Shown one piece after another: positions 1 to 64,000 of a DNA stretch of 64,000 nucleotides (position 1 is the stretch's first letter; each line of letters starts with the position of its first letter). Both the position numbers and the translations under genes were made by a program. Source of the DNA: Xanthobacteraceae bacterium (GTDB lineage: Bacteria; Pseudomonadota; Alphaproteobacteria; Rhizobiales; Xanthobacteraceae). The stretch spans positions 62,001 to 126,000 of the forward strand of contig JANINJ010000074.1 in assembly GCA_024508855.1 (NCBI GenBank). Direction: 5' to 3'. The notes below the pieces were generated by a model. That model ran no database searches, had not been told where the DNA came from, and saw only the letters and a program-made list of their open reading frames with translations.

Positions 1-1
1 G

Positions 2-1303
2 TCCAAGGCGCGCCTGATCCGTGAAATGCTCAAATCCGGCCGCCTTACCGAGGCCTCGGAAGTGCTGAACACCGAATTGATCCGCCGCTTGTCGGAGCAG
101 CGCGTAACGCTGCGCGCGCAGCTTGCCGAACAATCCGCGACGTTGCTGGACAGCCACCCGCGCATCAAGGAACTGAAGGCGCAGATCGCCGACCTCGACA
201 AGCAGATCCGCGAAGAGGCCACCAAGGTATCGCGCTCGCTCGAAAACGATGCGCGCATCGCCGAGGCCAAGGTTGAAAGCCTCAGCGCCAGCCTCGATCA
301 GCTCAAGCGCCAGGCCACATCGACCAATGGGCAGGATGTGGAACTGCGCGCGCTGGAGCGCGAAGCCAAGGCCGAGCGCGATCTGCTGGAGTCCTATCTC
401 GCCAAATATCGCGAGGCGACTGCGCGCGAGAACATTGATGCCGCGCCGGCCGATGGCCGCATCATTTCGCGTGCCTTCGTTTCGAACACGCCGGCCTACC
501 CGAAGAAGCTGCCGATCATCTTGATCGCGACGCTGGCGACGCTGATGGCGACGGCGGGCTTTATCGTGAGCGGAGAATTGCTGCGGATGACGGCGCCGCG
601 CGGCTTAACGCCGCTGGCATCGGCACAACCGATGCCGGCTGCATCCGCGCCGATCGCGCCGATCGAACCGACATTTGCCGCTCCGGAGCCGGTGGCCGAC
701 AGCAGGGCAAAGGAATTGATGAAACTGGCCGACGCTCTCAGCGCGCCGGGCGCGCAGGCGCGCAAGATTGCGATCCTCGGTACCGGCAACAACAACCGGA
801 CATCGGAGACTGCGCTGACGCTGGCGCGGCTACTGGCGCGACAGGCCAAGGTCGTGCTGATCGATCTGTCGGCATCGCCGATGCTTGCGGCCGCGGCCGT
901 GGATCCATCGGCACCCGGTGTTGCCGATCTGGTGCGAGGGGAGGCGTCGTTCGGACAGATCATCAGCCGCGATCGGCTGTCGCCGGTTCATCTGGTGGGC
1001 GCTGGCCACACCGGCGATGATCGGACCCATCTGCAATCGCCGCGCCTGATCATGGCGGTGGACGCCCTGGTGCGGACCTACGATCACGTGCTGCTGGATG
1101 CCGGCACCGCCAATGACCTGCCGGCGTCGCTACTGACTGCCGATGCGCGGGCTGTCGTCGCACCCGATCCGTCGATGAGTGCCGATGCGCGCCGCGTCAT
1201 GAGCGAACAGCTCAAGGCGGTAGGCTTCGTTGATGTGACCATGCTGGGTACGCCCGCAGCCGCAGAGCCTGTCGCCACAGAGCCGCGCGTCGTCGCCGCC
1301 TGA
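2..1303 (+). CDS. Exopolysaccharide transport / chain-length protein (Wzc/ExoP/GumC type), 5' partial
   Basis: The reading frame is already open at the left edge, so the N-terminus lies outside the window; about 434 residues are visible. The first ~130 visible residues are charged and heptad-like, as in the periplasmic coiled coil of polysaccharide co-polymerases. A proline-containing segment (NTPAYPKKLP) and a transmembrane helix (IILIATLATLMATAGFIV) follow, the usual end of a Wzz/GumC domain. The C-terminal ~220 residues look like a cytoplasmic BY-kinase/CpsD nucleotide-binding domain, with VVLIDL as Walker A' and HVLLDAG as Walker B. The Walker A position reads GTGNNNRTSET, without the expected GK[ST]. 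No tyrosine-rich tail is seen; the protein ends TEPRVVAA. The role in controlling export or length of an extracellular polysaccharide is inferred from the family. Confidence 0.85.
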   Translation, partial: SKARLIREMLKSGRLTEASEVLNTELIRRLSEQRVTLRAQLAEQSATLLDSHPRIKELKAQIADLDKQIREEATKVSRSLENDARIAEAKVESLSASLDQLKRQATSTNGQDVELRALEREAKAERDLLESYLAKYREATARENIDAAPADGRIISRAFVSNTPAYPKKLPIILIATLATLMATAGFIVSGELLRMTAPRGLTPLASAQPMPAASAPIAPIEPTFAAPEPVADSRAKELMKLADALSAPGAQARKIAILGTGNNNRTSETALTLARLLARQAKVVLIDLSASPMLAAAAVDPSAPGVADLVRGEASFGQIISRDRLSPVHLVGAGHTGDDRTHLQSPRLIMAVDALVRTYDHVLLDAGTANDLPASLLTADARAVVAPDPSMSADARRVMSEQLKAVGFVDVTMLGTPAAAEPVATEPRVVAA

Positions 1304-1353
1304 ACCGCATCCGTTCTGCGGAAGTAATTCGTTCTGCGGAAGTAAATTGTCGA

Positions 1354-2622
1354 TCAGCGGTGGATTGCGCCGCGCAGCACCTGCGCGGCCTTCATCAGCG
1401 CAGGCGTTTCCTTCACCATCCGCTTGGCATGCGACAAGGCCGACATGCCGGCCGCTGCCAGCTTTCCGCGTGTATTGAGGGCGAGGAAGCTGTCGAAGAT
1501 CGGCTCTCTCGTCTTGCAGAACAACTGCTTGTAATCATCGCTGCCGATGCCGAGATCGAGCGAGGTATATCCACGCTCGGCGTAGAAATCGACGATGTCA
1601 CGGATCAGGATCAGGCCTGGACTGTAACGCGCATTCGCCGACATGGTGTAGGTATTGAACATCATGGAGAAGCGGAGGTCGTCGGCGACGCCGGCGAAGA
1701 TCGCGATGGTTTCTTCCTCGGAATCCAGCGCATGAATTTCGATGGCGTGGCTGCCATCCGCAAGCCGCGTCATGCAGGCATCGCGTACGAAATCCTCGAC
1801 GCCCGGATCGGCGAACACGTTGGGTAGCTTCTGCGATGCCATGCGCGCCGGCTTGATGACGAAGAAGGCGTCGAGCAGGCGCTTGATGTCGGCGTCGGTG
1901 GTCGCCCGGACGTAGCGATAGCCGGGAAGCGCCTGCAGCTTGCGTTCCTTGCCCTTCAGTCTGCGCCGGAACGAATTGCTGATCCGCTCGGCCGGGGAAG
2001 CGTTGGGCGCAATCAGCAACAGCGGACAGGCGTTCACCGAAGCCTGGCTGGGAAGCTGCGACAGGGGATTGACCAGATCCTGCCATCGCTGCGGCTGCTG
2101 GATCAGCGCGAGAACATCGACTGGCTGCGGATGATCGCGGACCGCATCCCACACCTTGTTGAGATCGGCGGTGCTCGCTGCCGTGACGAAATCGCGACGC
2201 CAGATCGGCATGTTGAAAGTGGAATGCTTGCCGCCGAGGAAGCGTGCGACCCGCACGCTCTTGTCCTGTTTCAGTGCGAGGGGCAGCAGCATCAGCGGCC
2301 GGCATTCGGCATCATAGGCGACGACGATGAAGGGCTTCAGGTGCTGGTTGACGCCAACATGCTTTTGCCAGGTGGCGAGAAAGTCGAAGCGTTGATACGG
2401 CGTGAATACCTGCTCCGGCGTTTCCATCCGCCGCCAGAGTTCTTCCACGGCCTGCATGTTGTCGAAGATCTGCACGCGTGCGACACGAGACGCCTGTGAT
2501 CGCGTCTGGCTTTCTGCCATCCGTCTATCAACCGTCGCGGCCATAGCCATTCGCAAAACCCGATCAACAAAAGAGTCCGGTGCACCCCGATGAATGCTTT
2601 TGGTATCCGGGGACCTTTGCAA
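1354..2622 (-). CDS. GNAT-family acetyltransferase of CelD/BcsL (FemAB-like) type
   Basis: Protein of 422 residues convergent with the exopolysaccharide gene. The middle and C-terminal half fits the acetyltransferase-6 / CelD family: a basic stretch (RRRLKGKERKLQALPGY), then a GNAT-like core containing GSHAIEIHALDSEEETIAIFAGV and, later, YSPGLILIRDIVDFYAERGYTSLDLGIGSDDYKQLF. Such proteins sit in cellulose and exopolysaccharide loci of Rhizobiales and are thought to acylate sugar or polymer intermediates; the substrate here is unknown. The start is uncertain: the first ~25 residues look non-conserved, and internal Met codons (MAMAATVDRR, or MAESQTRSQ) are plausible. Adjacency to the Wzc-type gene supports a role in surface polysaccharide. 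Confidence 0.75.
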   Translation of the reverse strand: MQRSPDTKSIHRGAPDSFVDRVLRMAMAATVDRRMAESQTRSQASRVARVQIFDNMQAVEELWRRMETPEQVFTPYQRFDFLATWQKHVGVNQHLKPFIVVAYDAECRPLMLLPLALKQDKSVRVARFLGGKHSTFNMPIWRRDFVTAASTADLNKVWDAVRDHPQPVDVLALIQQPQRWQDLVNPLSQLPSQASVNACPLLLIAPNASPAERISNSFRRRLKGKERKLQALPGYRYVRATTDADIKRLLDAFFVIKPARMASQKLPNVFADPGVEDFVRDACMTRLADGSHAIEIHALDSEEETIAIFAGVADDLRFSMMFNTYTMSANARYSPGLILIRDIVDFYAERGYTSLDLGIGSDDYKQLFCKTREPIFDSFLALNTRGKLAAAGMSALSHAKRMVKETPALMKAAQVLRGAIHR

Positions 2623-2680
2623 ATAAGTGTCAACAAAGCGTAATGACGGATAGTTGCGTCACGATCAATACACAATCAAT

Positions 2681-2717
2681 CGTGTCGTGCAGACGCGTCA
2701 CAGTGTCCTGCGACACG
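2681..2717 (-). terminator. Weak hairpin 3' of DUF2842 gene
   Basis: CGTGTCG (2681-2687) pairs with CGACACG (2711-2717) just beyond the stop of the minus-strand DUF2842 gene. There is no clear U-tract, so it may be a transcript-end stabiliser rather than an intrinsic terminator. Confidence 0.3.
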
Positions 2718-2722
2718 TTAAT

Positions 2723-2929
2723 TCAAGCATCCGGGCGCGACATCCAGCTGATGATCGGCATCGCCGGCAGCACCCAGCCGATGCCCGCGACGACGTAGAA
2801 GATTGCCTGGTAAAGCCCCGAGGCTGCGAGCCATGGCGTTTGCGCGATGGTCATGCCCAGCAAGGACCACACGACGACCAGGACGAGCAGGGCGATGGTT
2901 CCAAAGAATTTCCGGGTGCGGATTGTCAT
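2723..2929 (-). CDS. DUF2842 family small membrane protein
   Basis: 68-residue protein starting MTIRTRKFFG, with two predicted transmembrane helices (IALLVLVVVWSLLGMTIA and AIFYVVAGIGWVLPAMPII) separated by a short loop. The layout of a basic N-terminus followed by two helices and a short PDA-like tail matches DUF2842, a family of alphaproteobacterial inner-membrane proteins of unknown function. A start seven codons upstream (2950) is open, but the family begins at M[KT][IM]RTRK, so 2929 is preferred. It is divergent from ctaA. A heme or oxidase link is not shown by the sequence. Confidence 0.75.
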   Translation of the reverse strand: MTIRTRKFFGTIALLVLVVVWSLLGMTIAQTPWLAASGLYQAIFYVVAGIGWVLPAMPIISWMSRPDA

Positions 2930-3138
2930 GAGCCGATGATTGTAACGCAAATGTCAGATCGCGCCGGAGGCGCAGGTGAAACGTGACGATCGTCCAAATC
3001 CGCGGAAAGCGTGCATTTTCCCGAGGCGGGAGACCCGATCCGTGCGGAATGACCTCGGGCCAAGCCTTGCGTGCGGGAGTGGCGGGACTATAAGGGGCGC
3101 GAAAATTCAATCAAGCCAGTTGAATAAGTCACGTTCTC

Positions 3139-4224
3139 ATGGGTGATATCCTGACCGCACCGCACTCCAGCACGCGCGCCGTGCGCTGGTGGCTCGTCTG
3201 CATTGCAGCCCTGATTGCGCTGATGGTGCTGGTCGGCGGGGCGACGCGTCTCACCGAATCCGGCCTGTCGATTGTCGAGTGGAAGCCGGTGACCGGAACC
3301 TTGCCGCCGCTCACCGACCAGCAGTGGAGCGAGGCGTTCGAAGGCTACAAGGCGATCCCGCAATATCGCGAACTCAATGCCGGCATGACGCTGCACGAGT
3401 TCAAGACCATCTTCTGGTGGGAATGGAGCCACCGGCTGCTTGGCCGCGTGATCGGCATGGCATATCTGCTGCCGTTCCTCTGGTTCATGTGGCGCGGTAT
3501 GTTGCCCGGCGATCTGAAGCGGCGGTTGTGGGTGATCTTCGGGCTCGGCGCACTGCAAGGGGCCGTCGGGTGGTGGATGGTCGCGTCCGGACTGACGAAA
3601 CGCGTCGAAGTCTCGCAGTATCGCCTCGCAACTCACCTGGTCCTCGCGCTGCTGATCTTCGCCGCCATCGTGTGGACGCTGCGGCGATTGTCGGCGCGAC
3701 CGCCGATCCTTGCGCCGTTGCGGTTGAAGGTAACGAGTGTGGTCCTGCTGGTGATGGTGTTCCTGCAGCTTTACCTCGGCGCGCTGGTAGCAGGCCTGCG
3801 GGCAGGGAAGGTCTACAACACCTGGCCGGATATCGATGGCGGTTTCATCCCGAGCGGCGCGCGGCTGTTCTTCGAACAGCCATGGTGGCGCAACCTGTTC
3901 GACAACACGCTGACCGTGCAGTTCAATCACCGCATGGTGGCGTATGCGCTGTGGATCATCGCGATCCTGCACGTCGTTGACGCGATCCGCACACGAGCCG
4001 GGAGCGCCAGCGTCAACGGTGCGCTGTGGCTGGCGGCCGCGATGACGGTGCAGGCGACGCTAGGTATCCTCACGCTGTTGCACCAGGTGCCGATCCTGCT
4101 GGCGCTGACCCATCAGGGTGTCGCGATCATCGTGCTTACACTGGCGGTGATGCAGGCCGAACGGCTGGCGGCGCCACGGTTGCAGACGAATGCGCAAGGA
4201 CTGACGCTCGCGCAAGCGAATTAA
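3139..4224 (+). CDS. ctaA: Heme A synthase (COX15/CtaA)
   Basis: 361-residue inner-membrane protein that oxidises the C8 methyl group of heme O to give heme A for aa3-type cytochrome oxidases. Family hallmarks are visible: [20 protein letters not shown] after the first helix, then [20 protein letters not shown] with the conserved EWxHRxxGR heme-ligand motif, and a second-half repeat with FNHRMVAY and [16 protein letters not shown] supplying further His ligands. About eight transmembrane helices are evident. Length is typical of the alphaproteobacterial/mitochondrial type. It stands alone, divergent from DUF2842, and ends at the bidirectional terminator shared with the convergent sulfhydrylase gene. 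No strong Shine-Dalgarno is seen before ATG 3139, but the sequence fits the family from the first residues. Confidence 0.96.
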
Positions 4225-4260
4225 ACCACTCGTTTCGTCGACACGAAAGTTTTCAAACAG

Positions 4261-4290
4261 AAAGGGGCGGCCGCAAGGACCGCCCCTTTT
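4261..4290. terminator. Bidirectional intrinsic terminator between ctaA and the sulfhydrylase gene
   Basis: AAAGGGGCGG (4261-4270) pairs with CCGCCCCTTT (4280-4289), with a short loop and T/A runs on both sides. It lies between two convergent genes and can serve both. Confidence 0.85.
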
Positions 4291-4309
4291 CGTTGGCGTG
4301 CGTGCGGGA

Positions 4310-5590
4310 TCAGGCGCGCAAGGCCTGATCGAGATCGGCAATGATGTCTTCCTTGTCCTCGAGGCCGATCGAGACCCGGACGATGTCCGGGCCTGCGCCG
4401 GCCTTGGTCTTGGCGTCGTCGGTGAGCTGGCTGTGCGTCGTCGATGCCGGGTGGATCACCAGCGAGCGGGTGTCGCCGACATTGGCAAGATGCGAAAACA
4501 GTTTCAGGTTCGACACCAGATCGACGCCAGCGTCGTAACCGCCCTTGAGGCTGAAGGTGAACACCGCGCCCGCGCCCTTGGGAGAATATTTGCGCGCGAG
4601 ATTGTTGTAACGATTGCCGGGCAGGCCGGAATAGTTAACTGCGGCGACAGCGGGATGATTGGACAGCCACTCTGCAACCGCCTTGGCGTTATCGCAGTGA
4701 CGTTGCATCCGGAGCGGCAGCGTTTCGATGCCGGTCAGGATCATGAATGCGTTGAACGGCGACAGTGCCGGACCGAGATCGCGCAGGCCGATGACGCGGC
4801 AGGCGATGGCGAAGGCGAAGTTGCCGAACGTCTCCTGCAGCTTGATGCCGTGATACTCCGGCCGCGGCTCGCTCAGGATCGGATACTTGTTGTCGCGCGA
4901 CCAATCGAACGTGCCGGCATCGACGATGACGCCGCCGATCGAATTGCCGTGACCGCCGAGGAATTTCGTCGCCGAGTGCAGCACGATATCCGCGCCGTGA
5001 TCGATCGGGCGGATCAGATAGGGGCTCGCCAGGGTGTTGTCGACGATCAGCGGAACGCCGGCCTTGCGCGCGATCGCGGAGATCGCCTCGATGTCGGTGA
5101 CCGAGCCGCCGGGATTAGCGAGCGACTCGATGAAGATCGCTTTGGTACGCGGCGAGACCGCGCGCTCGAATGTCGCGATATCGTCGGCGTCGGCCCACAC
5201 CACGTTCCAGCCGAAGCTCTTGAACGTGTGCGTGAACTGGTTGATCGAGCCGCCATAAAGCTGGCGTGCGGCGATGAACTCGTCGCCGGGCTGCAGCAGC
5301 GCCTGGAACGTCACCACCTGCGCTGCGTGGCCGGAGGCGACGGCGAGAGCCGCCGTGCCGCCTTCGAGCGCCGCGACGCGTTCTTCAAGAACCGCGTTGG
5401 TGGGATTGCCGAGGCGCGTATAGATGTTGCCGAAGGCCTGCAGACCGAACAGCGATGCCGCGTGATCCGCATCGTTGAACACAAACGACGTGGTCTGATA
5501 GATCGGCGTCGCGCGCGCGCCCGTGGTTGGATCAGGTTGCGCGCCGGCGTGAATCGCGAGCGTGGCAAATCCGGGGAGGCGGTCGGTCAT
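4310..5590 (-). CDS. metY: O-acetylhomoserine sulfhydrylase (Cys/Met metabolism PLP enzyme)
   Basis: 426-residue PLP-dependent enzyme of the Cys/Met-metabolism family. It opens with FATLAIHAGAQPDPTTGARATPIYQTTSFVF, the standard N-terminus of O-acetylhomoserine aminocarboxypropyltransferases. The PLP lysine lies in LHSATKFLGGHGNSIGG, and the substrate-phosphate region reads NPTNAVLEERVAALEGG. The product would be homocysteine (or methionine with methanethiol) from O-acetylhomoserine. Length and the TTHSQLTDD motif near the C-terminus favour the MetY class over cystathionine gamma-synthase; MetZ (O-succinylhomoserine) is the main alternative. Transcribed alone on the minus strand. The ~110 nt leader has a GC-rich hairpin followed by GCTAAC but does not fit a known SAM riboswitch (see rejected items). 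Confidence 0.93.
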   Translation of the reverse strand: MTDRLPGFATLAIHAGAQPDPTTGARATPIYQTTSFVFNDADHAASLFGLQAFGNIYTRLGNPTNAVLEERVAALEGGTAALAVASGHAAQVVTFQALLQPGDEFIAARQLYGGSINQFTHTFKSFGWNVVWADADDIATFERAVSPRTKAIFIESLANPGGSVTDIEAISAIARKAGVPLIVDNTLASPYLIRPIDHGADIVLHSATKFLGGHGNSIGGVIVDAGTFDWSRDNKYPILSEPRPEYHGIKLQETFGNFAFAIACRVIGLRDLGPALSPFNAFMILTGIETLPLRMQRHCDNAKAVAEWLSNHPAVAAVNYSGLPGNRYNNLARKYSPKGAGAVFTFSLKGGYDAGVDLVSNLKLFSHLANVGDTRSLVIHPASTTHSQLTDDAKTKAGAGPDIVRVSIGLEDKEDIIADLDQALRA

Positions 5591-5748
5591 GCGAGAAAAT
5601 CCTGTTTGCTCGTTTTGAAGTTAGCGGCGCGGCATGCTGCTGATCCCCGCGCCCGGCGTCAAGCTGGGAGATGCCGCAGCTGCCGGTTCGAAACGCCTGT
5701 CGTATGCGCGCGGAAGCCGATGAAATGAAATTCTGCGGGGAAGCCGCT

Positions 5749-6333
5749 TCAGGCAGGATCGTTCTTGTTTCGCGCGGCGCGATCCGCGGCATTGGTGCCG
5801 CCGCCACCGACGCTGACGCGGTTCAGCGACAAACGCATGCCCTGGGTCGGGACTGGTGCGCGCTTGGAACTCAGCGTGCGCGAATTGACGCCCATCCATG
5901 AAATTTCCGACGACAACCGGCCGTATTCGATCTTCGGGCAACGATTCATGACAACCTTGAGACCGGCGGCCTCGGCCTTGGCAGCGGCCTCGTCGTTGCG
6001 GACGCCAAGCTGCATCCAGATCACCTTGGGCAGCGGATTCAGCGCCAGCGCTTCCTCCACCAGCGGCAGCGCGGCCTCCGAATTGCGGAAGATGTCGACC
6101 ATATCGATCGGACGATCGATATCGCGCAGCGATGCCACGAACGGTTTGCCGACCAGACTTTTGCCGACCTGACCGGGATTGACCGGGATCATGTCGTAGC
6201 CGCGCTGCGCAAGATACTTGAAAGCAAAATAACTGGGCCTGACATTCACGGGCGAGGCGCCGACCATGGCGATGGTTTTCACCCCGTTGAGAATTTCGCG
6301 GATGTAACTGTCGTCGTAGGTATCGTGATTCAT
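5749..6333 (-). CDS. CoA-binding domain protein (YccU-like)
   Basis: 194-residue protein with a Rossmann-type CoA-binding domain 2: TIAMVGASPVNVRPSYFAFKYL near residues 19-40, then GYDMIPVNPGQVGKSLVGKPFVASLRDI and a central DMVDIFRNSEAALPLVEEAL. This is the fold of the succinyl-CoA synthetase alpha N-domain found as a stand-alone protein in many bacteria; the reaction, if any, is unknown. The C-terminal ~45 residues (from about MGVNSRTLSSKR) extend beyond the domain and look family-specific. It lies downstream of the enoyl-CoA hydratase on the same strand with an ~90 bp gap, so co-transcription is possible. Confidence 0.88.
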   Translation of the reverse strand: MNHDTYDDSYIREILNGVKTIAMVGASPVNVRPSYFAFKYLAQRGYDMIPVNPGQVGKSLVGKPFVASLRDIDRPIDMVDIFRNSEAALPLVEEALALNPLPKVIWMQLGVRNDEAAAKAEAAGLKVVMNRCPKIEYGRLSSEISWMGVNSRTLSSKRAPVPTQGMRLSLNRVSVGGGGTNAADRAARNKNDPA

Positions 6334-6421
6334 GCTGAGATGCGACCGTTCGGGTAAGGTGTCGCTGCACTTACAACGACGGAGAGTGTATTGCTGCTTA
6401 TAGCGCAGCGTTCGTCGTATT

Positions 6422-7258
6422 CTAGCGATCCTGCCAGGTCGGTTCGCGCTTTTCGATGAAGGCGCAAATGCCTTCCTCGGCGTCGTGCGCCATCATGTTT
6501 TCGGTCATCACCTGAGACGCGAAGCGATAGGCATCCGCAAGGTTCATTTCGGCCTGGCGATAGAACGCTTCCTTGCCGATCTTGACGGTATGCGCCGATT
6601 TGCGTGCGACCTTTTGTGCCAGTGCGAGAGCCGCGTCACGCTCGGTGCCGGCAGGGACCACGCGGTTGATCAGGCCCATCTGTTTCGCGTCCTGTGCCGG
6701 CACCATCTCGCCGGTCAGCAACATTTCCATCGCTTGCTTGCGGCCGATGTTGCGCGACAGCGCCACCATCGGCGTGGAGCAGAACAAGCCGATGTCGACA
6801 CCCGGTGTGGCGAAGGCTGCTTGCTCGGACGCCACCGCAAGATCGCAGGTCGCGACCAGCTGACAGCCGGCGGCCGTCGCGACGCCCTGAACTGCGGCGA
6901 TCACCGGTTTCGGCAATTGCACGATGCTCTGCATCATGGCGCTGCAGTTCGTCATCATCTGCGCAAAGAAAGTGCGGCCGCCGTCGGCATCGGCACGGCG
7001 TGCAGTCAGTTCTTTCAGGTCGTGGCCCGAGCAGAATGCCTTGCCGCTGGCCGCGATCACGACCGCGCGCACCGCCGCGTCGTTGCGAATGTCGCCAATT
7101 GCGGCATGGAGTTCGGCGATCAACGCTTCAGAGAGGGAATTGCGTGCCTCCGGCCGGTTCAACGTCAGTATTGCAATGCCGTCGATGGTTTCGCGCAGAA
7201 GTACGGGAAATGGCGGTGTCGGAGCACGGGCAGTCTGGGCAGTCATCGGATCATCCAT
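6422..7258 (-). CDS. Enoyl-CoA hydratase/isomerase (crotonase family)
   Basis: Crotonase-superfamily protein, 278 residues from ATG 7258. The oxyanion-hole segments are visible: SGKAFCSGHDLKEL, and AVQGVATAAGCQLVATCDLAVA. The second segment normally carries the catalytic Glu of hydratases; here it reads FATPGVDIGLFCSTPMVAL, so acid/base residues do not match classical enoyl-CoA hydratase. The protein ends IEKREPTW, common in this subfamily (often annotated as enoyl-CoA hydratase or ECHDC3-like). Candidate starts are 7324, 7258 and 7246; 7324 would overlap the start of the divergent thioesterase gene, so one of the shorter forms is preferred. Divergent pairing with a PaaI-type thioesterase suggests acyl-CoA metabolism. 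Confidence 0.88.
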   Translation of the reverse strand: MDDPMTAQTARAPTPPFPVLLRETIDGIAILTLNRPEARNSLSEALIAELHAAIGDIRNDAAVRAVVIAASGKAFCSGHDLKELTARRADADGGRTFFAQMMTNCSAMMQSIVQLPKPVIAAVQGVATAAGCQLVATCDLAVASEQAAFATPGVDIGLFCSTPMVALSRNIGRKQAMEMLLTGEMVPAQDAKQMGLINRVVPAGTERDAALALAQKVARKSAHTVKIGKEAFYRQAEMNLADAYRFASQVMTENMMAHDAEEGICAFIEKREPTWQDR

Positions 7259-7322
7259 CGGCTGGGCATTGGCGTCATCGTATTGTAACAGAGTGCGGCA
7301 AGCGAGAGCAGGAAAGAGCGAC

Positions 7323-7754
7323 ATGGCTGCGGCGAAAATGAGCGTGACTGAACTGGAGACCTTCCTTCACAGGGAGTTTCCTCAAGCTTTCGCTGGCGGC
7401 GATATCACCATCGAAAGCGCCGATGGTGCGACATGTTTGCTGCGCCAGGAATACAGCGAACGCATGCTGCGCCCGGGCGGCACGGTGTCCGGCCCGACGC
7501 TGATGTCGCTGGCCGATTTCGCCATGTATGTGGTGCTTCTTTCTGCGATTGGCCCGGTCGGCCTGGCGGTCACCGCCAATCTCAACATCAATTTTCTGCG
7601 CAAGGGGCTGCCCGGGCAGGATGTGCTGGCCGCGGCCAAGCTGCTGAAACTCGGCAAGCGGCTCGCAGTAGGGGAGGTGACACTGCTGTCGGGGACCTCC
7701 CCGGATCCGATCGCCCATGTGACGGCGACCTATTCCATTCCAACTATTGCCTGA
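7323..7754 (+). CDS. PaaI-family hotdog thioesterase
   Basis: 143-residue protein with a single hotdog domain: MLRPGGTVSGPTLMSLADFAMYVVLLSAIG matches the HPxGxxHGGxxxxLxD helix region of the PaaI/YdiI family (residues ~45-75), followed by AVTANLNINFLRKG, the central strand of the fold. Members hydrolyse acyl-CoA thioesters. ATG 7323 is used because it is the first Met in the region where homology begins. It is divergent from the enoyl-CoA hydratase gene with a short shared promoter region, and is followed by an AT-rich stretch before rplM. Confidence 0.88.
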   Translation: MAAAKMSVTELETFLHREFPQAFAGGDITIESADGATCLLRQEYSERMLRPGGTVSGPTLMSLADFAMYVVLLSAIGPVGLAVTANLNINFLRKGLPGQDVLAAAKLLKLGKRLAVGEVTLLSGTSPDPIAHVTATYSIPTIA

Positions 7755-7852
7755 ATCTACAGGTATTAAAATACCATATTTATAAGCTATTGATATTGCT
7801 GTATATTTATAAGTGAATGGGCGTTGACGCTGACCGCGAGCTTCTCTAAAAG
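7755..7852 (+). promoter_or_regulatory. rplM-rpsI promoter with AT-rich upstream (UP-like) region
   Basis: TTGACG (7824-7829) and TAAAAG (7847-7852) are spaced by 17 nt, a good housekeeping promoter ~55 nt before rplM. The ~60 bases upstream (7757-7815) are strikingly AT-rich in this GC-rich genome, as expected for an RNA-polymerase alpha-subunit UP element. A small AT-rich hairpin (GGTATT/AATACC, ~7762-7775) follows the thioesterase stop. Confidence 0.6.
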
Positions 7853-7906
7853 CTGCGCAGTCTCGCGCATCGGCGCCGACCTATTCCTTATTCACGGACA
7901 TCTCAC

Positions 7907-8371
7907 ATGAAGACATTTTCGGCAAAGCCGGCCGAAGTCACGAAGAAGTGGGTGCTGATCGACGCCAGCGGTCTGGTCGTCGGTCGCCTTGCGACCTTGG
8001 TGGCGATGCGGCTGCGCGGCAAGCACCTCCCGACCTACACGCCCCACGTCGATTGCGGTGACAACGTCATCATCATCAATGCATCGAAGGTGGTTCTCAC
8101 CGGGCGCAAGCGGGACAACAAGGTCTACTACAATCACACCGGCTTCATCGGTGGCATCAAGGAGCGGACTGCGAAGTCGATCCTCGAAGGCCGTTTCCCG
8201 GAGCGCGTGGTGGAAAAGGCGATCGAGCGCATGATCCCGCGCGGACCGCTTGGCCGCGTTCAGCTCGGCAACCTGCGGGTTTATGCCGGTGCCGAACATC
8301 CGCACGAGGCCCAGCAGCCTGAAACGATCGACGTCGGCGCTTTGAATCGCAAGAACAAGAGGGCAGCATAA
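7907..8371 (+). CDS. rplM: 50S ribosomal protein L13
   Basis: 154-residue L13, starting [30 protein letters not shown], with the conserved [18 protein letters not shown] and IPRGPLGR (here [31 protein letters not shown]) signatures. Length is typical. It is followed 2 nt later by rpsI, the standard L13-S9 operon, both driven by the promoter at 7824-7852. Confidence 0.99.
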
Positions 8372-8373
8372 CC

Positions 8374-8850
8374 ATGTCCGATACCATGCAGTCTCTCGAC
8401 CAGCTCTCGGCGCTCAAGACGGCCGCGCCTGAAGCCCCCAAGTACACCAAGAAGGTGGACAAGCAGGGCCGCGCCTATGCGACCGGCAAGCGCAAGGACG
8501 CCGTTGCCCGCGTCTGGGTCAAGCCCGGTTCGGGCAAGATCGTGGTCAACACCCGCGAAGTGGAAACCTATTTCGCACGTCCGGTGCTGCGCATGATGAT
8601 CCAGCAGCCGCTGGTCGCCGCCGCTCGTCAGGGCCAGTACGATGTGATCTGCACCGTCACCGGTGGTGGTCTGTCGGGCCAGGCCGGCGCGGTGCGTCAC
8701 GGCATTTCGAAGGCGCTGACCAATTTCGAGCCGGATCTGCGCGGCGTGCTCAAGAAGGGCGGCTTCCTGACCCGCGACTCGCGTGTCGTCGAGCGTAAGA
8801 AGTACGGCAAGGCCAAGGCCCGCCGCTCGTTCCAGTTCTCGAAGCGTTAA
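8374..8850 (+). CDS. rpsI: 30S ribosomal protein S9
   Basis: 158-residue S9 with an alphaproteobacterial N-terminal extension (~30 residues) before the core [28 protein letters not shown]. The C-terminus RRSFQFSKR is the characteristic basic tail that reaches the ribosomal P site. It is the second gene of the rplM operon and is followed by a clear terminator. Confidence 0.99.
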
Positions 8851-8892
8851 TCGCTCCGCACGAACTTATCGCAAACGCGATCAAGTATTTCG

Positions 8893-8918
8893 AAAGGGCG
8901 CCTTCGGGCGCCCTTTTT
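8893..8918 (+). terminator. Intrinsic terminator of rplM-rpsI
   Basis: Perfect 10-bp stem AAAGGGCGCC / GGCGCCCTTT closed by a TTCG tetraloop, followed by a T run, 42 nt after the rpsI stop. Confidence 0.95.
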
Positions 8919-9067
8919 CGTTTGTGAATGCTTCGGATTTGATGCGGTTTTCGTCGAAAACTTGCGTGTGTATGCAAACGGTTTTCAAACACGCCGGTTC
9001 TATGTTGCCTCCGGGATAGATGCGCCTGATGACTCTCAAACTTCCTTAAATGATTGCCGGTGGCACG

Positions 9068-10318
9068 ATGATGTCGCTCGATATCGCCACGCTTTATCTG
9101 GTGGCAGCGCTGGTGGCTGCGCTGCTGGGTGTTATGCTGCTCTACTTCGGGCGGCAGGAAAATATCGTTGCCCTGACCTGGTGGGGCGCTGCGTATATCG
9201 TTGGCGCCGCATCGGTTGCGGCGTGGACGCTGGCCAGTTCGCGACTGGGAGCCGGGCCGGCGCTGATGCTCAATGCCATTGGTATGCTGGCGTGCGGCAT
9301 GGTGTGGAACGCGGCGCGGGTTTTTCATGGCCGCCCGACCAGTTGGCCCGGCATTGCGTTCGGCGCGCTGCTCTGGCTGGCGGCGCTCGCGATGCTCAAG
9401 TCCGATGCCTATGCGATGCGCATCACGGTGGGCGCGGCCATTGTTGCAGCCTATGCCGTATTGACCGCCAGCGAACTGTGGTCGGAGCGGCGCAAGTCGA
9501 TGAAACGGCGCTGGCCGACGATCGTGATCCCCGTGCTGCATGGTTTCGTGCTGATGCTGCCGATCCTGATAGGCGATCTCTTGCGGGGCGACGACAGCGC
9601 CTTCGCTGAAAGCATCTGGGTCTCGGTGTTTGCCATCGAACTGGTGCTATATGCGGTCGGCACGGTCTTCATCATCTTCATGCTGGTGTCGGAGCGGACG
9701 GTGAGCGCGCACCGGGTCGCCGCGTCGATGGATCCGTTGACCGGCGTCTTCAATCGCCGCGGTTTTGCCGAAGCAACTGCGCGGATCATCGAGCGGGAGG
9801 CCAATGCCGGCCGGCCGGTCACAGTGATGATCCTCGATATCGACCATTTCAAATCGATCAACGACCGGTTCGGCCATCCCGCGGGCGACCAGATTCTGAG
9901 AGAGTTTGCGGCGACCCTCACCAATACGCTGCGCATGACCGACCTGTGCGGCCGCATCGGAGGCGAGGAGTTCGCCGCGCTGCTGCCCTGTTCGATGGAC
10001 GAGGCGCTGATCGCGGCGGAACGGGTGCGTGAAGCGTTCGCAACCAGCGGTCTCGTGGTCGATGACACGCCGCTGGAAACCACCGTCAGCATCGGCGTCG
10101 CCGGCGGACCGGCAGGCACCGAACTCGAAGTGCTGCTGGCAGCGGCCGACACCGCGCTCTATCAGGCGAAGCGGGGCGGCCGAAATCGTGTCGCTTCCGC
10201 ATCCGAGGAGCCGGTATCGCTGGTGAAGGAACGCAAGGTGATCGCCAAAGCGGGGCGGCCGGTTGCGGCTGCCGGCGTGGTGCGTCGCGTTGCGCCGCTC
10301 GGCGGGGTTCGTGCCTGA
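9068..10318 (+). CDS. Membrane diguanylate cyclase (GGDEF)
   Basis: 416-residue protein: the first ~210 residues contain about six hydrophobic helices with no recognised sensor domain, then a GGDEF domain beginning MDPLTGVFNRRGFAEA. The active-site signature reads RIGGEEF (GGEEF is a functional variant), and an RxxD inhibitory site (RMTD) lies five residues upstream, so the enzyme should make c-di-GMP and be product-inhibited. Metal-binding DIDHFKSINDRFGHPAGD is intact. ATG 9068 is preferred because GGTGG lies before it; an in-frame ATG at 9050 would add six residues. The C-terminal ~40 residues are basic and low in complexity. It appears monocistronic. Confidence 0.93.
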   Translation: MMSLDIATLYLVAALVAALLGVMLLYFGRQENIVALTWWGAAYIVGAASVAAWTLASSRLGAGPALMLNAIGMLACGMVWNAARVFHGRPTSWPGIAFGALLWLAALAMLKSDAYAMRITVGAAIVAAYAVLTASELWSERRKSMKRRWPTIVIPVLHGFVLMLPILIGDLLRGDDSAFAESIWVSVFAIELVLYAVGTVFIIFMLVSERTVSAHRVAASMDPLTGVFNRRGFAEATARIIEREANAGRPVTVMILDIDHFKSINDRFGHPAGDQILREFAATLTNTLRMTDLCGRIGGEEFAALLPCSMDEALIAAERVREAFATSGLVVDDTPLETTVSIGVAGGPAGTELEVLLAAADTALYQAKRGGRNRVASASEEPVSLVKERKVIAKAGRPVAAAGVVRRVAPLGGVRA

Positions 10319-10360
10319 CGGGTTACCGTCTGTTTACCATTCCATCGATATCATTCGGAT

Positions 10361-10597
10361 ATGGCCACGATCCGAAACGATGCTCGTCATTCTGCCTTGC
10401 TGGCGCTGGAAGCGGCTGCCGCGTCTGCGCGCGGAGGCTTTGCCTGCATGTTCTCCTCGTCGGACGAATACGAGACCGCGCTGATCACGGAACGGCGCGC
10501 ACAGGGGCGTTATACCCAGCCGACCCGCAGCTGGCGGATCATGGCATTTGCCGCCGTCGCGCTGATGGTGGCGGGAACGGTGGTTTTCCTGGGCTGA
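10361..10597 (+). CDS. Small hypothetical single-span membrane protein
   Basis: 78-residue open frame, MATIRNDARHSALLALEAAA..., with a soluble N-terminal ~55 residues and a C-terminal hydrophobic helix (IMAFAAVALMVAGTVVFLG) ending at the stop. I do not recognise a family. It lies 42 bp after the cyclase gene on the same strand. The basic residues before the helix (PTRSWR) suit a tail-anchored protein. Shorter alternatives and non-coding status cannot be excluded. Confidence 0.45.
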   Translation: MATIRNDARHSALLALEAAAASARGGFACMFSSSDEYETALITERRAQGRYTQPTRSWRIMAFAAVALMVAGTVVFLG

Positions 10598-10727
10598 GAC
10601 GGCGCGAGTACACCGTACTGCCGTTGCCACCTTCAATCCTCACGCGATATGCGATAGAGCCATTGGCCTCGCGAGGGTTGTTCCGGTTTTGACGGAATCA
10701 AGACCGGGGCTCCATCATTTTTGATTT

Positions 10728-10776
10728 AACGCGTTTTCTTCACGCGAACCGGTATTCACTTCGCGCGAAAACGCTT
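10728..10776. repeat. Dispersed ~47-bp intergenic palindrome, copy 1
   Basis: Imperfect palindrome: outer arms GCGTTTTC (10731-10738) and GAAAACGC (10767-10774), inner arms TTCACGCGAA and TTCGCGCGAA around an ACCGGT-like centre. A near-identical copy lies at 12379-12424. I recall this type of element as frequent between genes in Bradyrhizobium relatives (from memory, not searched). Confidence 0.8.
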
Positions 10777-10796
10777 TAGCGGAAGGCCAAGCCGAT

Positions 10797-11093
10797 ATGA
10801 TCACCGAAATCGCCCAGCTTGAAATCAAACCAGGCTCTGAAGCCGACTTCGAAGCCGCCGTTGCAAAGGCGCGCGCCGCCTTCGGCCGTTCGAAGGGGTT
10901 TCATGGCTTCGAGCTGCATCGTTCGATCGAGAATCCGCAGCGCTATCGGCTGATGGTGAAATGGGAAACGCTGGAAAACCACACGGTGGATTTTCGCGGG
11001 TCGGAGAATTTCGCCGAGTGGCGCGGACTGGTCGGTCCGTTCTTCGCGTCGCCGCCGGAAGTCGAACACACCAATACGGTGCTGGCGAGCTGA
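10797..11093 (+). CDS. Antibiotic biosynthesis monooxygenase (ABM) domain protein
   Basis: 98-residue single-domain protein of the dimeric alpha/beta-barrel ABM fold: MITEIAQLEIKPGSEADFEAAVAKARAAFGRSKGFHGFELHRSIENPQRYRLMVKWETLENH. This matches the common small ABM proteins (YgiN/HmoA-like). It lacks an obvious heme-binding pattern, so the substrate is unknown. The gene follows the repeat at 10728-10776 and is convergent with the AI-2E-family permease gene. Confidence 0.88.
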   Translation: MITEIAQLEIKPGSEADFEAAVAKARAAFGRSKGFHGFELHRSIENPQRYRLMVKWETLENHTVDFRGSENFAEWRGLVGPFFASPPEVEHTNTVLAS

Positions 11094-11115
11094 CCGCCGC
11101 GTTTTTCCGGGCGCG

Positions 11116-12294
11116 CTAAGTCGCGTTCGCAGCTTCCGTCTGATCCGGCCATACGTGGTTCAACACCACCTTGATGACCGCGATCAGCGGGAGCGCCAGC
11201 GCCAGTCCCCACAGGCCGAACAGTACGCCGAGAAAGATCTGCGCCGCGAACAGCGTCGCCGGCGGAATGCTGATGGCGTGACGCTGGATCAGCGGCGTCA
11301 GCACGTTGCCTTCCATGAATTGAACGGCAAGATAAAGCCCGAAGGCGCTGATGATCGCGGTCCAGCCCGAGCCCAGGCTTGCGAGCACGATCAGGAAGCC
11401 TGCGAGGATCGCGCCGACATTCGGAATGAATGTCAGCAGGCCGGTGAGGAAGCCAAGCACCAGTGCGCCGGGCACCCCGATGATGCTCAAGCCGATCCAT
11501 GTCAGGATGAACAGGCTCGACATGGTCGCCATCTGGCCGAGCAGCCAGCGGCGCAGGGTTTCTCCGATATCGTCGATCAGTTCTTTCGCGTCATGCGCAT
11601 GCTGTCGTGGCACGAAGCGAAGGATGCCGCCGCGATAGATTCCCGGCTGCGCCGCCAGCAACAGTCCGAGAAAGATCACGACGAAGAAATTGCCGACGCC
11701 TTCGAACAGGCCGGAGATGATGCGGAAAGTCTGGCTGACGATCGCGCCGGTGCCGGAAGCGAGCGCGCCTGCGTCGGGCAGTTTCGGTCCGCGTGATTGG
11801 GGTTGTGGCGCGGCTCCCTCGGCATTCGGAGCGGCGGTCGAATTGCCGACGTTCAGGAAGCTGGTGTCGACCCCGTGTTCCTCGAGATACCCTTTGACGT
11901 GCCCGATCTGCGAGCGGATCGTCGAACTCAGCGCCGTCACCTGCTGCGCGATCGTGGTGCCGCCCAGGATGACGACGCCCGACAGGATACCGGTAAAGAG
12001 CAGGCAGACGATGATAAGCCGCAGCGTATGATTGCCGCCGATCACGTGTCGCAGCAGATCGGTCATGGCGTTGAGGAACACGCCGAACAGGATACCGGCG
12101 AACAGCAGGAACAGCGTCGCGGCGGAATACCAGGCGAGGGCCAGAAACGCTCCGAATGCGACAATGCCGATGCCGCCCATCGCGATTTGCCACGCCAGCC
12201 TGCGCTCGCGGGTTCCGCCTTCAACTGGTCCGTCCAAGCGCGAAGCCTCCGATTCAATCCGCTGCACTCTTCCGTCAAACGGAGCCGGGATCAA
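11116..12294 (-). CDS. AI-2E family transporter (PerM/TqsA type)
   Basis: 392-residue polytopic membrane protein. It begins with a ~30-residue soluble region, then two or more helices (MGGIGIVAFGAFLALAWYSAATLFLLFAGILFGVFL). A soluble loop with the low-complexity stretch NSTAAPNAEGAAPQPQSRGPKLPDAG is followed by the conserved C-terminal block LLTFIPNVGAILAGFLIVLASLGSGW and the final PLIAVIKVVLNHVW. These match the AI-2E/UPF0118 family. Few members are proven autoinducer exporters, so the solute is unknown. Transcribed alone on the minus strand. Confidence 0.9.
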   Translation of the reverse strand: MIPAPFDGRVQRIESEASRLDGPVEGGTRERRLAWQIAMGGIGIVAFGAFLALAWYSAATLFLLFAGILFGVFLNAMTDLLRHVIGGNHTLRLIIVCLLFTGILSGVVILGGTTIAQQVTALSSTIRSQIGHVKGYLEEHGVDTSFLNVGNSTAAPNAEGAAPQPQSRGPKLPDAGALASGTGAIVSQTFRIISGLFEGVGNFFVVIFLGLLLAAQPGIYRGGILRFVPRQHAHDAKELIDDIGETLRRWLLGQMATMSSLFILTWIGLSIIGVPGALVLGFLTGLLTFIPNVGAILAGFLIVLASLGSGWTAIISAFGLYLAVQFMEGNVLTPLIQRHAISIPPATLFAAQIFLGVLFGLWGLALALPLIAVIKVVLNHVWPDQTEAANAT

Positions 12295-12378
12295 GCACCG
12301 ATCCTGACAGGGACCGCGTCAACTATCTGGCGCTGCGTTTGTTTCACCGCGCACCGGGAGGGCCGTCGCATCGATGTG

Positions 12379-12424
12379 ACGCGTTTTCTTCACGCGAACC
12401 GGTATCCGCTTCGCTCGAAACGCT
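12379..12424. repeat. Dispersed ~47-bp intergenic palindrome, copy 2
   Basis: Second copy of the element at 10728-10776, with only a few substitutions. It lies in the intergenic space between the AI-2E permease promoter and the glnA terminator. Confidence 0.8.
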
Positions 12425-12434
12425 CTCGGAACTG

Positions 12435-12462
12435 AAAAAGGCGCCCGCGAGGGCGCCTTTTT
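12435..12462 (-). terminator. Intrinsic terminator of glnB-glnA
   Basis: AAAAAGGCGCCC (12435-12446) pairs perfectly with GGGCGCCTTTTT (12451-12462) around a 4-nt loop. The flanking A and T runs make it usable in both directions; it lies 28 nt beyond the glnA stop. Confidence 0.92.
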
Positions 12463-12490
12463 GCTGATGTCGGTTGCTCGCGCCCGTGGA

Positions 12491-13900
12491 TCAGAGCGAA
12501 TAGTACATCTCGAACTCGACCGGATGCGGCGTCATTTCGAAACGTGCGACTTCTTCCATCTTCAGTTCGATGAAGGAGTTGATGAAGTCGTCGTCGAACA
12601 CGCCTCCGGCCTTCAGGAACGCGCGATCCTTGTCCACGCTCTCGAGCGCTTCGCGCAGGCTGCCGCAAACCGTCGGGATCTGCTTCAGCTCCTCGCGCGG
12701 CAGATCGTACAGGTCCTTGTCCATCGCCGGGCCCGGATCGATCTTGTTCTTGATGCCGTCGAGGCCGGCCATCAGCATCGCGGCGAAGGCGAGATACGGA
12801 TTGGCCATCGGATCGGGGAAGCGAACCTCCACGCGCTTCGCCTTCGGCGAAGTGGTGTAGGGGATGCGGCAGGAAGCCGAACGGTTGCGTGCCGAATAGG
12901 CGAGCAGCACCGGCGCTTCGTAACCCGGGACCAGACGCTTGTAGGAGTTGGTGGACGGGTTGGTGAAGGCGTTGATGGCCTTGGCATGCTTGATGATGCC
13001 GCCGATGTAGTGGAGGCAGGTTTCCGACAGATCGGCATACTTGTTGCCGGCGAAGGTCGGCTTGCCGTCCTTCCAGATCGACTGGTGCACGTGCATGCCC
13101 GAGCCGTTGTCGCCGAAGACCGGCTTCGGCATGAAAGTGGCGGTCTTGCCATAGATGTGCGCGACCTGATGGATGCAGTACTTATAGACCTGCATCTGGT
13201 CGGCCATGTAGGTCAGCGTGTCGAACTTCATGCCGAGTTCGTGCTGGGCGGACGCCACTTCGTGGTGATGCTTCTCGACCTTCACGCCCATGCGCGCCAT
13301 CGCGCCGAGCATTTCCGAGCGCATGTCCTGCAGCGAATCCTGCGGCGGCACCGGGAAGTAGCCGCCCTTGGTGCGGATACGGTGGCCGAGGTTGCCGCCC
13401 TCGTATTCGGTGTCCGAATTGGTCGGCAGTTCGGCGGCGTCGAGACGGAAGCCGGTGTTGTAGGGAGTGGCGCTGTAGCGCACGTCGTCGAATACGAAGA
13501 ACTCGGCTTCGGGGCCAACATAGACCGTATCGCCCACGCCCATCGCCTTCACCTGGGCTTCGGCTTTCCGGGCGATGCCGCGCGGGTCGCGATTATAGGC
13601 TTCGCCTGTCGAGGGCTCGAGAATGTCGCAGGTGAGCACCATCGTGGTTTCGGCGAAGAACGGATCGATACAGGCGGTGGCCGGATCCGGCATCAGCGTC
13701 ATGTCGGATTCGTTGATGGCCTTCCAACCAGCAATCGACGAACCATCGAACATGGTGCCTTCGGCGAAGATGTCCTCGTCGATCATCGACACGTCGAACG
13801 TGACGTGCTGCCACTTGCCACGCGGATCGGTGAAACGCAGGTCGACATACTTGACGTCGTTGTCCTTGATGGACTTGAGGACTTCGTTAGCGGTGGTCAT
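12491..13900 (-). CDS. glnA: Glutamine synthetase type I
   Basis: 469 residues, the canonical length of dodecameric GSI, from ATG 13900 ([23 protein letters not shown]); an in-frame start seven codons upstream is less likely. It condenses ammonia and glutamate using ATP. GS signatures are visible: FDGSSIAGW near residue 50, the ATP-binding [16 protein letters not shown] near 260-275, and the adenylylation loop [11 protein letters not shown] around residue 395, implying control by the GlnE adenylyltransferase. It lies downstream of glnB on the same strand (78 bp gap), the usual Rhizobiales glnBA operon, so it should share the sigma-54 promoter upstream of glnB. Confidence 0.99.
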
Positions 13901-13978
13901 GGATACCTCTTTGGTGGTCAATGTGGTGTTCAGCAGGTTTCGGTAGGGCGACGATTGCCGTCGATGGGTAGGACAGGA

Positions 13979-14335
<357 letters not shown>

Positions 14336-14515
14336 TCAAATCCTTCAGGCGAAATCGCGACCGCGGCCCGGTGCGTGCTCTCCACAAGACTACGATGTAC
14401 CGCCCCACGTAAAGGGTATCGGAACGATTGGTCAGGCGTATTCATTCATGAGCAAATGGCTGCGGGCGTGATACTTGCTTTTCATAACGTCGCTGTTTCT
14501 CGTGACGCTATCAAA

Positions 14516-14532
14516 AGCAGACTCCGTGCCAG
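14516..14532 (-). promoter_or_regulatory. Sigma-54 (-24/-12) promoter for glnBA
   Basis: On the minus strand the sequence reads CTGGCACG-GAGT-CTGCT, very close to the sigma-54 consensus TTGGCACG-N4-TTGCT, with the invariant GG and GC separated correctly. It lies ~200 nt upstream of glnB. Together with the palindrome at 14635-14651 it indicates NtrC-activated transcription under nitrogen limitation, as known for rhizobial glnBA. Confidence 0.75.
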
Positions 14533-14634
14533 TTCGTCATGTGTCGGCTGCGGTGAATTAGCAGGGTATTTCGGCCAGTTCCATCCGGACGCTGTTGGAT
14601 AAGCGGGCAGTTTCTGTCCAATTGTTAGGCGATA

Positions 14635-14651
14635 TGCACAATTTTCATGCA
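14635..14651. promoter_or_regulatory. Candidate NtrC binding site upstream of glnB
   Basis: TGCAC-N7-ATGCA is a 17-bp near-palindrome, one base off in its outer arms from the NtrC consensus TGCAC-N7-GTGCA. It lies ~105 bp upstream of the -24 element, the usual place for an enhancer. Confidence 0.55.
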
Positions 14652-14724
14652 GATGGTCTGAGTTGCCGATTTTCGCGATGCAGCAGATTGCCTGAGTTTG
14701 AGGCGTTTGGTGGCGAGGAGTGAC

Positions 14725-16224
14725 ATGGAAATTCTCACGGTCACCGAGATGGAGAAGGCCGATCAACTGGCCATCGCAAGCGGCACCAGCGGTTTTGCGC
14801 TGATGCTGAGCGCCGGCCGGGCGGTGGCGGAAGCGGCGATGGATCTGGTCGAGCACGGCCCGGTTCTGGTGGTGGCGGGCGGTGGCAACAATGGCGGCGA
14901 CGGCTTCGTCGCCGCTGCCGAACTGGTGGCGCGGGGCCGGGACGTGACGGTCGCGCTGCTGGGTGATCGCGATGCGCTCAAGGGCGACGCCGCGCTGGCG
15001 GCGCGTAACTGGACCGGCCCGGTGCTGCCCTGCGAGCCGCAATCGATCGGAATGCCTGCGCTCATCATCGATGCTTTGTTTGGCGCGGGTTTGAACCGGG
15101 TGGTCAAGGACGGTCCATTCGAGGTCATTGACGCCATCAACGCCAGCGGCGCGCCGGTTTTGAGCATCGATCTGCCGAGCGGCATCAATGGCAGCACTGG
15201 CGCGGTGATGGGTGCCGCCGTGCGTGCCGCCGAGACCGTCACCTTCTTTCGCCGCAAGCCCGGCCACCTGCTGTTGCCGGGCCGGCTCTATTGCGGCCGT
15301 GTCCGGGTAGCCGATATCGGCATCAAGGCCTCCGTCCTCGACGATATCCAGCCCGCGACCTTCGAGAACGACCCGGTTCTGTGGCGCGCGCAATTCCCGG
15401 TGCCCAGTGTCGATGGCCACAAATATGCGCGCGGGCACGCTTTGGTCGTTTCCGGCGACGTCGCGGCGACCGGTGCCGCGCGGCTGGCGGCGCGGGGTGC
15501 GTTGCGGGCGGGCGCCGGTTTGGTGACGGTGCTGTCGCCCGGCGATGCGTTGGCGGTCAATGCCGCGGCGCTGACTGCCATCATGGTGCGCAAGATCGAT
15601 ACGGCTGCCGAGTTTGCCGAACTGCTCACCGACCGTCGCCTCAATGCCTGCGTGATGGGGCCGGGTGCGGGCCTTGGTTCGCGGACGCGCGATCTTGTGC
15701 TCGCTGCCCTGGCAGCAAAGCGCGCAAGCGTGCTCGATGCCGACGCGCTGACCAGCTTCGGAGACGCGCCCGACAAGCTCTTCCAGGCGATCAAGACCAT
15801 CGAGCAGCCGAGCGTGGTGCTGACTCCACATCAGGGGGAGTTTGCACGGTTGTTCAGCGAGATGGACAACAAACATCCATTCAAATCCAAACTGGAACGG
15901 GTGCGTGCCGCCGCGGCACGATCCGGCGCCGTAGTGTTGTTGAAGGGGCCCGACACGGTAGTGGCGTCTCCGGATGGCCGGGCCGCCATCGCATCGAATG
16001 CGCCGCCGTGGCTGGCGACGGCCGGCTCCGGCGACGTGTTGTCGGGGATCATCGGCGGGATGCTGGCGCAAGGCGTGCCGGCATTCGAGGCGGCGTGCAT
16101 CGGCGTATGGATGCACGGCGAAGCCGGCGGCGAGGCCGGACCCGGCCTCATCGCGGAGGATTTGCCCGAAGTTCTGCCGGCGGTGTTTCGCCGGCTCTAC
16201 GATGATCTCGGCATCGATTACTGA
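14725..16224 (+). CDS. nnr: Bifunctional NAD(P)H-hydrate epimerase / dehydratase
   Basis: 499-residue fusion that repairs damaged hydrated NAD(P)H. The N-terminal YjeF_N epimerase domain (residues ~1-210) has VVAGGGNNGGDGFVAAAELVARG and DALFGAGLNR. The C-terminal dehydratase (ribokinase-like, ~220-499) has HKYARGHALVVSGDVAATGAARLAARGALRAGAGLVTV, VMGPGAGLG and the ATP-site NAPPWLATAGSGDVLSGIIGGML. The ATG at 14725, preceded by GAGGAG at 14715-14720, is chosen over an in-frame start at 14698. The gene lies just beyond the glnB regulatory region, on the opposite strand. Confidence 0.96.
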   Translation: MEILTVTEMEKADQLAIASGTSGFALMLSAGRAVAEAAMDLVEHGPVLVVAGGGNNGGDGFVAAAELVARGRDVTVALLGDRDALKGDAALAARNWTGPVLPCEPQSIGMPALIIDALFGAGLNRVVKDGPFEVIDAINASGAPVLSIDLPSGINGSTGAVMGAAVRAAETVTFFRRKPGHLLLPGRLYCGRVRVADIGIKASVLDDIQPATFENDPVLWRAQFPVPSVDGHKYARGHALVVSGDVAATGAARLAARGALRAGAGLVTVLSPGDALAVNAAALTAIMVRKIDTAAEFAELLTDRRLNACVMGPGAGLGSRTRDLVLAALAAKRASVLDADALTSFGDAPDKLFQAIKTIEQPSVVLTPHQGEFARLFSEMDNKHPFKSKLERVRAAAARSGAVVLLKGPDTVVASPDGRAAIASNAPPWLATAGSGDVLSGIIGGMLAQGVPAFEAACIGVWMHGEAGGEAGPGLIAEDLPEVLPAVFRRLYDDLGIDY

Positions 16225-16227
16225 CGA

Positions 16228-17310
16228 TCAGACGAGGTATTTCGCGACCGCGGCTTCATTCCAGTCGATCCCGAGGCCAGGGCCGCGGGCGGTAACGCTG
16301 CCGTTCACGATCGCCATCGGCTGGGCAAGAATGGCACCGGCGAGATCGAGATATTCGGCCCAATGCGCCGTCGGGGTGACGGCAAGTACATGCGCGCTGG
16401 CTTCGGCAAATAGGTGGCTGGACATTGGAATCGAGGCTGCCTGCGCCTGGCCGGCAACCTGCATCCAGCCGGTGATGCCGCCGACCTTCATCAGGTCCGG
16501 CATGATGAAGTCGCACGCGCCGCCGGCGAGAGCTTCCGCGAAGCCGGTCGAGAACCACCAATTTTCGCCAGACTGAATAGGAGTTACCGAGGTTTCCCGA
16601 ACTTTCGCATGAGCCAGCAGATTTTCGGCCGGCACCGGTTCCTCGACCCAGTGCAGGTCGTAGGGCGCGAGCCGGCTGATACGGCGGTCGGCCTCGACCG
16701 GATCGAGCGACTGGTTGAAGTCGATCATCAGCGCGATGTTGGGGCCGATCAGGTCGCGCACGCCGCGCACCACCCGCTCGTCGTTGGTTGCGTCGCCGTC
16801 GCCGCCCTTGATCTTGATGCCGAGAAACCCGCGCTCGAGCGAGCGCAACAGATCCGCCTTGTCGGCCACCGGATCGACGACACCGTAACTGTCATACGCC
16901 CGGATCGGCCGCGGCGCTCCGCCGAGCAGTTGCACCACGGGCGCGGCGGCCGCCTGTCCCAGCGCATCCCAGAACGCCATGTCCAGGCCGGACACCGCCA
17001 TGCCGACCAATCCCTGCCAGCCGAGCAGCCGGAACTTGCGGTCGAAGTCGCGCATCAGGTCGAAGGGCACAATGGCCTTGCCGACCAGATCGACGCCGAT
17101 GTCTTCAATCAGCCGGACCAGCGGCCGTAGCGTCAGCGGCATGTAAGCGAAGATGTAGGCATGACCGGTAACGCCTTGATCGGTTGCGATATCGATCAGC
17201 ACCAGCGGCGCGGAGGGGATGACGCCGAAGGCGTTTTTCACTGGGCGCGAGATCGGCGCATTCACTGCGCGGGCTTTGACGCTACGGATCGTCAGGCGGG
17301 AGGCACTCAT
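16228..17310 (-). CDS. Mandelate racemase / muconate lactonizing enzyme family protein
   Basis: 360-residue enolase-superfamily enzyme. The barrel shows the mandelate-racemase-subgroup residues: a KxK motif in LGIKIKGGDG, metal ligands in MIDFNQ, WVEEPV and SGENW, and the Asp-His dyad region FIMPDLMKVGGI / MSSHLF. The N-terminal capping domain is complete. These enzymes abstract the alpha-proton of a carboxylate (racemisation or acid-sugar dehydration); the substrate cannot be told. Convergent with nnr (3 bp between stops). The next gene upstream on the same strand is the multicopper-oxidase-like gene, 36 bp away, so the two may be co-transcribed. Confidence 0.93.
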   Translation of the reverse strand: MSASRLTIRSVKARAVNAPISRPVKNAFGVIPSAPLVLIDIATDQGVTGHAYIFAYMPLTLRPLVRLIEDIGVDLVGKAIVPFDLMRDFDRKFRLLGWQGLVGMAVSGLDMAFWDALGQAAAAPVVQLLGGAPRPIRAYDSYGVVDPVADKADLLRSLERGFLGIKIKGGDGDATNDERVVRGVRDLIGPNIALMIDFNQSLDPVEADRRISRLAPYDLHWVEEPVPAENLLAHAKVRETSVTPIQSGENWWFSTGFAEALAGGACDFIMPDLMKVGGITGWMQVAGQAQAASIPMSSHLFAEASAHVLAVTPTAHWAEYLDLAGAILAQPMAIVNGSVTARGPGLGIDWNEAAVAKYLV

Positions 17311-17346
17311 TGGCGTTTCCTTTTTTCTTCTTGGGTTTCTTGCTTC

Positions 17347-18690
17347 TTATTCGACCGCATAAGTCCGCACCAGTCGCGGCGCGGCCCAGTCTGCGGCCAT
17401 CGCCTCCATCGGCCAGAGGCCGGCGTGCTCGGCCACGAAGGCGATGCGCTGGGTCTGTCCGGCGTCGATCATCAAAGTGTCCAGCCAGAATGGCTTCCAG
17501 CCGTCGTCGAGCCGGTCGAGCAACCGGAAATGGTGACCGTGCAGATGGAAGGTCAGCGGACGCGTCGCACGATTGATGAGCGCGGCGACGACGGGGCGGT
17601 TGCGCTTGGCCCGGAAGGCCGGCAACGACTTTGCTGTGCCGAAGGAGACCGGGGCGACCCAGCCGGACGTCGCTCCGGACGATGCGTCCAGCGGCAGTTC
17701 GACCCGCAGGGCGTTCTTGAGATCGATCTTGATGGGCAGGCCGTTGGAAGGCAGCGGCGGAGGCGGCGACAGGGGCGCGTTACGAAGCGGCGCCTCGGTC
17801 GAGGTCAGCAATCGGGCAACCGGCTGTTGGCGAGTACCGTCGTGCAGGATGATCGGGGAGGCGGAGCCCGGTGCCGCGGTGGCGTCGATGAAGGCGTCGA
17901 TGCGGCTTCCGGGCGCAAGGATGATCTGGCCGCTGCGCGCCAGGAACGGCTCCGCCGGCTGCCCGTCGATGGCCATGACGCGAACATCGTGATTTTCGAT
18001 TTTCAAGGCAATGACATTGCGTTGGCAGCCATTGATGAAGCGGAATCTTATTCGCTCGTTCGGGCGTAGCGGGATGTCCGGGGCCGGTTTGCTGTTAACG
18101 GTATAGATCGGGTTGGCTGATCCGGGATCGGTTCCGGGTGCCGCAGCACTCCCGGTGGCATCGAGCCTATAGTCCTCGATCAGCATCGTCTGGTCCCGGT
18201 CTACCGGGACCTGTTCCTTGTCGCGGGCAACGAGGGGGCATGCAGCCGAGGGCCGCGCCTGACCGTCGCCCAGCATCCTAGCATCGCACATCAGCGTGCC
18301 CGCATGGCGGAAGGCGAGGTTGAAGGTCTCGCTGCCGCCCGGCGCCACCGGCATTCGGGATGTGAGAGGCTCGGAGGCAGGATTGCCATCCAGCCCATGC
18401 CAGTTCAGTACTGCGGGTACCGGCAGTTCGTTGCGGAAGATGACGGCCACTTCGTCGCCGCGGCTTAACGGCGGTTCGGAGCCCGGCCCGTTGGCGGTCA
18501 GGCCCCAGATTGCAGTTTCCGGCTGGCCTGCTCGCAACGCGATCGTCGTGGGATGGGCGCGCAGGATCAGCGGCGGGTGCGGCGTGGACGCAGGCTGGGT
18601 TAAGCCCTCGGCCGGCCGCAACAATGTCGCACCCATTGCGGCGAGGAGGCTGCGGCGGCTGAACATGAAGGGGCGATCAGTCATCGCCAA
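17347..18690 (-). CDS. Multicopper-oxidase-fold protein lacking copper ligands, Tat-exported
   Basis: 447-residue protein with a twin-arginine signal (MFSRRSLLAAMGATLL). It has three cupredoxin-like domains arranged as in multicopper oxidases, but the four copper-binding motifs are largely lost. The HWHG motif reads NWHG (residues 96-99). The GTYWYHSH motif reads GTLMCDAR (131-138). The third motif keeps FHLHGH but lacks its leading His. The final HCHIxxH segment reads WPMEAMAADW. By comparison with FtsP/SufI, a copper-free member of the fold that stabilises the divisome, this protein is probably structural or binding rather than an oxidase. The start may be six bases downstream at 18684. Oxidase function is unlikely. 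Confidence 0.85.
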   Translation of the reverse strand: MAMTDRPFMFSRRSLLAAMGATLLRPAEGLTQPASTPHPPLILRAHPTTIALRAGQPETAIWGLTANGPGSEPPLSRGDEVAVIFRNELPVPAVLNWHGLDGNPASEPLTSRMPVAPGGSETFNLAFRHAGTLMCDARMLGDGQARPSAACPLVARDKEQVPVDRDQTMLIEDYRLDATGSAAAPGTDPGSANPIYTVNSKPAPDIPLRPNERIRFRFINGCQRNVIALKIENHDVRVMAIDGQPAEPFLARSGQIILAPGSRIDAFIDATAAPGSASPIILHDGTRQQPVARLLTSTEAPLRNAPLSPPPPLPSNGLPIKIDLKNALRVELPLDASSGATSGWVAPVSFGTAKSLPAFRAKRNRPVVAALINRATRPLTFHLHGHHFRLLDRLDDGWKPFWLDTLMIDAGQTQRIAFVAEHAGLWPMEAMAADWAAPRLVRTYAVE

Positions 18691-18941
18691 ATCCGGACCA
18701 TTTTCCGGCCGGGAAGTCCAGCCGGGGCCGATGGCCGGAAAACGGCCTAACCGGCCATTTTTTTGCTGCGAACCGGTGTCTGCATGCTATAAGCCCGCCG
18801 CAACGATCGTGGCGATTTCGGGTGTCTGTATCCAACATCATCGCGATTGATCTCAATAAGTTGGAGCACGACGTCTACCGAAAACCGCTTCGCATTTTTC
18901 GGCGTCATGCTTCGGCATTGCGGCCGGAGAGGGTGCAAAGC

Positions 18942-19026
18942 GCGGGCGTGGCGGAACTGGTAGACGCGCTGGATTTAGGTTCCAGTGACGAAAGTTGTGG
19001 GGGTTCGAGTCCCTCCGCCCGCACCA
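18942..19026 (+). tRNA. tRNA-Leu (UAG)
   Basis: Cloverleaf with acceptor GCGGGCG / CGCCCGC, anticodon stem-loop CTGGA-TTTAGGT-TCCAG (anticodon TAG), a class-II long variable arm (GACGAAAGTTGTG), GTTCGAGTC T-loop region and an encoded CCA end. Confidence 0.97.
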
Positions 19027-19184
19027 AGCGCGATCCGCGTTTGCACTGAACGATTTCCCGGGGGACAGGTTTCCGTAAGGATATTGAGTCCGCCGAACCA
19101 CTGACGCTGGCGTGAAGCCATGCGTCGCCTAGGATTGACAACGTCCGGCCGCTGGCCGGATCAAGTGGGAAGAAGATTGACGCC

Positions 19185-20546
19185 ATGCAGGTGAATGAAA
19201 CCCTCGCCGAGGGACTGAAGCACGAATTCCAGATCAGCGTTCCGGCCGCCGATATCGAGGCGAAGGCCGACGCTCAGCTTGCCGATCTGAAGGGCAAGGT
19301 GCGCCTGAACGGTTTTCGTCCGGGCAAGGTCCCGACCGCCCACCTGAAGAAGCTCTACGGCCGCTCGGTGATGGCCGAGACGGTGGAAAAGACCATTCAG
19401 GAAACCAACAACCAGATCTTCACCGAGCGCGGTTTCAAGCTCGCGTCCGAGCCGAAGGTCACGCTGCCGACGGAAGAGAAGGCGGTCGAGGATATCCTGA
19501 GCGGTAAATCCGATCTGACCTACACGGTTGCGATCGAGGTGGTGCCGGCGATCCAGCTGGCCGACTTCAAGACCTTCACCGTCGAGAAGCAGGTGGCGGA
19601 TGTCACCGACGCCGACGTCGACGAGGCGATCAAGCGGATCGCCGATCAGAATCGCGATTATGCCGACAAGGGCGAGGGCGCCAAGGCCGAGTCCGGCGAC
19701 CGCGTCACCATTTCGTTCAAGGGCACCATCGACGGCACGCCGTTCGAGGGCGGCACCGGCGAGGGCATCCAAGTGCTGATCGGATCCGGGACGTTCATTC
19801 CGGGTTTCGAGGATCAGTTGATCGGCATTGCCAAGGACGAGACCCGTACGCTCAAGGTGCCGTTCCCGAAGAACTACGGCAATGCCGAACTGGCCGGCAA
19901 GGATGCCGAGTTCGAGACCACCGCGACGCTGATCGAAGCGCCGAAGGACAAGGTGATCGACGACGAGTTCGCCAAGTCGCTTGGCCTCGAGTCGCTCGAC
20001 AAGCTGAAGGAAGCCGCGCGCGAGCGGATGACGGCGGAATTCGCCGGTGCGACACGTCAGCGCGTCAAGCGGGCGCTGCTGGATCGGCTGGACGAGACCC
20101 ATCGCTTCGAAGCGCCGCAGTCGCTGGTCGACGAAGAGTTCAACCTGATGTGGAACTCGATCAAGGCGGAGATGGAATCGGCCGGCAAGACTTTTGCCGA
20201 CGAAGACACCACCGAAGATGCCGCCAAGGAAGAGTATCGCAAGATCGCCGACCGCCGCGTGCGGCTGGGCCTCGTGCTTTCCGAGATCGGAGAGAAGAAC
20301 AAGATCACCGTGACCGACGACGAAGTCAGCCGCGCCGTGATCGACCGCGCGCGGCAGATGCCGGGCCGCGAAAAGGAAGTCTGGGATTATTATCGAAGCA
20401 ATCCCAGTGCCTTGGCCCAGCTTCGTGCACCTATCTTCGAAGACAAGGTGGTAGATTTCATCCTTGAACTCGCCAACGTGACCGAGAAGAAAGTCTCTCG
20501 CGAGGATCTCTACAAGGACGACGATGCGGAGAAGTCGGCAGCCTGA
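19185..20546 (+). CDS. tig: Trigger factor (ribosome-associated chaperone / PPIase)
   Basis: 453 residues. The N-terminal ribosome-binding domain has the signature [17 protein letters not shown]. The central FKBP-type prolyl isomerase domain (residues ~165-245) shows [32 protein letters not shown] and [11 protein letters not shown]. The C-terminal helical chaperone domain ends with an acidic/lysine tail. It binds near the ribosome exit tunnel and helps nascent proteins fold. It precedes clpP-clpX-lon in the conserved proteobacterial order, but its own terminator separates it from clpP. Confidence 0.99.
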
Positions 20547-20583
20547 TCTGCCGATCTATCCTCCGGCACCCACGACGATCGAG

Positions 20584-20624
20584 AAGGGCACGCGCGGATG
20601 AGCCGCGGGTGCCCTTCGTTTTTT
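20584..20624 (+). terminator. Intrinsic terminator of tig
   Basis: AAGGGCAC-G-CGCGG pairs with CCGCG-G-GTGCCCTT (one G-G mismatch), followed by a six-T run. Confidence 0.9.
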
Positions 20625-20886
20625 GGCCGTTAAGCCTACCGTCTGAAATCGGCGCGGCGACGGGTCCGTGCGGGTTTGCCTGAACCGGCGAATCGGCTTG
20701 AACTATCCCAAACAGGCGGCGGCGCCGGCGGTCTTGTCGTCGGTCGATCGGCTCATATCTGTACGCCGCTTGGTTAACTGCCTTGCTTGTTAAGTCCTGC
20801 CTCACGGGACGTTCGCCGGCCACCGTATCTGGAGGTATTCCAGCACGGCGGGGTGGTGAATGGTCCAGACAACCTTCAGGTGATAA

Positions 20887-21525
20887 ATGCGCGATCCGGT
20901 CGAAACCTACATGAACCTCGTTCCGATGGTGGTTGAACAAACCAACCGCGGCGAACGGGCCTACGACATTTTTTCGCGCCTTCTGAAGGAGCGCATCATC
21001 TTCCTGACCGGTCCGGTCGAGGATGGCATGTCGACGCTGGTCGTCGCGCAACTGCTGTTCCTGGAAGCCGAGAATCCGAAGAAGGAAATCTCGATGTACA
21101 TCAACTCGCCGGGCGGCGTGGTAACGTCGGGCCTCGCGATCTATGACACCATGCAGTTCATCCGTCCGCCGGTCATCACGCTATGCACGGGGCAGGCCGC
21201 ATCGATGGGCTCGCTGCTGCTGGCTGCCGGCGAGAAGAACATGCGTTACTCGCTGCCGAACGCACGCATCATGGTTCACCAGCCCTCCGGCGGATTCCAG
21301 GGCCAGGCGACTGACATCATGCTGCACGCGCAGGAAATCCTGAATCTCAAGAAGCGGCTCAACGAAATCTACGTCAAGCACACCGGTCAGACCTACAAGG
21401 CCATTGAAGAGGCTCTTGAGCGCGACAAGTTCCTGACCGCCGATGCGGCCAAGGAGTTTGGCATCGTCGACAAGGTCGTCGACAAGCGCGAAGACGAACC
21501 GGCGCCCGCTCCCAAAGGGTCCTGA
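20887..21525 (+). CDS. clpP: ATP-dependent Clp protease proteolytic subunit
   Basis: 212-residue serine peptidase forming the two-ring ClpP chamber. Catalytic Ser106 lies in [11 protein letters not shown] and His131 in MVHQPSGG; the Asp is near residue 180 in the [16 protein letters not shown] region. The start is [33 protein letters not shown], normal for Rhizobiales with a short propeptide. It works with ClpX encoded 410 bp downstream. A hairpin directly follows the stop. Confidence 0.99.
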
Positions 21526-21536
21526 TCATTGCGAGC

Positions 21537-21566
21537 GTGATGGCTGCGCGGTGTCGCGGCCATCAC
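21537..21566 (+). other. Strong hairpin 3' of clpP
   Basis: GTGATGGC (21537-21544) pairs with GCCATCAC (21559-21566), with an inner CGCG/CGCG stem around GTGT. There is no T-tract, so this is a stabilising or attenuating structure rather than a typical terminator. Confidence 0.55.
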
Positions 21567-21936
21567 GTGAATATCCGGAATAATTTCGTGTTCTGGCATC
21601 AACGGTTCCATCACGGACCATTGGAGGTACGTAACAATCGGTGCCACGCCAGAGGTGAATTTAGGCCGATTAGGGGTCGCTTACCGGGCCCAAATCACGC
21701 TATTGTCACGGCATTGGACGATTTGCCGATTAGCGAATTCTTGATAGTCGGCTGTCACCATGGTTGGCTGGTGACATGCGTTGATATGCGAAAGAATTGG
21801 GCCAGCCACGATTCGGCTGGCTGATATGATAGAGGGTCTTTTTGGTACGGATTTTGCTCCTATGTAGACAAGCCGGCGATTGTGCCGGGATGGAGCGATC
21901 TTCATCGACAAGATCGAACGGCGGACGGAGATAGGA
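21567..21936 (+). other. Gene-free clpP-clpX intergenic region
   Basis: About 370 bases without a supported gene. It contains a second dyad, GCCAGCC (21801-21807) / GGCTGGC (21815-21821), and presumably the clpX promoter, which I could not assign with confidence. No RNA family was recognised. Confidence 0.5.
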
Positions 21937-23211
21937 ATGAGCAAGGTCGGTACTGGCGACTCAAAGAACACTCTCTATTGCTCGTTCTGCGGCAAGAGCC
22001 AGCACGAAGTTCGCAAACTGATCGCGGGTCCCACCGTGTTCATTTGCGACGAGTGCGTCGAGCTCTGCATGGACATCATTCGCGAGGAGAACAAGTCCTC
22101 GCTGGTGAAGTCGCGCGACGGGATTCCGACACCGAAGGAAATCTGCAAGGTTCTCGATGACTATGTCATCGGCCAGGGCCATGCAAAGAAGGTCCTCTCG
22201 GTCGCGGTGCACAACCACTACAAGCGCCTCAATCACCAGACCAAGCACAACGACGTCGAACTGGCGAAGTCGAATATCCTGCTGATTGGGCCGACCGGCT
22301 CCGGCAAGACGCTGCTGGCGCAGACGCTGGCGCGCATCCTCGACGTGCCGTTCACGATGGCGGACGCCACGACGCTGACCGAAGCCGGTTACGTCGGCGA
22401 GGACGTCGAGAACATCATCCTGAAGCTGCTGCAGGCTGCCGACTACAATGTCGAGCGGGCGCAGCGCGGCATCGTCTATATCGACGAAATCGACAAGATC
22501 TCGCGCAAGTCCGACAATCCGTCGATCACGCGCGATGTCTCGGGCGAGGGCGTGCAGCAGGCGCTGCTGAAGATCATGGAAGGCACCGTGGCTTCGGTGC
22601 CGCCGCAGGGTGGCCGCAAGCATCCGCAGCAGGAATTCCTGCAGGTCGACACCACCAACATCCTCTTCATCTGCGGCGGTGCGTTCTCCGGTCTCGAGAA
22701 GATCATCTCGTCGCGCGGGCGGACCACGTCGATCGGCTTCGCTGCGCAGGTACTGGCGCCGGAAGATCGCCGCACCGGCGAAATCTTCCGCCACGTCGAG
22801 CCGGAAGATCTGCTGAAGTACGGCCTGATCCCCGAATTCGTCGGACGTCTCCCGGTGGTGGCGACGCTCGAAGATCTCGACGAGGCCTCGCTGAAGAAGA
22901 TTCTCACCGATCCGAAGAACGCGCTGGTGAAGCAGTATCAGCGGCTGTTCGAGATGGAGAACATCGAACTCACCTTCGCCGACGAGGCGCTTGGCGCGGT
23001 CGCCCGCAAGGCGATCGAGCGCAAGACCGGTGCGCGCGGACTGCGCTCCATCCTGGAGAGCATCCTGCTCGAGACGATGTTCGACCTTCCGGGCCTCGAG
23101 GGCGTGGAAGAGGTGGTGATCTCGCGCGAAGTAGTCGAAGGAACCGCGCGTCCGCTCTACATTTATGCGGACCGTTCCGATCGCGCGACGGAAACCAGCG
23201 CCAGCGCCTGA
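21937..23211 (+). CDS. clpX: ATP-dependent Clp protease ATP-binding subunit ClpX
   Basis: 424-residue AAA+ unfoldase. The N-terminal zinc-binding domain has [13 protein letters not shown] and [10 protein letters not shown] (four Cys). Walker A is [18 protein letters not shown], Walker B is [11 protein letters not shown], the pore loop is GYVGEDVE, and the sensor-2/C-terminal region has [18 protein letters not shown]. It unfolds tagged substrates for ClpP and in alphaproteobacteria controls cell-cycle proteolysis. ATG 21937, in the GGAATG context, is the family start ([15 protein letters not shown]); an upstream in-frame extension is not conserved. Confidence 0.99.
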
Positions 23212-23321
23212 TTCGGCGCTGCCGCGGTTTTGTCCGGTGGCGTTTCGACGCCGCCGGATGCGCTCATTGCGTGCAACGCTGCTTTGCAGTTGAGCGCTGC
23301 GCACAGGCGCTTCCTGCCGAC

Positions 23322-23351
23322 TTGACACCTCCATATGCGATAGCCACCTAA
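23322..23351 (+). promoter_or_regulatory. Candidate lon promoter
   Basis: A perfect TTGACA (-35) at 23322-23327, preceded by C (heat-shock sigma-32-like CTTGACA), with a weak -10 such as ACCTAA around 23346-23351. It lies ~155 nt upstream of lon in the clpX-lon gap. Which sigma factor reads it cannot be decided by eye. Confidence 0.35.
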
Positions 23352-23507
23352 TGCTGCTGGCGAAGACTTTTTCGCAGGATTCGCCAAACTACCATTCCCG
23401 ATAGGCAGACCGCGTCGCGGTCGATTTATCCGGAATATTTCGGCACCTTGCGGCGGTTGCGCATGATGCGGACTGCGTGCAAGGGGGCACAGCAAAGGAA
23501 ATCGGCC

Positions 23508-25934
23508 ATGACTGGCTCCAAAACTCGGCCAACTATCGTTCACGGCGAAAGCCACTCCTATCCGGTGCTGCCGCTCCGCGACATCGTCGTCTTCCCGCAC
23601 ATGATCGTGCCGCTGTTCGTCGGCCGCGAGAAATCGATCCGTGCGCTCGAAGAGGTGATGAAGAACGACGCGCTGATCATGCTGGCCACGCAGAAGAATG
23701 CGTCGGACGATGATCCAGCTCCGGATTCGATCTACGAGATCGGAACGCTCGCCAGCGTATTGCAGCTTTTGAAATTGCCCGACGGCACCGTGAAGGTGCT
23801 GGTCGAAGGGCTCGAGCGCGCGCGCGTCGAGAAGTACACCGATCGTTCCGAATATTACGAAGCGTCCGCTGTGGCGCTTGCGGATACCGATGCCACCAGC
23901 GTCGAAGCGGAAGCGCTCGCGCGTTCGGTCGTGTCGGATTTCGAAAGCTACGTGAAGCTGAACAAGAAGATCTCGGCGGAAGTGGTCGCGGTCGTTCAGG
24001 CCAAGACCGACTTTGCCGAACTCAGCGACACCGTCGCGTCGCATCTCGCCGTCAAGATCGCGGATCGCCAGGCTATCCTGGAGACGCTGTCCGTCACGGC
24101 GCGTCTTGAGAAGGTGCTGGGCCTGATGGAGAGTGAAATCTCCGTGCTGCAGGTCGAGAAGCGCATCCGTTCGCGCGTCAAGCGCCAGATGGAGAAGACG
24201 CAGCGCGAGTATTATCTCAACGAGCAGATGAAGGCGATCCAGAAGGAGCTCGGCGACGACGAAGGTCGCGACGAGTTGGCCGATCTGGAAGAGAAGATTG
24301 CCAAGACCAAGCTTTCCAAGGAAGCGCGGGAGAAGGCGCAGCACGAACTCAAGAAGCTGCGTCAGATGTCGCCGATGTCCGCGGAAGCCACCGTCGTGCG
24401 CAACTATCTCGACTGGCTGCTGTCTATACCGTGGAACAAGAAGTCGAAGGTCAAGAAGGACTTGGCTGCCGCGCAGGCGGTGCTCGACGAGGACCACTAC
24501 GGGTTAGAGAAGGTCAAGGACCGCATCGTCGAGTATCTCGCGGTGCAGTCGCGCGCCAACAAGCTGACCGGTCCGATCCTGTGTCTCGTCGGCCCTCCGG
24601 GCGTCGGCAAGACCTCGCTCGGCAAGTCGATCGCGAAAGCGACCGGCCGTGAGTTCGTGCGCGTGTCGCTCGGCGGCGTACGTGACGAAGCGGAAATCCG
24701 TGGTCACCGGCGGACCTATATCGGTTCGATGCCCGGCAAGATCATCCAGTCGATGCGCAAGGCGAAGACCTCGAACCCGCTGTTCCTGCTGGACGAGATC
24801 GACAAGATGGGCGCCGACTTCCGCGGCGATCCGTCGTCGGCGCTGCTTGAGGTCCTCGACCCCGAGCAGAACGGCACCTTCGCCGACCACTATCTCGAGG
24901 TCGATTACGATCTCTCCAACGTGATGTTCATCACGACCGCGAATACGCTGAATATTCCCGGCCCGCTGATGGACCGCATGGAGATCATCCGGATCGCCGG
25001 CTACACGGAGAACGAGAAGGTTGAGATCGCTCGCAAGCATCTCATCCCGACCGCGCTCTCCAAGCACGGCCTGGACTCGAAGGAGTGGTCGATCGACGAC
25101 GACGCGCTGCTGCTGCTGATCCGTCGCTACACCCGCGAAGCGGGCGTGCGTAATCTGGAGCGTGAGCTTTCGACACTGGCCCGCAAGGCCGTGAAGGAGC
25201 TGATGCTCTCGAAGAAGAAGTCGGTGAAGATCACCGAGAAGTCCCTTGAGGATTTCCTCGGCGTTCCGAAGTTCCGCTTCGGCGAGATCGAGAGCGACGA
25301 CCAGGTCGGTGTCGTGACCGGCCTTGCGTGGACCGACGTCGGCGGCGAGTTGCTGACCATCGAAAGCGTCATGATGCCCGGCAAGGGCAGAATGACGGTG
25401 ACCGGCAACCTGCGCGACGTCATGAAGGAATCGATCTCGGCGGCGGCGTCCTACGTCCGCTCGCGCGCGATCACCTTCGGGATCGAGCCGCCGCTGTTCG
25501 AGCGGCGCGACATCCACGTCCATGTGCCGGAAGGCGCGACGCCGAAGGATGGTCCTTCGGCCGGTGTGGCGATGGCCACGACGATCGTTTCGGTGTTGAC
25601 CGGCATTCCGATCCGGCACGACATCGCGATGACCGGCGAGATCACGCTGCGCGGTCGTGTGCTTCCGATCGGCGGATTGAAGGAGAAGCTGTTGGCTGCG
25701 GCTCGCGGCGGCATCAAGACGGTGCTGATCCCCGAGGACAACGCCAAGGATCTCACCGAGATCTCCGACGCCATCAAGGGCGGACTGGAAATCATCCCGG
25801 TCTCGCGGATGGACGAGGTGATTGCCAAGGCGCTGGTTCGCCAGCCCAAGGCGATCGAGTGGGAAGAAGACACCAAAGTCCCGGCCACCCCAAACGCGGG
25901 TGACGAGGCGGCCGGTGGTTTGACGGCCCACTAA
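23508..25934 (+). CDS. lon: ATP-dependent Lon protease (LonA)
   Basis: 808 residues: N-terminal substrate-binding LAN domain ([26 protein letters not shown]), a coiled-coil region, AAA+ module with Walker [17 protein letters not shown] and Walker [13 protein letters not shown], then the protease domain. The catalytic dyad is Ser in [11 protein letters not shown] (~residue 684) and Lys in [12 protein letters not shown] (~725). It degrades misfolded and regulatory proteins. ATG 23508 is chosen because homology starts at MTGSKTRP; an open frame extends 20 codons further upstream. The tail ([15 protein letters not shown]) is low-complexity. A terminator follows. Confidence 0.99.
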
Positions 25935-25958
25935 GCGCCTTCGACCGGATCGAAGATC

Positions 25959-25987
25959 AGCGGCGTCCTTCGGGACGCCGCTTTTTT
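25959..25987 (+). terminator. Intrinsic terminator of lon
   Basis: AGCGGCGTCC (25959-25968), TTCG tetraloop, GGACGCCGCT (25973-25982), then a six-T run. Confidence 0.95.
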
Positions 25988-26037
25988 ATGGACGCTGTCG
26001 CTGCATGGCGCATGATCCGGCGATGTTGGAGGAAGCG

Positions 26038-26439
26038 ATGAAAGTTGACGGGCAATGTCACTGCGGGATGGTTTCGTTCGAAGCCACGATGGATCCGGCT
26101 CGGGTGTCGGTTTGCCACTGCACCGATTGTCAGACGCTGACCGGCTCGCCGTTTCGCGTCACGGCGCCGACTGCGCGCGCGAATATCCGGCTCACCGGTG
26201 AAGCTCCCAAGATCTACGTCAAGGTCGGCGCCAGCGGCAACAAGCGTCGCCAGTATTTCTGTCCGGAATGCGGGACGCCGGTCTTCGTGAGCGGAGAGGA
26301 CGATGCGGGCGAGTGGGGAATTCGCTGGGGCTGCATCCGGCAGCGGGCGGAACTCAAACCGGCTCGGCAAATCTGGCGGCGCTCGGCGCTGCCGTGGCTC
26401 GGAGAGGTGGACGAACTTCCGGGCCGCGCCACGGATTGA
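26038..26439 (+). CDS. GFA family (glutathione-dependent formaldehyde-activating-like) zinc protein
   Basis: 133-residue protein starting MKVDGQCHCGMVSFEA. The family's zinc-binding cysteines are visible: GQCHCG, VCHCTDCQTLTGSPFRV and YFCPECGTPVF. It matches the GFA/CENP-V fold found in many small proteins of mostly unknown substrate; true formaldehyde activation is doubtful for most members. An open extension to 26005 adds eleven residues but homology begins at 26038. It lies between lon and tRNA-Val. Confidence 0.9.
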   Translation: MKVDGQCHCGMVSFEATMDPARVSVCHCTDCQTLTGSPFRVTAPTARANIRLTGEAPKIYVKVGASGNKRRQYFCPECGTPVFVSGEDDAGEWGIRWGCIRQRAELKPARQIWRRSALPWLGEVDELPGRATD

Positions 26440-26479
26440 CCCGTTGCACCGGAACAAATGACAGCGCGGGGGAAGTTAA

Positions 26480-26556
26480 TGGTGGGCGGCTACGGATTCG
26501 AACCGCAGACCCTCTCGGTGTAAACGAGATGCTCTAACCAGCTGAGCTAGCCGCCC
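26480..26556 (-). tRNA. tRNA-Val (UAC)
   Basis: Read on the minus strand: acceptor GGGCGGC / GCCGCCC, D-arm GCTCAGCTGGTTAGAGC, anticodon stem-loop TCTCG-TTTACAC-CGAGA (anticodon TAC), T-arm with GGTTCGAATCC, discriminator A and encoded CCA. Confidence 0.97.
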
Positions 26557-26606
26557 ACGGCTTCTCTTTAGCCTCTTGGCCGCTATCGATGCAAGCTCAT
26601 GCGCGT

Positions 26607-27860
26607 CTACGCCCGTTCTTCCCAGATCGTCGCCAGATGTACGATGGTGCGCACCGCGGCCTGCATGTCCTGCACGCTGACCCATTCGGTGCGCGAGTGG
26701 AATGCGTGTTCACCGGCGAAGACATTGGGGCAGGGTAGTCCCATGAAGGACAGCCGCGAGCCGTCGGTGCCGCCTCGGATGCTGGAGCGCACCGGCTGCA
26801 GACCGGCGCGGCGGATCGCTTCCATCGCGTTGTCGACCACCTCGGGATGACGGTCGATCACCTGCTTCATGTTGCGGTACTGCTCCTTGATCTCGATCGC
26901 GTAGGACGAGTGCGGAAAATCCTTCATCACGTCCTTGACGATGGTTTCGAGCAGCGCCTCCTTGTCGCGCAGGCCCTGATCGGTGAAGTCGCGCACGATG
27001 AATGCAATCGTCGCACTCTCCAGCGCGCCGCCGATGCCGACCGGGTGCAGGAAGCCTTCCTTGCCCTCGGTGGTCTCCGGCGAGCAGGTGTCCTGCGGCA
27101 GCCGTTCGACGATGCGCGCGGCGATCTTGATGGCGTGCTCCATCTTGCCCTTGGCGAAGCCCGGATGCGCGCTGACGCCGGTGATGGTGACGGTCGCTGC
27201 ATCCGCCGAGAACGTCTCGTCCTCCAGATGGCCCGCCGATTCGCCGTCGATGGTGTAGCCGAACGCCGCGCCCAGCTTCTTCATGTCGACCTTGTCGACG
27301 CCGCGGCCGATTTCCTCGTCGGGCGTGAACAGGATGCGGATCGTGCCGTGCTTGAGTTGTGGATTGCTGATCAGGAATCGCGCCGCGTCCATGATCTCGG
27401 CAACACCGGCCTTGTTGTCGGCGCCGAGCAGGGTGGTGCCGTCGGAGGTGACGATGTCGTTGCCGATCTGCTCTTTCAGCGCCGGATTGTCGCGCACGCG
27501 GATCACCTGGGCCGGATCGCCCGGCAGCACGATGTCGCCGCCCTGATAGTTTTTGACGATCTGAGGTTTGACGTCGGCGCCGGAACAATCCGGCGAGGTG
27601 TCCATATGCGAGCAGAAACAGATCACCGGCACGGTCTTGTCGGTATTGGCCGGGATCGTCGCATAGACGTAGCCATGTTCGTCGAGATGGGCGTCGGCGA
27701 TGCCGATCTCGTGCAGTTCGCGCACCAGCAGCATGCCGAGATTTTTCTGCTTGGCGGTCGAAGGGCAGGTGGGGGAGGCGGGATCGGACTGGGTGTCGAT
27801 CACCACATAGCGCAGGAAGCGCTCGGTCACGCCGTAGTCGAACTGGATGGGAGATGGCAC
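26607..27860 (-). CDS. pepT: Peptidase T (tripeptide aminopeptidase)
   Basis: 417-residue M20-family zinc peptidase that removes the N-terminal residue from tripeptides. Metal/catalytic motifs: CFCSHMDTSPDCSG (His and Asp), TTLLGADNKAGVAEIMDAARFL (bridging Asp) and ILFTPDEEIGRGVDKVDMKKLG (catalytic Glu and metal ligand). RGGTDGSRLSFMGLPCPNVFAGEHAFHSRTEWV carries the C-terminal signature and the last metal His. Length is typical of PepT. It is on the minus strand between tRNA-Val and the HU-like gene. Confidence 0.96.
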   Translation of the reverse strand: MPSPIQFDYGVTERFLRYVVIDTQSDPASPTCPSTAKQKNLGMLLVRELHEIGIADAHLDEHGYVYATIPANTDKTVPVICFCSHMDTSPDCSGADVKPQIVKNYQGGDIVLPGDPAQVIRVRDNPALKEQIGNDIVTSDGTTLLGADNKAGVAEIMDAARFLISNPQLKHGTIRILFTPDEEIGRGVDKVDMKKLGAAFGYTIDGESAGHLEDETFSADAATVTITGVSAHPGFAKGKMEHAIKIAARIVERLPQDTCSPETTEGKEGFLHPVGIGGALESATIAFIVRDFTDQGLRDKEALLETIVKDVMKDFPHSSYAIEIKEQYRNMKQVIDRHPEVVDNAMEAIRRAGLQPVRSSIRGGTDGSRLSFMGLPCPNVFAGEHAFHSRTEWVSVQDMQAAVRTIVHLATIWEERA

Positions 27861-27914
27861 GATGAAAACTCCCCTAAAAGCAATCGCTTGAAACTACGAC
27901 CGCCTGAAACAGAA

Positions 27915-27958
27915 ACGTCACCCCGGGCAGCCGCATGTGCGACGGCCCGGAGTGACGT
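27915..27958 (-). terminator. Hairpin 3' of the HU-like gene
   Basis: ACGTCAC-c-CCGGGC pairs with GCCCGG-a-GTGACGT; on the minus strand a modest T-rich run (GTTTCTGTTTC) follows. It lies 24 nt beyond the HU stop. Confidence 0.55.
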
Positions 27959-27981
27959 AACACAAGTCACGCCTGATGAAA

Positions 27982-28281
27982 TCAGACGGCTTCCTTCAGC
28001 TCCTTGGCGGCGCGGAAAGCCACCTTCTTGCTGGCCTTGATGTGGATCGCTTCACCGGTGGCCGGGTTGCGGCCCATGCGGGCGGCGCGCTTGCGGACCT
28101 GGAGGATGCCGAGGCCGACGATGCGGATCCGGTCGCCCTTCTTCAGGTGCTTGGTGATGCGGGTAACCATGTCGCCGAGAATCGCCTCGGTCTGCTTCTT
28201 CGACAATTCGTGCTCTTCGGCCAGCGCGGCCGCGAGATGCTTGAGAGTCACGGTTGCGGGGGTAGCTGCTTTTTTCGCCAT
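27982..28281 (-). CDS. HU/IHF-family DNA-binding protein
   Basis: 99-residue histone-like protein. The family DNA-binding arm is visible as GLGILQVRKRAARMGRNPATGEAIHIKASKKVAFRAAKELKEAV, which contains the RxxRxGRNPxTGE signature. The N-terminal half (VTLKHLAAALAEEHELSKKQTEAILGDMVTRITKHLKKGDRIRI) forms the dimerisation helices. It has a short Ala/Thr-rich lead (MAKKAATPA) that classical HU lacks, common in this group for HU-like paralogs. Role: DNA bending and nucleoid organisation. Confidence 0.95.
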   Translation of the reverse strand: MAKKAATPATVTLKHLAAALAEEHELSKKQTEAILGDMVTRITKHLKKGDRIRIVGLGILQVRKRAARMGRNPATGEAIHIKASKKVAFRAAKELKEAV

Positions 28282-28516
28282 ATTTGGCCCTCCTCGTTGT
28301 TCGATGTTCAGGAACTCAAGACGTATCAGGCATTAGTTGATTCGGGGGTGCGCTGACTACGCTGTTTTGCCTGAAAACAGGGGATTACTCGCATCGGCCT
28401 CCAGAAAACGCTTACTGGATAGGGGTTTTGCAACCGCCTTGCATTGGCCCTGACTTGGCCTTGACTTGGCGCAGCCGCCCCTTTAAGTCCCACCCACGTC
28501 GGTGGATCGCATCCAC

Positions 28517-28593
28517 GCGGGAGTAGCTCAGTTGGTTAGAGTGCCGGCCTGTCACGCCGGAGGTCGCGGGTTCGAGCCCCGTCTCTCGCGCCA
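28517..28593 (+). tRNA. tRNA-Asp (GUC)
   Basis: Acceptor GCGGGAG / CTCTCGC (one G-T pair), D-arm GCTCAGTTGGTTAGAGT, anticodon stem-loop CCGGC-CTGTCAC-GCCGG (anticodon GTC), T-arm GGGTTCGAGCCCC, discriminator G and encoded CCA. Confidence 0.97.
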
Positions 28594-28719
28594 TTGATTC
28601 CATATCATTGGGTCAATGGCTTAGCGGTTTTCCGCTTTCTTTCCCAAATTGCTGCATCTGTTTTCGAAGGCATTGTTGGCTGGCTTGTTCCGGTGCCGCG
28701 GACAATCGTTGAATTTGTC

Positions 28720-28931
28720 GATGCGGCCCCGCCGCACCACCGCCGTCGTCCCTGCGCAGGCAGGGACCCATATTCCAGAGCGTGAATGATTGAGGGCGTG
28801 AGTTTCCACGGCGCAGTTCGCTGCCTTGCATCGTCGCTCTGTAATGCGCGCCCCGCACAACATAGACGACACGGCGTATAGGTCCCTGCCTTCGCAGGGA
28901 CGACGCTGGTGGTGCGGCGGGGCCGTGCGTC
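28720..28931. repeat. Long inverted repeat (~50-bp arms), MITE-like
   Basis: Left arm 28720-28768 and right arm 28881-28931 are inverted copies matching at roughly nine of ten positions. Both include GGCCCCGCCGCACCACC and GTCGTCCCTGCG in the same order. They enclose ~110 bp without coding content. Arms also contain internal GTCCCTGC dyads. No flanking target duplication was established. Confidence 0.75.
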
Positions 28932-28996
28932 AATTGTCGGATTTGAATGAAGGAATCAAATCCTAGATTGACGATTTGTCAAGCGGTCGATCGCCC

Positions 28997-29103
28997 GCCG
29001 TCATCCTGAGGCGGGCCGCGGTTTGCGGCGAGCCTCGAAGGATGCTGTTCGGCAAGGACGCCGTTCTGCAGCGTCATGCGCTCCGGCACCTCAGGATGAC
29101 GGC
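28997..29103. repeat. REP-like palindromic element
   Basis: Perfect 15-bp terminal inverted repeat: GCCGTCATCCTGAGG (28997-29011) and CCTCAGGATGACGGC (29089-29103), ~77 bp apart, with the inner motif CTCGAAGGATG. I recall such 'TCATCCTGAGG' repeats as common between genes in Bradyrhizobium/Rhodopseudomonas; not checked by search. Confidence 0.75.
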
Positions 29104-29485
29104 GTCGACATATGTCGCGACGGGTATAGTTGCGCCGATACGCAAAAGTGCGGAACGAATGGTCGCGCCAGCTCATTGAATCCACAGTGCAGGCGGGAGC
29201 CGTTTGAGCCCGTGTGACATGTCAGCCGCCCGCCCGCGGTGGATTGTGCCCGCATTAGGGCATCGCAAATTCCGAATCGCGGATTGAGCGCGGTGGAGGT
29301 CGTCGTTCTCAGCAGCGAGGCGGGCGACAGGCGCTAAAGCATTGCTGGGCTGCGTGTTCGGGACTGTCAGGGAACTGTCAACACAGCTTGTCTTGCCACC
29401 CTGTTTGCACTGCGCTAAAGCCTCAGAACAATTCCAATGTGGCGCGAATCTGGCGGCCACGTTGCTTCAAAAATAAGGATCGCCG

Positions 29486-29851
29486 ATGACCGGCATCTTG
29501 CAGGACTACCTTCCATTGGTGGTGTTTATTGGCATTGCGGCCGTCATCGGCATCGCACTGCTGGTGGCGCCGTTCATTGTGGCCTTCCAGCAGCCCGATC
29601 CGGAAAAGCTGTCTGCCTACGAATGCGGCTTCAATGCGTTCGACGATGCGCGCATGAAGTTCGACGTCCGCTTCTATCTGGTCGCGATCCTGTTCATCAT
29701 CTTCGATCTGGAAGTGGCCTTCCTGTTTCCGTGGGCGGTGGCGTTCGGCAAGCTCGGTGCGGCCGGCTTCTGGTCCATGATGGTGTTCCTCGGCGTTCTC
29801 ACCATCGGCTTTGCCTATGAATGGAAGAAAGGCGCGCTCGAATGGGATTGA
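29486..29851 (+). CDS. nuoA: NADH-quinone oxidoreductase subunit A
   Basis: 121-residue membrane subunit with three transmembrane helices, first gene of the complex I operon. The conserved loop [43 protein letters not shown] contains the subunit-A cysteine region that lines the quinone-site entrance. Its stop overlaps the nuoB start by 10 bp. Confidence 0.99.
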
Positions 29852-30438
29852 GCCCAGCCACGACGACTAAATCCGCAGGACCCGTGGTGGCCCCGGCCGC
29901 GACGGGCATCCTCGATCCGAACACCGGCAAGCCCGTCGGCGCCAACGATCCGTTCTTTCTCGAGGTCAACAACGAGCTGTCCGACAAGGGCTTTTTCGTT
30001 GCCGCCGCGGACGATCTGATCACCTGGGCGCGCACCGGCTCGCTGATGTGGATGACCTTCGGTCTAGCCTGCTGCGCGGTCGAGATGATGCAGGTGTCGA
30101 TGCCGCGTTACGACGTCGAGCGCTTCGGTTTCGCGCCGCGCGCGTCGCCGCGACAGTCCGACGTGATGATCGTCGCCGGCACCCTGACCAACAAGATGGC
30201 CCCCGCGCTGCGCAAGGTCTACGACCAGATGCCGGAGCCGCGCTACGTCATCTCGATGGGCTCGTGCGCCAACGGCGGCGGTTACTATCACTACTCGTAT
30301 TCGGTGGTGCGCGGCTGCGACCGCATCGTGCCCATCGACATCTACGTTCCGGGTTGCCCGCCGACAGCCGAGGCGCTGCTGTACGGCGTGCTGTTGCTGC
30401 AGAAGAAGATCCGGCGAACCGGCACGATCGAACGCTAA
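29842..30438 (+). CDS. nuoB: NADH-quinone oxidoreductase subunit B
   Basis: 198 residues from ATG 29842, which lies inside the 3' end of nuoA (translational coupling). It carries the terminal N2 [4Fe-4S] cluster next to the quinone site: the tandem cysteines in [12 protein letters not shown], plus Cys in [18 protein letters not shown] and [14 protein letters not shown]. About 45 N-terminal residues (Pro/Ala/Thr-rich) precede the conserved core, as in other Rhizobiales. It is a peripheral-arm subunit at the junction with NuoD. Confidence 0.99.
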
Positions 30439-30448
30439 GGCAGATAGC

Positions 30449-31078
30449 ATGGACGACGCGAAGCTCGATTCCCTGGGCCAGACGATTGTTGGCGCGCTGC
30501 CCGGCGCGGCGATCGGCCATGCGGTGGCCTTCAATCAGCTCACCATCACGGTGGAGGTCGGCAAGATCGTCGAGGTGGCGCGCTTCCTGCGTGACGATCC
30601 GCGCTGCCGCTTCGTCAACATCACCGACATCACCGCGGTGGACTATCCGACGCGCGAGCAGCGGTTCGATCTGGTCTATCACTTCCTGTCGCCGACCCTG
30701 AACGAACGCATTCGCGTCAAGGCGGTGGCAGGCGAGACGACCCAGGTGCAGTCGCTGATCAACGTGTTTCCCGGCGCCGACTGGTTCGAGCGCGAGACCT
30801 ACGATCTCTACGGCGTGATCTTCGTTGGCCATCCGGACATGCGGCGCCTGCTGACCGATTATGGTTTCGACGGCCATCCGCTGCGCAAGGACTTCCCGAC
30901 CACGGGCTTCGTCGAGGTCCGTTACGACGATGCCGAGAAGCGCGTGGTCTACGAGCCGGTGCGTCTCAATCAGGAATTTCGCCGATTCGATTTTCTCTCG
31001 CCGTGGGAAGGCGCGGACTATCCGCTGCCGGGCGATGAGAAGGCAGAGGCGAAGCCCGAGCCGAAGGCAGGTGGCTGA
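30449..31078 (+). CDS. nuoC: NADH-quinone oxidoreductase subunit C
   Basis: 209-residue 30-kDa-type subunit of the peripheral arm. The signature [37 protein letters not shown] is intact. It is separate from NuoD (fused in E. coli). The C-terminus ends in a short acidic/lysine tail ([13 protein letters not shown]). Its stop overlaps the nuoD start (TGATG). Confidence 0.99.
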
Positions 31079-32271
31079 TGAACGAAATTCCCGGAATGCG
31101 CAATTTCACCATCAACTTCGGGCCGCAGCACCCGGCGGCGCACGGCGTGCTGCGTCTGGTGCTGGAGCTGGACGGCGAGGTGGTCGAGCGCGTCGATCCG
31201 CATATCGGCCTGCTTCACCGCGGCACCGAGAAGCTGATCGAAACCAAGACCTACCTGCAGGCGATCCCGTATTTCGACCGGCTCGACTACGTCGCGCCGA
31301 TGAATCAGGAACACGCGTTCTGCCTCGCGGCCGAAAAGCTGCTCGGCATCGAGGTGCCGCGCCGCGGGCAACTGATCCGCGTGCTGTATTGCGAGATCGG
31401 CCGCATCCTGTCGCATCTGTTGAACGTCACCACGCAGGCGATGGACGTCGGCGCGCTCACCCCGCCGCTGTGGGGCTTCGAAGAGCGCGAGAAGCTGATG
31501 GTGTTCTATGAGCGCGCCTCGGGCTCGCGCATGCACGCGGCGTATTTCCGCATCGGCGGCGTGCATCAGGATCTGCCGCCGAAGCTGATCGACGATATCG
31601 ATGCCTGGTGCGATCCGTTCCTGAAAGTCTGCGACGACCTCGAAACGCTGCTGACCGGCAACCGCATCTTCAAGCAGCGCAACGTCGACATCGGCGTCGT
31701 GACCCTGGAGCAGGCGTGGGAGTGGGGTTTCTCCGGCGTCATGGTGCGCGGTTCTGGCGCGGCGTGGGATCTGCGCAAATCGCAACCCTACGAATGCTAC
31801 GCCGAGATGGATTTCGACATTCCGATCGGCAAGAACGGCGACTGCTACGACCGCTACTGCATCCGCATGGAAGAGATGCGGCAGTCGGTGCGCATCATGA
31901 AGCAGTGCATCGCCAAGCTGCGCGCGCCGGAAGGGCAGGGTCCGGTCGCGATCGAGGATAACAAGATTTTCCCGCCGCGCCGTGGCGAGATGAAGCGCTC
32001 GATGGAAGCGCTGATTCATCACTTCAAGCTCTACACCGAAGGCTTCCACGTGCCGGCCGGCGAGGTCTATGCCGCGGTCGAGGCGCCGAAGGGCGAGTTC
32101 GGCGTGTTCCTGGTCGCCGACGGCAGCAACAAGCCCTACAAGTGCAAGATCCGCGCGCCGGGCTTCGCGCATCTGCAGGCGATGGATTTCATCTGCAAGG
32201 GCCATCTGCTGGCCGACGTTTCGGCGATCCTCGGGTCACTCGACATCGTGTTCGGAGAAGTCGACCGGTGA
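31078..32271 (+). CDS. nuoD: NADH-quinone oxidoreductase subunit D
   Basis: 397-residue 49-kDa-type subunit that forms the quinone-binding cavity with NuoB. Visible family motifs: [61 protein letters not shown], and the C-terminal [28 protein letters not shown]. It ends at the canonical DR and its stop codon overlaps the GTG start of the methyltransferase gene by a GTGA junction. Confidence 0.99.
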
Positions 32272-33233
32272 TCGCGCAGCCGCCCATCCAGTTCGATCGG
32301 ACGACTGGCGTGCTCGAGGGTGCGAACCCTTGGGAGCGCCTGGCTGCCGTCGCGCTGTTGGCCGGCTCAAAAGTATCGTCGCTGTTCTCGCATCGCGGTT
32401 ACAACGCCTGCGCCAACCTGCTTCGCAAGACGCTGCCCGAGCGCGACATCGCGATCCGGCTCAACGAGGATGCGGTGTTCGCGTTTCCGTATGGCGACGG
32501 TTACTGGAGCAAGCTGCTCAACCGCAGCTTCAAGTACGAAGACGAACTCGAACTGCTGTTCCGGGACTCGGCGGACATCGATTACACGATGCTCGATTGC
32601 GGCGCCAACTACGGCTACTGGTCGGTGCTGGTGTCGAGCCGCCCGTTCGGCTCGCGCAAGGCCATCGCCATCGAGCCGTCGTCGGCGAATTTCGCAAAGC
32701 TCGAGAACAACGCCAAGACCAACGGCAACCGCTTCGATGTGATGCATTGCGCGATCGGCGCGACGCGCGGCACCGCGCGACTGTCCGGCACCAAGCACGA
32801 GGCGTTCAGCATCGCCGGTTTGGCGGACGCTGCGGGCGAGGTGGTGCCGGTGCTGGCGTTGGACGATCTGCTCGATGACGGCATCATCGCCGCCGACGGC
32901 AAGTATCTCATCAAACTCGACGTCGAAGGCGTCGAGATCGAGGCGATCAAGGGCGGCGCGCGGCTGTTGCAGGGCGACGCGGTGATCATGTGCGAGGAGC
33001 ACGGCAACGATCCGCAGCACAGCGTGTCGCGCTACATCCTCGAACAGACCCCGCTGAAACTGATCGCGCACGATCCGGCGAGCAATCGTTTCGAAACCCT
33101 GACCGAGCTTTCGCTCCTCGACCGCATCAAGGTGGCGTCGCACGTTGGCTATAACGTGTTCGGCACCGCAAGTGCGTTCTGGGAAGACCGCTTTCACCGC
33201 ATGAACGCGAACGCTTCGCGGCGCGTTCACTGA
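32268..33233 (+). CDS. FkbM-family SAM-dependent methyltransferase inside the nuo operon
   Basis: 321 residues from GTG 32268. The SAM-binding motif I is [16 protein letters not shown] (Asp110-x-GAN), then [17 protein letters not shown] (motif II), and the FkbM hallmark [15 protein letters not shown] in the C-terminal part. The first ~100 residues are not a recognised domain. The GTG overlaps the nuoD stop and nuoE starts 14 bp after its stop, so it is translated as part of the operon. FkbM enzymes are O- or N-methyltransferases, mostly on sugars or secondary metabolites; a complex I subunit, quinone or unrelated target is possible. An upstream in-frame extension into nuoD exists but is only the shifted nuoD sequence. 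Confidence 0.88.
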
Positions 33234-33247
33234 GAGACTGAAGCACA

Positions 33248-34002
33248 ATGTCCGTCCGTCGTCTGGCCCCCAAGGAATTGCAGCCCGCGAGCTTCGCGTT
33301 CAGCGAGGAGACGCTTGCCTTCGCCAAGCAGCAGATCGCGAAATACCCGGAAGGCCGCCAGGCGTCGGCCTGCATCGCCATCCTGTGGCGGGTGCAGGAA
33401 CAGCACGAGGGCTGGGTGTCGGAAGCAGCGATCCGCGCCGTCGCCGACCTGCTCGACATGCCCCATATCCGCGTGCTCGAGATCGCGACCTTCTACACGA
33501 TGTTCCAGCTCTGGCCGGTGGGCAAGAAGGCCCACGTCCAGGTCTGCGGTACCACGCCGTGCATGCTGCGCGGCGCGGGCGAGCTGATCGAAGTCTGCAA
33601 GCATCGCATCCATCACGATCCGTTCCAGCTCTCCGACGACGGCAACTTCTCGTGGGAAGAGGTCGAGTGCCTCGGCGCCTGCGTCAACGCCCCGATGGCG
33701 ATGATCTGGAAGGATACCTACGAGGACCTGACCAAGGACTCGCTCAACAAGGTGCTGGACGGTTTCGCCTCGGGCAATCCGCCGAAGCCGGGTCCGCAGA
33801 TCGACCGCCAGTTCTCCGCGCCGGCCGGCGGTCTCACCTCGTTGAATACGCCAATGGCCAAGGGCGAAGGCGGACCTCCCGCGAGCGCGCAGCCCGCCTT
33901 GACCGATGCCGATGCCAAGAAGCCGAGCGATGCCGCGAACCGCCGGGAAAGCCCGGCGCCGAAGCCGCCCGCCGATGACGCGACCAAGAAGGGCAACATG
34001 TG

Positions 34003-34003
<1 letters not shown>
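33248..34003 (+). CDS. nuoE: NADH-quinone oxidoreductase subunit E
   Basis: 251-residue 24-kDa-type subunit. Its [2Fe-2S] (N1a) cysteines are visible: C100 and C105 in [14 protein letters not shown]141 and C145 in [11 protein letters not shown]. It has a long C-terminal tail from about residue 176, rich in Pro, Ala, Lys and Asp ([10 protein letters not shown] ... [11 protein letters not shown]), making it much longer than the ~165-residue E. coli protein. Its stop overlaps the nuoF start (TGATG). Confidence 0.98.
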
Positions 34004-35328
<1,325 letters not shown>

Positions 35329-35382
35329 TCGATGTCGCACGTCCACGTTGCACCGACTGCAAGTTGAGAAAGACTTGAGGCC

Positions 35383-37458
35383 ATGACCAAACTCATCATC
35401 GATGGCAAAGAGATCGATGTTCCGGCCGAATACACGCTGCTGCAGGCGTGTGAAGCCGCCGGCGCCGAGATCCCGCGCTTCTGCTATCACGAGCGGCTGT
35501 CGATCGCCGGCAACTGCCGGATGTGCCTCGTCGAGGTGAAGGGCGGACCGAAGCCGGTCGCAAGCTGCGCCTGGGGCGTGCGCGATTGCCGGCCCGGACC
35601 GAAGGGCGAACCGCCGGAAATTTCGACGCGCTCACCGATGGTGAAGAAGGCACGCGAAGGCGTGATGGAATTCCTGCTCATCAACCACCCGCTGGATTGC
35701 CCGATCTGCGATCAGGGCGGCGAGTGCGACCTGCAGGATCAGGCGATGGGCTACGGCGTCGACACCAGCCGCTTCGCCGAAAACAAGCGCGCGGTCGAGG
35801 ACAAGTATCTCGGCGCGCTGGTCAAGACCTCGATGACCCGCTGCATCCAGTGCACGCGCTGCGTGCGCTTCGCCGCCGAAGTCTGCGGCGTGCCGGAGAT
35901 GGGCGCCACCGGCCGCGGCGAGGACATGGAGATCACGACCTATCTCGAGAGCGCACTGACCTCCGAGATGCAGGGCAACCTGGTCGACATCTGCCCGGTC
36001 GGCGCGCTGACCTCGAAGCCCTATGCTTTCGCGGCGCGGCCGTGGGAGCTCGGCAAGACGCAATCGATCGACGTGATGGACGGGCTCGGCTCGGCGATCC
36101 GCGTCGATACCCGTGGTCGTGAAGTGATGCGCATCCTGCCGCGCATCAACGAGGCAATCAACGAGGAATGGATTTCCGACAAGACCCGCCACATCGTCGA
36201 CGGGCTGCGCACGCAACGGCTCGACCGTCCGTTCGTGCGTGAGAACGGCAAGCTGCGCCCGGCCTCGTGGACCGAAGCGTTCGCCGCGGTTGCTGCGAAA
36301 GTGCGCGCCGCGAACGGCAAGCGCATCGGCGCGATCGCGGGCGATCTCGCGGCAGTCGAAGAGATGTTCGCGCTCAAGCAACTGATGGCGAGCCTTGGCT
36401 CGGCCAATCTGGCGGTGCAGGGCGGGGCCGCGTTCGACGCCAAGGCGGGGCGTGCGTCCTACATCTTCAATCCGACCATCGCCGGCATCGAACAGGCCGA
36501 CGCGCTGCTGATTGTCGGCTCCAATCCGCGCAAGGAAGCGACGCTGCTCAATGCGCGCATCCGCAAGCGCTGGCGCAACGGCAAGTTCAAGGTCGGCGTG
36601 ATCGGCGAGAATGCCGACCTGACCTACGACACCGAATATCTCGGCGCCGGTATCGAGACGCTGAACGATATCGCGAGCGGCAAGCATTCGTTTGCCGAGG
36701 TGCTGAAGAACGCCGAGCGGCCGATCGTGCTGGTCGGCGCTGGCGCGACCTCGCGTCCGGACGGCGCGGCCATTCTCGCGCAGGCGGCGAAGCTCGCCGC
36801 CGATATCGGCGCGATCAAGGACGGCTGGAACGGATTTGGCGTCTTGCAGCCGACCGCCTCGGTGGTCGGTGCGCTCGATATCGGTTTCGTGCCGGGCGAA
36901 GCAGGCTTGAGCGCCGCGCAAATGGCGGCGACCGGCGGCCTGGATGTGCTATTCTCACTGGGCGCCGACGAGATCGATGTCGCTCCCGGCGCGTTCGTGG
37001 TCTACATCGGCACCCATGGCGACCGCGGCGCGCATCGCGCCGACGTCATCCTGCCGGGCGCGGCCTACACCGAGAAGTCGGGACTTTACGTCAACACCGA
37101 AGGCCGCGTGCAGATGGCCAACCGCGCATCGTTCCCGCCGGGCGAGGCGCGTGAGGACTGGGCGATCCTGCGGGCGCTGTCGGATGTGCTCGGCAAGAAG
37201 CTGCCGTTCGATTCACTGACCGCGCTGCGTCAGGCGATGTTCAAGGCGGTGCCGCACCTGATGCGGATCGACCAGATCGAACCGGCCGATGCATCCGCGG
37301 TTCGCACTTTGGCGGGGCGCGGCGGCGCTGCTGACAAGGCGCCGATCAAGGCGGCAGTGGAGAATTACTACCTGAGCAATCCCATCGCGCGGGCGTCCGT
37401 GGTGATGGCGGAATGTGCGCGCCTGGCCTCCGGGCAAATGTTGACGGCAGCGGAGTGA
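35383..37458 (+). CDS. nuoG: NADH-quinone oxidoreductase subunit G
   Basis: 691-residue 75-kDa-type subunit. N-terminal ferredoxin-like domain with [2Fe-2S] ligands in RFCYHERLSIAGNCRMCLVEV, then the His-Cys3 cluster NHPLDCPICDQGGECDLQD, and [4Fe-4S] ligands CIQCTRCVRFAAEVCG with CPVGALTSKPYAF. The C-terminal ~470 residues resemble molybdopterin oxidoreductases without cofactor binding. It is the main electron wire of the peripheral arm. The nuoF-nuoG gap is 54 bp. Confidence 0.99.
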   Translation: MTKLIIDGKEIDVPAEYTLLQACEAAGAEIPRFCYHERLSIAGNCRMCLVEVKGGPKPVASCAWGVRDCRPGPKGEPPEISTRSPMVKKAREGVMEFLLINHPLDCPICDQGGECDLQDQAMGYGVDTSRFAENKRAVEDKYLGALVKTSMTRCIQCTRCVRFAAEVCGVPEMGATGRGEDMEITTYLESALTSEMQGNLVDICPVGALTSKPYAFAARPWELGKTQSIDVMDGLGSAIRVDTRGREVMRILPRINEAINEEWISDKTRHIVDGLRTQRLDRPFVRENGKLRPASWTEAFAAVAAKVRAANGKRIGAIAGDLAAVEEMFALKQLMASLGSANLAVQGGAAFDAKAGRASYIFNPTIAGIEQADALLIVGSNPRKEATLLNARIRKRWRNGKFKVGVIGENADLTYDTEYLGAGIETLNDIASGKHSFAEVLKNAERPIVLVGAGATSRPDGAAILAQAAKLAADIGAIKDGWNGFGVLQPTASVVGALDIGFVPGEAGLSAAQMAATGGLDVLFSLGADEIDVAPGAFVVYIGTHGDRGAHRADVILPGAAYTEKSGLYVNTEGRVQMANRASFPPGEAREDWAILRALSDVLGKKLPFDSLTALRQAMFKAVPHLMRIDQIEPADASAVRTLAGRGGAADKAPIKAAVENYYLSNPIARASVVMAECARLASGQMLTAAE

Positions 37459-37467
37459 GGCTGAAGC

Positions 37468-38493
37468 ATGGCTGAAATCTGGACCGCATATCTGTGGCCG
37501 CTGATCGTAATGGTCGCGCAGAGCCTGTTGCTGCTCGTCGTGCTGCTGATCGCGATTGCCTACATCCTGCTCGCCGACCGCAAGATCTGGGCGGCGGTGC
37601 AAATTCGTCGCGGTCCCAACGTGGTCGGGCCGTTCGGATTGCTGCAATCCTTCGCCGACCTTCTGAAGTTCGTGCTCAAGGAGCCGGTCATTCCGTCCGG
37701 CGCCAACAAGGGCATTTTCCTGCTGGCGCCGCTGGTGTCGTGCGTACTCGCGCTGTCGGCCTGGGCGGTGATCCCGTTCAATCCGAACTGGGTGATCGCC
37801 AACATCAATGTCGGCATTCTCTACATCTTCGCGATCTCGTCGCTGTCGATCTACGGCATCATCATGGCCGGCTGGTCGTCGAACTCGAAGTATCCGTTCC
37901 TGTCGGCGCTGCGCTCCGCGGCGCAGATGGTGTCCTACGAAGTCTCGATCGGCTTCGTGCTGGTCACGGTGCTGCTCTGCGTCGGCTCGCTGAACCTCTC
38001 CGACATCGTCGCGGCGCAGGACAGCAAGCTCGGCATCCTCGGCTGGTACTGGCTGCCGCTGTTCCCGATGTTCGTGATCTTCTACGTCTCGGCGCTCGCG
38101 GAAACCAATCGTCCGCCTTTCGATCTGGTGGAAGCGGAATCGGAGCTGGTCGCCGGCTTCATGGTGGAATACGGCTCGACGCCGTACCTGCTGTTCATGC
38201 TCGGCGAGTATGTCGCGATCTGCACCATGTGCGCGCTGGGCACGATCCTGTTCCTCGGCGGCTGGCTGTCGCCGATCCCGTTCGCGCCATTCACCTGGGT
38301 GCCGGGCATCATCTGGTTCGTGCTCAAGGCCTTCTTCCTGTTCTTCCTGTTCGCGATGGCGAAGGCGATCGTGCCGCGCTACCGCTACGATCAACTGATG
38401 CGGCTGGGCTGGAAAGTGTTCCTGCCGATCTCGATCGCGATGGTGGTGATCGTCGCGGCCGTGCTGCAATTCGGGGGGCTCGCCCCGACATGA
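37468..38493 (+). CDS. nuoH: NADH-quinone oxidoreductase subunit H
   Basis: 341-residue membrane subunit with about eight helices. It anchors the peripheral arm and shapes the quinone channel. Visible signatures: [36 protein letters not shown] and [29 protein letters not shown], the conserved acidic loop. It lies nine bases after nuoG. Confidence 0.99.
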
Positions 38494-38500
38494 GGCTGTC

Positions 38501-38989
38501 ATGAGTGTTACATCAACCGCGCGTTCGCTGCTGCTGGCGGAATTCGCTCAGGCGTTCGTTCTCGCCATGCGCTATTTCTTCAAGCCGAAGCCGACCTTGA
38601 ACTATCCGTTCGAGAAGGGGCCGATCTCGCCGCGCTTTCGTGGCGAGCATGCGCTGCGCCGCTATCCGAACGGCGAGGAGCGCTGCATCGCCTGCAAGCT
38701 GTGCGAGGCGATCTGCCCGGCGCAGGCCATCACCATCGAGGCCGGCCCGCGCCGCAACGACGGCACGCGGCGCACCGTGCGCTACGACATCGATATGGTG
38801 AAATGCATTTACTGCGGGCTGTGCCAGGAGGCATGCCCGGTCGACGCCATCGTCGAGGGGCCGAATTTCGAATTCGCCACCGAGACGCGCGAGGAACTCT
38901 ACTATGACAAGGCAAGACTTCTCGCCAACGGTGACCGCTGGGAGCGTGAGATTGCGAAAAACATCGAACTCGACGCGCCGTATCGGTGA
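38501..38989 (+). CDS. nuoI: NADH-quinone oxidoreductase subunit I
   Basis: 162-residue 2x[4Fe-4S] subunit carrying clusters N6a and N6b. Two ferredoxin motifs are complete: [17 protein letters not shown] and [17 protein letters not shown]. The N-terminal ~30 residues form an amphipathic membrane-surface helix, and [17 protein letters not shown] leads into the first cluster. Spacing to nuoH is 7 bp. Confidence 0.99.
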
Positions 38990-38998
38990 GGTGAGGGC

Positions 38999-39637
38999 AT
39001 GATCTTCCCCGCGCTGTTCTTCTACCTGTTCTCGGCCGTGCTGATCGGCTCCGGGGTGATGGTGATTGCCTCGCGCAATCCCGTGCACTCGGTGCTGTTC
39101 CTGATCCTGGCGTTCGTCAACGCCTCGGGCCTGTTCGTGCTGCTCGGCGCCGAATTCCTCGCCATGATCCTGATCGTGGTCTATGTCGGCGCGGTGGCGG
39201 TGCTGTTCCTGTTCGTCATCATGATGCTCGATGTCGACTTCGCCGAACTGCGCGAAGGCTTCCTCGAATATCTGCCGTTCGGCCTTTTGATCGGTGGCGT
39301 GTTCCTGGCGGAGCTGATCGCGGTGGCGATCGGCTGGGCCATCAACCCCAACCTGTCGAGCGTCGCCGGATCTCCGATCCCCGCGAACATCAGCAATACC
39401 GAAGCCATCGGGCTCGTGCTCTATACGAAGTACATCCATTACTTCCAGATCGCCGGCCTCGTGCTGCTGGTGGCGATGATCGGCGCCATCGTGCTGACGC
39501 TGCGCCACAAGGTCAACGTCAAGCGGCAGAGCATTCCGGTGCAGAATGCGCGCGGTAAGGCGACGGCGATGGACGTGCGGCAGGTGGCCTCGGGGCAGGG
39601 CCTGCGGGAATCCGACGCGGCGGAGTGGGTGAAATGA
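38999..39637 (+). CDS. nuoJ: NADH-quinone oxidoreductase subunit J
   Basis: 212-residue membrane subunit with five helices. The family segment [52 protein letters not shown] contains the pi-bulge helix involved in coupling. The C-terminal ~40 residues are basic and extra-membrane ([18 protein letters not shown]). It overlaps nuoK by ATGA. Confidence 0.98.
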
Positions 39638-39942
39638 CAATCGGTCTTGGCCATTATCTCGCGGTCGCCGCGACGCTGTTCACGCTCGGCATCCTCGGCA
39701 TCTTCCTCAACCGGAAGAACGTCATCGTCATCCTGATGTCGATCGAGCTGATCCTGCTCGCGGTCAACATCAACCTGGTGGCGTTCTCGTCGTTCCTGCA
39801 CGATATCGTCGGCCAGATTTTCGCGCTGCTGGTGCTCACCGTCGCCGCCGCCGAGGCGGCGATCGGCCTCGCCGTGCTGGTCGTGTATTTCCGCAACCGC
39901 GGTTCGATCGCGGTTGAAGACATCAATATGATGAAGGGCTGA
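39634..39942 (+). CDS. nuoK: NADH-quinone oxidoreductase subunit K
   Basis: 102-residue three-helix membrane subunit from ATG 39634 ([16 protein letters not shown]), overlapping the nuoJ stop; an in-frame GTG at 39625 is less likely. The helix-2 and helix-3 glutamates used for proton transfer are visible in [15 protein letters not shown] and [17 protein letters not shown]. Confidence 0.99.
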
Positions 39943-39949
39943 GGCAGAT

Positions 39950-42019
39950 ATGATCCAGGCGATTGTTTTTCTGCCGCTGCTCGGCGCCATCCTGGCGGGG
40001 CTCATTGCCCTTGCCGGTGCGCACGCGCGCAACCCGAGCGGGGACACCATCGAACACGGGCATGACGATCACGCCCACGCGTCTCACGCGCATGACGATC
40101 ACGGTCACGACGACGCCCATGGCCACGACGATCATCACGCACCGGCCGAGCCGCCGGCGGCGGGCACTGCCGCGGCCGAACTGATTACCACGGCGCTGCT
40201 GTTCGTTTCCGCGGCGCTGTCGTGGATCACCTTCGTCAATGTCGGCTTCATGAAGCAGGACACGCTGGTCCATGTGTTGCCGTGGATCAATTCCGGCGAC
40301 CTGCAGATCGCGTGGTCGCTGCGCGTCGATACGCTGACGGCGGTGATGCTGGTCGTCGTCACCACGGTGTCGTCGCTCGTGCATTTCTACTCGATCGGCT
40401 ACATGGACGAGGATCCGAACCGGCCGCGCTTCTTCGGGTACCTGTCGCTGTTCACCTTCGCGATGCTGATGCTGGTGACCTCCGACAACCTGGTGCAGTT
40501 GTTCTTCGGCTGGGAAGGCGTCGGTCTGGCAAGCTACCTGCTGATCGGCTTCTGGTATCAGAAGCCGTCGGCCAACGCGGCGGCGATCAAGGCCTTCGTG
40601 GTCAACCGCGTCGGCGACTTCGGCTTCTCGCTCGGCATCTTCGCGATTTTCATGCTGATCGGCTCGGTCGATTTCGAGACCATCTTCCATGCCGCGCCGG
40701 GCCTCACCGGCAAGACCATCGATTTCCTCGGCTGGCAGGTCGATGCGCTGACGCTGACGTGTCTGCTGCTATTCATGGGCGCGATGGGCAAATCGGCGCA
40801 GTTCCTGCTGCACACCTGGTTGCCGGATGCGATGGAAGGTCCGACCCCGGTGTCGGCGCTGATCCACGCCGCGACCATGGTCACCGCCGGCGTGTTCATG
40901 GTGGCGCGGTTGTCGCCGTTGTTCGAACTGGCGCCGAACGCGCAGGCTTTCGTGATGCTGATCGGCGGCACCACCGCGATGTTCGCGGCGACCATCGGCC
41001 TCGTGCAGAACGACATCAAGCGCATCGTCGCGTACTCGACTTGTTCGCAGCTCGGCTACATGTTCGTGGCGATGGGAGCGGGGGCCTATTCGGTGGGCAT
41101 GTTCCACCTGTTCACCCACGCTTTCTTCAAGGCGCTGCTGTTCCTAGGCTCCGGCTCGGTGATCTACGCGATGCACCACGAGCAGGACATCCGCAAGATG
41201 GGCGGCCTGTGGCGCAAGATTCCCTACACCTACGTCACCATGGTGATCGGCACGCTGGCGCTGACCGGCTTCCCGCTGACCGCCGGCTTCTTCTCCAAGG
41301 ACGCCATCATCGAGTCGGCCTACGTGTCGCAGAATCCGTTCGCGTTCTACGGCTTCCTGATGACGGTGATCGCCGCCGGCCTGACCTCGTTCTACTCCTG
41401 GCGCCTGATCTTCAAGACCTTCCACGGCAAGCCGCACGACCAGCATCACTACGATGCCGCGCATGAGCCGCCGCTGTGGCTGCTGATTCCGCTCGGCGTG
41501 CTGGCGGCCGGATCGATCCTCGCCGGCTTCCCGTTCAAGGAACTGTTCGCTGGCCACGGTATCGAGGAATTCTTCCGCGAGTCGCTGAAGATGCACCCGA
41601 ACATCATCGAGGAGATGCACCACATCCCCGAGACCATCAAGAACCTGCCGTTCGTGATGATGGTCATCGGCTTCATCGTGGCCTTCATCTTCTACATCCG
41701 CAGGCCGGACCTACCGGTCGAACTCGCGGAGCAGCAGCCGCTGCTCTACAAGTTCCTGCTCAACAAGTGGTACTTCGATGAGCTGTACGACGTTCTTTTC
41801 GTGCGCTCGGCGAAGTGGCTCGGCCGCGTCCTGTGGAAGGACGGCGACGGCTTCATCATCGACGGCTTCGGCCCGAACGGGGTCGCGGCCCGGGTGCTGG
41901 ATGCGGCGCGCGGCGTCAAGCGCGTCCAGACCGGCTACCTCTATCACTACGCATTCGTGATGCTGATCGGCGTCGCGGGTCTCATCACCTGGTTCATGTT
42001 CGGTCTTGGGGGCCAATAA
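39950..42019 (+). CDS. nuoL: NADH-quinone oxidoreductase subunit L with His-rich loop
   Basis: 689-residue antiporter-like subunit, distal pump module of complex I with the long lateral helix. Core motifs: [90 protein letters not shown], and the lysine helix around [18 protein letters not shown]. An unusual insertion between helix 1 (residues ~3-24) and helix 2 (~75 onward) contains 12 His and 8 Asp within residues 36-63, arranged as HDDH-like repeats. Seven bases separate it from nuoK. Confidence 0.98.
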
Positions 42020-42021
42020 CG

Positions 42022-43530
42022 ATGACCTGGCCCATTCTCTCCGTAATCACTGCTCTGCCGACCGTCGGCGCGCTGCTGGTGTTTTTGATGGCACGTGGCG
42101 GCGAAGAAGCCGCGGCACGCAACGCACGCTGGATCGCGCTGTGGACCACGGTGATCGTGTTTGCCATCTCGCTACTCCTGATCGCGCGGTTCGATCCGTC
42201 GCAGGCCGGCTTCCAGTTCGTGGAAGAGGGCAGGTGGCTGGCCTCGACCATCGGCTACAAGATGGGCGTCGACGGCATTTCGCTGCCGTTCGTCATCCTC
42301 ACCACCGCCTTGATGCCGTTCTGCATCGTCGCGAGCTGGAAGTCGGTCGCCAAGCGCGTGCCGGCTTACATGATGGCGTTCCTGGTTCTGGAATCGCTGA
42401 TGATCGGCACCTTCTCGGCGCTCGATCTGGTGCTGTTCTACGTCTTCTTCGAAGGCGGCCTGATCCCGATGTTCCTGATCATCGGCGTCTGGGGCGGTCC
42501 GCGCCGCGTCTATGCCAGCTTCAAGTTCTTCCTCTACACGCTGCTCGGCTCGGTGCTCATGCTTCTGGCGATCATGGCGCTGTACTGGAATGCCGGCACC
42601 ACCGACATCCCGACGCTGATGACGACGGCGGTGCCGCGGTCATTGCAGACCTGGGCGTGGCTGGCGTTCTTCGCCTCGTTCGCGGTGAAGATGCCGATGT
42701 GGCCGGTGCACACCTGGCTGCCGGACGCGCACGTCGAAGCGCCGACCGCGGGCTCGGTGATCCTCGCCGCGATCCTGCTGAAGATGGGCGGTTACGGCTT
42801 CCTGCGCTTCTCGTTGCCGATGTTCCCGCTGGCGTCGCATGATTTCGCGCCGCTGGTGTACACGCTGTCCGTCGTCGCCATCATCTACACCTCGCTGGTG
42901 GCGCTGGTGCAGGAGGACATGAAGAAGCTGATCGCCTATTCGTCGGTCGCGCATATGGGCTTCGTCACCATGGGCATCTTCGCCGGCACCATGCAGGGCG
43001 TGGCCGGCGGCGTGTTCCAGATGATCTCGCACGGCATCGTCTCCGGCGCGCTGTTCCTCTGCGTCGGCGTAGTCTACGACCGCATGCACACCCGCGAGAT
43101 CGCGGCCTATGGCGGCCTCGTCAACCGGATGCCGCTCTACGCGCTGGCGTTCATGGTGTTCACCATGGCCAATGTCGGCCTGCCGGGCACCTCGGGCTTC
43201 GTCGGTGAATTCCTGTCGCTGATCGGGACCTTCAAGGTCTCGCTGCCGACCGCGTTCTTCGCCACCTTCGGCGTCATCCTGTCGGCGGCCTATGCCTTGT
43301 GGCTGTACCGCAAGATCGTGTTCGGCGCGCTGGTGAAGCCCTCGCTGGCGACGATCAAGGATCTCACCTTCCGCGAGGTACTGACGCTCGCGCCGCTGCT
43401 GATCCTCACCGTCCTGTTCGGCGTCTATCCGAAGCCGGTGCTCGATATGTCGGCGGCGTCGGTACAGCAACTCGTCACCAATTACAGCCATGCGATCACT
43501 GCCGTGAAGGCAGCGGCGCTGATGCATTGA
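42022..43530 (+). CDS. nuoM: NADH-quinone oxidoreductase subunit M
   Basis: 502-residue antiporter-like proton-pumping subunit from ATG 42022 ([21 protein letters not shown]), 2 bp after the nuoL stop. Visible signatures: [35 protein letters not shown] with the key Glu, [36 protein letters not shown], and [19 protein letters not shown]. About 14 helices. Confidence 0.99.
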
Positions 43531-43555
43531 ATACGGCAGGCCAGGACCGCACCCC

Positions 43556-44992
43556 ATGAACTTTACTCCCGCCGGATATTCGCTGCTCCCCGTGGTGCCG
43601 GAGATCGTGCTCGCCGTTGGCGCGATGCTGCTGCTGATGCTCGGGGCCTATCGTGGCCAGCGCGTCACGTCGCTGGTCGTCGCCCTTGCGGTTTGTCTGC
43701 TGATCCTCACCGGCGCGCTCGAACTGTGGCTGCCGGCCGGCAAGCTGGTCACCTTCGGCGGCAGCTTCGTCGTCGACAGCTACGCGCGCTTCCTCAAGGT
43801 ACTGGCGCTGGTCGGTTCGGCCACGACGCTACTGCTGTCGCTTGAATTCCTTGGCGACCAGTCGCGGCGCATCTTCGAATACGCCATCCTGATCCTGATC
43901 TCGACCACCGGCATGATGGTGCTGATCTCGGCCGGCGACCTCATCATGCTCTATCTCGGCCTCGAACTGATGAGCCTTGCGCTCTATGTCGTGGCGGCGA
44001 GCAACCGCGACAACGTCAAGTCGACCGAAGCGGGGCTGAAGTACTTCGTGCTCGGTGCGCTGTCGTCGGGCATGCTGCTCTACGGCATGTCGCTGATCTA
44101 TGGCTTCACCGGCACCGTCGGCTTTGCCGGCATCGCCGCCGCCGCAAAGTCCGGCAGCATCGGCGTCGCCTTCGGCATCGTGTTCCTGCTCGCAGGCCTT
44201 TGCTTCAAGGTCTCCGCCGTGCCGTTCCACATGTGGACGCCGGACGTCTATGAGGGCGCCCCGACGCCCGTTACTGCGTTCTTCGCCTCGGCGCCGAAAG
44301 TTGCGGCGATGGCAGTGTTCGTTCGCGTTGCATTGACGGCATTCCCCAACATCGTCCACGAGTGGCAGCAGATCGTGGTGTTCGTGTCGATCGCCTCGAT
44401 GGCGCTGGGTTCGTTCGCGGCGATCGGGCAACGCAACATCAAGCGCCTGATGGCGTATTCGTCGATCGGCCACATGGGCTTCGCGCTGGTCGGCCTCGCG
44501 GCCGGCACTGCCGAGGGTGTGCAGGGCGTTGTGCTGTATCTCGCGATCTACGTGGCGATGACGCTCGGATCGTTCGCCGTCATCCTCACCATGAAGCGCA
44601 ACGGGCAGCCGACCGAGCAGGTCAGCGATTTCGCCGGGCTGTCGCGCACCAACCCGGTGCTGGCATTCTTCTTCGCGATGCTGCTGTTCTCGCTGGCCGG
44701 CGTGCCGCCGCTCGCGGGCTTCTTCGCCAAGTTCTACGTGTTCACCGCCGCCATCAAGGCCGGGCTGTTCACGCTGTCGGTGATCGGCGTGCTGACCAGC
44801 GTGGTGGGCGCGTTCTACTATCTCAACATCGTCAAGGTGATGTATTTCGACGAGCCGGCCGGTGCGGTCGATCCGATGCGGGTCGAACTGCGCACGGTGC
44901 TGGCGGTCGCGGGCATCTTCAACCTGCTGTTCGTCGCCTATCCGGGGCCGCTGGTCAGCGCGGCGACGGCTGCCGCGAAGTCGCTGTTCTGA
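43556..44992 (+). CDS. nuoN: NADH-quinone oxidoreductase subunit N
   Basis: 478-residue antiporter-like subunit, last of the nuo genes. Visible: YLGLELMSLALYVVAASNRDNVKSTEAGLKYFVLGALSSGMLLYG, VPFHMWTPDVYEGAPTPVTAFFASAPKVAA and RNIKRLMAYSSIGHMGF. Its TGA overlaps the ATG of birA, so downstream genes are likely co-transcribed with the nuo operon. Confidence 0.99.
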   Translation: MNFTPAGYSLLPVVPEIVLAVGAMLLLMLGAYRGQRVTSLVVALAVCLLILTGALELWLPAGKLVTFGGSFVVDSYARFLKVLALVGSATTLLLSLEFLGDQSRRIFEYAILILISTTGMMVLISAGDLIMLYLGLELMSLALYVVAASNRDNVKSTEAGLKYFVLGALSSGMLLYGMSLIYGFTGTVGFAGIAAAAKSGSIGVAFGIVFLLAGLCFKVSAVPFHMWTPDVYEGAPTPVTAFFASAPKVAAMAVFVRVALTAFPNIVHEWQQIVVFVSIASMALGSFAAIGQRNIKRLMAYSSIGHMGFALVGLAAGTAEGVQGVVLYLAIYVAMTLGSFAVILTMKRNGQPTEQVSDFAGLSRTNPVLAFFFAMLLFSLAGVPPLAGFFAKFYVFTAAIKAGLFTLSVIGVLTSVVGAFYYLNIVKVMYFDEPAGAVDPMRVELRTVLAVAGIFNLLFVAYPGPLVSAATAAAKSLF

Positions 44993-45798
44993 TGGCGTTG
45001 ACGCTCGGCCCACGGGCACGTGCGGCGGGCTATGGGCTGGTTGCGTTCGATGCCATCGGCTCCACCAATGCCGAGGCGCTTGCCGCGGCACGCAGCGGCG
45101 AGCGTCAATCGACATGGTTCGTCACCACCGAACAGACCGCGGGGCGGGGCCGGCGGCAGCGGGTGTGGGTGGCGCCGCGCGGTAATCTCGCCAGCAGCAT
45201 TCTTGAAGTCAGCGATGTGTCGCCCTCGGTTGCGGCGACGCTGGGCTTCGTCGCCGGCGTGGCGCTGGAGCAGGCGGTGCGCACCGTCAGCCTCGAAGCG
45301 TCGGTGCGCTCCGGGAAGGCGATCGATTACGCATTGAAATGGCCGAACGACGTGCTCGCTAGCAAGCAGAAGCTGTCGGGCATTTTGCTTGAGGCTGAAG
45401 CGGTGGCCGGCGAGCGTCTCGCGGTGGTGGCGGGGATCGGCACCAATGTCATCGCCGCGCCCGAAGGCACGCCATATCCGGCGACCTCCCTGCGCGCGCT
45501 CGGCGTCGACGTCACCGCCGAGGATGTGTTCAGCGCGTTGTCCGATGCCTGGGCCGAATTGTTTCCGATCTGGGATCACGGTCGCGGCTTTGCCGAGATC
45601 CGCCGGCGCTGGCTGGCGCGGGCGGCGGGGCTGGGCGAGCCGGTCTCGATTCAATCCGGCGCGACTACCCTGGACGGAACGTTCGAGACCATCGACGAGA
45701 CCGGCTGTATGGTGATCGCGACGACCGACGGCAAGCGCGCGACGATTGCCGCCGGGGATGTGTATTTCGGTTCGGTCGCCTCTGCGGGAAGGGCATAA
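44992..45798 (+). CDS. birA: Biotin--[acetyl-CoA-carboxylase] ligase
   Basis: 268-residue catalytic-only BirA (class I: no N-terminal DNA-binding domain). It joins biotin to acetyl-CoA carboxylase via biotinyl-AMP. Motifs: FDAIGSTNAEALAAARSGE, TTEQTAGRGRRQRVWVAPRGNLASSIL (biotin/ATP loop), YALKWPNDVLASKQKLSGILLEAE and GIGTNVIAAP. It overlaps nuoN upstream and rnj downstream (TAATG). The position after nuoN is common in Rhizobiales. Confidence 0.97.
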   Translation: MALTLGPRARAAGYGLVAFDAIGSTNAEALAAARSGERQSTWFVTTEQTAGRGRRQRVWVAPRGNLASSILEVSDVSPSVAATLGFVAGVALEQAVRTVSLEASVRSGKAIDYALKWPNDVLASKQKLSGILLEAEAVAGERLAVVAGIGTNVIAAPEGTPYPATSLRALGVDVTAEDVFSALSDAWAELFPIWDHGRGFAEIRRRWLARAAGLGEPVSIQSGATTLDGTFETIDETGCMVIATTDGKRATIAAGDVYFGSVASAGRA

Positions 45799-47465
45799 TG
45801 CGTCCGGATGAACTAACTTTCACGCCGCTCGGCGGCGTCGGCGAGATCGGCATGAACCTGTCGATCTACGGGCTCGGCAACCGGCATCAGCGAAGCTGGC
45901 TGGCGGTGGATCTCGGCGTCTCGTTCGGCGACGAGGAGCATCTGCCCGGCATCGATCTCATCATGCCCGACATTCGCTACCTCGAGAAAGAACGCAAGAA
46001 CCTGGTCGGGCTGGTGCTGACTCACGCCCATGAAGACCACTTCGGCGCCATCATCGACCTGTGGCCGAAGCTGCAATGCCCGATCTACGCCACCAAATTC
46101 AGCGCTGCGCTGTTCGAGGCCAAATGCGCCGCCGAGCGTAACGCGCCGAAGATTCCGGTCACCGTCGTGCCGTCGGGCGGGCGGATCGATCTCGGGCCGT
46201 TCAACGTCGAATTCATTCCGGTGGCGCATTCGATTCCGGAATCGCATGCACTGGCGATTCACACTTCCGCCGGCACGGTGCTGCACACCGGCGACTGGAA
46301 GCTCGATCCGACGCCGATCACCGGCCTGCCGACCGACGAGCGCCGGCTGCGCGAACTCGGTGACGAGGGCGTGCTGGCGCTGATCGGCGATTCCACCAAT
46401 GCGGTACGCGATGGCCGCTCGCCGTCCGAAATCGAAGTCGCCGCGAACCTGGCCAAGCTGGTGCAGGGCGCGCGGGGACGCGTGGCGGTCACGACCTTTG
46501 CCTCCAACGTCGCCCGCATTCGCGCCGTTGCCGATGCGGCGCGCGCGGCGGGCCGCGAGGTCGTGCTGGTCGGGCGTGCGATGGAGCGCGTGGCGCAGGT
46601 GGCGCGTGAGACCGGGCATCTCGACGGCGTGCAGAATTTCCGCGGCGCCGATTACTACGGACACTTTCCGCCGGACAAGGTGCTGGCGCTGTGCACCGGC
46701 AGCCAGGGCGAACCGCGCGCGGCGCTGGCGCGCATCGCCAACGACGATCATCCGCAGGTGACGCTGAACAAGGGCGACACGGTGATCTTCTCGTCGCGCA
46801 CCATTCCGGGCAACGAAAAGCCGGTCGGCGCCATCATCAACGGACTGGTGTCGCAGGGCATCGAGGTCATCACCGATCGCACCCATCTCGTGCATGTCTC
46901 CGGCCATCCGCGCCGCGACGAATTGCGCGACATGATCTCGTGGGTACGCCCGCAGGTGCTGATCCCGGTGCACGGCGAGGCGCTGCATCTGCACGAACAC
47001 GCCAAGCTGGCGCGCGCTGCCGGCGTCCCGAAGGTGCTGATCTGCAAGAACGGCGACATCGTGCGGTTGGGGCCGGGCGAAGCGTCGATCATCGGCGAGG
47101 TGCCCGCGGGCCGCATCTACAAGGACGGTATGCTGCTCGAGGAATCGAAGTCGCGTGCGGTGGTCGAGCGGCGCAAGATGGCCTTCGCCGGTTGCGTGTT
47201 CGTCGCTCTTGCGGTGAGCGAGAAAGGCGAACTGGCGGACGACCCGGAAGTCGATCTGGTCGGCATTCCGGAGAAGAATGTCGCGGGCGAGCTGCTCGAC
47301 GATGTGGTATTCGATGCCGTGGTGTCGACCGTCGAGGGACTGCCGCGGGCGCGGCGGCGCGATCCGGATGCGATGGCGGAATCGGTGCGCCGCGCCGTGC
47401 GCTCCGCGGTGTCCGAACAGTGGGGCAAGAAGCCGCTGTGTATCGTTCACGTGTTGGTTGTGTAG
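45798..47465 (+). CDS. rnj: Ribonuclease J
   Basis: 555-residue metallo-beta-lactamase/beta-CASP ribonuclease for rRNA and mRNA 5' maturation and decay. The zinc motif THAHEDHFGA is at residues 75-84 (His76, His78, Asp80, His81). Later metal/catalytic positions include GDWKLDPTPI, GDSTN, SGHPRRDELRDMISWVRPQVLIPVHGE, and the beta-CASP segment TGSQGEPRAALARIA. The C-terminal ~100 residues form the family's accessory domain. Overlaps the birA stop. Confidence 0.97.
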   Translation: MRPDELTFTPLGGVGEIGMNLSIYGLGNRHQRSWLAVDLGVSFGDEEHLPGIDLIMPDIRYLEKERKNLVGLVLTHAHEDHFGAIIDLWPKLQCPIYATKFSAALFEAKCAAERNAPKIPVTVVPSGGRIDLGPFNVEFIPVAHSIPESHALAIHTSAGTVLHTGDWKLDPTPITGLPTDERRLRELGDEGVLALIGDSTNAVRDGRSPSEIEVAANLAKLVQGARGRVAVTTFASNVARIRAVADAARAAGREVVLVGRAMERVAQVARETGHLDGVQNFRGADYYGHFPPDKVLALCTGSQGEPRAALARIANDDHPQVTLNKGDTVIFSSRTIPGNEKPVGAIINGLVSQGIEVITDRTHLVHVSGHPRRDELRDMISWVRPQVLIPVHGEALHLHEHAKLARAAGVPKVLICKNGDIVRLGPGEASIIGEVPAGRIYKDGMLLEESKSRAVVERRKMAFAGCVFVALAVSEKGELADDPEVDLVGIPEKNVAGELLDDVVFDAVVSTVEGLPRARRRDPDAMAESVRRAVRSAVSEQWGKKPLCIVHVLVV

Positions 47466-47475
47466 GAGAAGCATG

Positions 47476-47880
47476 ATGTTGGGCCGGCTCAATCACGTCG
47501 CCATCGCCGTCAAGGACGCAGAGAAGGCGGCGAAGATCTACGGCACCGCCTTCGGCGCCGAGATTTCGGACGCGGTGCCGCTGCCGGAGCACGGCGTCAT
47601 CACCGTGTTCGCAACGCTGCCGAACACCAAGATCGAATTCATCCAGCCGCTTGGCGACAACTCGCCGATCGCGAAATTCGTCGAGCGCAATGCCGACGGC
47701 GGCATCCATCACATCTGCTATGAAGTGCCCGATATCCTCGCCGCGCGCGATACGCTGGTGAAGGAGGGCGCTCGCGTACTCGGCGACGGCGAGCCGAAGA
47801 TCGGCGCGCACGGCAAGCCGGTGCTGTTCCTGCATCCGAAGGATTTCTCCGGAGCGCTCGTCGAAATCGAACAGGCGTAA
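47476..47880 (+). CDS. mce: Methylmalonyl-CoA epimerase
   Basis: 134-residue vicinal-oxygen-chelate protein that interconverts (R)- and (S)-methylmalonyl-CoA in the propionyl-CoA pathway. Metal ligands: His in LNHVAIAVKDAEKAAKIY, His in GGIHHICYEVPDI, Glu in ALVEIEQA. Of two adjacent ATGs (47473 and 47476), the second sits 5 nt from the AGGAGA at 47465-47470 and is preferred. It lies 10 nt after rnj. Confidence 0.95.
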   Translation: MLGRLNHVAIAVKDAEKAAKIYGTAFGAEISDAVPLPEHGVITVFATLPNTKIEFIQPLGDNSPIAKFVERNADGGIHHICYEVPDILAARDTLVKEGARVLGDGEPKIGAHGKPVLFLHPKDFSGALVEIEQA

Positions 47881-47884
47881 GGCC

Positions 47885-48178
47885 ATGGCCTATACCATCT
47901 CGTCCATTCTCGCGATCTACTTCGTGCTGTGGTGGGTCGTGCTGTTCGTCACCCTGCCGTTCGGCGTCCGGACGCAATCGGAAGGGGACGAAACCATTCC
48001 CGGCACCGAGCCGGGTGCTCCCATCGCGACGATGATGGCACGCAAGCTGATCTGGACGACGGTGCTGTCGGCGGTGATCTTCGCCGTGGCATTTCTGTTC
48101 TACTGGCTGGGATTTTTCCGGATCGACCGCCTGACGGAGCTGATGGGATTATCGCACTGGAGTACCCGCAGCTATTGA
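47885..48178 (+). CDS. DUF1467 family membrane protein
   Basis: 97-residue two-helix membrane protein: SSILAIYFVLWWVVLFVTLPFGVRTQ followed by a short polar loop (EGDETIPGTEPGAP) and IWTTVLSAVIFAVAFLFYWLGFF. This is the DUF1467 pattern. It lies 4 bp after mce, the usual alphaproteobacterial context (mce-DUF1467-proS). Function unknown. It is the last gene of the run that began with nuoA. Confidence 0.93.
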   Translation: MAYTISSILAIYFVLWWVVLFVTLPFGVRTQSEGDETIPGTEPGAPIATMMARKLIWTTVLSAVIFAVAFLFYWLGFFRIDRLTELMGLSHWSTRSY

Positions 48179-48754
48179 TGCCGGCGTAATTTCACGATGT
48201 GGAATTCATTGTTGCGAAAGATCATTCGCGGCTAGCGGGCTGACGCGCCGCAAGCTTTTCGCGCGCGCCGCGAGGGCCGGGATCATGCGGTTTTTTGAAA
48301 GACGTTGTTCTTGAAAGACGTTGGCTCGAAAAAAAGAGCAGGGACAAAGCCCCTGCTCGGAAATTGTGTCGACCCTATTACCCCGAATGATCAGATTTAT
48401 CGTTGATTGACGGGGTGACGCCGCTTGTGCGCGTCAGGGCTCCTCCCGAGACTTGGACCACCAGACTTTGCCCAGAGGGCTGCCTGCAATTTGGATTGGT
48501 AGCCCATCTTTTTTGCTTTGTCACGATCTTCTGGAACAAAAATTCAAATTTCATGTTGCGCGCGAAATAACGAGGTTTTCGAGCACTTTTCAGCGGGCAT
48601 CGAGGGCTTTTTTTGCACCGCAATACAGCGGTCCGGTCTCGTTTGCGTGCGGCAGCATCGTCGCGATGTGCAGCGGTGCGTGCAGTTATCCGGGAACCTG
48701 ATCTCGACTCCCGACTCTGAGCGTGATAGCTGGCAACGCGAAAGGCGGGCGATC
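48179..48754. other. Gene-poor region before the copper operon
   Basis: 576 bases with no confident gene. It holds a 13-bp direct repeat TTGAAAGACGTTG (48295-48307 and 48311-48323), a strong minus-strand terminator (48329-48358) and, upstream of that on the minus strand, an 81-codon open frame (48378-48623) with no recognised family. Promoter elements of the copper operon must lie near 48650-48750 but are not evident. Confidence 0.6.
48329..48358 (-). terminator. Orphan intrinsic terminator on the minus strand
   Basis: On the minus strand: GAGCAGGG ... CCCTGCTC (8-bp stem, short loop) followed by seven T. It cannot serve the plus-strand genes, since no T-run follows on that strand. It lies ~20 nt beyond the stop of the small minus-strand frame at 48378-48623, suggesting a short minus-strand transcript. 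Confidence 0.8.
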
Positions 48755-49126
48755 ATGCGACGGCGGCTGGGAAGATTCCTTCCAATCGTCATGTTGGCGG
48801 TACTGGTGCAGATTTTTGCACCGATCGCAGCCTGCTGGGCTGCAACCGACGCGCTGTCGGATCCGTTTGCCGGCGCGATCTGTTCGCACCTCACCGATGC
48901 AACCTCGCCGCAAGGCGGCCAGACCGATCAGCAACAGGCGCACGGCGACTGTTGCCTGATTTGTTGCGCGGCGCATACCGCGACGCCGACCGCCGATCCG
49001 CAATCCTCGTTCAGCAAGCTGGCGCGCACGGCGGCAGTTGTCGTCTGGTTCGAACAGACGCCGGCATCGCATCGAGCGGCGGCGGCTTCCAACGCGCAGG
49101 CGCGCGGACCTCCCGTTATTTCCTGA
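48755..49126 (+). CDS. Small exported Cys/His-rich protein (DUF2946-like; PcuA position)
   Basis: 123-residue protein with a signal sequence (MRRRLGRFLPIVMLAVLVQIFAPIAACWA). A Cys-rich centre, HGDCCLICCAAHT, resembles the DUF2946 family associated with copper genes. It heads a five-gene cluster laid out like the copper-starvation operon pcuABCDE of Bradyrhizobium, occupying the pcuA position. Metal binding by the CC-x2-CC-x2-H cluster is inference. ATG 48755 is chosen because the preceding in-frame sequence lacks protein character and the signal peptide begins here. Confidence 0.75.
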   Translation: MRRRLGRFLPIVMLAVLVQIFAPIAACWAATDALSDPFAGAICSHLTDATSPQGGQTDQQQAHGDCCLICCAAHTATPTADPQSSFSKLARTAAVVVWFEQTPASHRAAAASNAQARGPPVIS

Positions 49127-49219
49127 CTGAACGACCTTCCACGATTGCAGCGGTTCGATCCGCCGCAATTCGATGTGTCTGCTCACGTCGGCAGTGTGTC
49201 CGGCATCAGGAAACAACCC

Positions 49220-51427
49220 ATGTTACGTACCTCCACCCTTGCAGGTCTCGGCGCGTCGGGCGTTGCGTTTGTAACGCTTGCCACTTGCGCCACGCCCGCC
49301 GCGATGGCGCAGTCCGGCACAGCGACCCCACTACCGTCGGTCACCATCGACGCTCCCGCGCAACACCGCGCGAAACCGGCACGTGCGGCTCGCGTTACGC
49401 GACAATCGGCACAGGCCGTCAGGACCGTTCGCCAGGCGCCGGCGTCTCACGTGGTCGTGCCGGCGACGGTGCCGGGATCGCTGACCGTCGCCACCGCGCA
49501 GCAGGCGCTGCGCGAAATCCAGCAAACACCGGGCGGCGTGGCGCTGGTATCCGCTGACGCCTACCGGAACTCGACGGTCTCGAACACCATCAAGGATGTG
49601 CTCGAATACGTGCCCGGCGTGTTTGCACAGCCGAAGTGGGGCGACGATGTCCGGCTGTCGATCCGTGGCTCCGGCCTGTCGCGCAATTTCCATCTGCGCG
49701 GCGTGCAGCTCTACATGGACGGCATTCCGATCAACACGTCCGACGGCTACGGCGATTTCCAGGAAATCGATCCGACCGCCTACAAATATGTCGAGGTATT
49801 CAAGGGCGGCAACGCCCTGCGCTACGGCGCAAACTCGCTCGGCGGCGCCATCAATTTCGTCACGCCCACCGGCCGCGATCCATTCCCCAACGGCGTCAGT
49901 CTCGATTTCGGTGCGTTCGGTTTCCGGCGCCTGCAGGCCAACACCGGCGGCAGCAATGGGCCGTGGGACGGGTTCGTCACCGCATCGGTACAGGACAGCG
50001 ACGGCTTCCGCGATCACAGCTTCGGCCATTCGGAGCGCATCAGCGGCAATGTCGGCTATCAGTTCTCGCCGGACTTCGAGACCCGGTTTTATCTGAATGC
50101 CAACGACGTGCGGCAGCGCATTCCCGGCACCGTCAGCAAGGACTCCGCGCTGACCTCGCCGGAGACCGCGGCACCCGGCAACATCGCGCTCGATCAGCAG
50201 CGCAACATCGACACGGTGCGCCTTGCCAACAAGACCACCGTGCGGTTCGAGAACACCACGGTCGACTTCGGCCTGTTCGGTATCGACCGGCATCTGATGC
50301 ACCCGATCTTCCAGTACCTTGATTATCACTATCTCGACTACGGCGGCTTCACGCGTGTGACCGACGATCGGCTGATCGGCGGCTTCCGCAACCGGCTGAT
50401 CGCCGGCGTCAACGTGCTCGACGGTCGGATCGACAACCAGCAGTTCGCCAATATCGGCGGGCAGAAGGGGGCGTTGCTGTCCTCCTCGATCGACAGTTCG
50501 AAGAACACCTCGGTCTATGTCGAGGATTCGTTCTACTTCCTCCCGACCGTCGCGGCGGTGGGGGGGACGCAATTCCTGTATGCGACGCGGGACCGGCGCG
50601 ACCGCTTTCTGAGCGACGGCGATCAGTCCGGCTCGACATCGTTCAGTCTGTGGAGCCCGAAGGCCGGATTGTTGTGGGACGTCGACCGGACTTGGCAGGT
50701 CTACGCCAACGTGTCGCGCAGCGCCGAGGTGCCGAGTTTCGGCGAAAGCTCGGTCGGTCCCGGCATTCCGACCATTCCCTTCACCAGCATCCTGCCGCAG
50801 ACCGCGACGACCTACGAGATCGGCACGCGCGGCAAGCGGCCAGATGCGACCTGGGAACTGACGTTGTATCGCTCCCAGATCAAGGACGAGTTGCTGTGCC
50901 TCTACAGCGCGTTCGGCAACTGCAACGTCACCAATGCCGACCGCACCGTTCATCAGGGCATCGAGGCAGGAGCGGGGGTTGCCGTGTTCAAGAACATCTT
51001 TGTGCACGGCGATCAGCCCGACCGCATCTGGGTGAACGTCGCCTATACCTACAACGACTTCCGCTTCGATAACGATCCCGTGTTCGGCAACAACCTGTTG
51101 CCCGGTGCGCCACGTCACTTCGTGCGCGCCGAGGTGCTCTACAAGCATCCGAGCGGGTTCTATTTCGGTCCGAATGTGGAATGGGTGCCGCAGGGATATT
51201 ACGCCGATAGCGCGAATACACTCAGCACCAACCCCTATGCGATCTTCGGTCTCAAGGCGGGCTACGACAATGGCGGCAAGTATTCCGCCTATGTCGAGGC
51301 GCGAAACATCGCCAACAAGGCGTACATCGCGTCGTCCGCGATCATCGATCGCGCGACGTCCACTTCACCGTTGTTTGAACCCGGCACCGGCCGCGCCGTC
51401 TATGCTGGATTCAAGGTTCGATGGTGA
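49220..51427 (+). CDS. pcuB: TonB-dependent outer-membrane receptor (PcuB-like, probable copper uptake)
   Basis: 735 residues from ATG 49220: signal peptide ending ATPAAMA-QSG, a Pro/Ala/Thr/Arg-rich linker of ~65 residues, then a plug domain (VSNTIKDVLEYVPGVFAQPKWGDDVRLSIRGSGLSRNFHLRGVQLYMDGIPIN ... YGANSLGGAINFVTPTG) and a ~500-residue beta-barrel ending GFKVRW. It imports a ligand across the outer membrane using TonB energy. The neighbours are periplasmic copper proteins, matching pcuB of the Bradyrhizobium copper-starvation operon; direct copper or chelate specificity is inferred from context. Confidence 0.88.
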   Translation: MLRTSTLAGLGASGVAFVTLATCATPAAMAQSGTATPLPSVTIDAPAQHRAKPARAARVTRQSAQAVRTVRQAPASHVVVPATVPGSLTVATAQQALREIQQTPGGVALVSADAYRNSTVSNTIKDVLEYVPGVFAQPKWGDDVRLSIRGSGLSRNFHLRGVQLYMDGIPINTSDGYGDFQEIDPTAYKYVEVFKGGNALRYGANSLGGAINFVTPTGRDPFPNGVSLDFGAFGFRRLQANTGGSNGPWDGFVTASVQDSDGFRDHSFGHSERISGNVGYQFSPDFETRFYLNANDVRQRIPGTVSKDSALTSPETAAPGNIALDQQRNIDTVRLANKTTVRFENTTVDFGLFGIDRHLMHPIFQYLDYHYLDYGGFTRVTDDRLIGGFRNRLIAGVNVLDGRIDNQQFANIGGQKGALLSSSIDSSKNTSVYVEDSFYFLPTVAAVGGTQFLYATRDRRDRFLSDGDQSGSTSFSLWSPKAGLLWDVDRTWQVYANVSRSAEVPSFGESSVGPGIPTIPFTSILPQTATTYEIGTRGKRPDATWELTLYRSQIKDELLCLYSAFGNCNVTNADRTVHQGIEAGAGVAVFKNIFVHGDQPDRIWVNVAYTYNDFRFDNDPVFGNNLLPGAPRHFVRAEVLYKHPSGFYFGPNVEWVPQGYYADSANTLSTNPYAIFGLKAGYDNGGKYSAYVEARNIANKAYIASSAIIDRATSTSPLFEPGTGRAVYAGFKVRW

Positions 51428-51505
51428 CGATCTCTTCATCGCAGCGTTCGGCAGCGATGCTGCCGTGCGTTTCCGTTTTTCTCCAACTTTCAACTCGTCA
51501 AGGAT

Positions 51506-52063
51506 ATGACCATGCAACTGTCTCGCTCTCTGTCACGCCGCGCCCTGATCGGCGCAGCTCTGGTTCTCTCGCTCGGCGTCGCCGGAGCTTCTCATGCCGA
51601 AGACGTCAAGGCAGGCGATCTCGTGATTTCGCAGGCCTGGGCGCGGGCGACGCCCGGCGGCGCCAAGGTCGGTGGCGGTTATCTCACCATCGAGAACAAG
51701 GGCACCGCGCCCGATAAACTGATCGGCGGCTCGACCGATGCCGCTGCGAAACTCGAAGTGCATCAGATGAGCATGGCCAATGGCGTGATGAAGATGCACC
51801 CGGTCGAAGGCGGTCTCGTGATCGAGCCCGGCAAGACGGTGAAGCTTGCGCCGGGCGGCTATCACCTGATGATGACCGATCTCAAGCACCCGTTCAAACA
51901 GGGCGACAAGGTGCCGGTGACGCTCGACTTCGAGAAGGCCGGCAAGGTGAACGTCTCGCTCGACGTGCAGGGCATCGGTGCGCAGGCGCCGCATGCGGCA
52001 AGCGGTCAAATGGAGATGAAAATGGATCACATGAAGATGGACAACCATGGAGGCAAGATGTGA
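51506..52063 (+). CDS. pcuC: Periplasmic copper chaperone PCu(A)C
   Basis: 185 residues with a signal peptide (ALIGAALVLSLGVAGASHA). Its cupredoxin-like domain shows the PCu(A)C copper site: LEVHQMSMANGVMKMHPV and, about 20 residues later, PGGYHLMMTDL. A Met/His-rich tail (MEMKMDHMKMDNHGGKM) adds further copper-binding potential. PCu(A)C proteins deliver Cu(I) to the CuA and CuB sites of cytochrome oxidases. Its stop overlaps the GTG start of the next gene. ATG 51506 is preceded by AAGGA. Confidence 0.95.
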   Translation: MTMQLSRSLSRRALIGAALVLSLGVAGASHAEDVKAGDLVISQAWARATPGGAKVGGGYLTIENKGTAPDKLIGGSTDAAAKLEVHQMSMANGVMKMHPVEGGLVIEPGKTVKLAPGGYHLMMTDLKHPFKQGDKVPVTLDFEKAGKVNVSLDVQGIGAQAPHAASGQMEMKMDHMKMDNHGGKM

Positions 52064-52599
52064 GCGGGCAAGTCTCACGATGCATCGGGGCGGCGGCGGG
52101 CATTTCCGCCGCACTCCTGTTGGGGGCATTTCCCGCCGCAGCCCATGTCACGGTGCAACCGAAAGAGGCACCGGCCGACAGTTATTTCCAACTGGCGTTC
52201 AGCGTGCCGCACGGCTGCGACGGCAGCGCCACCGTGGCGCTACGCGTCAAGCTGCCGGACGGCATCCTTTCGGCAAAGCCGCAGATGAAGCCGGGCTGGA
52301 AGGTCGAGATCAAGACGAAGAAGCTGGCGGCGCCGCTCGCCGGGCCGCACGGCGGCACCATCAGCGAAGTGGTCGATGAGGTGGCGTGGCGCGGCGGGCC
52401 ATTGCCGGACAATCTCTACGACACCTTCGGCATGATCCTGCGGCTGCCCGACAAGGCGGGAGAGAATTTGTATTTCCCGGTGGTGCAGGAGTGCGAGAAG
52501 GGCGTGCATCGCTGGATCGAGATTCCTGCGAAAGGGCAGGATGCCGAGAAGCTGCGCGAGCCCGCGCCGTTCATTCACTTGAACGGGAAAGGCCAGTGA
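52060..52599 (+). CDS. pcuD: YcnI/DUF1775 periplasmic copper-binding protein
   Basis: 179 residues from GTG 52060, overlapping the pcuC stop by GTGA. Signal peptide AALLLGAFPAAA precedes HVTVQPKEAPADSYFQLAFSVPHGCDGSATVALRVKLPDGI, the DUF1775 signature; cleavage would leave His as residue 1, the known Cu(II) ligand in YcnI-type proteins. KPGWKVEIKTKK and the VAWRGGPLPDNLYDTFGM segment are also family-typical. It fits the pcuD position of the copper operon. Confidence 0.92.
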   Translation: MSGQVSRCIGAAAGISAALLLGAFPAAAHVTVQPKEAPADSYFQLAFSVPHGCDGSATVALRVKLPDGILSAKPQMKPGWKVEIKTKKLAAPLAGPHGGTISEVVDEVAWRGGPLPDNLYDTFGMILRLPDKAGENLYFPVVQECEKGVHRWIEIPAKGQDAEKLREPAPFIHLNGKGQ

Positions 52600-52606
52600 C
52601 ACTGCC

Positions 52607-54196
52607 GTGAGGACGTTCGCGCAGGCGATGATGCTGTTGCTGTGGTTGCTGATTCCATCGGCGGCCTTCGCGCATGCCAGCCTCATCGCCAGCGATCCCG
52701 CCAACGATGCCGTGCTGGCGCGTGCCCCGGCGCAATTGACGCTGACCTTCAACGAGCCCGTCGAGCCGGTGAATGTCCGCATCGTCGGCGTCGGCGGCGT
52801 CTCGCTGGTCAGCGGCATTGCGCGCGACGGCGCGCGGCTTGTCTTCAATCCGCCGCAGACGTTGCAAGAAGGCGCGTATGTCGTGAGCTGGCGGGTGATT
52901 TCCGCGGACGGACATCCGGTCGGCGGCGCGCTGACGTTTTTCGTCGGCAGTAAAACGACCGCTGCGCCAGAGCTTGGCGATCCGGAAGGCGCGCCGGTAC
53001 GCATCGCAATCTGGCTGGCGCGGCTGCTGGTCTATGCCGGGCTGTTCGTTGGGGTCGGCGGCGCGTTCTTCGCGGCGTGGATGCAAACTCAAAGAATACA
53101 AGGCCCGGCGTCGGCACGATGGCCGCAACGGGCCGCCATCGCGGTAAGCGTCGTGGCGTTGATCGCACTGCTGCTGTCGATCGGTCTGCAAGGGCTGGAT
53201 GCGATCGGATTGCCCTTGTCGGGTATTGCGTCTGAGCAGGTATGGCGCACCGGCGCGAGCGGTTCGTTCGGAGTTGCCGCCGCATTTGCCGCGATCGCAT
53301 TGCTGCTGGCGCTGGTGGCGTTGCGCAGTTGCGGGTCGGTGGCGCGAATGGCGTCGTTGGGTGCGCTTGCCGGCGTCGGCATCGCGCTGGCGTCGAGCGG
53401 TCACGCCGTCACCGCGAGTCCGCGTTGGCTGATGAGCGGCGCGGTGTTTCTCCACGGCGTCAGTCTCGCGTTCTGGATCGGCGCATTGCTGCCGCTGCTC
53501 GACGTCTTGCGTCGTCCGGGCGCGGAGGCGACGGCAATTCTGCTGCGGTTCTCGCGCGCCATTCCCGTGGCGGTGGGGGCGCTGGTCGCGAGCGGTGTGT
53601 TGCTCGCCGTCGTTCAGGTCGCTCATGTCGATGCGTTATTGACCACGGCCTATGGCCGCGTGCTCAGCATCAAGATCGCGCTGCTGCTCGTGCTGTTCGC
53701 GCTGGCGCTGTGGAATCGCGTGGCGCTGACGCCGCGCGTGGTGAGCGGCGCGGCCCCGGCACATCGCACGATGCGGCGCTCGATCGTTGCCGAGCTTGTG
53801 GTGATTGCCGCGATCCTCGGCGTGGTCGGGCTGTGGCGTTTCACGCCGCCGCCGCGCGCATTGCCTGCGGAAGGCGACAGCTTCTTCACCCATCTGCATA
53901 CCGGCAAGCTGATGGCCGACGTCACCATCGCGCCGGGACAGGCGGGTCCGGTGCGCATCGCGATCGCGCTTCGCACGCCGGATGAAGCCCCGCTCGACGC
54001 CAAGGCCGTGACCGTGACGCTGGAGAATGCAGCGCTCGGCATCGAGCGGATGTCGGCGGAAGCGAAGCTGATGCCGGATGGCGAGTGGCAGGCGCGGATG
54101 ACAGCACCCGTAGCCGGACGCTGGACGCTGGGGCTGGCCGCCCGCGTCTCGGATTTCGATGTCATCGAGGTCGAGGCGCCGGTCCTGATCAAATAA
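52607..54196 (+). CDS. pcuE: CopC-CopD fusion copper transport protein
   Basis: 529 residues, probably from GTG 52607 (ATG 52628 is an alternative). A signal sequence ending AAFA precedes HASLIASDPANDAVLARAPAQLTLTFNEPVEP, the CopC domain with a mature N-terminal His. The CopD domain follows, with about eight helices (WLARLLVYAGLFVGVGGAFFAAW ... FLHGVSLAFWIGALLPLLDVLRRPGAEATAILLRFS). A ~100-residue periplasmic C-terminal domain (FFTHLHTGKLMADVTIAPGQ) resembles the YtkA-like extension seen in long members. It probably moves copper into the cytoplasm, as pcuE in Bradyrhizobium. Confidence 0.9.
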   Translation: MRTFAQAMMLLLWLLIPSAAFAHASLIASDPANDAVLARAPAQLTLTFNEPVEPVNVRIVGVGGVSLVSGIARDGARLVFNPPQTLQEGAYVVSWRVISADGHPVGGALTFFVGSKTTAAPELGDPEGAPVRIAIWLARLLVYAGLFVGVGGAFFAAWMQTQRIQGPASARWPQRAAIAVSVVALIALLLSIGLQGLDAIGLPLSGIASEQVWRTGASGSFGVAAAFAAIALLLALVALRSCGSVARMASLGALAGVGIALASSGHAVTASPRWLMSGAVFLHGVSLAFWIGALLPLLDVLRRPGAEATAILLRFSRAIPVAVGALVASGVLLAVVQVAHVDALLTTAYGRVLSIKIALLLVLFALALWNRVALTPRVVSGAAPAHRTMRRSIVAELVVIAAILGVVGLWRFTPPPRALPAEGDSFFTHLHTGKLMADVTIAPGQAGPVRIAIALRTPDEAPLDAKAVTVTLENAALGIERMSAEAKLMPDGEWQARMTAPVAGRWTLGLAARVSDFDVIEVEAPVLIK

Positions 54197-54351
54197 GGCC
54201 GGTTGGCGGTCACATCTGCGGTCTCTCGCGTGAAAGTGGCCGGAATTCCGCCGTTTTCGCAAGGCTGCGTCGCAGCCGCCCTTGTGTTTTGGCTGCCGAT
54301 CCGCTTTCACTGCGCACACCCCGAATTCCAACCGATTCTTGAGCGTCCCCA

Positions 54352-55677
54352 ATGCGATTGTCGCGGTTCTTTTTGCCTATCCTGAAGGAAAACCCGAAGG
54401 AGGCCGAGATTGTTTCGCATCGGCTGATGCTGCGTGCCGGCATGATGCGGCAGGAGGCGGCGGGCATCTATGCGTGGCTGCCGCTGGGCTTTCGCGTGCT
54501 GAAGAAGATCGAGCAGATCGTGCGCGAGGAACAGGATCGCGCCGGTGCGCTCGAACTGCTGATGCCGACGCTGCAACTGGCCGACCTGTGGCGCGAGAGC
54601 GGCCGCTACGATGCCTACGGCCCCGAGATGCTGCGCATCGCCGACCGCCACAAGCGCGAACTGCTGTACGGGCCGACCAACGAGGAAATGATCACCGAGA
54701 TATTCCGCAGCTACGTGAAGTCGTACAAGAGCCTGCCGCTCAATCTCTATCACATCCAATGGAAGTTCCGCGACGAGCAGCGTCCGCGCTTCGGCGTGAT
54801 GCGCGGCCGCGAATTCCTGATGAAGGATGCCTATTCGTTCGATCTCGACGAGGCCGGCGCGCGCCGTTCCTACAACAAGATGTTCGTGGCTTACCTGCGG
54901 ACCTTCGCACGGATGGGGCTGAAGGCGATCCCGATGCGTGCCGAGACCGGTCCGATCGGCGGCGATCTCAGCCACGAATTCATCGTGCTCGCGGATACCG
55001 GCGAGTCGGCGGTGTATTGCGACCACAACGTGCTCGACCTTCCGGTGCCGGCCGCGGATGTCGATTACGACGGCGACCTGACGCCGATCATCAAGGAGTG
55101 GACCAGCGTCTACGCCGCGACCGAGGACGTTCACGATGCCGCGCGGTTCGAGCGCGAGGTGCCCGAGGAGCGGCGGGTGAAGACGCGCGGCATCGAGGTC
55201 GGCCAGATCTTCTATTTCGGCACCAAATATTCGGAAACCATGAAGGCGCTGGTGGCGGGTCCGGATGGCGCCGAAGTGCCGATCCATGGCGGTTCCTATG
55301 GCGTCGGTGTCTCGCGCCTCGTCGGCGCCATCATCGAGGCGTGCCATGACGACGCCGGCATCAAGTGGCCGGAGGCGGTGGCGCCGTTCCGCGTTGCCAT
55401 CCTCAACCTCAAGCAGGGTTCGAGCGAAACCGATGCCGCCTGCGAGCAGCTTTATCGCGACCTGACCGCCAAGGGCGTCGACGTGCTGTACGACGACACC
55501 GACCAGCGGCCGGGTGGCAAGTTCGCCACCGCCGACCTGATCGGCATTCCGTGGCAGATCCTGGTGGGACCGAAGGGACTCGCGGAAGGCAAGGTCGAGC
55601 TCAAGCAGCGCGGCGACGGCGCGCGCGATCTGCTGTCGCCGGCCGACGTGGTGGTTCGCCTGACCGCGCCGCATTGA
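54352..55677 (+). CDS. proS: Prolyl-tRNA synthetase (short alphaproteobacterial type)
   Basis: 441 residues, the eukaryote-like/short bacterial class II form that lacks the ~180-residue editing insertion of E. coli ProS. Motif 2 region: [34 protein letters not shown]; motif 3: [39 protein letters not shown]. The C-terminal anticodon-binding domain ends with [11 protein letters not shown]. Editing of Ala-tRNA(Pro) would need a free-standing factor. It starts a plus-strand run with lolC and lolD. Confidence 0.98.
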
Positions 55678-55763
55678 TGTCGAGATGATTTATCCACCGT
55701 CCGTGCGCGGACAGAGCAGCGTGGCGCGGATAGAATGCTCGCGAATCGTGGGAACACCGAACC

Positions 55764-57044
55764 ATGACTGATGCCGCAAGCGATCCGGTTCGAACCCGTC
55801 CCTTCGCGCCGTTCGAGTGGATGCTGTCGACGCGCTATCTCCGCGCGCGCCGCAAGGAAGGTTTCATCTCGGTCATCGCCGGCTTCTCCTTCCTCGGGAT
55901 CATGCTCGGGGTCGCGACGCTGATCATCGTCATGGCGGTGATGAACGGCTTCCGCAAGGAACTGCTCGACAAGATCCTCGGCCTCAACGGTCACCTGCTG
56001 GTGCAGCCGCTGGAAAGCCCGCTGACCGACTGGAAGGAAGTCGCCGACCGCATCGACAAGGTGCAAGGCATCCGGCTGGCCGCGCCGGTGGTGGACGGGC
56101 AGGCGCTGGCGTCGTCGCCGTTCAATGCGGCTGGCGTGCTGGTGCGCGGCATTCGCGCAGCCGATCTCGACAACATCACGTCGATCGCCAAGAACATCAA
56201 GCAGGGCACGCTCGAAGGCTTCGACGAGGGGCAGGGCGTCGCGATCGGCCGCCGGCTCGCCGACCAGTTGTCGATCCATGCCGGCGACAACATCACGCTG
56301 GTCGCGCCTCGCGGCGCAGTGACGCCGATGGGCACGACACCGCGCATCAAGCCCTATCGCGTCGCTGCGGTATTCGAGATCGGCATGTCGGAATACGACT
56401 CGACGATGGTGTTCATGCCGCTCGCCGAGGCGCAGGCCTATTTCAACCGCGCCAACGACGTCACCTCGATCGAGGTCTACACCACCAATCCCGACAAGAT
56501 CGACCAGTTCCGCAAATCGGTCACCGAAGCGGCGGGACGGCCTATCTTCATGGTCGACTGGCGACAGCGTAATTCCACCTTCTTCAACGCGCTGCAGGTC
56601 GAGCGCAACGTCATGTTTCTGATCCTGACGCTGATCGTGCTGGTGGCAGCGCTCAACATCATCTCCGGCCTGATCATGCTGGTGAAGGACAAGGGCAGCG
56701 ACATCGCGATCCTGCGCACCATGGGCGCGTCGCAGGGATCGATCATGCGGGTGTTCCTCATCACCGGTGCGGCGATCGGGGTGGTCGGCACCTTGACCGG
56801 CTTCGTCGTCGGTCTCGTGGTTTGCCTGAACATCGAATCGATCCGCCAATTCCTGTCGTGGCTGACCGCCACCGAATTGTTTTCGCCGGAATTGTATTTC
56901 CTGTCGAAGCTGCCGGCCGACGTCGATGTCGGCGAGACCAGTGCCGTCGTCATCATGGCGCTGACGCTGTCGTTCCTGGCGACGCTGTATCCCTCGTGGC
57001 GTGCCGCGCGCCTCGATCCCGTCGAAGCGCTGCGGTACGAGTGA
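55764..57044 (+). CDS. lolC: Lipoprotein-releasing ABC transporter permease (LolC/LolE)
   Basis: 426-residue permease: one N-terminal helix ([30 protein letters not shown]), a large periplasmic domain (residues ~55-270), and three C-terminal helices ([39 protein letters not shown] ... [25 protein letters not shown]). The MGAS and [14 protein letters not shown] signatures are typical. Alphaproteobacteria have a single LolC/E type permease forming a homodimer with LolD to extract lipoproteins from the inner membrane for the outer membrane. lolD follows 8 bp later. Confidence 0.97.
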
Positions 57045-57052
57045 GGGATGGC

Positions 57053-57751
57053 ATGACGGAGGGGACGGAAGAAAAACCGGTTGTCTATCTGCACGACATC
57101 CGGCGCCAGTATCAGCAGGGCGAGACCACGCTGACGATTCTGGACGGCGCGCAGCTTGCGCTGTGGGCCGGGCAGTCGGTGGCGCTGGTGGCGCCGTCGG
57201 GTTCGGGCAAATCGACGCTGCTGCATATCGCCGGGCTGCTCGAACATCCCGACGAGGGCGAAGTCTTCGTCAACGGCAATCCTACCTCGGCGCTATCGGA
57301 CGCGCAGCGCACCCAGATCAGGCGAACCGATATCGGCTTCGTCTATCAGTCGCATCGGCTGCTGCCGGAATTCACGGCGCTGGAAAACGTCATGATGCCG
57401 CAGATGATCCGTGGCCTGAAGCGCTCGGAAGCGAGCCGGCGCGCCCGCGAGTTGCTCGGCTATCTCGGGCTCGATGCCCGCGTCACGCATCGGCCGGCGG
57501 AATTGTCCGGCGGCGAACAGCAGCGCGTGGCGATCGCGCGCGCGGTGGCCAACGCGCCGCGGGTTCTGTTTGCCGATGAGCCGACCGGCAATCTCGATCC
57601 GCACACCGCGGACCATGTGTTTCAGGCGCTCATGCAACTGGTCAGGGCGACCCAGGTGTCGATGCTGATCGCCACGCACAACATGGAATTGGCCGCGCGG
57701 ATGGATCGCCGCGTCTCGCTGGAGAACGGCCAGGTCGTCGAGCTGGAATAA
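57053..57751 (+). CDS. lolD: Lipoprotein-releasing ABC transporter ATP-binding protein LolD
   Basis: 232-residue ABC ATPase. Walker [18 protein letters not shown]-loop [18 protein letters not shown], signature [19 protein letters not shown], Walker [15 protein letters not shown]-loop LIATHN. It partners the lolC product. ATG 57053 begins [18 protein letters not shown]; the frame extends upstream inside lolC without homology. Confidence 0.98.
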
Positions 57752-57780
57752 CGTCGTCGGGTTCGGCCGGCGAGGCGGCT

Positions 57781-58041
57781 TTAGCGCCGATGCGGGCGAC
57801 GCGGCGGCCATCGTTTCTCGACGTTGTAATGATAGAACGGATTCATCAGGCACTGGGCCGGCAGGCCCGACGCAACCGGCCTGCATTGCTCAATCGACGT
57901 GTAGGCGCACTCGTCGTAGGTGACGGGGCCGTAGACATGCAGGCACACCGGATAGTCCACCGCGGCCTGCGCACTGGACATGCCAAATCCGGCGGCGGTG
58001 GCAACCGCCGACATCGCGATCAGCGCTCGCCGCATCGTCAT
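57781..58041 (-). CDS. DUF3551 small exported protein (copy 1)
   Basis: 86-residue protein with a signal peptide (MTMRRALIAMSAVATAAGFGMSSAQA) and a mature part VDYPVCLHVYGPVTYDECAYTSIEQCRPVASGLPAQCLMNPFY, the DUF3551 pattern of four Cys and a DYPxC start, followed by a basic tail RWPPRRPHRR. The family is abundant in Bradyrhizobium relatives; function unknown. It lies 25 bp downstream of a paralog on the same strand, apparently a tandem duplication. The start could also be the ATG at 58035. Confidence 0.85.
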   Translation of the reverse strand: MTMRRALIAMSAVATAAGFGMSSAQAAVDYPVCLHVYGPVTYDECAYTSIEQCRPVASGLPAQCLMNPFYHYNVEKRWPPRRPHRR

Positions 58042-58066
58042 GGCTAATTGTCCCTGCGGCCGGATA

Positions 58067-58354
58067 TCAATAATCGCGGTGGTGGTGATGGCGGCGGCGA
58101 TGATGACGCGGGCGCGGCGGAGCCGCTTCGTCATACACCGCGGGACCTTGATAGTAGGGATTGACGTCGCAGTAGTTGTAGCGGCCGGATGCGGTCGCTT
58201 CGCACTGCTCATAGGTCGAGAAGCTGCAATCTCCAAGGGAGCTGGGATAGCCCTGGCCCTTGATGCAGAACGGATAGTCCCGGGCCTGTGCCGGAGCCGT
58301 GGCGAAGGCCGACACCGCACCGATCGCCATTACCGCCAAAATTGCCGCACGCAT
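58067..58354 (-). CDS. DUF3551 small exported protein (copy 2)
   Basis: 95-residue paralog: signal peptide MRAAILAVMAIGAVSAFATAPAQA, then RDYPFCIKGQGYPSSLGDCSFSTYEQCEATASGRYNYCDVNPYY with the same Cys spacing as copy 1, and a C-terminal tail rich in Arg and His (PRPRHHRRRHHHHRDY). The His-rich tail might bind metal or be an unstructured periplasmic end; this is inference. The upstream in-frame extension to 58408 lacks signal-peptide character. Confidence 0.87.
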   Translation of the reverse strand: MRAAILAVMAIGAVSAFATAPAQARDYPFCIKGQGYPSSLGDCSFSTYEQCEATASGRYNYCDVNPYYQGPAVYDEAAPPRPRHHRRRHHHHRDY

Positions 58355-58525
58355 CGCAAACCTCCGCTCCGGCCTTGGCCGGTCCTGTGATTCTTCGCGT
58401 AAACTCAAGCCGGTATTGCTGCTTCAGGTCAACTCACGATCCGGAGTAGCGCCGGTGCAATCGCCGCAGAGCCGGCATCCTAGAAACCTTTTGTTAAGGC
58501 CGTTTATTCCTGGCCGCCGAGGTGC

Positions 58526-58569
58526 TTGACTCCTCAGAACAAAACTAGAACAATGTTCTGGTTATGTTC
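58526..58569 (+). promoter_or_regulatory. LexA-controlled promoter (two SOS boxes)
   Basis: TTGACT (58526-58531) and AACAAT (58549-58554), spaced by 17 nt, form a promoter. Overlapping the -10 and start are two alphaproteobacterial LexA sites: GAAC-N7-GAAC (58537-58551, i.e. GTTC-N7-GTTC on the minus strand) and GTTC-N7-GTTC (58555-58569). The two boxes face each other around GAACAATGTTC. Both half-site pairs are exact. Confidence 0.85.
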
Positions 58570-58583
58570 CAAAGGAGGCAAAC

Positions 58584-58682
58584 ATGCTGAAGGTGTTCGT
58601 TGAAGAAGCTGCGGCGCTGGCATCCATTACGCTGTTCGTGGGCATGATCGCGGTGTGGGCCCAGGTCATTCCGCAGCTCTGA
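58584..58682 (+). CDS. SOS-controlled 32-residue single-span membrane peptide (SidA-like candidate)
   Basis: A 33-codon frame (32 residues) directly behind a double LexA operator and a strong AAGGAGG (58572-58578, 5 nt from ATG 58584). The peptide has a short N-terminal segment with one Lys and two Glu (MLKVFVEEAAA), one hydrophobic helix (LASITLFVGMIAVWAQV) and the tail IPQL. In Caulobacter the LexA-repressed 29-aa inner-membrane peptide SidA delays cell division during DNA damage by acting on the FtsW/FtsN divisome. Size, topology and control match that design, so a division-inhibitor role is inferred; homology was not tested. A small dyad (TCCATCG/CGATGGA, ~58683-58702) follows the stop. 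Confidence 0.8.
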   Translation: MLKVFVEEAAALASITLFVGMIAVWAQVIPQL

Positions 58683-58858
58683 TTCCATCGCTCCGACGAT
58701 GGAGATGGTGCATGAGGTCGCTGTCCTGAGGATTTCCGGGACAGCGGGCAGGGCGAGGGGGTTCCGGGTGGACAGCCCCGGCGGTACGCCGCACCATTGC
58801 GGGGCGAGTCGGTTGGTTCAACCGGTCGTTCTCCTCCAGTTGAAGCTGTTGTCGCCGC

Positions 58859-61800
58859 ATGCCCAAGCCCGAACTGCCCGTGTCACCGGCTTCCGGTCCC
58901 GGATTTGTCCACCTGCACGTCCACTCCGCCTATTCGCTGCTGCGGGGCGCGATGAAGGTGCAGAAGCTGGCCGAACTCGCCAAGGCGGATCGGCAGCCGG
59001 CGCTGGCGCTGACTGATACCGACAACCTGTTCGGCGCGCTGGAATTCTCCGACAAGCTCGCCGGCTACGGCATCCAGCCGATCGTCGGTTGTGAGCTGGG
59101 AATCGATTTCGGCGATCAGGACCCCAATGGCCGCGCCACCGTTCTGAGCGCGCCGTCGCGCATCGTGCTGCTGGCCGCACGCGAGCAGGGTTACCGCAGC
59201 CTGATGCGGCTCAATTCCCGCGCCTTCCTCGAAACCCCGGTGCACCAGTCGCCGCACATCAAGCTCGAATGGCTCGAGGGCGAGTCAGAGGGGCTGATCG
59301 CATTGACCGGTGGCCCGGAGGGCCCGGTATCGCTGGCGATCACCGCCGAACAGGCGGCACTCGCCGCGCAACGCTGCGATCGGCTGGCGGAGTTTTTCGG
59401 CGATCGGCTTTATATCGAATTGCAGCGCCATGGCGTCGAGCGCGAGCGGCGCGCCGAATCCGCGCTGATCGATCTGGCCTACGCCAAGGGTCTGCCGCTG
59501 GTAGCAACCAACGAGCCGTATTTCGCAGCGGCCGACGACTACGAAGCGCACGATGCGCTGTTGTGCATCGCCGGCGGCCGGCTGATCGCCGAAACCGAAC
59601 GCGATCAGCTCACCCCCGACCATCGTTTCAAGACCCGCGCCGAAATGGCGGTGCTGTTCGCCGATCTGCCGGAGGCACTGGCGTCCACCGTCGAGATCGC
59701 CGCGCGCTGTGCCTATCGGCCGCGTACCCGCAAGCCGATCCTGCCGCACTTCACCGTCGGCCCGGATACCAACGCCGCCGATGCCGAGGTTGCGGAAGCC
59801 GCCGAGCTGCGCCGTCAGGCCGAAGAGGGGCTGGCGCGCCGCCTCGCGCTGCACGGTCTTTCGCAGGGCACGAGCGAGGAGGACTATCAGAAGCGGTTGG
59901 GCTTCGAGCTCGACGTCATCACCCGCATGAAATATTCGGGCTACTTCCTGATCGTGTCCGACTTCATCAAGTGGGCGAAGGCGCAGGGCATTCCGGTCGG
60001 GCCGGGGCGCGGTTCGGGCGCAGGCTCGCTGGTCGCCTATGCGCTGACCATCACCGACCTCGATCCGATTCGCTTCGGCCTGCTGTTCGAGCGCTTCCTC
60101 AATCCCGAGCGCGTCTCGATGCCGGACTTCGACATCGACTTCTGCCAGGACCGCCGCGGCGAGGTCATCGACTACGTGCAGCAGCGCTACGGCCGCGATC
60201 ACGTCGCGCAGATCATCACCTTCGGAACGCTGCAGGCGCGCGGCGTGCTGCGCGACGTCGGCCGCGTGTTGCAGATGCCTTACGGGCAGGTCGACAAGCT
60301 GACCAAGCTGGTGCCGCAGAATCCTGCCGCGCCGGTGTCGCTGAAGCAGGCGATCGAGGGCGAGCCGAAACTGCAGGCGTTCCGCGAGGAAGACCCGGTG
60401 GTGGCGCGCGCCTTCGATATCGCGCAGAAGCTGGAGGGACTGACGCGCCACGCCTCGACCCACGCCGCCGGCATCGTGATCGGCGACCGGCCGCTCAGCG
60501 ATCTCGTGCCGCTCTACCGCGATCCGAAATCCGACATGCCGGTGACCCAGTTCAACATGAAATGGGTCGAGCCTGCGGGGCTGGTGAAGTTCGACTTCCT
60601 CGGACTGAAGACGCTCACCGTGCTCGATGTCGCAGTGAAGCTGTTGAAGCAGCGTGGCAAGAATGTCGATCTTTCGACGCTGCCGCTCGACGACGCGCCG
60701 ACCTATCAGATGCTGGCACGCGGCGACGTGGTCGGCGTGTTCCAGGTTGAAAGTCAAGGCATGCGGCGTGCGCTGGTCGACATGCGGCCGGACCGTTTCG
60801 AGGACATCATCGCGCTGGTCGCGCTCTATCGCCCGGGGCCGATGGCCAACATCCCGACCTATTGCGCGCGCAAGCACGGCGACGAGGAGCCGGAATACCT
60901 GCATCCGATGCTGGAGCCGATCCTGAAGGAGACCTTCGGCGTCATCATCTATCAGGAACAGGTGATGCAGATCGCGCAGGTCATGGCCGGCTATTCGCTC
61001 GGCGACGCCGACCTGTTGCGCCGCGCCATGGGCAAGAAGATCCGCGCCGAGATGGAGAAGCAGCGCGCCATCTTCGTCGAAGGCGCGGTGAAGAACGGTG
61101 TGCAGCAATCGCAGGCCGATACCATCTTCGAATTGCTGGCGAAGTTCGCCGACTACGGCTTCAACAAGAGCCATGCCGCCGCCTATGCGCTGGTGTCGTA
61201 CCAGACCGCCTATATGAAGGCGCATTATCCGGTCGAGTTCATCGCCGCGTCGATGACGCTCGACATGAGCAACACCGACAAGCTGTCGGAATTCCGCTCG
61301 GAAGCGCAGCGGCTCGGCATCAAGGTCGAAGCGCCGTCGATCAATCGTTCCGGCCCGACCTTCGAGGTCAGCGACAACACGATCTACTACGCGCTGGCGG
61401 CGCTGAAGGGCGTGGGCGCCAGTGCGGTGGAGCAGATCGTCGACGCACGCCAGAAGGGTCTTTTCACCTCGCTGGCCGACTTCGCCACGCGGGTGAATCC
61501 GCGCGCGGTCAACAAGCGCGTGATCGAGACGCTGGCTGCGGCCGGCGCGTTCGACACGCTCGAGAGCAATCGCGCGCGCGCCTTTGCCGGTGCGGAATCC
61601 ATTCTCGCCGCATGCCAGCGCAGCCATGAGGCAGTCACTTCCGGCCAGAACGACATGTTCGGCAACATGGCCGATGCGCCGACGGTGATGCTGCCGAATA
61701 TCGATGCGTGGCTGCCGTCCGACCGGCTGCGCCGCGAATATGATGCCATCGGCTTCTTCCTGTCCGGTCATCCGCTCGACGACTACGCCACGATCCTCAA

Positions 61801-62362
61801 GCGGCTGCGCGTGCAGTCGTGGGCCGAATTCTCGCGCGCGGTAAAGACCGGTGCGACCGCAGGCAAGGTCGCCGCAACGGTGGTGTCGCGCATGGAGCGG
61901 CGTACCAAGACCGGCAACAAGATGGGCATCATCGGGCTGTCCGATCCGACCGGGCATTTCGAGGCGGTGCTGTTCTCTGAAGGGCTGGCGCAATTCCGCG
62001 AAGTGCTGGAGCCGGGTGCAGCGGTGCTGCTGCAACTCGGCGCCGAGCTGCAGGGCGAGGATGTGCGCGCGCGCGTGCTGCACGCCGAACCGCTCGACGA
62101 CGCAGCGGCGAAAACCCAGAAGGGCCTGCGCATCTTCCTGCGCGATACCAAATCGCTGGACTCGGTGGCCAAGCGACTGGAGGGACCGGCCGGCGGTGGC
62201 TCGTCCGCACCGGGACGCGGCGATGGCGACGTCTCGCTGGTGCTGATGCTCGACCTCGAAACCGAGATCGAAATGAAGCTTCCGGGCCGTTACAAGGTTT
62301 CGCCGCAGATCGCGGGCGCCATCAAGGCGGTCTCGGGCGTCGTTGACGTGCAGACCCTTTAA
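58859..62362 (+). CDS. dnaE: DNA polymerase III subunit alpha
   Basis: 1167 residues, typical of the replicative DnaE1. N-terminal PHP domain begins FVHLHVHSAYSLLRGAMKVQKLAELA with the metal His residues kept. The palm shows the catalytic aspartates in RVSMPDFDIDFCQDRRGEVIDY, preceded by GPGRGSGAGSLVAYALTITDLDPIRFGLLFERFLNPER. The fingers include RHASTHAAGIVIGDRPL, and FNKSHAAAYALVSYQTAYMKAHYP precedes a helix-hairpin-helix region and an OB domain (MGIIGLSDPTGHFEAVLFSEGL). The C-terminal region differs from DnaE2/ImuC. It is not obviously under the LexA promoter at 58526, which is ~290 bp upstream with an intervening small gene, though read-through is possible. Confidence 0.98.
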   Translation: MPKPELPVSPASGPGFVHLHVHSAYSLLRGAMKVQKLAELAKADRQPALALTDTDNLFGALEFSDKLAGYGIQPIVGCELGIDFGDQDPNGRATVLSAPSRIVLLAAREQGYRSLMRLNSRAFLETPVHQSPHIKLEWLEGESEGLIALTGGPEGPVSLAITAEQAALAAQRCDRLAEFFGDRLYIELQRHGVERERRAESALIDLAYAKGLPLVATNEPYFAAADDYEAHDALLCIAGGRLIAETERDQLTPDHRFKTRAEMAVLFADLPEALASTVEIAARCAYRPRTRKPILPHFTVGPDTNAADAEVAEAAELRRQAEEGLARRLALHGLSQGTSEEDYQKRLGFELDVITRMKYSGYFLIVSDFIKWAKAQGIPVGPGRGSGAGSLVAYALTITDLDPIRFGLLFERFLNPERVSMPDFDIDFCQDRRGEVIDYVQQRYGRDHVAQIITFGTLQARGVLRDVGRVLQMPYGQVDKLTKLVPQNPAAPVSLKQAIEGEPKLQAFREEDPVVARAFDIAQKLEGLTRHASTHAAGIVIGDRPLSDLVPLYRDPKSDMPVTQFNMKWVEPAGLVKFDFLGLKTLTVLDVAVKLLKQRGKNVDLSTLPLDDAPTYQMLARGDVVGVFQVESQGMRRALVDMRPDRFEDIIALVALYRPGPMANIPTYCARKHGDEEPEYLHPMLEPILKETFGVIIYQEQVMQIAQVMAGYSLGDADLLRRAMGKKIRAEMEKQRAIFVEGAVKNGVQQSQADTIFELLAKFADYGFNKSHAAAYALVSYQTAYMKAHYPVEFIAASMTLDMSNTDKLSEFRSEAQRLGIKVEAPSINRSGPTFEVSDNTIYYALAALKGVGASAVEQIVDARQKGLFTSLADFATRVNPRAVNKRVIETLAAAGAFDTLESNRARAFAGAESILAACQRSHEAVTSGQNDMFGNMADAPTVMLPNIDAWLPSDRLRREYDAIGFFLSGHPLDDYATILKRLRVQSWAEFSRAVKTGATAGKVAATVVSRMERRTKTGNKMGIIGLSDPTGHFEAVLFSEGLAQFREVLEPGAAVLLQLGAELQGEDVRARVLHAEPLDDAAAKTQKGLRIFLRDTKSLDSVAKRLEGPAGGGSSAPGRGDGDVSLVLMLDLETEIEMKLPGRYKVSPQIAGAIKAVSGVVDVQTL

Positions 62363-62500
62363 GGTAACTCTCGGCCATACGGATCTATGGGCGGGATGGC
62401 GGCGTTGCCTTGATCGAACCGCTTTTCGTTCAAGTAATATTCAGCGAGCGGCGCGCGGAATGCACGCCGACGGTATTCGATTGTCGACGGGACAACGACC

Positions 62501-64000
62501 ATGCGCATGAACAGGGTTTCGACGCTCCTCGCGGTATGTCTGCTTCTTCTCGGCACGCTCTCGATGATCCCGGATGCGGCGCTCGCGCAGCAGCAGGATC
62601 AAAAACAGGAAAATCGTATTGCACTGGTGATCGGCAACGGTGCCTACAGCAAGGTGCCGCTGGCCACCGCGGCCAATGATGGCGGTTTGATCGCGCAAAC
62701 GTTGCAAGCGGCGGGCTTCGACGTTACCGGCGCCCGCGATCTCGACGGCGATACGCTGCGCGGCGCGTTTCGCGACTTCATGAAGAAGGCGGAATCCTCC
62801 GGGCCGGACACCGTCGCGGTGGTCTATCTCGCTGGCTACGGGCTCCAGCTCGCCGGCGAGAACTACTTCATTCCCGTCGACACCACGATCTCGCGCGATA
62901 CCGATATCCCGACCGAGGGCCTGCGCATCGGCGACTACATGCGCCAGCTCGCGGCGTTGCCGCTAAAGCTCAGTATCGTCGTGCTGGATATCGCGCGCGA
63001 GCAGCCCTTCGTCGAAGGCGGCTCGATCGCGAGCGGCCTGGCACTGGTCGAGCCCAATCCGCGCATGCTGACCGCATTCAACGCCGCACCGGGGACGGTC
63101 GCGCCGGAAGAGCAGGGGCCATACGGCGCCTACGCACAGGCGCTGGCCGAAATGATCCGCACCGGCGGCCTGCCGCTTGCCGAACTGTTCAACCGCGTGC
63201 GGCTGCGCGTCAACGAGAACACCAAGGGTGCGCAGGTGCCGTGGGACACGCAGAAGGTCGACGATGCGCAGTTCATGTTCTTCGACCGCGCGCCCGATGC
63301 GCCGGCGGCCGCGCCAGCGGATCAGGTCGCGGCGGTGCGCGACAAGCCGATCCGCGATCTCGGCGCGTCGGATGCGTATCTGGCGGCACTCGATCGCGAC
63401 ACCTTGCAGGGCTACGAGGATTTTCTCGGGACCTATCCGCAGGATCCGATGGCGAAGCGGGTGAGGGCGATCGTGGCGGCCCGCCGCGAGGCGATCACCT
63501 GGCGGCGCAGCTATCGCGCCGATACGCCGGATGCGTACTGGTCGTATCTGCGGCGTTACCCGAACGGGCCGCATGCGGCCGATGCGCGTCGCAGGCTCGC
63601 GATCCTGTCGGCAGCGCTCGAGCCGCCGCAGACGTTTACGGCGATCGATTACGACGTGCCGCCGCCGCCGCCCGATGAGGTGGTCTATGTCGATCGTCCG
63701 GTGCTGATGTTCAGCGATCCGGAATTCGACTTCGCGCCGCCTCCGCCGCCGCCAGTGTTTTTCCTGCCACCGCCGCCGCCGGACTTCGTCGACCTGGAGC
63801 CACCCCCGCCGCCGGATGGCCTGTTCTTCCTTCCGACGCCGCTGTTCGTGCCGATCCCGGCTTACGTGCGCGCACCGCGTTACGTGCGGCCGCCGCGGGA
63901 CAACATCATCTTCAACAACATCCACAACACCACGGTGATCAACACGACGATCAACCGTCCGGTGGCCCCGGGCATGAGGCCCGGTGCGCCGGGCGGTCCA
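62501..64000 (+). CDS. Caspase-fold (peptidase C14) protein lacking catalytic His and Cys, 3' partial
   Basis: Open from ATG 62501 to the window end (500 codons, no stop). Signal peptide VSTLLAVCLLLLGTLSMIPDAALAQ, then a caspase-like domain: NRIALVIGNGAYSKVPLATAANDGGLIAQTLQAAGFDV, AVVYLAGYGLQLAGENYFIPVD and LSIVVLDIAREQPF. The usual YxGHG catalytic His is Tyr113 (LAGYG), and the usual DACR Cys is Ala165 (DIAR), so peptidase activity is not expected. After residue ~270 there is a repeat-like region (YEDFLGTYPQDPMAKRVRAIV, YWSYLRRYPNGPHAADARRRL), then several poly-proline runs and an Asn/Thr-rich part (IIFNNIHNTTVINTT). Probable exported scaffold or binding protein. Confidence 0.85.
   Translation, partial: MRMNRVSTLLAVCLLLLGTLSMIPDAALAQQQDQKQENRIALVIGNGAYSKVPLATAANDGGLIAQTLQAAGFDVTGARDLDGDTLRGAFRDFMKKAESSGPDTVAVVYLAGYGLQLAGENYFIPVDTTISRDTDIPTEGLRIGDYMRQLAALPLKLSIVVLDIAREQPFVEGGSIASGLALVEPNPRMLTAFNAAPGTVAPEEQGPYGAYAQALAEMIRTGGLPLAELFNRVRLRVNENTKGAQVPWDTQKVDDAQFMFFDRAPDAPAAAPADQVAAVRDKPIRDLGASDAYLAALDRDTLQGYEDFLGTYPQDPMAKRVRAIVAARREAITWRRSYRADTPDAYWSYLRRYPNGPHAADARRRLAILSAALEPPQTFTAIDYDVPPPPPDEVVYVDRPVLMFSDPEFDFAPPPPPPVFFLPPPPPDFVDLEPPPPPDGLFFLPTPLFVPIPAYVRAPRYVRPPRDNIIFNNIHNTTVINTTINRPVAPGMRPGAPGGP

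What the first reader, a model, noticed from the sequence alone, without database searches (positions are those of the whole stretch)
58526..58682. Double LexA operator driving a 32-aa membrane peptide: likely SOS cell-division inhibitor of the SidA type
Seen directly: two exact alphaproteobacterial LexA half-site pairs (GAAC-N7-GAAC and GTTC-N7-GTTC) overlapping a -35/-10 promoter, an ideal Shine-Dalgarno, and a short frame encoding one hydrophobic helix. Known: Caulobacter SidA is a 29-aa LexA-repressed inner-membrane peptide that stalls division via the divisome. The match in size, topology and regulation suggests a functional counterpart in a Bradyrhizobium-like lineage. Genes this short are routinely missed by annotation. 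The adjacent dnaE makes a DNA-damage context natural.
Basis: partly seen in the sequence, partly recalled or inferred. Interest (0 to 1): 0.85.

Follow-up and report, generated by a model that had tools for sequence, protein, structure and literature searches.

The report
SidA-type DNA-damage division-inhibitor peptide
A tiny gene sitting just before the DNA polymerase gene dnaE, under a double switch for the DNA-damage response, looks like a distant version of a known Caulobacter peptide that stops cells dividing while DNA is damaged, which suggests this safety brake is more widespread in this group of bacteria than gene annotation shows.

Summary
Window 58526-58682 carries a promoter, two mirrored LexA-type boxes, a Shine-Dalgarno and a 32-codon frame. 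The frame is a real gene: relatives occur in 146 of 198 family genomes. Of 67 inspected family loci, 66 have at least one exact box and 60 the mirrored pair; pN is 0.20 against pS 0.63. The evidence goes further: it is most likely SidA's orthologue. In the 30 best-scoring Caulobacter-family loci SidA lies directly upstream of dnaE, the same slot. A Rhizobiales-only profile matches the SidA profile (P 3.1e-6; 0 of 300 column shuffles as good). In five same-genus genomes nusG follows instead of dnaE, yet peptide and operator stay, so the operator belongs to the peptide. Similar box-plus-membrane-peptide pairs lie before dnaE in some other alphaproteobacterial families. NCBIfam's SidA model does not recognise it. 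Damage induction, membrane insertion and division arrest are inferred, not shown. Best reading: LexA-repressed, single-helix inner-membrane inhibitor of the FtsW/FtsI/FtsN septal complex.

The parts
58526..58554 (+). sigma-70-type promoter: -35 TTGACT (58526-58531), 17-nt spacer, -10 AACAAT (58549-58554) lying inside the operator
   Evidence: TTGAC within 150 nt upstream in 65 of 67 family loci; TTGA and AAC[AT]AT at a 15-17-nt spacing in 45 of 67
58537..58551 (+). LexA-type box A, GAACAAAACTAGAAC
   Evidence: at least one exact box in 66 of 67 family loci
58555..58569 (+). LexA-type box B, GTTCTGGTTATGTTC, mirror image of box A with a 3-nt gap
   Evidence: mirrored pair in 60 of 67 family loci, gap of 3 in 55
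58573..58578 (+). Shine-Dalgarno AGGAGG, 5 nt before ATG
58584..58682 (+). SidA-like gene, 32 aa: MLKVFVEEAAALASITLFVGMIAVWAQVIPQL
58859..62362 (+). dnaE, DNA polymerase III alpha subunit, downstream neighbour in the conserved slot; probably not part of the unit
   Evidence: Pfam DNA_pol3_alpha, DNA_pol3_finger, PHP, HHH_6
57053..57751 (+). lolD-like ABC transporter ATPase, upstream same-strand neighbour; the name and the start are my reading
   Evidence: Pfam ABC_tran; relatives upstream in 46 of 67 family loci within the fetched flank

Best explanation
58584-58682 is a SidA-type gene: a LexA-repressed, 32-residue, single-helix inner-membrane peptide that holds back cell division while DNA is damaged. 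LexA on the two mirrored boxes covers the -10 element and keeps the promoter shut; RecA-triggered LexA cleavage opens it; the peptide inserts into the membrane and keeps the septal peptidoglycan synthase complex (FtsW/FtsI/FtsN) inactive without dismantling the Z ring; repression returns after repair. Shown here by sequence: gene, operator, conservation, purifying selection, locus shared with SidA, profile similarity to SidA. Inferred: LexA binding, damage induction, membrane insertion, the FtsW/I/N target, division arrest.
For: Relatives in 146 of 198 family genomes. 67 family loci (66 genomes): at least one exact box 66, mirrored pair 60, reversed-motif control 0, dnaE downstream 62; random windows with a box 30 of 11,888; pN 0.20, pS 0.63 over the 63 loci of 32 aa. 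80 further named loci, mostly Bradyrhizobium, the 80 kept of 294 found: two boxes in 80, dnaE in 78. Order-wide profile: 86 of 397 genomes; of the 67 outside the family I read 51: 47 have dnaE downstream, 41 an exact box. Caulobacter-family SidA, 30 best-scoring loci of 92 genomes: dnaE begins 85-138 nt after the SidA start in 30 of 30; exact box 20, one mismatch 10. Profile-profile, SidA left out of the query: P 3.1e-6 (29 Rhizobiales peptides) and 3.2e-4 (27 family peptides); 0 of 300 column shuffles as good in each. Helix 2-31, pLDDT 93.6. SidA's mechanism from passages of PMC4211646.
Against: No experiment on this peptide. The curated SidA model does not match it: no match in G000 at E 0.01; 2 of 27 family members at best E 0.067; 1 of 29 in the wider set, where three unrelated families scored better (E 0.012-0.029), so these weak model hits carry no weight. 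The FVW invariant in 13 SidA sequences is absent; the shared core is short (acidic residue 8, L12, S14, F18, M21). Profile probabilities are modest (38.9 and 88), and for the family profile the best shuffle (17.7) comes close to the real score (18.2); for the wider one it is 19.5 against 24.7. The -35/-10 spacing could be matched in only 45 of 67 family loci. 52 of 198 family genomes gave no match; a profile search of these gave 5 weak hits; of 19 whose dnaE upstream I read, 2 hold a divergent peptide with paired boxes and 17 have no exact box. Target residues on FtsW/FtsN were not tested.
Confidence: 0.8

Rival explanations
1. SOS-induced membrane peptide that acts on the membrane itself (depolarisation, growth slowdown, as recalled for TisB and as described for DinQ) rather than on the divisome.
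For: Size, single helix and LexA-type control would look alike. DinQ is described as a toxic single transmembrane peptide in the start of the abstract of PMC3567139 (listing).
Against: Shared locus and profile similarity with SidA; two acidic residues and one basic residue in the window's peptide; E8, L12, L17, F18 and W25 invariant in 27 family sequences, which suggests a protein partner.
Confidence: 0.1
2. The operator serves dnaE: the damage response raises the replicative polymerase, and the small frame is a leader or by-product.
For: dnaE follows on the same strand in 62 of 67 family loci; no terminator-like site in 58350-58950, so read-through is possible.
Against: In five same-genus genomes nusG follows and dnaE was not found in the fetched flank, while peptide and operator are kept; pN far below pS; the start-to-start distance to dnaE ranges from 160 to 2074 nt.
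Confidence: 0.07
3. Chance: unrelated boxes next to a meaningless hydrophobic frame.
For: Single boxes are common.
Against: Conservation of peptide, boxes and place.
Confidence: 0.01

Closest known systems
SidA of Caulobacter crescentus (NCBIfam NF033228)
   Same: Small peptide (29 against 32 aa) with one hydrophobic helix; LexA-type box; directly upstream of dnaE on the same strand; profile similarity with shared acidic residue 8, L12, S14, F18 and M21.
   Different: Not recognised by the curated model; lacks FVW, has W25; two mirrored boxes in most of this family, while about 97% of Caulobacter SOS promoters have one box (PMC12700426, passage); target and phenotype unknown here.
DidA of Caulobacter crescentus
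   Same: Small damage-induced membrane division inhibitor (PMC4211646, passages).
   Different: DidA is driven by DriD, not LexA, and binds FtsN (same passages); no sequence comparison was made here.
YneA (Bacillus), SosA (Staphylococcus), ChiZ (Mycobacterium)
   Same: Damage-induced small membrane division inhibitors; YneA acts on FtsW (PMC13396833, start of abstract and passages).
   Different: From Gram-positive and mycobacterial species; PMC4211646 (passage) lists yneA, divS, chiZ and sidA as genes unrelated to sulA; no sequence comparison was made here.
SulA of Escherichia coli
   Same: LexA-controlled division inhibitor.
   Different: SulA disrupts FtsZ polymerisation (PMC4211646, passage) and, as recalled, is a larger soluble protein; this is a 32-aa hydrophobic helix.

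Membership tests
SidA (broad orthologue group) | LexA-type operator on its promoter | tested here: met
   Two boxes at 58537-58569, at least one in 66 of 67 family loci; LexA binding itself not tested
SidA (broad orthologue group) | Peptide of about 29 residues with one transmembrane helix | tested here: met
   32 aa; helix 2-31, mean pLDDT 93.6, single-sequence model; membrane location not tested
SidA (broad orthologue group) | Same chromosomal slot, upstream of dnaE on the same strand | tested here: met
   Window; 62 of 67 family loci; 30 of 30 Caulobacter-family SidA loci read
SidA (broad orthologue group) | Sequence homology by profile comparison | tested here: met
   hhalign P 3.1e-6 and 3.2e-4; 0 of 300 column shuffles as good in each, narrowly for the second
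NCBIfam NF033228 (Caulobacter-type SidA) | Score over the curated cut-off of 35 bits | tested here: not met
   No match in G000 at E 0.01; 2 of 27 family members at best E 0.067. Even in the Caulobacter family only 71 of 119 genomes pass, so the cut-off marks a sub-branch; I do not file the peptide in this model
SidA (broad orthologue group) | Binds FtsW/FtsN and arrests division on expression | not testable with these tools
   Needs experiment
SidA (broad orthologue group) | Induced by DNA damage, RecA- and LexA-dependent | not testable with these tools
   Needs RNA-seq or reporter
SulA | SulA-type protein (Pfam/NCBIfam match) | tested here: not met
   No Pfam match for any of 27 family members and no SulA match in NCBIfam at E 10

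The most novel reading that the evidence does not exclude
SidA is not a Caulobacter speciality but an ancestral alphaproteobacterial SOS checkpoint gene, kept in a lolD-sidA-dnaE neighbourhood and hidden from annotation by its size and divergence; Bradyrhizobium and its kin evolved a mirrored double LexA operator for it.
Probability: 0.6. Interest if true: 0.72.

Novelty: new member of a known kind. Interest (0 to 1): 0.6.

Why it matters
It supplies a concrete candidate for how Bradyrhizobium, Rhodopseudomonas and other Rhizobiales stop dividing when DNA is damaged, testable with one deletion and one expression strain. It would also turn SidA from a single-family oddity into a conserved class, giving natural sequence variation with which to map how a 30-residue helix blocks the septal synthase. 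The curated SidA model misses this branch, so annotation built on it would too.

Tried and rejected
Chance explanation rejected. RNA-gene reading: Rfam on 58350-58900 gave two matches, both far below gathering scores; rejected. Operator-for-dnaE reading set aside because of the nusG genomes. Pfam: no family for any of 27 members. The NCBIfam SidA model is too narrow to find this branch. Second peptide-like hits L058, L076 and L077 were left out of the 67-locus count: no box, no dnaE. In one search, L136 and L139 have neither box nor dnaE and look like false positives; they are counted in the 51. Of 26 class-search loci read, 17 had no dnaE. Of the five NF033228 class matches, three (L152-L154) had neither box nor dnaE. 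Script misread reverse-strand loci and stopped on an error; repeated. Script had a wrong pattern; repeated, in which the DnaE motif pattern still failed, so the dnaE distances come from tblastn (projected to residue 1 of the window's DnaE), recomputed by hand for L252, L259 and L262 with the peptide starts. One search showed L153 and L154 on the wrong strand; corrected. One locus of the 89 (L298) was cut by a contig end and read with a shift; rechecked whole, no box; another (L382) has only 259 bases. Literature: seven searches and passages of six papers (PMC4211646, PMC12700426, PMC13384398, PMC13396833, PMC10811719, PMC2245857). In these listings and passages I saw no SidA orthologue described outside Caulobacter; many papers are not held, no paper was read whole and supplements were not read. 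My recollection that SidA was thought confined to Caulobacter and near kin comes from no call.

Full report
What is there. The promoter is the only sigma-70-like site in 58350-58950. Single boxes mean little, 3 in the window against 1.81 expected and 143 in the genome against 99 for the reversed pattern, but the paired arrangement is found at this place alone in the genome at zero mismatches. The genome's one lexA match and its recA each have one GAAC-N7-GAAC box upstream, which fits the alphaproteobacterial LexA motif quoted in PMC12700426 (passage).

It is a gene. A search with the 32 residues found relatives in 146 of 198 genomes of the family, 35 of 47 genera, with no stops inside the listed matches. 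I read 70 family loci: 30 returned by the search (the best-scoring) and 40 fetched by place, spread over genera. Three second copies without box or dnaE were set aside, leaving 67 loci of 66 genomes (one genome gives two contigs). At least one exact box stands within 150 nt upstream in 66 of 67, the mirrored pair in 60 (gap 3 in 55, 31 in three, 1 and 8 in one each), and a reversed-motif control in none; random 150-nt windows of the same loci have a box in 30 of 11,888. 63 are exactly 32 aa; among these, differences per site are 0.20 nonsynonymous against 0.63 synonymous. TTGAC stands upstream in 65 of 67, but my stricter pattern for -35 and -10 with a 15-17-nt spacer fits only 45 of 67. Eighty further loci from named genomes, mostly Bradyrhizobium, with one Rhodopseudomonas, one Afipia and several unnamed metagenome-assembled genomes, were kept of 294 found: 80 have two boxes and 78 have dnaE downstream; of the two others one is cut short after the peptide and one has nusG there. 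Some of these are the same genomes as in the first set.

The operator belongs to the peptide. In 62 of 67 family loci dnaE follows. In the five others, all of the window's genus, nusG follows within 1.5 kb instead, and peptide and operator are kept; in L156, the same genome as L010 with a longer flank, no dnaE lies within 3.1 kb and secE precedes nusG (both names from Pfam). So the operator is unlikely to be there for dnaE.

Beyond the family. A profile of 27 family peptides (A1) found matches in 86 of 397 genomes of the order. Of the 67 matching genomes outside the family I read 51. Although many E-values are only 0.001-0.01, 47 have dnaE downstream on the same strand and 41 an exact box within 110 nt; two look false. 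These independent features support most of the weak hits.

Link to SidA. NCBIfam's SidA model passes its cut-off in 1 of 385 class genomes, in the genome family that I infer to be Caulobacteraceae because the same model also rings in the control genome Caulobacter vibrioides; within that family 92 of 119 genomes match and 71 pass. I read the 30 best-scoring loci. SidA lies directly before dnaE in 30 of 30, 85-138 nt from start to start, with an exact LexA-type box in 20 and a one-mismatch box in 10; random 110-nt windows give an exact box in 4 of 1268 and one with at most one mismatch in 71 of 1268. lolD lies upstream within the fetched flank in 17 of 30. A Rhizobiales-wide profile without SidA (A4, 29 peptides picked for diversity) aligns to a SidA profile (A3, 13 peptides) with P 3.1e-6, probability 88; the family profile alone with P 3.2e-4, probability 38.9. 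With columns shuffled, 0 of 300 reach the real score in either case (best shuffle 19.5 against 24.7, and 17.7 against 18.2; reversed profiles 7.1 and 8.0). Against this, the SidA model itself hits the peptides only weakly, and in the wider set three unrelated families score better. Same slot, same kind of operator, same size and significant profile similarity together make orthology the best reading.

Wider survey. Using both branches as a profile (A2), 38 of 385 class genomes match at E 0.1. I read 26 loci: 9 have dnaE downstream, 17 do not. Among the 9 are seven from three families outside the window's order and outside the Caulobacter family (f55, f61, f188); whether any belongs to Caulobacter's order was not determined. 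Six of these seven have an exact box (five, one, G717), G715 none. A second survey did not rely on peptide similarity: of 144 genomes with a DnaE match (of 153) I read up to 0.9 kb upstream in 89, following the E-value order with one skipped. An exact box occurs in 23; eleven permuted words give 0 to 5. In 17 there is a GAAC-N7-GAAC and in all 17 a 24-47-residue frame with a strongly hydrophobic stretch begins shortly after it; the six with only GTTC-N7-GTTC, close to dnaE, have none. Random points gave such a frame in 303 of 2840 trials in the other genomes, and in 240 of 680 in the 17 themselves, where a point can fall before the same frame. The hydrophobicity threshold and start rule were mine, applied alike to the controls. 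Scored with A2, the 17 range from clear (G642) to no similarity (G636), so for the weakest ones kinship is a guess from position. In the remaining 66 of 89 no exact box was seen.

Gaps. 52 of 198 family genomes gave no match; a profile search of these found only 5 weak hits. I searched dnaE in 24 of the 52: 19 gave a match. Two of the 19 hold a divergent 32-residue peptide with mirrored boxes that the profile had missed, and 17 show no exact box in the up to 1.5 kb read. So there is both divergence beyond detection and probable loss or relocation.

How it most likely works. LexA would occupy two sites that overlap the -10 element, in keeping with tight control of a harmful product; damage removes LexA; the peptide inserts as a single helix (helix 2-31, pLDDT 93.6) and holds the septal complex inactive. 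In Caulobacter, SidA binds FtsW and FtsN and does not disturb Z-ring or divisome assembly, and ftsW and ftsI mutations suppress it (PMC4211646, passages); deleting sidA relieves the filamentation of a lexA deletion (PMC12700426, passage). For the window's peptide these steps are inferred. The double operator differs from Caulobacter, where about 97% of SOS promoters carry one box (PMC12700426, passage).

Verdict. A real, conserved gene that the curated model does not recognise, most probably an orthologue of SidA: a new member of a known kind, with an unusual operator and a wider distribution than the model implies.

Noticed in passing
58067-58354 and 57781-58041, minus strand: Two DUF3551 proteins side by side between lolD and the peptide gene (Pfam PF12071, E 1.9e-25 and 4.2e-18), with signal-like N-termini by eye; starts chosen by me.
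   Followed up: partly
L010, L023, L026, L027, L030, L156: In five same-genus relatives (L156 is the same genome as L010) nusG, and in L156 secE before it, follows the peptide gene instead of dnaE: a rearrangement breakpoint right after this gene.
   Followed up: partly
L326, L334, L364, L377, L378, L323: In six other alphaproteobacterial genomes a GTTC-N7-GTTC stands 64-94 nt before the first matched DnaE residue with no membrane mini-frame after it; possibly LexA boxes on dnaE itself, or chance.
   Followed up: no
L058, L076, L077: Second peptide-like copies elsewhere in three genomes without LexA box or dnaE.
   Followed up: no
L057, L059, L060: In one genus the two mirrored boxes are 31 nt apart instead of 3, with a TTGA element between them: a rebuilt promoter that still keeps both boxes.
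   Followed up: no
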